Virus record (IMG/VR): IMGVR_UViG_3300030746_000043 | Span: 1 to 24,425 of that record | Direction: 5' to 3' (one strand) | DNA: 24,425 nucleotides | Source: a virus | Shown: positions 1-24,425 of the stretch, piece by piece | Layout of the letters: every line of letters starts with the position of its first letter | Numbering within the stretch: position 1 is the first letter of the stretch | The notes under the pieces: generated by a model | The model's input: only the letters and a program-made list of their open reading frames with translations | Told to the model about the DNA's origin: nothing | Databases searched by the model: none | Translations under genes and position numbers: made by a program

Positions 1-100
1 ATTTATCAAAAAAGGGTTAATTACCTAAAAAGTTTCACTCTATGTATTTATAATGATAGTATACTTAATATACTGCCATTTTTTATTTAAGGGAATATCA

Positions 101-250
101 ATGACTTTCGCGCCAAAGGTAGGTGTACTCTGGTTGAGCGTGCTTTATTTGCTAATGACTCATGTTGTACATGTTCCCTTTGATATGTTCATTTGCATTA
201 TTCTAGCGGTGTTTATGATTATAACTTTGTTTGTGGACATTCCGGCTTAA
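101..250 (+). CDS. Small two-helix membrane protein (49 aa)
   Basis: The frame is open from an ATG at 53, but I place the start at 101, where AAGGGA sits about 8 bases upstream. The 49-residue product is almost wholly hydrophobic. A first membrane segment covers roughly residues 7-22 and a second roughly 26-45, with a short HVVHVPFD turn between them. There is no signal-peptide cleavage site or catalytic motif. Its place just ahead of the small terminase, its size and its two-helix topology would fit a class II holin or another small inner-membrane phage protein. That is inference from topology only; no endolysin gene lies beside it. A perfect TATAAT at 49-54 lies upstream but lacks a matching -35 box. 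Confidence 0.5.
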   Translation: MTFAPKVGVLWLSVLYLLMTHVVHVPFDMFICIILAVFMIITLFVDIPA

Positions 251-289
251 CGTGTGTACATTAATTGCACCTATAAGGGGTAGGTTAAT

Positions 290-670
290 ATGAGCTTTAA
301 CCGCCGTCTTAAACCAAATCTCGGACAACCAGAATATAAACCTACTATTCATGAACGTGAAAAAGTCATGAATTTAGTGTTAGCGGGGTATACCCAAGAT
401 GAGATTGCTGAATACTATGATTGTGATGTAAGAACCATTCGTAAGCATTTTGAAAATGAGCTTGATAAAACCATGCGACACCGTGGTAGTCGAGTTGCCA
501 ATAAACTGTATAAAGTAGCTATGAGCGGGGATGTAAAAGCGTTAGAGCTATATTTGAAATGTAAGTTACAATGGCATAATTATAAGCCCCCCGAAAAAGA
601 CGATAAGCTCGACCAAGTAACATCATTATTACAGACTCTTGTTGATCAAAACAAGAACAAAACTGAATGA
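290..670 (+). CDS. Terminase small subunit
   Basis: A 126-residue DNA-binding protein directly upstream of the large terminase, the usual place for the subunit that recognises the packaging site and loads the ATPase/nuclease onto it. Residues about 22-65 form a helix-turn-helix: VMNLVLAGYTQDEIAEYYDC, then a recognition helix around DVRTIRKHF. The following helical stretch (GSRVANKLYKVAMSGDVKAL) matches the oligomerisation helices of phage small terminases, and the charged tail with KDDKLDQ probably contacts the large subunit. A ribosome binding site (AAGGGG) lies about 12 bases before the ATG. Length is normal for the family. The cleavage/pac site itself could not be located. Confidence 0.8.
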   Translation: MSFNRRLKPNLGQPEYKPTIHEREKVMNLVLAGYTQDEIAEYYDCDVRTIRKHFENELDKTMRHRGSRVANKLYKVAMSGDVKALELYLKCKLQWHNYKPPEKDDKLDQVTSLLQTLVDQNKNKTE

Positions 671-688
671 GGTTGCACGTAGAACATT

Positions 689-2245
689 ATGGCAGCTAGC
701 CCACAATTGACCGATGAATTGATCAACAATCTTAAGGATTTAAGATGGTTTGCTGAGAAGTTTTTCTATATTTCAGTGAAAGGCGCGGATGATGATGAAA
801 CCGCGCTAATACCTTTTAAGTTTAACACCGCGCAAATCTATTTACACAATAAGCTAGAGGCACAACTCAAAGCCACTGGGCGTGTGCGTGCGATTATCTG
901 TAAAGGTAGGCAACAAGGCGTTAGTACGATGGTATCCGCAAGATTCTTTCACAAAGTTATAACTCGCAAGGGCTACAAAACTTTCATTATGACGCACCAT
1001 GACTCAGCGACTAATAACCTATTTAACATGGTCAAGACGTACTTTGATAACTTGCCGCCGGGGTTGTGTCCTTATCCTGACAGACTCAACACGACTGAAA
1101 TGTACTTCGATGTTTTCAAGGGTGGCTACAAGGTAGGCACGGCAGGCAGCAAAAAGGTAGGACGCTCTGATACTATTCAATTGCTGCATGGTTCAGAGGC
1201 GGGGCTTTGGGATAACACGGAAGAACATGCGACCGGGATTTTTCAAACCGTTGCGGACGTGGCGGGCACGGAAATTATCATTGAGAGTACTGCGCAGGGT
1301 ATCGGCAATTGGTATCATAAAGAATGGGTTGCTGCGGTCGCGGGTGAATCTGAGTACATGGCTATATTCATTCCGTGGTACTGGCAGGCTGAATATACAG
1401 CCAGTGCAGAAGGGATGGAATTAACACAGGATGAGCGCGGTTTCATGCGCGCCTACTCTGCGGATGGTTTGACAATAGAGCATCTTGCATGGCGCAGGAA
1501 TAAAATGCGTAACATGTCAAAAGACCCCGAACGCGCACTCGAATTATTTAGTCAAGAGTATCCATTTAATGCTAATGATGCGTTTCTTAATCCAGTTAAA
1601 AACACATTTATTCCTAGCAAATATGTTACCGCAGCGCGCAAACGCAAACTCAAAAGCGAATCAGGCATTGTGATAGGAGTTGACCCGGCTGACGATAAAG
1701 ACGGTAGTGACCGCACAGCTATTATCTTTCGCCAAGGGCGCAAGGCATGGAATCTTAAAACTTACCGTAATCACAACACTATGCACATTTGCGGTAAGCT
1801 GGTTAACATGATTAAGAAATACGACCCAGTGAAAGTCTTTGTTGACTGTATTGGTATAGGTAAGGGCATAGTCGATAGAATGCAGGAAATGGGATATACA
1901 CAGGTTGAAGGGATTAACGTGGCTCTAGACGCGCATGATAAAGAACACTTTACAGATCGTAGAGCGGAATTATGGAACGCTTGCGCCGACTGGCTCATGC
2001 AGGATATGCCCGTGGAAATTCCTGACAGTGATGAGTTACAGTCTGATTTATGCAGCGTGGGTTATGATGAGGATAGCTCTGGTAGATTACGTATCGAATC
2101 CAAAAAATCATTACGCAAACGTGGTATGCCAAGCCCAGACTGCGCTGACGCACTATTGCACACATTCGCAGCAGGCTATTACACTACCACCAAACTTAAT
2201 CCAGTAAAAACACTACCTGTACATGCGAGGGGCAAGTTTATCTGA
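689..2245 (+). CDS. Terminase large subunit (packaging ATPase/nuclease)
   Basis: The motor that pumps DNA into the prohead through the portal and cuts the concatemer. The N-terminal ATPase has a Walker A-type loop GRQQGVST at residues 73-80, a likely Walker B/catalytic segment LLHGSEAGLW with Glu170, and a coupling motif IIIESTAQG at 197-204. The C-terminal RNase H-like nuclease shows acidic residues at GVDPADDKDGSD (Asp332), VFVDCIGIGKG (Asp386) and SPDCADALLH (Asp484/Asp487). At 518 residues it is of usual length and both catalytic halves look intact. It starts 18 bases after the small terminase, so the two are probably co-transcribed. The match is to the broad headful-type terminase superfamily; a closer subfamily cannot be fixed by eye. 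Confidence 0.93.
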   Translation: MAASPQLTDELINNLKDLRWFAEKFFYISVKGADDDETALIPFKFNTAQIYLHNKLEAQLKATGRVRAIICKGRQQGVSTMVSARFFHKVITRKGYKTFIMTHHDSATNNLFNMVKTYFDNLPPGLCPYPDRLNTTEMYFDVFKGGYKVGTAGSKKVGRSDTIQLLHGSEAGLWDNTEEHATGIFQTVADVAGTEIIIESTAQGIGNWYHKEWVAAVAGESEYMAIFIPWYWQAEYTASAEGMELTQDERGFMRAYSADGLTIEHLAWRRNKMRNMSKDPERALELFSQEYPFNANDAFLNPVKNTFIPSKYVTAARKRKLKSESGIVIGVDPADDKDGSDRTAIIFRQGRKAWNLKTYRNHNTMHICGKLVNMIKKYDPVKVFVDCIGIGKGIVDRMQEMGYTQVEGINVALDAHDKEHFTDRRAELWNACADWLMQDMPVEIPDSDELQSDLCSVGYDEDSSGRLRIESKKSLRKRGMPSPDCADALLHTFAAGYYTTTKLNPVKTLPVHARGKFI

Positions 2246-2290
2246 TAATATAACAATCAAATCATTTCGTTACATGGAAGGGTTAAGTGA

Positions 2291-4441
2291 ATGGATAGAC
2301 CGGAATATACGACTGATAGTCCCAAAGCTCAAAAGTTACGACAACATGTCAAAAGATGGCGTGATGCGTGGCGCGAAAATGATAAGCATTACCATTACAT
2401 GATGAGTTTTGTCATGGGCGATCAATGGGATCAGGACGAATTAGATAATTTTACGAAACGTAACAAGCAAGGTCTGACATTCAACAAGCTTGCGCCACTC
2501 GCTAACTATGTGATGGGGCAGCAACAACAAAATACTCCCAGCTTAAAATTAGAGGCAACTGATGATACGCCTCAGCCAGTAGTTGCTATTCGTCAAGCCA
2601 TCGTATTAGATATCCTATTAAATTCTGATGCGAAATCCATTACCCAGAATTCATTTTTTCAAAAAACAGTAGGTGGTTATGGTGCTTATCGTGTAGGTAC
2701 GGATTATGATAATGATTATAATTTTGATCAAGTAATGAAATTATATGACTTTGTTGACCCTACTAAATGCTTTTGGTCTTTAGACTGTGAACACAAAAAC
2801 AAAATTGACAGCATGATTTCTGGCTATACCGTCAAGATGAGCCGCAAGAAAGTGCGCGCTTTGTGGGGTAGAGAAGTTGAATCAAATATTGGTATAGATC
2901 AGCAAGACAACGGCGCGAATGTATCAGTTGATGATCAGACGGATATGCCGTTAGAATTTTGGGATGATGAATCAGTTACGATTCTTTATGTGTATGAACG
3001 AAAATATAAGCCTTTTACGCTATGTGAATTATCCAACGGGAAAGCTTTACCTAAAAAAGAAGTGGATGCCTTACCTACATTTGAAGTCGATGGTAAAGAG
3101 TTTATTGATTACAATGGCGAACCTGTCAGAGTAGTGCGAACCCGAAAAGTATCGCGCTATAAGGTAGTAAATTCAATTTGGGCAGGTGATTATAAGATCG
3201 ATGAGGTGCCATTTCATAGTCAATACTCTCCTATCATTTTTGAAGATCAGCGTTCTTACTATGATAAGAAAGGGCGCCAGATTACACGCTCATTTTTTGC
3301 CAATGCAAAGGATGCGCAACGTTATTTAAACTATATCAAAACGCAAAATGCTTATCTCCTAACTGTATTTCGCTATGATCAATTCCTTATATCGAAAGAG
3401 AATGCGCGTGGCACTGATACTAAGCAAATATGGGCTGACCCGACTGTCATTTTAGGCGCGCTCTATTATGATGAAGCCAAGTCTGGCAATATTCCACAGC
3501 AATTAAAACCACCGGAAATATCACAGTCTTTGATGCAGCAATATGATAGTACGCTGAATGATTTATCTTCTAGTACTGGAATATATGGCACGCAGTTAGG
3601 CCAAGGCGGTCAAGAAGTCTCTGGCGACGCAATAGATTCACGGCGCGAGACCGCTAGTTATAATACTCAAACACTATTCACTTCATCAAATCAAGCCTTG
3701 TGGGCTTGTGGCCTGATAGTAGATGATGCCATACCCCGTATTTATGATACTGAGCGCAAACTACGATTAAATATGCCAGACACGGGCGAGCAAACCATTA
3801 CTATTAATAAACAAGGCGATGAGTACGGCGAAAACTTTGAAAATGATATTACCAAAGGGCGTTATAAATTACGGTTATTGCCCGGTAAATCTGTAGAAGG
3901 CCAAAAGCGGGAAGATCAAGAAACTATCGAGCTTATCCTACAAAAGAATCCTGAAACATTTAATCTGGTAGCTGACTTATTTATCGAAACACTGGAAAAC
4001 TCGAAGTCTATTGAAATTAGAAACCGCCTGCGAGCCGCCCTAGTACCACCTGAGATTATTGAAGCAGGTAAGACTGGCAAACCGATACCACCCAAAGACC
4101 CACCTCCAAATCCTGAATTATTAAAAATCCAGCTTGAGATGATGAAAGCGCAACAAGATTTTACATTAGGTCAGCAAAAACTCATGCAAGAGCAGCACAA
4201 GATCGAGTCTCAGTCTCGCAAAGACGGTACTGATGCTGCCATTCAGTTAGGTCAATTACACCAACAAAGTGCTGAGCTTGAAGCGCGCTATGTGGAAACT
4301 GAGAAGAAACTACAGGCAGAGTTTGCCCGTATTCACGCCGATACCACACAAGGCCACCATGATAATTTAGCCAAGATTCTCACTCACAACACAGGCTTTT
4401 TGGACAAACCCAAAGAGGCTAAACCAACTTCTAAAAAATAG
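2291..4441 (+). CDS. P22-like portal protein
   Basis: A 716-residue protein following the large terminase, close in size to the P22 portal (725 residues). It forms the dodecameric ring at the head vertex through which DNA enters and leaves. The N-terminus (residues 15-80) has the portal-like stretch with W.DAWREN, FVMGDQWD and FNKLAPLANYVMGQQ, followed by the mixed alpha/beta wing and stem region. Around residue 420 the segment SSSTGIYGTQLGQGGQEVSG resembles the conserved stem/clip area. The last 120 residues are rich in Gln, Lys and Glu and form a long predicted helix, as in the P22 portal barrel. A ribosome binding site (GGAAGGGTTAAG) precedes the ATG. The scaffold gene follows after 12 bases. 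Confidence 0.88.
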   Translation: MDRPEYTTDSPKAQKLRQHVKRWRDAWRENDKHYHYMMSFVMGDQWDQDELDNFTKRNKQGLTFNKLAPLANYVMGQQQQNTPSLKLEATDDTPQPVVAIRQAIVLDILLNSDAKSITQNSFFQKTVGGYGAYRVGTDYDNDYNFDQVMKLYDFVDPTKCFWSLDCEHKNKIDSMISGYTVKMSRKKVRALWGREVESNIGIDQQDNGANVSVDDQTDMPLEFWDDESVTILYVYERKYKPFTLCELSNGKALPKKEVDALPTFEVDGKEFIDYNGEPVRVVRTRKVSRYKVVNSIWAGDYKIDEVPFHSQYSPIIFEDQRSYYDKKGRQITRSFFANAKDAQRYLNYIKTQNAYLLTVFRYDQFLISKENARGTDTKQIWADPTVILGALYYDEAKSGNIPQQLKPPEISQSLMQQYDSTLNDLSSSTGIYGTQLGQGGQEVSGDAIDSRRETASYNTQTLFTSSNQALWACGLIVDDAIPRIYDTERKLRLNMPDTGEQTITINKQGDEYGENFENDITKGRYKLRLLPGKSVEGQKREDQETIELILQKNPETFNLVADLFIETLENSKSIEIRNRLRAALVPPEIIEAGKTGKPIPPKDPPPNPELLKIQLEMMKAQQDFTLGQQKLMQEQHKIESQSRKDGTDAAIQLGQLHQQSAELEARYVETEKKLQAEFARIHADTTQGHHDNLAKILTHNTGFLDKPKEAKPTSKK

Positions 4442-4453
4442 AGTTAACCATTT

Positions 4454-5494
4454 ATGCCAAAAGTATTACAAAAGATTGACGATAATGATTTAGCGAATGA
4501 ATTGGGTACGGTACCCACTGGCGAGGATATGATTGCATCCAGTGAAGATGGTGATACACCAGCAGAACAGAGCAAATCGACTAAAAATACGCGCACCGGG
4601 TTGCGTGGTGCATTGAAAAAGTCTGTTTTACACACGCCACAACCGCGCCAGAATGCCGATGATTATGGATATGACGATAAAGGCAACAAAGAACCCGATG
4701 AAGAAGTAGACCCAACCGATATTATTGACAATAAAGACCCGGATGATGATGAAGAACCCGATAACACAGATCAAGCTGCCAAAATTGATGAATATGGCAA
4801 TGAAATAGTTCCAAAAGAAGAAAAGATGTACCCCGAATCAGAGGTCAATAAGATGATTCGTGAGCGTTTGGCTCGCGGCAATCATGGTCAAGCACCTACA
4901 GCGGCAGAAGTCGCCAAGGTAACGGAACAAGTCACACAAACTATGGATTCTGATTCAACTGAGGCTGATTGGGAGCGCGAACTAAGCAAAGTCGTTGATA
5001 AGATTGTAACGAACAAGTTGCAAGCTAAAGAACAAGAGCGAGTTCAATCACAACGTCAAGCCGATGAGGCAAAATGGCGTGAACAAGAAAGCCGTGTGCA
5101 GGCAGAATTTGAAGAAAAGTTTACAACAGGCATGGACAGGTATTCAGACTTTAAAACCGTGGTAAGTGATAAGCCCATTACGGATGCTATCATGGTGGGT
5201 ATTCGTGGAATGCCAAACCCGGCAGCGTTTTTATATGCAGCGTGTAAGCAACAACCCAAAGAAATAGAACGCATTGCTGGCATTCAGGATTTCCCTACAC
5301 AAATGCTGGAATTGGGCAGACTGGATGAAAAAATTCGTAAAGCGAACAATGTGACCAAATCAAGTAGACCACTATCTAATCATAAAGGTGATGTTAGTGA
5401 TAAATTTGACGAATTACCAAAATTTGATGTAGACAGTGCCATTGAGAAAGATGCCCGTGTTAAACTAAATCAACGTCAAGGCAAGCGGCGTTAA
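4454..5494 (+). CDS. Capsid scaffolding protein
   Basis: A 346-residue, highly charged protein between portal and coat, the standard position of the scaffold that directs coat assembly and then leaves the prohead. Residues 1-125 are acidic and probably disordered (runs such as DPDDDEEPDNTD). Residues about 150-235 form a Glu/Gln/Arg-rich coiled coil. The C-terminal part (about 225-300) carries the fold seen in podovirus scaffolds, with DRYSDFKTVV, GMPNPAAFLYAACKQQPKEI and LELGRLDEKI. P22 scaffold is 303 residues, so this one is slightly long. The basic tail (KLNQRQGKRR) resembles the coat-binding end of P22 scaffold. No protease domain is visible, so release without cleavage is likely. Confidence 0.75.
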   Translation: MPKVLQKIDDNDLANELGTVPTGEDMIASSEDGDTPAEQSKSTKNTRTGLRGALKKSVLHTPQPRQNADDYGYDDKGNKEPDEEVDPTDIIDNKDPDDDEEPDNTDQAAKIDEYGNEIVPKEEKMYPESEVNKMIRERLARGNHGQAPTAAEVAKVTEQVTQTMDSDSTEADWERELSKVVDKIVTNKLQAKEQERVQSQRQADEAKWREQESRVQAEFEEKFTTGMDRYSDFKTVVSDKPITDAIMVGIRGMPNPAAFLYAACKQQPKEIERIAGIQDFPTQMLELGRLDEKIRKANNVTKSSRPLSNHKGDVSDKFDELPKFDVDSAIEKDARVKLNQRQGKRR

Positions 5495-5523
5495 TCGTTT
5501 ATTAACTTAAGGAGTACAATCTC

Positions 5524-5670
5524 ATGGTAGCACCATTAAATAGTAAGCCAACGAAGTTACCCGGTGAATCGGAAGCGGATTATCAAAAACGTTTAAAAAA
5601 TCCTACTGATAAAACTGCAAATAAAGCGCCTGAGAAAACTGATCAACATGATCCTGCCAGTTCAAAGTAA
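5524..5670 (+). CDS. Small hydrophilic protein between scaffold and coat (48 aa)
   Basis: A short gene with a strong ribosome binding site, AAGGAG about 9 bases before the ATG. The 48-residue product begins MVAPLNSKPTKLPGES and is rich in Lys, Pro, Asp and Ser with no hydrophobic core, so it is probably unstructured alone. I do not recognise a family. It lies 29 bases after the scaffold gene and before the coat leader. That suggests a minor head protein, a scaffold helper or a small coat-binding protein, but this rests on position alone. The start is well supported; the function is unknown. Confidence 0.55.
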   Translation: MVAPLNSKPTKLPGESEADYQKRLKNPTDKTANKAPEKTDQHDPASSK

Positions 5671-5674
5671 GTTA

Positions 5675-5702
5675 TTGCAAATAAAATACAACAGGGTAGA
5701 AT
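5675..5702 (+). promoter_or_regulatory. Predicted sigma70-like promoter for the coat gene
   Basis: TTGCAA (4 of 6 to consensus) at 5675-5680, a 16-base spacer, and TAGAAT (5 of 6) at 5697-5702. Transcription would start near 5709, giving a coat leader of about 165 bases. It begins just after the stop codon of the 48-residue gene. This would give the coat gene independent high expression, but it is a by-eye call. Confidence 0.35.
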
Positions 5703-5789
5703 TAAATTCATCAATCGGTGTGTATTGTGGTAAGGGATTGCCGCCGAGTCTCTAGAGTTTTTAAGAAATGAATTTTTAGTTTTACCCTG
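5692..5789 (+). repeat. Long imperfect inverted repeat in the coat leader
   Basis: The left arm CAGGGTAGAATTAAATTC (5692-5709) and right arm GAATTTTTAGTTTTACCCTG (5770-5789) are complementary with one mismatch and small bulges, anchored by a perfect CAGGGTA/TACCCTG. The 60-base interior includes the palindrome CTCTAGAG. The left arm overlaps the predicted -10 box. No gene covers 5671-5875, so this is noncoding leader or spacer. It may fold in RNA or act as a protein-binding site; neither is shown. Confidence 0.45.
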
Positions 5790-5827
5790 CGTGTATTTAT
5801 CCGTCCGCACGGAAATGTAAATAGACA

Positions 5828-5842
5828 GTGACATTTTGTCAC
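5828..5842 (+). promoter_or_regulatory. Perfect hairpin ahead of the coat ribosome binding site
   Basis: GTGACA-TTT-TGTCAC is a perfect 6-base stem with a 3-base loop, about 18 bases before the GGAG of the coat gene. It is too weak and lacks a T-run, so it is not a terminator. It could act as a messenger-stabilising or translational control hairpin. This is inference from position. Confidence 0.3.
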
Positions 5843-5875
5843 CAACCTAAATCATTTTCCGGAGATGGATGCACC

Positions 5876-7114
5876 ATGGCAAATTTATTTCAAACCACTA
5901 AATACGTTTTAAACGAAGTCTTTGTTCGCTACGTCAACTATTTAAACCTCGCAAAAGTTTCTAATCGTAATATTGAAGAAGATTTCCGCACGTTAAAATA
6001 TGTGACCGGGCAAACGCTTAATTATCGTTTAGAAGAACGTTATGAAGGGGGCGAAGGTGCATCCGCTAAAACCGAAGCGGTAGTGCAAATCGTTAGACCA
6101 CTTTCTATTACCAAGCAATTTCATACGATGGTAGGTTTCACAGGTTTTGATTTAACGTTTAATCGTGCCCGTGATAAACCATTCTTGGATATGATGTTAA
6201 ACCCTCGCGCCAAAACCCTTGCAAATAAAGTGGAAAAGTTTATTGCTGATACCTTCCAGACTCAGATTTATCAAGCAGTCGGGACGCCGGGTGTGCCAAT
6301 TGATTTTGGTACCATTACAATGGCTGATGCTTATATGACTGAACTTGGCATTCCCGAAGATGGAAACCGTTATGTAGCAATCCGTCCGACTACCAACGCT
6401 TTATTATCTACTTCGCTAGCCACTATCTTTAACAATACCGTGAATACGGGCGCGTTAATGGATGGTTTCATAGGTCACTTATCTGGGTTTGATTTCTTCA
6501 AGTCAAACTTCATGCGCCGTCACACGGCTGGTGTGGGTGGTGGTACGGCAGTCACACCTCCAACTGGTTTCTTGGATGGAGGACAGATTGCCAATGGCCC
6601 AATCACGGGTGGTAATACATTCGTATTAAATGGCGTCTTATCTAATCAATTGGTATTCCGTTTAGGGGATATTTTAGAAATTGATGACGCGAATTTAGTT
6701 TATATGATTAACCCACTGAACTATGAGCCTTTAGAACAACGCGCTCAATTCGTGGTAACAGCCGATGCCATCTCAACAGGTACAACGGTTACGGTTAATG
6801 TAAATCCAACTATTGTGACTACTGGGGCGCGCCGTAATATTAGCGCTCCCATTCCTAATGGTGCGCAAGTCTGGTTAAGTCAAAGTTTTAACCGTACTCT
6901 TGCATTTCATAATCAGGCTATTGTCTTTGCGGCTCCTCCTCTCACAGAATTACGTGGTGGGGTGGAAGCGGCTACAACCTTTTCTAACTTATACAAAATG
7001 TCTATTACCTACTCATTGGGTGCGGATATCAGAAATTACGAACAACTTGATCGTTTGGATATCGCGTGCGGTGTCGCAATCAATCCAGAGTTTGCCGTGA
7101 TTATAAGATCGTAA
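5876..7114 (+). CDS. Major coat protein, P22 gp5-like
   Basis: The main shell protein, 412 residues from the ATG at 5876. The frame is open upstream to 5828, but GGAG sits about 11 bases before 5876 and the resulting N-terminus MANLFQTTKYVLNEVFVRYV has the normal HK97-fold N-arm look. Residues about 30-75 (NIEEDFRTLKYVTGQTLNYR) and the repeated long strands match P22-type coat proteins (430 residues). The middle (about 215-330), Gly/Thr-rich and beta-predicted, is where P22 coat carries its inserted domain. The C-terminus, SLGADIRNYEQLDRLDIACG, is the P-domain strand typical of the family. It has its own leader and is followed by a strong terminator, fitting the large number of copies per virion. 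Confidence 0.85.
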   Translation: MANLFQTTKYVLNEVFVRYVNYLNLAKVSNRNIEEDFRTLKYVTGQTLNYRLEERYEGGEGASAKTEAVVQIVRPLSITKQFHTMVGFTGFDLTFNRARDKPFLDMMLNPRAKTLANKVEKFIADTFQTQIYQAVGTPGVPIDFGTITMADAYMTELGIPEDGNRYVAIRPTTNALLSTSLATIFNNTVNTGALMDGFIGHLSGFDFFKSNFMRRHTAGVGGGTAVTPPTGFLDGGQIANGPITGGNTFVLNGVLSNQLVFRLGDILEIDDANLVYMINPLNYEPLEQRAQFVVTADAISTGTTVTVNVNPTIVTTGARRNISAPIPNGAQVWLSQSFNRTLAFHNQAIVFAAPPLTELRGGVEAATTFSNLYKMSITYSLGADIRNYEQLDRLDIACGVAINPEFAVIIRS

Positions 7115-7135
7115 AGGGTAGATAATAAAATTGAT

Positions 7136-7173
7136 GGGAAATTCCTGTATCATGTATAGGATTTCCCCTTTTT
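7136..7173 (+). terminator. Intrinsic terminator after the coat gene
   Basis: GGGAAATTCCT (7136-7146) pairs with AGGATTTCCC (7158-7167) with one bulged T and a loop of about 11 bases, followed at once by TTTTT (7169-7173). It starts 22 bases after the coat stop codon. This is the clearest terminator in the window. It would lower expression of the connector genes relative to coat. Confidence 0.85.
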
Positions 7174-7195
7174 ATATACATAAGGACTTCCTCAT

Positions 7196-7549
7196 ATGAA
7201 GAAAACGACACAAATACCCTATAATGGAAAATGGATTAATCCAAAACACCTACGCGCATTCGTATATAAATTAAACAAATTACAGCAGACAGGATTTGAT
7301 CAATTATTATGCGAAAATCATCGTGAATATATTGATGCACTGAATAAAGGGTGGTTTCATTCAAAAGAAGATGCCAAAGCCGCGCATAGTTTAGACGATG
7401 ATAATGCAATGGAAGATGATTCTGAAATTTCCGATGATGGTTCAGAGGATATTGAAACCGTTCAAGATAAATTAGCTTCTGACAATTCCATGTTATCTAC
7501 CTTGTTAGGCGGCAAGAAAAAACGCTCATTTAAATCCGACAAGGAATAA
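7196..7549 (+). CDS. Unrecognised acidic protein between coat and tail adaptor (117 aa)
   Basis: The ATG follows AAGGAC by about 9 bases and comes just after the coat terminator. The first 60 residues look like a small helical domain with NGKWINPKHLRAFVYKLNKL and a conserved-looking WFHSKEDA. Residues about 65-95 are strongly acidic (DDDNAMEDDSEISDDGSED) and the end is basic (GGKKKRSFKSDKE). I do not recognise the family. It sits where other podoviruses place small head-completion or decoration proteins, and the gene for the tail adaptor begins 6 bases later. A structural or assembly-helper role is likely but inferred only from position. Confidence 0.6.
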   Translation: MKKTTQIPYNGKWINPKHLRAFVYKLNKLQQTGFDQLLCENHREYIDALNKGWFHSKEDAKAAHSLDDDNAMEDDSEISDDGSEDIETVQDKLASDNSMLSTLLGGKKKRSFKSDKE

Positions 7550-7555
7550 TGCGCT

Positions 7556-8290
7556 ATGCCAAATGTTTACAATGAATCGGTCAAAGAGTTTGTTAATGAC
7601 TTTTATTCATTGATAAGCTCGCATAGCCCGACCGTTCCCTTGCATGGGTGGGATACGGCAACGGGTGTGAAAGTCATGAACCGTTTATTAAGATCATATA
7701 GCGGTACAGCACTCATGATCACTATTCCCAAGAAAATTCATTTTCCTATTGAGAATGGTACACAGTTTATTAACTTTGCCGCACCCGGCTTTACTGACCC
7801 TATCCCCGATGTTACCGAAGGCCGATTGGCTGAGATTCAAAACTTGTGGCTTAATCTTGATGGGGTTGACTATCCCATGGAAGTCATTAACCGTAATGTG
7901 TTCTATAGCACGGCGAAGTATTTTCCAATGCAAAGTTTGCCTTTAGTTGGCATTATTGATAATCAAACGAATTACACCAATCTTGAAATATGGCCGGGTG
8001 CATCTCAGTTCTATGAATTATGGATTTATGGGAAATTTGAACTAGCCTATATTTCTGAATCAATGGATATGAGTACACTTCCTGATTATTTTCTATTGTT
8101 CTTTGAATATGCGTGTGCCAAGTACACGGCATTCCACAAAGGGCGAGCTAAATCATGGACAAAGGAATTGGAAGATACCTATGAAGGGCTACGCTCTGAT
8201 ATTGTAGCCATTAGTCCAATCAATTTGGTAATTAAGCAAAGCAACGACAATATGTTAAATGGTGCGTATCGCGTTCGTGCGGGGATATAG
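7556..8290 (+). CDS. Head-to-tail adaptor / tail accessory factor, gp4-like
   Basis: A 244-residue protein immediately before the gp10-like hub gene. In P22 this order holds the tail accessory factor gp4, which binds the portal after packaging and receives the tail hub. Residues 1-60 are helical (ESVKEFVNDFYSLISSHSPT). The centre holds beta-strands such as LEIWPGASQFYELWIYGKFE, and the C-terminal third is helical again (FEYACAKYTAFHKGRAKSW). This alpha-beta-alpha layout is common in podovirus adaptors. It is longer than P22 gp4 (166 residues), and the family call rests on position and architecture rather than a diagnostic motif. No peptidoglycan hydrolase motif is evident. Confidence 0.6.
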   Translation: MPNVYNESVKEFVNDFYSLISSHSPTVPLHGWDTATGVKVMNRLLRSYSGTALMITIPKKIHFPIENGTQFINFAAPGFTDPIPDVTEGRLAEIQNLWLNLDGVDYPMEVINRNVFYSTAKYFPMQSLPLVGIIDNQTNYTNLEIWPGASQFYELWIYGKFELAYISESMDMSTLPDYFLLFFEYACAKYTAFHKGRAKSWTKELEDTYEGLRSDIVAISPINLVIKQSNDNMLNGAYRVRAGI

Positions 8291-8295
8291 CCCCT

Positions 8296-10116
8296 ATGCC
8301 AGTCGTTGACCTTCCGATAATTACCTACTTCGACACGGCACGTTTTAAGCAGTTTAATCCTACCGATGCCGTCAATTGGACACTCAACCAAAGTGAGCTT
8401 GGCAAAAAGAAAGTCGCCATGTACCCTGAGATGGGCAGGCGGCACGTTCGTTATTTAAATGAGAATAAGCTGGTCTTTGGTGCTGAACCCCGCAATGAAG
8501 TAAAAACCATTAACTACTCATATTATGTAGTGGCTAATTCCATTATTCGCGTAGATAACAATTTCAATGAAACGGTTATTACCATTCCTGTAGAGCTAAC
8601 CACACAGGCGGGTGATATATTCTTTGATTTTATTGTTAATGGTTCAATTGTTTATGCCTGCTTTGCTGATGGTCAGCACCTTTATATTTACCGGGAAGAT
8701 ACGCAAGAGTTTGGTATCGCTACGACAACGCACATCAATCCGCTTTATATTAAAGTGTTTGGAAGTCGATTATTATTAGGTAGTCCTACTAGCGCCGCTT
8801 TCTTTCTGTCTCAAATATTATTGGGCGACCCAACACAACCATTCAATACTTTTTTAGCAAATGTCATGGTCAATACTGGTTCAGTACCGAATGTCTTTGC
8901 GCAAGAAGTCGATTTAATCAGGCAGTTTGCCGTTAAGGATAATACACTTTACATATTCACTGCATTTAGTATAGGTATATGGAGTGATACGCCTTCGGCA
9001 GTCACTGATGATACTGGTACAACAACCACTTTTCCTTTCAAGAAAAACTCTTCTGCGCAATGTAATGTAGGACTAGCTGATAATGCTGCTAATACTGTAG
9101 ATACCAGCTTTGATTATATCGCATGGCTAGGCCAGTATAAAAATGGCTTGGTCCAACCCATGCGAATGAAAGGCAATACCCCGGAAGTGATGCAAGGGGA
9201 AGCTATGGATGTTTTATTACAACGACTCACGAATCGGCAAAAGCTATCACCTAATAACACGATTATTTATGATGGGTTTTTATATGAATATGAGAATCGT
9301 ATTTTCTATCGGCTTTCTGGTGGTTTATTCGATCCTACTGGTTTTCTGGATAAGATCACAGACAGTTTTTCTACCCAGTTTAATTTCAGATTAGAAAAGT
9401 GGAGTCGATGTGCTGAATTAAATGGTGGACGTTCGCGTATTCGAAAGCATCTTTACTTTGCCAATCGCCATTTAGTTACGGTGTTAGGGGATGGTACTGT
9501 TTATGATATGGCAGGCCAGTACTATGTGAATGAAAGACGCAATCCTGCACAAGCTAATGCACAGGCGATTGATGCTTATATCGTTGAACCGTTTCGGCAA
9601 GAAGCCGTTACACCGCTTATCAATGTAGATCATTTTGAACCTGATGATGTTACCAATTCAGAATTTGAAACACAGTATGTTGAAATAGATTTTGTGTTTG
9701 GCGAATCGTTTATTAACTATAGTGATGAGCCATTCGAAAATACCACATTCATTATTGCGGAAAATGAAGGGGCAGATAGCAAGCCCATTTATATTATTGC
9801 GGAAAATAGTGTGGAAGGCGAACCTGTTTTTATCATTACCGAAGATGGTAATTTTCCCACGACAGAAAGCCCTACCTATAACACGCTATTTAAACCGCAT
9901 ATTGAATTATACTGGTCGGATGACGGTGGAATTACCTTTGCCTCCGCCGATGTACGCGAGTTTTCGGTGCAAGGCCAATATCAATGGCGTATGCGCTGGT
10001 ATGAATTAGGTACGTCACGAAATCGCTGTTATAAACTAGTATGTGTTAGCCCTGTGCCAATTGTGGTATTGGGAGGCTGGATGAGCGGACATAGGATATC
10101 AGGCGGTGCTGACTAG
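8296..10116 (+). CDS. P22 gp10-like tail hub / DNA stabilisation protein
   Basis: A 606-residue beta-rich protein matching the P22 gp10 class, which binds the adaptor ring and keeps packaged DNA in the head. The start MPVVDLPIITYF and the segments PEMGRRHVRYLNENKLVFG, VYACFADGQHLYIY, FGSRLLLGSPTSAAFFLSQI and SFDYIAWLGQYKNGLVQPM have the strand pattern of a beta-propeller-like hub. It is about 130 residues longer than P22 gp10 (472). The extra length includes an Asp/Glu-rich insert near residues 480-520 with three 14-residue strand repeats, and a C-terminal beta domain (ELYWSDDGGITFASADVREF). It starts 5 bases after the adaptor gene, and its end overlaps a GTG-started small gene. Confidence 0.75.
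   Translation: MPVVDLPIITYFDTARFKQFNPTDAVNWTLNQSELGKKKVAMYPEMGRRHVRYLNENKLVFGAEPRNEVKTINYSYYVVANSIIRVDNNFNETVITIPVELTTQAGDIFFDFIVNGSIVYACFADGQHLYIYREDTQEFGIATTTHINPLYIKVFGSRLLLGSPTSAAFFLSQILLGDPTQPFNTFLANVMVNTGSVPNVFAQEVDLIRQFAVKDNTLYIFTAFSIGIWSDTPSAVTDDTGTTTTFPFKKNSSAQCNVGLADNAANTVDTSFDYIAWLGQYKNGLVQPMRMKGNTPEVMQGEAMDVLLQRLTNRQKLSPNNTIIYDGFLYEYENRIFYRLSGGLFDPTGFLDKITDSFSTQFNFRLEKWSRCAELNGGRSRIRKHLYFANRHLVTVLGDGTVYDMAGQYYVNERRNPAQANAQAIDAYIVEPFRQEAVTPLINVDHFEPDDVTNSEFETQYVEIDFVFGESFINYSDEPFENTTFIIAENEGADSKPIYIIAENSVEGEPVFIITEDGNFPTTESPTYNTLFKPHIELYWSDDGGITFASADVREFSVQGQYQWRMRWYELGTSRNRCYKLVCVSPVPIVVLGGWMSGHRISGGAD
9751..9849 (+). repeat. Three in-frame 42-base repeats inside the gp10-like gene
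   Basis: ATTATTGCGGAAAAT occurs exactly at 9751-9765 and 9793-9807, and a diverged copy starts at 9835. The 42-base period equals 14 codons and encodes the strands FIIAENEG, YIIAENSV and FIITEDG. Confidence 0.6.
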
Positions 10117-10273
10117 AGCAGATCAGGTAACATTTGATGAAGTTGAAACATTGCCATGGAAAGATTATGGCACATTTTTAGGAATATTAGTGGACGTATT
10201 CAACACTGACTTGGATAATATAGAATCACAATTGAATGCATTGTCGACTCGAATAACCGCTTTGGGAGGATAG
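10106..10273 (+). CDS. Small GTG-started coiled-coil protein after the tail hub (55 aa)
   Basis: An open frame not in phase with its neighbours begins at GTG 10106, eleven bases before the end of the gp10-like gene, with AGGA about 9 bases upstream. It ends at TAG 10271-10273, four bases before the next gene. The 55 residues have a clear pattern: an acidic N-terminal part with VTFDEVETLPWKDYG, a hydrophobic helix TFLGILVDVF, and a heptad-like C-terminus DLDNIESQLNALSTRITAL. Without it, 160 bases between two tightly packed genes would be empty. Many podoviruses carry a similar short coiled-coil protein near the tail hub, and in P22 this slot holds the trimeric needle gp26, which is far longer. 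The function is unknown. Confidence 0.6.
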   Translation: MLTRADQVTFDEVETLPWKDYGTFLGILVDVFNTDLDNIESQLNALSTRITALGG

Positions 10274-10277
10274 GATT

Positions 10278-10913
10278 ATGGCAGGAGCAGCAGCAGGATT
10301 AGCAGGATTAGCCGCTTATCCCTTTGGTACAAAAGCCATTGATAGCTTTTTGCATCCTGAAAAAGCCTTTCAAGCGGCAGAAGATCAATCCCAAAAATAC
10401 TATGTTGATGCGCAAGGGAAGTTACAGCCGATTGTGAATAATGGCATCAGCCAGTTTCAACGGTTGAATGGTCAAGCCGATGCGCTAGGTAATCCCGTAC
10501 AGCTTGAAAATCAGTGGAATCAGGCGTACACACAATCCCCGCAAGCCGCACAAGCCATTGCTTCTGCCAAAGCCACAGGGCTTGATTCTGCCGCCAGCCA
10601 AGGGCTTTTAGGCAGTAGTGCGGCTCTTGAAAATATTCAAAAGTCAGCCGCAAACATTGGTCAAAATGATCGTCAAAACTATTTGAATGACCTCATGCAA
10701 AAATATTTAGCCAGTGTGGGTATAGGTCAAAATCTCTATGGTGTCGGAGCAAATGCTGCGGGGCAGCAAAGCACGAATGCGGTGAATCAAGGTAATACAC
10801 AAGCAGGACTTGCTTATGGCGAACAAAAAGCACCCGGCGATATTCTAGGTAATATTCTAGGTAAAGCTGCCAATGCTGGTATTAACTATGCAACAGGTGG
10901 AGTAATGAAATAA
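10278..10913 (+). CDS. Ejection (DNA transfer) protein, small
   Basis: A 211-residue Ala/Gly/Gln/Asn-rich protein in the position of the P22 gp7/gp20/gp16 ejection proteins, which leave the virion with the DNA and help it cross the envelope. Residues 1-20 (MAGAAAGLAGLAAYPFGTKA) are hydrophobic and glycine-rich. Residues about 25-150 are helical with Gln/Ala repeats, including AASQGLLGSSAALENIQKSA and NDRQNYLNDLMQKYLASVG, a stretch frequent in internal virion proteins of short-tailed phages. The C-terminus is Gly/Asn-rich (NAGINYATGGVMK). The stop codon overlaps the next ATG by one base (TAATG), implying translational coupling. Assignment is by composition and order. Confidence 0.6.
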   Translation: MAGAAAGLAGLAAYPFGTKAIDSFLHPEKAFQAAEDQSQKYYVDAQGKLQPIVNNGISQFQRLNGQADALGNPVQLENQWNQAYTQSPQAAQAIASAKATGLDSAASQGLLGSSAALENIQKSAANIGQNDRQNYLNDLMQKYLASVGIGQNLYGVGANAAGQQSTNAVNQGNTQAGLAYGEQKAPGDILGNILGKAANAGINYATGGVMK

Positions 10914-12424
10914 TGGCAGCCTCAGGAACAGGAATACCATTATCAGGTGGCACGGGAATGGATGCCTTTGACCAAGGCTTTAAGACCATGCAGAGTGCGA
11001 TTGATTCGATTCGTCAAAATCAATATCGTACAGGTACGCTCGCAGTCGCACAGCAAGAATTACAGCAAAAGCAAACTATGCTACCTGCAATGCTGCAAAA
11101 GTATGCTGATGAACATGAATTAAATCCTTATCAAAGAGATTTATTAAAAGCTCAAGCCAATGAAGCGGTAGCGCGCGCTAATAAAGAAGGTGCAAGTTCG
11201 GGTATTTTAAATGAATTTATGAAGTCACTTCATGATGGTACGCCTAGTAATCAAAATCCTACACCAAAAGTCGAAAACACCGGCGAAGGAAATTATGGAA
11301 TTAAAGACTCTAATAAAGCACATTTTGGTAATCCTAATGCCACTCAAGGCGGCGATGAAGGTTTAATCAATGTAAATGCTCAAGGTGGTATAATTGACCC
11401 GCGCGCTCAAGAGCACCCACCCATAAATGCAGCACAGGCCAACGCGCCAAGTGCTAATCCAATGAATATGCCTAATAATCCTGACACTATTCAGAATTCC
11501 AGTTTAATGCCAGATAATGAAGCGCAGCAAAATCCTGATGATAATGCACCTGCATTACCTCCAAGAATTGCAAATGCCGCATCGCAACAATTAACAAATC
11601 CTAACGCGCAAGCCGCGCCAAATGGACAAACTGGACAAATACAGGATAATCAACAATTAACACAGGAAAAGAAATATCCCACTAAAATTGGTGAAACGGT
11701 GGTTATTCAAAAACCTATTCGAAGTACAAAATGGGATAATTTTCCTAAAATGGAAGGTTTGCCAGATTTTACACCTAAGAAAGAAACTATTGCCGATGGC
11801 GTAGTCAGAACTACGTATCCCGGCAGTGGCATGATTACTTTGACCAAAGAAGCTCCGAGTTTTGAAGAAAAACAAGAAATAGCCCAAAAGAACCGTAGTG
11901 ACCTTGCTTATCAGCAAGAAAAAGCGCGTGCCGATTTACAAGATGAAAGACAATCAAAGCAAGAACATCAACAAGCTTTAAAAGAAGGTGACAAAATTGT
12001 AGCTGAAACACGGCCTATTGTTGATACCATTGATTTATTGAAAAGAGCTATAAAAATACAGGAAGATAATCCTAATTCTACAGGTTGGGTGAAAGGGGCA
12101 GAAGGTAGAACAGGGCTGTCTCAAGATAAAGCTACCTCTGCTTTAAATGAAATATTCGGAAAAATTCAAGCTGCTACGGCACATTTAGGCGGTAGGCAAG
12201 GTGGTGTTGGTACGTTGAATTGGGCGGATAGGATTAAAGCGTCAACATTTAAATCCCCAGAATGGAATTTAGCAAATCTTAGAGAAGGATTAGCAGAAGC
12301 TGAGAATCAGGTTGCTACCCGGAAAGACCTTTATGAAACCCGCACCAAAGAAAAATTCCCTTTGGGTAGTAGTGGTAAACATTTTGTAGTAAATCCTAAA
12401 ACGGGTTTATTAGAGGAAAAATAG
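10913..12424 (+). CDS. Ejection (DNA transfer) protein with disordered centre
   Basis: A 503-residue protein in the second ejection-protein slot. Residues 15-90 are helical (FKTMQSAIDSIRQNQYRTG, then a Gln-rich helix). Residues about 100-260 are dominated by Asn, Pro, Gln and Ala and look disordered (for example NAPSANPMNMPNNPDTIQNS). After about 320 a charged coiled coil begins, ending in a helical domain with RAIKIQEDNPNSTGWVKGAE and AATAHLGGRQGGVGTLNWAD. That C-terminal region is a common feature of phage proteins of this kind. It is coupled to the previous gene by TAATG and followed after one base by the next. The role is inferred from gene order and composition; no enzymatic motif is visible. 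Confidence 0.55.
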   Translation: MAASGTGIPLSGGTGMDAFDQGFKTMQSAIDSIRQNQYRTGTLAVAQQELQQKQTMLPAMLQKYADEHELNPYQRDLLKAQANEAVARANKEGASSGILNEFMKSLHDGTPSNQNPTPKVENTGEGNYGIKDSNKAHFGNPNATQGGDEGLINVNAQGGIIDPRAQEHPPINAAQANAPSANPMNMPNNPDTIQNSSLMPDNEAQQNPDDNAPALPPRIANAASQQLTNPNAQAAPNGQTGQIQDNQQLTQEKKYPTKIGETVVIQKPIRSTKWDNFPKMEGLPDFTPKKETIADGVVRTTYPGSGMITLTKEAPSFEEKQEIAQKNRSDLAYQQEKARADLQDERQSKQEHQQALKEGDKIVAETRPIVDTIDLLKRAIKIQEDNPNSTGWVKGAEGRTGLSQDKATSALNEIFGKIQAATAHLGGRQGGVGTLNWADRIKASTFKSPEWNLANLREGLAEAENQVATRKDLYETRTKEKFPLGSSGKHFVVNPKTGLLEEK

Positions 12425-12425
12425 A

Positions 12426-14606
12426 ATGCCTCATACGGTCACACTTCCTAATAATGATACGGCTGAATTTCCTGATAATTGGTCACAGGAACAAATTCAA
12501 GCTTCTATTGATAAACACTTAGGGATTGATAGAAGTACTCAACCAACAATCAATACAAATGCACCAAACCAAGGTGGAGTAAGTGGTGATTTTCGTTCAG
12601 GATGGGATAAAACTAAAGATGCTACTAGAATTGCTACAAATGATTTACTTTCTTTACCCGGTAAAGCGAATGATTTAGCAAATAAGGTAGTGAATGCTGC
12701 GCCTTCTGAAATCTCAGGTGCATTAATGGGTGGGAACATACGTGGCGCAGCAAATGTTGCTGTCGGTTTAGGAGAAATAGGGAGAGCTATTACAAATATT
12801 CCCAATACTGCCGAGGAATATTTGAAACACTTACGCCTATTACCAGAAGATCATAAAGATCGTATGCCACATTTTGAAACCTTTGGAGGGGAAAATGCGG
12901 TTAAAGAATTACTAGGTAAGTCTCAGCCGGGGGATGCTTTATTGCAAAATGCTATTCCTTTAGTTGGTGCAGGAAAGTTATTAAGTATTCCCATAAAAGC
13001 GGGCAAGAAAGTTATTGATAATCAACTTCTCGGCACAGATAAAAATGCTGCTTTACGAGATAAATTTCAGATTCCTATTCTGCAACAACAAGCCAAAACG
13101 AGTGCGGAAGAATATGAAAAAGCGAAGTCAGAACACGATATTGCAGTAAAAAATGCAAAGCAGGGTATTAGAGGTGCTGACCCTGATTTATTATTAAATG
13201 AGATGAATGCCAAAAAAGAAAGAGCAGAGCAGCTAGCGCGTGATGCCCAAGGTCTTGAGCATCAAATTAATAATGTCCCTTCTACGACTGATAAAACGCA
13301 TATTGAAGATGCTGCTAAAGCGACTATGGCACGACAAGAGGCCGAAAAAGGCATTGATACGGCGCAAGCAGTACATGAATCGACAAAACAGACTGTTAAA
13401 GATACGGAAAATAAAATTTCCACGTTGTTAAATCGTGGCAAAGAGCATGATGTAGAGGCAGCGAGTCAAATTGAAGCTGCACAAGAGGAACGTCATAGTG
13501 CCATTACACAAAAATATAAAACGGTTGAAAAAAATTTAGTGGGAAAAGAGATTCCTCAAGATCACGCCGAAGCAATAAAAAGCAAATATGCTGAATTAAA
13601 TGGCATTATCAAATCTGGTGGAATGCAATCAAAGGAAGCGCGCCAAATTGGTGTTGATATTGATAACCTTGAAAAAAACAAGAATATGACCGCCAATGAA
13701 GCCGTTGGCAAGCTTCAATCCGTCAAGCAATACGCTAGAGAAGCGCGTCAAAAAGCCTATGAACCCGGTATGAATCGTGAAGAACGAGATGAATGGAAAG
13801 CGCGATATAATGAATTAGATGATAAAGTTGATGAGCTTAGTAAAACTCTGGAAGATAATATTCCGGCGGAAGATGCTGTACTATTAAAGGAAGCTAACAA
13901 AGGTTGGCGTAACGAAGTCGTACCACTACAGAAAAATACTATCTATCAACGTATTCGCCATTATGGTCAAATGCCTGACAATATCATGAAGTCACTTCGT
14001 GGTAAGAATAAAGGAAATGTCATTCTTCGTAATATTATCCAAGGCGACCCTGAGATTGTTAAAAATGTTTTAGGACAACGTTATCGAACCCCGGCAGGCA
14101 AACAAGAAATTCACGAAGCGGCTACCTCAGGTGACGCTAGAACAAATAGTTATATTGATAAACTACCCGAATTAAAACCATTGCTTGATCATCGTGAAGC
14201 AGTAAACCAAGCGGTCGATGTCACTAAAAAACATATTGAAGATGCAACTCGCGCTTATGAAAAAGCCCGTGATTTTGAAAAAGAAGCTAAACAAAATGCG
14301 ACCTCCACATCTAACCAACATGTTCAATATGATAGAGAACGAGATAAATTACAGAGAAAACTTACTGATCATTATGATGAAGTCAAAGCTCTGCAAAAAC
14401 GCGCTCTTGAATTAGAAAAACAAATACCCGGCTTGCAGAAAGCGGCAATGCGCAAAAACCAAACATTAGCCCAGAAAAAAGCGGCTATGCAGGCACTTAA
14501 AGATGCAAAAAATGAGTACAAAGAAGCAAGTTATCGGCTACCATATGTAGGTAATATGATGAAAAAAGCCGTCATTAAAAGTTTAAAAACAATGAAGGGA
14601 TTCTGA
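12426..14606 (+). CDS. Ejection-type protein with long coiled coils
   Basis: A 726-residue protein, the largest of the three ejection candidates. It opens with the short module MPHTVTLPNNDTAEFPDNWS and EQIQASIDKHLG, an N-terminal piece often found at the front of phage internal virion proteins. Residues about 95-125 (GALMGGNIRGAANVAVGLG) and 170-190 (LLQNAIPLVGAGKLLSIPI) are glycine-rich and hydrophobic and could insert into membranes. From about 215 to 500 and from 590 to 705 the chain is almost continuous charged helix with coiled-coil character. I see no lysozyme or transglycosylase motif, so it probably acts as a structural conduit component. The stop overlaps the next ATG (TGATG). Confidence 0.5.
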   Translation: MPHTVTLPNNDTAEFPDNWSQEQIQASIDKHLGIDRSTQPTINTNAPNQGGVSGDFRSGWDKTKDATRIATNDLLSLPGKANDLANKVVNAAPSEISGALMGGNIRGAANVAVGLGEIGRAITNIPNTAEEYLKHLRLLPEDHKDRMPHFETFGGENAVKELLGKSQPGDALLQNAIPLVGAGKLLSIPIKAGKKVIDNQLLGTDKNAALRDKFQIPILQQQAKTSAEEYEKAKSEHDIAVKNAKQGIRGADPDLLLNEMNAKKERAEQLARDAQGLEHQINNVPSTTDKTHIEDAAKATMARQEAEKGIDTAQAVHESTKQTVKDTENKISTLLNRGKEHDVEAASQIEAAQEERHSAITQKYKTVEKNLVGKEIPQDHAEAIKSKYAELNGIIKSGGMQSKEARQIGVDIDNLEKNKNMTANEAVGKLQSVKQYAREARQKAYEPGMNREERDEWKARYNELDDKVDELSKTLEDNIPAEDAVLLKEANKGWRNEVVPLQKNTIYQRIRHYGQMPDNIMKSLRGKNKGNVILRNIIQGDPEIVKNVLGQRYRTPAGKQEIHEAATSGDARTNSYIDKLPELKPLLDHREAVNQAVDVTKKHIEDATRAYEKARDFEKEAKQNATSTSNQHVQYDRERDKLQRKLTDHYDEVKALQKRALELEKQIPGLQKAAMRKNQTLAQKKAAMQALKDAKNEYKEASYRLPYVGNMMKKAVIKSLKTMKGF

Positions 14607-16693
14607 TGCCAAATTATGTTCGCGGTGCAAGTCCTATCTGGTATTTCCCCAATGTAGTTGGCATGCAGCTTGATGATACGTATTGGGCTTTTTTCCTGAC
14701 GAATGACCTACCTTATTTGCCCCAAGCGGTTTATCAAGATTTCCAAGCCTTGACTGTGTGGGCGAATGCCAAGGTTCAATTTCAGCCGGACGGCACATTA
14801 CCCAATAACATCTTTTTTACTGAAGGGTTACCTTACCGTATTGAAATACGTAAAGGATTCACGCAACAAAGCCCTTTAATACGGCTAATTGAAAACTACA
14901 TTGCGGGTGAAAGCAGTGATGAGCCTGTGGATGATGCAGCTTCTAGTTTAGAAAACCAATTTACCAATTCACAGTTTAGCCAAGTCTATTTTACGACACC
15001 AAATGTTATTACGGTGGCTGGAACATACAATATCGCGCCCGGTTGGTTTTTAGATTTAGTGGGTACAGGTACACCTACCTGTACGCTATCGCAATTAAAT
15101 TTTTCTGGCATAGATGGTAATGAAATACCGAATTACCCCCCCACAGGTCTTGAGGTTAATGCTACAGGATGGTCTAGTGTTACTTTGCGCCAGCGATTAA
15201 AAAACAATGGTGCGCTATGGACGGGTAAATTCGTAGCTATATCCGTGACAGGACAATCGGGAAATGTTCCGCAAAATATTCAAGTGCTTTATATTCCTAA
15301 TTCACCGGGTTTACCTCAAACATTGTTACAAGGTACATTAACACCGGCTAGTTTTACCACCTTAGCCAATCCTACGTTAATTAGTATTCCATCTTCTAAT
15401 ACGACGGATGCTAATGCTAATCCTCCTCCTTTTATTGATATAGCTTTTCAACTGCCAGCAACAGGTATTGTTCAGTTAACCAATTTCCAATTAACGGCTG
15501 ATGCCAATGGTATTGTTCCTCTCTATCAGCAAGAAACGACAGAGCGCACGATTGATCATGAATTTAATGTTTATCGAAATTCCATTATTATTCAGCCAAA
15601 AAACTCTTTGCTAGCGGGTTGGAATTTTAGGCAAAATCCTTATCAATTTATTAATACATCAGCGACAGTAACATTAACTCCTACTCCTGTTTATGTGGCT
15701 GATCAAACAATTGCATCCTTTAGTGATAGTGGAAATGCAGTATTAAATATTACTCCTGGAAGTAGTACCATTCCTTTTGGTTGGTTGCAAATTACCGCAT
15801 TGAATAATACTGTCGGGCAATTAATGATATTACAATATATTGATGGCGCAACTATCCGCGGATGGTGGGATTTTTTTGTATCTGTATTAGTGCGAGCGCG
15901 ACTTATCAATACCTCTGGCACTTCCAATATTAAATTAAAATGTGTTTTATTTACTTGTAATGCTATTCCCGCTATTCTTAGTGCAGGCGATCCTATTACT
16001 GGATTTAATGCCGTGGGTGATCCTGTTTTTGCTCCGGCTTATACTGCCAGAACCCCTATGAGCAATACAGCTTTTCAAAATTCTCCTGCGTACCCATTAC
16101 AAAATAATTTTGACCCCTTTGAGGCGGGAAATGTTTGTCCTGCTATGGCATTCAATAAAATTAATTTAGGTATTATTCCTAGTAGTGTGTCTTTTGCTAC
16201 CTTGGGAGTCATGCTTTATACGGTGGGCAATTTAACATTGGGGGATTCTATTTTGTTGCAATCAGCAGCACTCGTACCCAATGAATTTGCTATTGATGAT
16301 TCACCAAAAACATTTGATGAAGTCTTGCGTCAATGCCAATACTACTATGAAAAATCTTATGATGTCCTTTCTCTGCCGGGAACAGTCACGCTTCTTAATG
16401 CACCTACTTGTCAATTATCCTCGACGGTGGCAGAAGGATATGGATTGGATAGACCATTTAAAGTAACAAAAAGATCAGCCAGTGGAAGCGTTCCTACTGT
16501 GACATGGTATTCCACCTTAGATGGTTCCATTAATAATATTTCATTTGGCAACCCACCTGCTTCTAATGATGTTGTTTTATCTACTTCATATAACGGAACG
16601 AATTCTACGGGTATTCCAACTTTTACGACTCCTTTGGGAATTGGTATTGTGTTATCAGCACAATGGACAGCAGACGCACGTTTAGGTGTGTAA
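14606..16693 (+). CDS. Tail fibre-like virion protein (695 aa)
   Basis: Residues 1-110 form a recognisable N-terminal module of phage fibre-like proteins, with NYVRGASPIWYF, FFLTNDLPYLPQAVYQD, FQPDGTLPNNIFF and YRIEIRKG, probably the virion-attachment part. The middle is beta-rich, made of Thr/Asn/Pro-rich repeats that look like carbohydrate-binding or fibre shaft domains. Residues about 565-590 contain the CQYYYEKSYD segment that recurs in phage tail-fibre C-terminal domains. No endoglycosidase or pectate-lyase ladder is obvious, so it looks like a binding fibre rather than a tailspike enzyme. Overlap with the previous gene (TGATG) suggests coupled translation. It is the best candidate here for the primary receptor-binding fibre. 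Confidence 0.6.
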   Translation: MPNYVRGASPIWYFPNVVGMQLDDTYWAFFLTNDLPYLPQAVYQDFQALTVWANAKVQFQPDGTLPNNIFFTEGLPYRIEIRKGFTQQSPLIRLIENYIAGESSDEPVDDAASSLENQFTNSQFSQVYFTTPNVITVAGTYNIAPGWFLDLVGTGTPTCTLSQLNFSGIDGNEIPNYPPTGLEVNATGWSSVTLRQRLKNNGALWTGKFVAISVTGQSGNVPQNIQVLYIPNSPGLPQTLLQGTLTPASFTTLANPTLISIPSSNTTDANANPPPFIDIAFQLPATGIVQLTNFQLTADANGIVPLYQQETTERTIDHEFNVYRNSIIIQPKNSLLAGWNFRQNPYQFINTSATVTLTPTPVYVADQTIASFSDSGNAVLNITPGSSTIPFGWLQITALNNTVGQLMILQYIDGATIRGWWDFFVSVLVRARLINTSGTSNIKLKCVLFTCNAIPAILSAGDPITGFNAVGDPVFAPAYTARTPMSNTAFQNSPAYPLQNNFDPFEAGNVCPAMAFNKINLGIIPSSVSFATLGVMLYTVGNLTLGDSILLQSAALVPNEFAIDDSPKTFDEVLRQCQYYYEKSYDVLSLPGTVTLLNAPTCQLSSTVAEGYGLDRPFKVTKRSASGSVPTVTWYSTLDGSINNISFGNPPASNDVVLSTSYNGTNSTGIPTFTTPLGIGIVLSAQWTADARLGV
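15063..15084 (+). repeat. Perfect 9-base inverted repeat inside the fibre gene
   Basis: GTACAGGTA (15063-15071) and TACCTGTAC (15076-15084) are perfect reverse complements around a CACC loop. It lies in frame in the 695-residue gene and has no T-run, so it is not a terminator. It may be chance from the GTG-T coding pattern. Confidence 0.35.
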
Positions 16694-16742
16694 AGTGATC
16701 GTATGGATTTTTATAATTGCACTTTGAGAGGATAATGAAATT

Positions 16743-17075
16743 ATGACTGAAATAACCGACTTATCTAGAAACACAAAGATAGCGTCTGATTTAACGCCGC
16801 AGTTTGCATTAGCCGCAACGACTCCTTTGAGTTATACGGTTCCGGGCGATTCCTCCAAACAATATGAAGCAGAATTTTCATTTCCTTCAACTGCTAGTGT
16901 ATGGGTTGGATATAATACAACTCCTACGATTCCAACGGCTGGAACTATGACAGTGAATGCAAGAAGCACCCGAAATCCCACGTGCTGGTGGGTACGCGGA
17001 GGAGACGTATTAACTTTCATTAGCACAGCCATTGTAACGGATTGTGGAATAGCTCTTTATTATGTTAAGGCTTAA
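16743..17075 (+). CDS. Small beta-rich virion-surface-like protein (110 aa)
   Basis: A 110-residue protein with GAGAGGA about 11 bases before its ATG, opening a block of small fibre-region genes. The chain is Thr/Pro/Ser-rich and strand-predicted throughout, with FSFPSTASVWVGYNTTPTIP and NPTCWWVRGGDVLTFIS as its most distinctive segments. It ends in CGIALYYVKA. The W..GYN...P and G..Y.VKA pattern resembles small immunoglobulin-like or jelly-roll decoration domains, but I cannot name a family. Its place between two fibre genes suggests a virion-surface or fibre-associated role. That is inference. Confidence 0.5.
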   Translation: MTEITDLSRNTKIASDLTPQFALAATTPLSYTVPGDSSKQYEAEFSFPSTASVWVGYNTTPTIPTAGTMTVNARSTRNPTCWWVRGGDVLTFISTAIVTDCGIALYYVKA

Positions 17076-17095
17076 GTTTCATTGGGAAATTAAGT

Positions 17096-17551
17096 ATGAC
17101 AACTAATACACTCAAAATTAGTGAGATGCAACAATCCGCCCTAGCTAATGGTGATAATCTAGCTGGGATTCGCGCGGGTGAAAACTACCAATTAACAGAA
17201 AATAATGAAAGTGGCTATACTCCTATGCCACTGCAAGTGGTGACAGCATTAACTTTCCAGATGGCATCCAATAATGGTTATGTAGCTAATAATGTTAGTC
17301 CTATACAATTTACTCTTCCCCTCACATTCGCTGTGGGAGATGAGATAGCGGTTTCGAATGTAAATGGTGGATTTACCATTCTACAAAATGCAGGACAAAA
17401 TATTATATTTGGAAATAAGCTTACTGGTGTAGGAGTAGTAGGCCATATTTCCTCAACAGCCGTAGGTGACCAGATATTATTAAAAGGCATTGTTGCTAAT
17501 ACGACTTTGCAAGTGTGGGGTGCGCCACAAGGTAATTTAACTTACGTTTAA
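17096..17551 (+). CDS. Fibre-region protein with duplicated C-terminal domain, copy 1
   Basis: A 151-residue protein. Residues 1-45 are a short lead (MTTNTLKISEMQQSALANGD). Residues about 48-151 form a beta-strand domain with NNGYVANN, FTLPLTFAVGDEIAV, GGFTILQNAGQNIIFGN and VANTTLQVWGAPQGNLTYV. The same domain ends the next gene, including the terminal GNLTYV. I recognise this as a recurrent module of phage tail and fibre proteins, probably a trimeric beta-sandwich tip, though its ligand is unknown. The start lies 20 bases after the previous stop. Confidence 0.6.
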   Translation: MTTNTLKISEMQQSALANGDNLAGIRAGENYQLTENNESGYTPMPLQVVTALTFQMASNNGYVANNVSPIQFTLPLTFAVGDEIAVSNVNGGFTILQNAGQNIIFGNKLTGVGVVGHISSTAVGDQILLKGIVANTTLQVWGAPQGNLTYV

Positions 17552-17566
17552 GGGAGAATAAATTTC

Positions 17567-18106
17567 ATGGCAACTAACAATAGTTTTAATCGAATAGCTG
17601 TCAGTGACGGACTCTATAGTCCTGCATCAACAGTAGGAACAGGAAATCCAAATGGAGCGGTAGCAGGGACAAAAGGCGATTTCTTTTTTGATACGTCAGG
17701 AGCCATCGGATATACATGTACTACTACAGGTAATACCACGGGTGCCGTATGGACTGCTGATGCGTCTGCGACTTCTTCTTTTACTTGGCAAAATACAACT
17801 ACTACTACTCAAGCAATGGCCGTCCAGAATGGATATATTTCAAATAATGCAGCCCTGACTACTTTTACTTTACCTACAACTGGTGCAATAGGACAGCGAG
17901 TAGCAGTTGAAGGGGCTGGAGCCGGTGGCTGGACAATTGTTTATGGCACCGGACAATTAATTCATTTTGGTACTATAACCACTACTACGACTACCGGCAG
18001 TCTGTCTTCAACTAATCAATATGATGGTTGTGAATTAATATGTATTGTTGCGAACACTACCTGGAAAGTGAAAGCTGCTCCAAATGGAAATCTCACTTAC
18101 GTATAA
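17567..18106 (+). CDS. Fibre-region protein with duplicated C-terminal domain, copy 2
   Basis: A 179-residue protein starting 15 bases after its paralogue, with AAGGGAG upstream. Residues 1-70 are a separate N-terminal part rich in Gly, Thr and Ala (SPASTVGTGNPNGAVAG, GDFFFDTSGAIGYTC), different from copy 1 and resembling strand-turn linkers of fibres. Residues about 77-179 repeat the shared domain: TTQAMAVQNGYISNN, FTLPTTGAIGQRVAV, GGWTIVYGTGQLIHFG and WKVKAAPNGNLTYV. The N-terminus MATNN is shared with the next gene. Tandem duplication followed by exchange of the N-terminal half is the simplest explanation. Confidence 0.6.
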   Translation: MATNNSFNRIAVSDGLYSPASTVGTGNPNGAVAGTKGDFFFDTSGAIGYTCTTTGNTTGAVWTADASATSSFTWQNTTTTTQAMAVQNGYISNNAALTTFTLPTTGAIGQRVAVEGAGAGGWTIVYGTGQLIHFGTITTTTTTGSLSSTNQYDGCELICIVANTTWKVKAAPNGNLTYV

Positions 18107-18116
18107 GGGATAAGTA

Positions 18117-19637
18117 ATGGCAACCAACAATAATATTAATAATAATACTGACCTCCGTTTGAATACAATGGTGGGGATTAATGCTGGTAATACATCTATC
18201 ACCGGAGCCGCCAACGTTGCAGTTGGTTCCAATGCTTTAAATGGACTAACTACTGGCACTAATAATGTGGCCATTGGTTATAATGGGTTAACTTCATTAC
18301 TGACAGGAAGCCAAAATAGTGGAGTAGGATATAACTTTGCGCCCGCACTACTCTCTGGCAGTTCCAATATTTTCTTTGGATGGGGAGCGGGAAGTTCCTA
18401 TACGAATGCCGAAAGTAGCAATATATTAGTGAATAATGCTGGGGTTGTAGGTGAAAATAATACCCTTCGTATCAGTGTTACTGGAACAGGTTCCCAACAG
18501 ATTAGCAGGGCATTTATAGGTGGTATTTATAATGTCGCCCCAAGTGGTACTTATCAGTTTTCTTTGATAGGTAGTAACGATCAGGTTTTTGGAAGTATGA
18601 CAGCCCCATCAGGAGGCACTTATCCATCAGCTACTTTCAGTGGTACTCAGTCGGAAACTGGTTGGACAGTACAAACCCCCACTACTGGATTTTCAATTAC
18701 CTTAAGCGGCTCTGTCCATTGGACACCGTTAAATCCAGCAGGAACACTTGCTAGTGGCACAATTACGATGCCAACTGGGGTTGCTAATTTACGTTGTCTA
18801 GTTTCAACTACTCAAGCTATTACATCACTTACTGTAAATCCAGACGCAGGACATAGTATTTTAGGTGCGCCAAATTACCTCGCGGCTGGTTCATCATTTG
18901 AAATGATTTATGATGCTGCGATAACAACATGGTTGCCCTATGCTAGCGCTGGCAATAGCCCGGGTCGTTTATTGAATATTCAGGCTTTTGAAACCGCAGG
19001 TACTTTCACCTATACGCCGACTCATGGTATGGGTTCCATTGTTTATGATATGAGTGGTGCTGGCGGTGGCTCAGGTGGCGCTGCGGCCACCACAGGCTCT
19101 TGGAATGCTACAGCAGGTGGTGGGGGTGGTAATCGCATTACAGGTAAATTAACCGCCGCACAAGTAGGTACAACCGCTTCATTGATTATAGGAACTGGTG
19201 GAACAGCAGGTGCTGCCGGTAATAATAACGGTGGGAATGGGGGGGCAACTATATTTTCACCTGCCTCGGGTAGTATTGTTGCGAATGGAGGAATGGGTAG
19301 TTTGGGTTCTGCTGTTTATGCAGGTCCCGGGTTTAACTTTCTTCCTCCCGCAGCCGGTGGTGCAGTATCTGGTACTACGTCGGGAACTATTTATTCCAAT
19401 CAAGGTGGTCAATCAGGCGGAATTGCATTGCAAGGTGGTTCGACTGCGGCAGGATATAGTGGATTTGGTGGTAATTCCAATTATGGCGCGGGTGGAGCGC
19501 CACTAGCCGGAGGGGCGGGAGCAGGAAATGCAGCAACAGGTAACGGTTCAGGAGGGGGTGGCTGTGTGGCAATCTCATCTAATGAAGCAGGAGCGCCGGG
19601 TGCTTCCGGTTGGATGTTTATTTATGAATATGAATAA
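18117..19637 (+). CDS. Adhesin-like fibre with 17-residue repeats and glycine-rich tip
   Basis: A 506-residue protein. Residues about 33-92 contain four repeats of exactly 17 residues, beginning NVAVG (33), NVAIG (50), NSGVG (67) and NIFFG (84), with a TTGTN/TGSQ turn. This resembles the head repeats of trimeric YadA-like adhesins. Residues about 140-285 are a beta domain. From about 290 (RLLNIQAFETAGTFTYTPTH) begins a glycine-rich domain with runs such as GAGGGSGG and AGGGGGN, ending in GWMFIYEYE. Comparable glycine-rich tips form distal receptor-binding parts of some phage fibres. It is the last gene of the rightward late block and probably a host-range determinant; binding is inferred. Confidence 0.65.
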   Translation: MATNNNINNNTDLRLNTMVGINAGNTSITGAANVAVGSNALNGLTTGTNNVAIGYNGLTSLLTGSQNSGVGYNFAPALLSGSSNIFFGWGAGSSYTNAESSNILVNNAGVVGENNTLRISVTGTGSQQISRAFIGGIYNVAPSGTYQFSLIGSNDQVFGSMTAPSGGTYPSATFSGTQSETGWTVQTPTTGFSITLSGSVHWTPLNPAGTLASGTITMPTGVANLRCLVSTTQAITSLTVNPDAGHSILGAPNYLAAGSSFEMIYDAAITTWLPYASAGNSPGRLLNIQAFETAGTFTYTPTHGMGSIVYDMSGAGGGSGGAAATTGSWNATAGGGGGNRITGKLTAAQVGTTASLIIGTGGTAGAAGNNNGGNGGATIFSPASGSIVANGGMGSLGSAVYAGPGFNFLPPAAGGAVSGTTSGTIYSNQGGQSGGIALQGGSTAAGYSGFGGNSNYGAGGAPLAGGAGAGNAATGNGSGGGGCVAISSNEAGAPGASGWMFIYEYE

Positions 19638-19663
19638 TCTTAGAATTAAGATTTGAATTTTTT
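19636..19663 (+). terminator. Weak AT-rich terminator after the last late gene
   Basis: AATCTTA (19636-19642) and TAAGATT (19647-19653) form a perfect 7-base stem with loop GAAT, followed by TTTTTT at 19658-19663. The stem is nearly all A-T, so it is weak. It overlaps the stop codon of the adhesin-like gene and lies where two opposing operons meet, which fits a terminator. Confidence 0.4.
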
Positions 19664-19753
19664 ACCGTAAAAATAAATATGATAAATCATTTTTCCTAAT
19701 TCAAATAAAAATATAATCAATCCAGAAAAAAGAAAAGCTAAAAAATATTTCAT
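19646..19753 (-). CDS. Single-pass membrane microprotein (35 aa)
   Basis: A leftward frame starting at 19753 overlaps the upstream gene's stop by four bases (ATGA), a classic coupling arrangement and the main reason to believe it. The 35 residues begin MKYFLAFLFSGLIIFLFELG, one strong membrane helix, followed by a short basic tail ending YGKKFKS. The topology is that of tiny phage inner-membrane proteins. Roles such as lysis helper, superinfection exclusion or an unknown function are equally open. The frame is AT-rich, so a chance hydrophobic frame cannot be excluded. Confidence 0.45.
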   Translation of the reverse strand: MKYFLAFLFSGLIIFLFELGKMIYHIYFYGKKFKS

Positions 19754-19968
19754 TTATGATGCACAGAAATATTTACACCATTAATAGAATTAATATCATC
19801 TTGATGTTCGGACTCATTGATAATATTGAAAGTGACGTGAAGTTTTTTATCTTTGATACAGACGGTGATAGTACCGTCTGAATTCTTGGGAGCTTTCCAA
19901 ATGACAGTGGATTCTCTTAGAATATCCAGCGCAATAATTTCAGTTCTTGGTTGATTAACCCCTGCCAC
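19750..19968 (-). CDS. Unrecognised small protein (72 aa, GTG start)
   Basis: The fifth of six leftward genes. It starts at GTG 19968 with GAGG about 9 bases upstream, overlaps the preceding gene by 14 bases and the following one by four. The 72 residues contain strand-like segments TEIIALDILRESTVIWKAP and GTITVCIKDKKLHVTFNII and end with a polar INGVNISVHHK. I do not recognise it. Its alternating strands would fit a small beta-domain, and both overlaps support real translation. No function can be proposed. Confidence 0.55.
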   Translation of the reverse strand: MAGVNQPRTEIIALDILRESTVIWKAPKNSDGTITVCIKDKKLHVTFNIINESEHQDDINSINGVNISVHHK

Positions 19969-20176
19969 TTCTACCTCGGTCTAAAACTCTATCGGCTTTA
20001 CTATCAATTTTAGCTTTAGTGGAGCTGGAGATTTTACCTTTGTGTTCCATTTCGCTGGCGCGGGCTTTTGCATTAGCAGCATGAGATTTTGAATTAAGCG
20101 GGTACTTTCTCTCCTTCGGCATTCCAAATTCTTTCTTAGGAATTTTATTACGTTCTTTAGAAGTTAATTTACCCAT
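19955..20176 (-). CDS. Small basic phage protein of a recurrent family (73 aa)
   Basis: A 73-residue Lys/Ser/Arg-rich protein beginning MGKLTSKERNKIPKKEFGMP. The pattern of a short basic lead, a Phe-Gly/Ala-Pro motif, then PLNSKSHAANAKARASEM and a helical KISSSTKAKIDSKADRVLD matches a widespread small phage and prophage protein family, usually called hypothetical and often seen near structural genes. I cannot state its role. Its ATG overlaps the preceding stop by one base (TAATG), so it is translationally coupled. The start MGKLT is well supported. Confidence 0.6.
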   Translation of the reverse strand: MGKLTSKERNKIPKKEFGMPKERKYPLNSKSHAANAKARASEMEHKGKISSSTKAKIDSKADRVLDRGRSGRG

Positions 20177-20352
20177 TAGTCATCACTATCCGAATAGCGT
20201 TCCGTTTCAGTTCTTCCATATTTACCAGTCATACAAGCTTTACTTTTTTCAGCACTGATATTACGGTTCTCACGTCCCGGCACGGCTTCATTCGTGCGCT
20301 TGTCGTCAGGAAACCATTTATAACCGTCCATATTAGAACGTTTATCATACAT
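20176..20352 (-). CDS. Unrecognised small hydrophilic protein (58 aa)
   Basis: A leftward frame of 58 codons with a good ribosome binding site, GAGGA about 7 bases upstream of its ATG at 20352, and a stop that overlaps the next ATG. It begins MYDKRSNMDGYKWFPDDKRT and ends GKYGRTETERYSDSDD, very polar with a single Cys near the centre. It fills an otherwise empty 236-base gap between two genes of the same direction, which supports it being real. I do not recognise the family or a motif. Confidence 0.6.
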   Translation of the reverse strand: MYDKRSNMDGYKWFPDDKRTNEAVPGRENRNISAEKSKACMTGKYGRTETERYSDSDD

Positions 20353-20366
20353 AAAATAGTCCTCAT

Positions 20367-20403
20367 AAAAATCCCCGCGCCGCCTTAATGATACAGCGCA
20401 GGG
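20367..20403 (-). terminator. GC-rich terminator within the leftward small-gene cluster
   Basis: On the minus strand CCCTGCGC (20403-20396) pairs with GCGCGGGG (20380-20373) with one mismatch across a loop of about 15 bases, then ATTTTT follows (20372-20367). It lies directly after the 67-residue gene and before the ribosome binding site of the 58-residue gene. It could attenuate the downstream genes. Confidence 0.5.
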
Positions 20404-20412
20404 AAAACTTTT

Positions 20413-20616
20413 TTAATAGCGGTTATTTTTAGGCATATCCGCGCCGGGCTGAGTAGCGCGTTTTGCACCCTTCATTTCAACAGGGAATTTCTTGGTATTG
20501 GCAAGATCAGACATATCGTTATAACCCATATCTCTGTTCATCGAGTCAACATTTTCTGCTTGGATATTATCCTTCAAACTGTAATTTTCGCCTCTTACTT
20601 GTTTGACTTCTGACAT
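20413..20616 (-). CDS. Unrecognised small hydrophilic protein (67 aa)
   Basis: A 67-residue polar protein beginning MSEVKQVRGENYSLKDNIQA and ending MKGAKRATQPGADMPKNNRY. It has a strong ribosome binding site (AAGGAGAAATATT before the ATG) and starts 16 bases after the 193-residue gene, so the two are probably co-transcribed. The middle contains repeated Asp/Asn/Met residues (DSMNRDMGYNDMSDL). No family is recognised and no membrane segment is present. A terminator-like hairpin follows. Confidence 0.55.
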   Translation of the reverse strand: MSEVKQVRGENYSLKDNIQAENVDSMNRDMGYNDMSDLANTKKFPVEMKGAKRATQPGADMPKNNRY

Positions 20617-20632
20617 AATATTTCTCCTTAAA

Positions 20633-21214
20633 TTATTTAGTGCGCCAATTGGTAGGGGAAACGCCTAGAAAAATGGTAGTCGCCGCCGCCGCAACCGCTA
20701 TAGACGCGTTCACGCCAAGAGCATTGATAGTATCGCCCACTGCTGGGAAAACATTAAGGCTATTAGCAGAAGTATTAGTAACAGTAACTGATTGACCGGC
20801 GACATTGGCGGGAAGAATAACTGAATCTCCCGTAGTTACTACAGTGGATACTGTATTAAAGCCGGGGGTTAATGGAGTTGCCCCGGTTTGGCCGCCGCCA
20901 GCTAAAGCAGTTAAGCCGTCATTGATTGATTGCCCCATCGGCTCAAGTGAAGTGAAATCTTGGGATATCTGAAACCAATAATTAACACCACCTAGCGTAT
21001 TACCATCCGCATCTTGTGTACCACCCACATTAATCAACACATTATCGGTTTGTAACCACTGGAACGCGCCATTATTAGCGGCTTCAATATTGGTTTCTTG
21101 TGCAGTGATATATCCGGGTGCAGAGACTTCGCCAATGGTGTCGGGAGAAGTTGCAGTGATTGAAACTATACCGGGGTTTTCGCTCCATGCGCGATTAATC
21201 GAGATTATTGGCAC
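20633..21214 (-). CDS. Virion-like beta-rich protein on the opposite strand (193 aa)
   Basis: The lead gene of the leftward cluster, starting at GTG 21214 with AAGGAG about 10 bases upstream. Residues 1-60 (INRAWSENPGIVSITATSPD, then APGYITAQETNIE) resemble the N-terminal strand domain of small phage structural proteins. Residues about 115-193 carry a common phage beta module: DSVILPANVAGQSVTVTNTS, NSLNVFPAVGDTINALG and a final SPTNWRTK. It contains a Gly/Thr-rich linker in the middle. These features suggest a virion-surface or head decoration protein. Its orientation, opposite to all other virion genes here, is unusual and hints at separate regulation or acquisition as a cassette. Confidence 0.6.
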   Translation of the reverse strand: MPIISINRAWSENPGIVSITATSPDTIGEVSAPGYITAQETNIEAANNGAFQWLQTDNVLINVGGTQDADGNTLGGVNYWFQISQDFTSLEPMGQSINDGLTALAGGGQTGATPLTPGFNTVSTVVTTGDSVILPANVAGQSVTVTNTSANSLNVFPAVGDTINALGVNASIAVAAAATTIFLGVSPTNWRTK

Positions 21215-21258
21215 TTTTTAATACTCCTTAATAAATGCAACAGACAAAAGTTTACCTA

Positions 21259-21280
21259 TTGTATAACACATTTAATACAA
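21259..21280. promoter_or_regulatory. Operator-like dyad in the divergent control region
   Basis: TTGTAT and ATACAA form a perfect 6-base inverted repeat with a 10-base spacer, a centre-to-centre spacing typical of dimeric repressor sites. It lies about 45 bases upstream of the 193-residue leftward gene. A TACAAT-like -10 for that gene lies within it. No matching -35 was found. Confidence 0.35.
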
Positions 21281-21319
21281 GGGGATAGGGGAGAATTTCG
21301 ATTTTAAAGGAAGTGGAAC

Positions 21320-21359
21320 TAGGGTAAATTAGCAATCGCCAGACCATTAATCTACCCTA
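21320..21359. repeat. 12-base inverted repeat before the winged-helix gene
   Basis: TAGGGTAAATTA (21320-21331) and TAATCTACCCTA (21348-21359) match as inverted repeats at 11 of 12 positions around a 16-base loop. The right arm abuts the AAGGAC ribosome binding site of the winged-helix gene. It could be an operator or a translational hairpin. There is no T-run, so it is not an intrinsic terminator. Confidence 0.4.
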
Positions 21360-21374
21360 TAAGGACGTTTCTCA

Positions 21375-21767
21375 GTGAAGAGAATACCAAAAAACCGCCG
21401 CAACTCGCAACAAAAAGAAGGTGCTTTCCTTTTACTCCCTCATAAAATAATAAATCATCCAGAGTTCTTAATCATGAATTGGGCTTCTCAAGCTTTATTA
21501 ATTCATATAGGTAGCTTTCATAATGGAAGCAATAATGGTGATATTTCAATACCACATTCAATAATGAAATTAAGGGGATGGTCAAAAGGTTCATTAGCTG
21601 ATGCTAAAAATGAATTACTAGAATACGACTGGATAAGATTAACCAGACAAGGTGGCAAAACTAAAATACCTTCACTTTATGCTTTAAGTTGGAAACCTAT
21701 AGATGCTGATGTTAAACCATGCAAATTAGATATTAATGTTTCTAGCTATCGCCTTCGCAAGTTATGA
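21375..21767 (+). CDS. Winged-helix DNA-binding protein, candidate replication initiator or regulator
   Basis: A 130-residue protein starting at GTG 21375, with AAGGAC about 8 bases upstream. Residues about 20-110 form a winged-helix domain: FLLLPHKIINHPEF, then WASQALLIHIGSFHNGSNNG, the helix-turn-helix DISIPHSIMKLRGWSKGSLA, and DAKNELLEYDWIRLTRQGGK with the wing. The arrangement recalls small wHTH proteins of plasmids and prophages, including replication-type initiators, where a NG-DI-(S/L)-like turn leads into the first helix. It lies between a divergent control region and four iteron-like repeats that start 39 bases after its stop, so binding those repeats is the obvious hypothesis. Alternatives are an ordinary transcription regulator or a replication accessory protein. 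No enzymatic domain is present. Confidence 0.6.
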   Translation: MKRIPKNRRNSQQKEGAFLLLPHKIINHPEFLIMNWASQALLIHIGSFHNGSNNGDISIPHSIMKLRGWSKGSLADAKNELLEYDWIRLTRQGGKTKIPSLYALSWKPIDADVKPCKLDINVSSYRLRKL

Positions 21768-21771
21768 ATTT

Positions 21772-21801
21772 TTTACATAACCTTTGGTATATATCTATAA
21801 A
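21772..21801 (+). promoter_or_regulatory. Sigma70-like promoter leading into the direct repeats
   Basis: TTTACA (5 of 6) at 21772-21777, an 18-base spacer, and TATAAA (5 of 6) at 21796-21801. It overlaps the space just after the winged-helix gene. The predicted start point near 21808 falls inside the first direct repeat, so a protein bound there would interfere with transcription. This is a by-eye call. Confidence 0.5.
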
Positions 21802-21805
21802 GGGG

Positions 21806-21936
21806 TCTAAATAGCGACCTCAGAAATAATTAAAAAGTCCATAATAGACCTAAATAGCGACCTATTATTACAAAAAAATGATTATTAAAATTACAATAGC
21901 CCTATATAGCGACCTGTCTGTCCTAAATAGCGACCT
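21806..21936 (+). repeat. Four iteron-like direct repeats, CTAWATAGCGACCT
   Basis: Four same-direction copies begin at 21806 (TCTAAATAGCGACCT), 21849 (CCTAAATAGCGACCT), 21901 (CCTATATAGCGACCT) and 21922 (CCTAAATAGCGACCT). Start-to-start distances are 43, 52 and 21 bases, all near 4, 5 and 2 helical turns of 10.5 bases. The second and third copies share a longer match that also repeats an ATAG-CCTA half-motif upstream. The surroundings are very AT-rich, and the 196 bases between the two flanking genes hold no other gene. The uniform orientation and phasing resemble initiator-binding iterons of plasmid and phage origins; an operator array is the main alternative. It is not a CRISPR array: repeats are too short and spacers unequal. 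Confidence 0.75.
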
Positions 21937-21963
21937 GAAAATTTAATTTAAAAGGAAACTTTA

Positions 21964-22164
21964 ATGATCGAAATTGAAGAAAAATATGAATACAAACTTG
22001 ACTACATTATTTTTAATGATGATGAATTACTTATAGAAAAATGTCCCATAGAACATTTTGAATATACGATTAAATGGTTAAAAACTAGAGCTAAAGAATT
22101 ACAAGAATTGCTAATAATAAAAAAATATTTAGATAAAAACTATGAGAAAGAAGAAGATGATTAA
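21964..22164 (+). CDS. Small acidic helical protein after the repeats (66 aa)
   Basis: A 66-residue protein with AAAGGAAA about 8 bases before its ATG, downstream of the repeat array. It is rich in Glu, Lys, Ile and Leu. The first part, MIEIEEKYEYKLDYIIFNDD, is strand-like and the rest is amphipathic helix (EYTIKWLKTRAKELQELLII). It has no DNA-binding motif and no membrane segment. Its promoter would run through the repeats, so it may be an early gene under control of the neighbouring winged-helix protein. No family is recognised. Confidence 0.55.
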   Translation: MIEIEEKYEYKLDYIIFNDDELLIEKCPIEHFEYTIKWLKTRAKELQELLIIKKYLDKNYEKEEDD

Positions 22165-22246
22165 ATGGAACACCCGCATTACTAACCTAGAGGGAAAATA
22201 ACACGGGCAACCATTCTGTCAACATAAGGATATATTCACGGCAAAA

Positions 22247-22819
22247 TTATAGTACACGCTGATAGGCATTGTATAGTTGTTCGTGGAAATCTGGCAGTTT
22301 TTGCAGGCATTGTAAAAGAATTTCACAATCGGCTAAGGCTCTGTGCGCCCCCTCATAATCAACGCCGTAATCTCTGGCAATATCCCGAAGTTTAAGACCT
22401 GAACTATTCCAGTAGAAGTTTGACTTGGTGCAGAGCCATTTTATATGTAAGCTTCTTTCTCTTAAAAATTCATTAGCTTCAATGAATTTCCTATCAAAAG
22501 GGGCATTATGGGCTATTACGATATCAGAATCTGCTAACAATAAATTTATTAAACCTAAAAAAGTTTCTTGTAGAACAGGATTAATTTTTTTGCAGGATTC
22601 AATGTCGATATTATTGATATGCGCTACAGGGTTAAATTCAGCATAAAGCAATCCTGCACCTTTGAATAAAACTGACTGAGTAGGAACGTTATACTGAATG
22701 ACACCAATTTCTAACAACGAATGAAGCCGGGAGTCTAAACCCCCGGTTTCTGTATCCAGTATCAGAATGTTTTCAATTTCACTTTTGCTTTCCGCTAAAG
22801 GCTTTCTTTCGGTGTTCAT
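22247..22819 (-). CDS. DnaQ-like DEDDh 3'-5' exonuclease
   Basis: A 190-residue exonuclease of the DnaQ superfamily with the three exonuclease motifs intact. Motif I is ILDTETGG with Asp22 and Glu24; motif II is IVIAHNAPFDRKF with Asp109; motif III is GAHRALADCE with His159 and Asp164, making it the DEDDh type. The length fits a free-standing domain with no polymerase fused. It starts inside the end of the preceding gene (41-base overlap), but AAGGA about 7 bases upstream of this ATG supports the start. It ends the leftward recombination/replication operon and may proofread, trim ends or repair phage DNA. Confidence 0.9.
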   Translation of the reverse strand: MNTERKPLAESKSEIENILILDTETGGLDSRLHSLLEIGVIQYNVPTQSVLFKGAGLLYAEFNPVAHINNIDIESCKKINPVLQETFLGLINLLLADSDIVIAHNAPFDRKFIEANEFLRERSLHIKWLCTKSNFYWNSSGLKLRDIARDYGVDYEGAHRALADCEILLQCLQKLPDFHEQLYNAYQRVL

Positions 22820-23894
22820 ATAATTCCTTGAGTTGTTCCTGTAAATTTTCAGGACATTCTCTTATAAGATCAGCCGCAATGTAAAGCGCATCTAGTGTAT
22901 TTGCGCTTAATATTTGCTTTTTAATGTCTTTAAAGGCTTGAGGAAGGGCGTTTTGTTCCTCCTCTAATAGCTTTTCAGCTTGTTGCTCGTCAGCTATTTC
23001 GGCTTTGGTGGTTTCAATAGCTGCTGCAATAGTTTCAGCTTTCGCCGCTTTACCATTGGCTTTCTTGGCCTCTAAAATCGCTTTAACGCTATCGGCAGCT
23101 TGCGTGTTTTCGCCCATATCGAAAAATTGCTCGCGGGAGGCCATACCATCTTTAAGCGATTTATAGATGGCACCAAGGTCGATAACTTCCTCAACAATTG
23201 TAGCTTCCATTTTATGCTTCAATCGTTTTTCCAGTTCCGGTATTCCAATACCAAACTCAGCAAAGAGAGTAACCATTTTTCGAATACGATCAGCCAGGGG
23301 TTCTTTGGAACTTTTTAGGGTCTTATTGCATTGCTCCTCGGCAGCTTCTCGTATATCGCCGGGGATGACAGCAAAGATGCAGGCACGTTTGCGGCGCGCC
23401 CCCATGTTAGCAATAAGTTCATAGATATCTCGCTCACTGGTAAGCATCTTTGCGCCTTTCTTGGTATCGACAATATGGTTAACGGTAAAGATTTTTTCAT
23501 CCTCCGCGCCAGTTTGTTTGTCAATGGCATAGGCTTTGGCCACTGAAAAGCCCTGACTACGGCTTATTTCAATCACCCCTGTTTTGATATGCCCCCAATT
23601 CTGCGCCAATACCTCGGCTAGTCGGATACTTGCCCCACGAACCATTGTGCCGCCTTTGGGATAGGCATAGAACGCCATTTCCGCTAAATGGATACGCTGG
23701 CATGAAGTCATAATATTAGCGAATGACTGATTCACGTTACGTGGAAAGCGTTGCGCCACAATGAAAGGAGCTTGCGCCTCGGCTATGGCGCGTGATTGTT
23801 CAATCTGAACTAATTCAGATGGCAACGCATTGGCTGGCAGTGTTTCAAAGCCATAATCACTAGCAACAGATAATTCTTGTCGTGGGTCACTCAT
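22779..23894 (-). CDS. Candidate single-strand annealing recombinase, unassigned family
   Basis: A 371-residue protein three bases downstream of a RecE-like nuclease. In phages that position is normally held by the annealing partner of an exonuclease, such as RecT with RecE. The core (about 45-195) shows PRNVNQSFANIMTSCQRIHL, AEMAFYAYPKGGTMVRGASI, RLAEVLAQNWGHIKTGV, ERDIYELIANMGARRKRACI and FAVIPGDIREAAEEQC. I recall this core from many phage proteins of unknown function. It lacks the signatures I know for RecT, Bet, Erf and Rad52-like proteins. The C-terminal part (about 225-265) has an IPELEKRL and LGAIYKSLKDG segment of the type seen near the ends of annealing proteins. Annealing function is inferred from context. 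Confidence 0.6.
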   Translation of the reverse strand: MSDPRQELSVASDYGFETLPANALPSELVQIEQSRAIAEAQAPFIVAQRFPRNVNQSFANIMTSCQRIHLAEMAFYAYPKGGTMVRGASIRLAEVLAQNWGHIKTGVIEISRSQGFSVAKAYAIDKQTGAEDEKIFTVNHIVDTKKGAKMLTSERDIYELIANMGARRKRACIFAVIPGDIREAAEEQCNKTLKSSKEPLADRIRKMVTLFAEFGIGIPELEKRLKHKMEATIVEEVIDLGAIYKSLKDGMASREQFFDMGENTQAADSVKAILEAKKANGKAAKAETIAAAIETTKAEIADEQQAEKLLEEEQNALPQAFKDIKKQILSANTLDALYIAADLIRECPENLQEQLKELYEHRKKAFSGKQK

Positions 23895-23897
23895 GTT

Positions 23898-24425
23898 TTA
23901 TACTCCGGGTTTAGCCCAAGCGGGCACTGAAATTGTGTTGGTAGGATAGGCAGGCCATAAATTTTTACTCATGCACTGCTTGATACCGATAAGGGCTTCT
24001 TTAAATTCATTGTTACCCTGCTTTAAGGCGGCTTCATCAATGGGATAAGGCACTGAGCAAAAGGGAGGTTCTTTCTCTATCGGTAAGTCAATAAAATGGC
24101 GCATATCAATCCCAATTGACTTAAGCCCTAGATGAATCATTGCCATTTGAATGTGATAACCTTCGTTATAGAAATCACGTTGAAAGGAATGAAAACTTGC
24201 ATCCTTTGTGGTCTTTAAATCAACTATGAAATTATCGTGCCAAATATCAGGACGGCATTTGCATAGTAAGCCCGTGTCCTCATCTACCCAATAAATCGAC
24301 TTCTCATAGCGCGCCCCTTCAATCAATTCACGGGTTTCCTCGTCAGCTAAAAGAGATTTGTGCATCAGCTTTAACTCATCTAAATCGGATTTTGAGATAG
24401 CCGTTTTTCCAAGGGCGAAGGCTTT
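23898..24425 (-). CDS. RecE-like 5'-3' exonuclease, 5' end outside the window
   Basis: The gene is open to the right edge: 20 codons upstream of the first ATG at 24365 remain in frame (KAFALGKTAISKSDLDELKL), so the true start lies beyond 24425. The visible part has the PD-(D/E)XK nuclease core of the exonuclease VIII/RecE C-terminal domain: CRPDIWHDN with the first Asp, FIVDLKTTKDA with the Asp-x-Lys pair, then YNEGYHIQMAMI, matching the family's YHVQ helix with its Gln. This is a metal-dependent enzyme that resects double-stranded ends to leave 3' single strands for annealing. It leads the leftward operon with the annealing candidate and DnaQ-like exonuclease. It is partial, but its active site is complete. 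Confidence 0.85.
   Translation of the reverse strand, partial: KAFALGKTAISKSDLDELKLMHKSLLADEETRELIEGARYEKSIYWVDEDTGLLCKCRPDIWHDNFIVDLKTTKDASFHSFQRDFYNEGYHIQMAMIHLGLKSIGIDMRHFIDLPIEKEPPFCSVPYPIDEAALKQGNNEFKEALIGIKQCMSKNLWPAYPTNTISVPAWAKPGV

Follow-up and report, generated by a model that had tools for sequence, protein, structure and literature searches.

A phage gene adjoining a RecE-like exonuclease represents a probable separate family of RAD52-fold single-strand annealing proteins

The window analyzed here is a 24,425-nucleotide stretch of viral DNA (IMG/VR record IMGVR_UViG_3300030746_000043, positions 1 to 24,425). ORF calling on this window confirmed the 371-residue protein that an initial annotation had singled out as a possible single-strand annealing protein (SSAP) and placed its ATG-started gene of 371 codons on the minus strand (22779-23894). 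The ORF begins 3 nt (AAC) past the stop codon of a PD-(D/E)XK protein gene on the same strand (23898-24425), which profile searches identify as a RecE-like exonuclease (DUF3799, E 7.9e-23; PHROG exonuclease VIII, E 8.8e-48). The adjacency and identity of this nuclease thus stand as first described, but it is not intact in the window, which holds the C-terminal 175 aa because the 5' part of the gene runs past the window end. In the sibling contig IMGVR_UViG_3300028776_000029 (39,254 bp), the SSAP is identical and the exonuclease is complete (2604-3494, 297 aa; DUF3799, E 8.5e-31).

Downstream of the SSAP ORF, a minus-strand gene for a DnaQ-like DEDDh 3'-5' exonuclease (22247-22819; RNase_T, E 6.9e-9; PHROG 192, E 4e-27) overlaps it by 41 nt at its start. 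At six other loci of the family, a PolB-type 3'-5' exonuclease (PF10108) directly follows the SSAP gene, which suggests that a 3'-5' exonuclease is a recurrent third component of the cassette. The remaining window is mostly a plus-strand head/packaging module (terminase, portal, coat, Hc3); the SSAP cassette is therefore part of an oppositely oriented DNA-metabolism module. Large ORFs (346, 503, 726, and 695 aa) at 4454-5494 and 10913-16693, in the region from the head genes to 17 kb, have no or marginal PHROG matches; their products may act in scaffolding, in ejection, or in the tail. Two Gly/Asn-rich proteins, of 506 aa (18117-19637, plus strand) and 193 aa (20633-21214, minus strand; no match in the PHROG search), read like fiber or appendage proteins from their composition.

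Searches of Pfam and NCBIfam with the 371-residue protein matched no family, and its sole family match was PHROG 3657, of "unknown function" (E 9.5e-89, residues 23-286). Hits to CVNH, spectrin, and hemagglutinin in Pfam, NCBIfam, and PDB sequence searches were at chance level and judged meaningless. The same PHROG is matched by all 111 aligned relatives, and our literature search found no paper naming it. A pattern search of genome contigs with the single protein returned nothing, and the wide search for relatives was run with a 6-sequence alignment as the query. It located family members encoded in at least 537 viral stretches and 202 bacterial/archaeal genome stretches, in addition to the homologues in 84 phage records and 8 plasmid-collection records charted by tblastn. 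With homologues this numerous in phage records and viral contigs, the ORF is far beyond chance. Relatives come from Firmicutes, Proteobacteria, Planctomycetes, Verrucomicrobia, and bins labelled archaeal, and from actinophages as well (tblastn). One of them, "Dulem virus 31" (PP511318.1), is labelled Microviridae, yet it measures 35.8 kb and encodes a CI repressor, a replisome organizer, and a putative exonuclease, so that its taxonomy line looks wrong.

The core that had looked conserved in the single sequence proved to be so across the family. Of the columns in the 111-sequence alignment, 26 are invariant, each lying within the core, and both motifs quoted in the initial annotation are present, with K/R80, G87, I90, R91, and E94 of the first and R155, Y158, E159, A162, N163, R167, R168, and R170 of the second at or near 100%. 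Positions 80 (K/R), 91, 155, 167, 168, and 170 (R) are basic in 111 of 111 sequences, and N163 is invariant.

Linkage to a nuclease is likewise a family trait. In 135 of 170 distinct loci, the family gene has a same-strand gene for a PD-(D/E)XK-type nuclease no more than 300 nt away, and in 150 the distance is at most 2 kb, so that homologues sit overwhelmingly beside an exonuclease rather than away from one. As a control, a distance of 300 nt or less to the nuclease was seen for 89 of 520 (17%) other ORFs of at least 120 aa in these loci. Lactamase_B_2 and/or DUF1351 genes are adjacent in 6 further loci, and the 14 without a recognized partner in range include 6 with a PolB-type 3'-5' exonuclease. 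Partners within 300 nt are of the DUF3799 (92), YqaJ (35), Lactamase_B_2 (6), DUF1351 (5), PDDEXK_1 (4), and DUF2800 (3) types. The nuclease gene precedes the SSAP gene in many proteobacterial and actinobacterial phages and follows it in Firmicutes phages. That the pairing recurs with several nuclease types and in more than one gene order is better explained by function than by descent of a single operon from a common ancestor.

Some loci contain additional genes. Four 90-kb phages (of Enterobacter, Yersinia, Aeromonas, and Pseudomonas) carry an AAA/RecF-like ATPase gene between the RecE-like exonuclease and SSAP genes, often followed by genes for small HTH and HU-like DNA-binding proteins in a conserved larger cassette. 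In Bordetella phage PY223 and a metagenomic contig, a PD-(D/E)XK nuclease gene lies upstream and an SbcC-like ATPase gene directly downstream of the SSAP gene.

The AlphaFold2 model obtained with the 111-sequence alignment has a mean pLDDT of 87.6, with values of about 97 over most of residues 40-250, and for a second member (Paenibacillus brasilensis, 47% identical), modeling of the core gave the same elements (pLDDT 92.4, pTM 0.84). Residues 27-262 (23109-23816; this and the following features on the minus strand) form the conserved core, with the predicted fold of the superfamily that includes the human repair protein RAD52. Its elements are, in order, α1 (residues 54-73) and the β1-β2 hairpin (residues 75-88, strands 75-80 and 83-88; 23631-23672), which contains YPKGGTMVRG. 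K80, at a position that is always basic (K/R), closes the first strand just ahead of the turn. Helix α2 (residues 90-100; 23595-23627), with the invariant R91, is followed by the three-stranded sheet β3-β5 (residues 103-139, strands 103-113, 116-125, and 131-139; 23478-23588), a small hairpin (141-150), and helix α3 (residues 154-176; 23367-23435). The latter bears the invariant R155, N163, R167, R168, and R170, which are predicted to contact the ssDNA backbone by analogy with RAD52 and RecT (PMC9772228). Beyond α3, the chain continues as helices to about residue 250, then as a long helix (267-315), and closes with three tail helices (319-369). The RAD52 SSAP fold consists of five elements, i.e., α1, a β-hairpin, α2, a three-stranded antiparallel sheet, and α3 across the sheet (PMC9870868), and by element order all five are present, in this succession, in both modeled members.

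Structural comparisons lean toward this assignment. For the first, full-length model, VIA returned RAD52 as the top core match (Z 6.4); the best 12 core rows were RAD52, Mgm101, Sak, and Gp77, followed by Redbeta (4.7), and RecT scored 4.0. Over the two models, Z was 5.9-6.5 for RAD52, up to 5.7 for Mgm101, up to 5.4 for Sak, and 4.7-4.8 for Redbeta, moderate scores that stay below the level of 8 from which VIA matches are safe on their own. For the second model, RAD52 reached Z 6.5, likewise below that level, with 1kn0 superposed at 4.8 Å over 125 aa, and the best 9 entries were RAD52 or Mgm101. This superposition, although its Z is below 8, is better than that of Listeria RecT (LiRecT), an accepted member of the superfamily, which aligns to RAD52 at 5.5 Å over 83 residues and does not have RAD52 among its top DALI hits (PMC9772228). 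Foldseek against predicted viral structures ranked members of the family highest (E down to 1.6e-23), ahead of proteins named SSAP, ERF, Rad52/59/22, or RecT (E 1e-4 to 1e-2). Against the PDB, Foldseek gave no match with E <0.001, and RAD52 was absent among the best 50; the poor matches to JHP933, porphobilinogen deaminase, and relaxases (mostly rmsd 8-20 Å, E >0.001) are evidence neither way. LptE lipoproteins, which VIA matched to the second model (Z up to 5.4), were rejected for their lower Z, shorter aligned stretch, and lack of sense in this neighborhood. Neither Foldseek nor VIA thus yielded a confident match to an unrelated enzyme.

The predicted fold places the conserved basic residues where a DNA groove would be expected. 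In RecT, the DNA groove has α2 and α3 as its floor and the β1-β2 hairpin as one wall; LiRecT contacts DNA through K101 at the hairpin tip, K111 of α2, and K206/R210/N211 of α3, and these α3 contacts are equivalent to T148/K152/R153 of RAD52 (PMC9772228). The invariant basic residues on the hairpin, α2, and α3 of the family mirror LiRecT K101/K111/K206/R210 and RAD52 K152/R153/R156. N163-R167-R168 has the spacing of RAD52 T148-K152-R153, and since the register of the superposition is uncertain by about one helical turn for the α3 arginines and RAD52 K152/R153, the α3 residues are hypothetical equivalents.

Unlike the core, the C-terminal tail is variable, ranging from 18 to 232 aa across the family. 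That of the 371-residue protein, a three-helix module (residues 319-369; 22788-22940, minus strand; pLDDT about 95), was found in four relatives only and gave no useful match in phage records when searched alone; it is a possible partner-binding tail. In three actinophage members, the C-terminal part (about residues 240-370) is shared with PHROG 4171 RecT-like proteins, the match being limited to the tail (residues 238-370) and leaving the core uncovered. One or two other members weakly match PHROG 2780 (RecT-like) or 7011 (Gp2.5-like). Tails therefore seem exchangeable between families.

These similarities bear on the reading that the protein is a very divergent RecT/Redbeta member rather than part of a separate family, which we regard as improbable. 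Its partner nucleases are the same as those of RecT, the neighbors of RecT/Redbeta in Firmicutes including DUF3799, YqaJ, DUF1351, and Lactamase_B_2 (PMC8093625); actinophage records use the name RecT-like, and a few members have the tail in common with PHROG 4171 proteins. However, a match confined to the tail does not make the core a RecT, and VIA ranks RAD52 above Redbeta and RecT last of the three. Neither the protein nor its relatives matched the Pfam models of RecT (PF03837), ERF (PF04404), Rad52_Rad22 (PF04098), or SSAP_Sak (PF06378, Sak3), in keeping with the earlier remark that motifs of RecT, Bet, Erf, and Rad52-like proteins are missing; AAA_24 and other ATPase models, covering the Sak4/RecA-like P-loop class, did not match the protein either. 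The profile-profile comparison proposed in the initial annotation, run with hhalign, gave probabilities of 0.7% for RecT, 0.5% for Redbeta, 0.1% for Erf, and 0.1% for 80alpha Sak, versus 97.8% for RecT against Redbeta as a positive control in the same set-up, the negatives against Sak and Redbeta being weak because their profiles are shallow (3 and 12 distinct sequences, respectively). RecT against Sak or Erf, and Erf against Sak, likewise fail in this set-up, so that hhalign separates the family from each of these no more than it separates them from one another. The lack of a profile link to RecT, Redbeta, Sak, and Erf argues for a separate family within the RAD52 superfamily.

An ssDNA-binding or nuclease-regulating accessory, e.g., a loader, a processivity clamp, or an SSB substitute, that does not anneal is less probable still, and we consider it very unlikely. 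Such a role would suit the obligate-looking pairing with a nuclease, and the predicted RAD52-like groove would imply ssDNA binding but not necessarily annealing. However, genes for RecT, ERF, Rad52, or SSAP_Sak were found over the cut-off in none of the 18 phage, plasmid, or viral records carrying the family, and AAA_24 gave weak generic P-loop matches only; the annealing role would thus stay unfilled in these elements if the protein were merely an accessory. As RecT or ERF can occur elsewhere in host bacterial genomes, this exclusion applies to the mobile element and not to the whole cell. Moreover, partners that share no common fold (PD-(D/E)XK and metallo-β-lactamase) are more readily reconciled with a shared SSAP than with a subunit dedicated to the nuclease. 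An unrelated function, e.g., an enzyme whose neighborhood and RAD52 resemblance mislead, would accord with the VIA Z scores below 8 and the Foldseek PDB result, but it is exceedingly improbable given that independent SSAP families (RAD52, Mgm101, Sak, Gp77, Redbeta, RecT) converge as core matches and that no catalytic-looking acidic/His cluster stands out among the invariant residues, many being basic and located on the groove elements.

We therefore favor the view that the gene specifies the annealing partner in a phage recombination system of two components, and that its product belongs to a separate family of RAD52-fold SSAPs; pairing with an exonuclease and the predicted fold make this very probable, with annealing activity as its inferred part. 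The observed basis comprises gene order, partner swapping, the absence of other SSAPs, the predicted fold, and conservation. Counting against this view are the missing profile link to the core of any known SSAP family, the VIA and Foldseek PDB scores, the uncertain α3 register, and the 14 loci with no recognized partner in range. RecE-type exonucleases resect DNA in the 5'-3' direction. By analogy, the RecE-like exonuclease encoded next to the SSAP would resect a linear dsDNA end 5'-3' and leave a 3' single strand. We infer that the 371-residue protein binds DNA, oligomerizes, and anneals: it would load on the 3' strand and hold its backbone in the basic groove, with α2 and α3 (R91, N163, R167, R168, R170) as the putative floor and the β1-β2 hairpin with K80 as the wall. 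The bases of the bound strand could then be paired with a complementary strand, with RecA-independent end joining, concatemer formation, or genome exchange as the expected outcome and handover of the annealed product to replication. The overlapping 3'-5' exonuclease may trim the joints. The C-terminal helical module, to which the long helix leads, probably serves as a docking site for the exonuclease, host SSB, or a different partner, much like the tail of Redbeta.

At the family level, the data likely describe a distinct and hitherto uncharacterized group of RAD52-superfamily SSAPs in phages and prophages of Firmicutes, Proteobacteria, Actinobacteria, Planctomycetes, Verrucomicrobia, and probably others. 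At least four nuclease/partner types and tails swapped with RecT-like proteins suggest a modular system in which recombination exchanges nuclease, annealing core, and tail independently of one another. The proposal of a distinct, poorly characterized family agrees with the position of the protein outside known SSAP profiles and within PHROG 3657 only. The second adjective needs qualification, for actinophage members in GenBank carry the label "RecT-like ssDNA binding protein"; the family has thus been partly noticed before, under the RecT-like names given by actinophage annotators.

SSAPs are drivers of phage mosaicism and working parts of recombineering, and they are sensed by several anti-phage systems. 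If our reading is true, the family supplies the "missing" recombinase of many phages and an added bridge between RAD52-like and phage SSAPs, and it offers untapped annealing proteins for editing bacteria that are poorly served by Redbeta/RecT. It also predicts that hundreds of "hypothetical proteins" encoded beside RecE/YqaJ nucleases are annealing proteins. The family escapes Pfam, NCBIfam, and, judging by its seven named families, the Firmicutes SSAP census (PMC8093625).

Among known systems, RAD52, Mgm101, and Sak resemble the family in predicted core fold, element order, and α3 basic residues, and they are its best structural matches. It differs from them in its own motifs, YPRGGxxVxGPSIRLAE and RDIYExxANxGARRxRACI, in its variable C-terminal tails, and in the lack of a sequence-profile match. 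With RecT/Redbeta (PF03837), it shares its genomic role, partners (RecE/DUF3799, YqaJ, DUF1351, and Lactamase_B_2), and swappable tails in a few members, whereas core profile similarity is lacking, the fold match is weaker than to RAD52, and the two do not co-occur in the 18 records. Erf (PF04404) is placed in the RAD52 superfamily by predicted structures, and Erf proteins are among the Foldseek viral matches, but no profile match links them to the family. P22 Erf, for its part, acts together with different helper proteins (Abc, Arf). Homologues that already bear a name occur in Mycobacterium abscessus prophages and Gordonia phages (e.g., prophiGD05-2 gp13 and Mutzi gp54; 27% and 32% overall identity, respectively), likewise encoded directly after a RecE-like exonuclease, whose "RecT-like ssDNA binding protein" label is annotation only; they are not RecT by core profile and differ from the 371-residue protein in their C-terminal tail. 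A structural screen has reported 3,143 unannotated SSAP-like proteins (PMC11783212), a set that could include the PHROG 3657 family. The 371-residue protein is a clear member of this PHROG, which carries no functional annotation and for which a function is now proposed.
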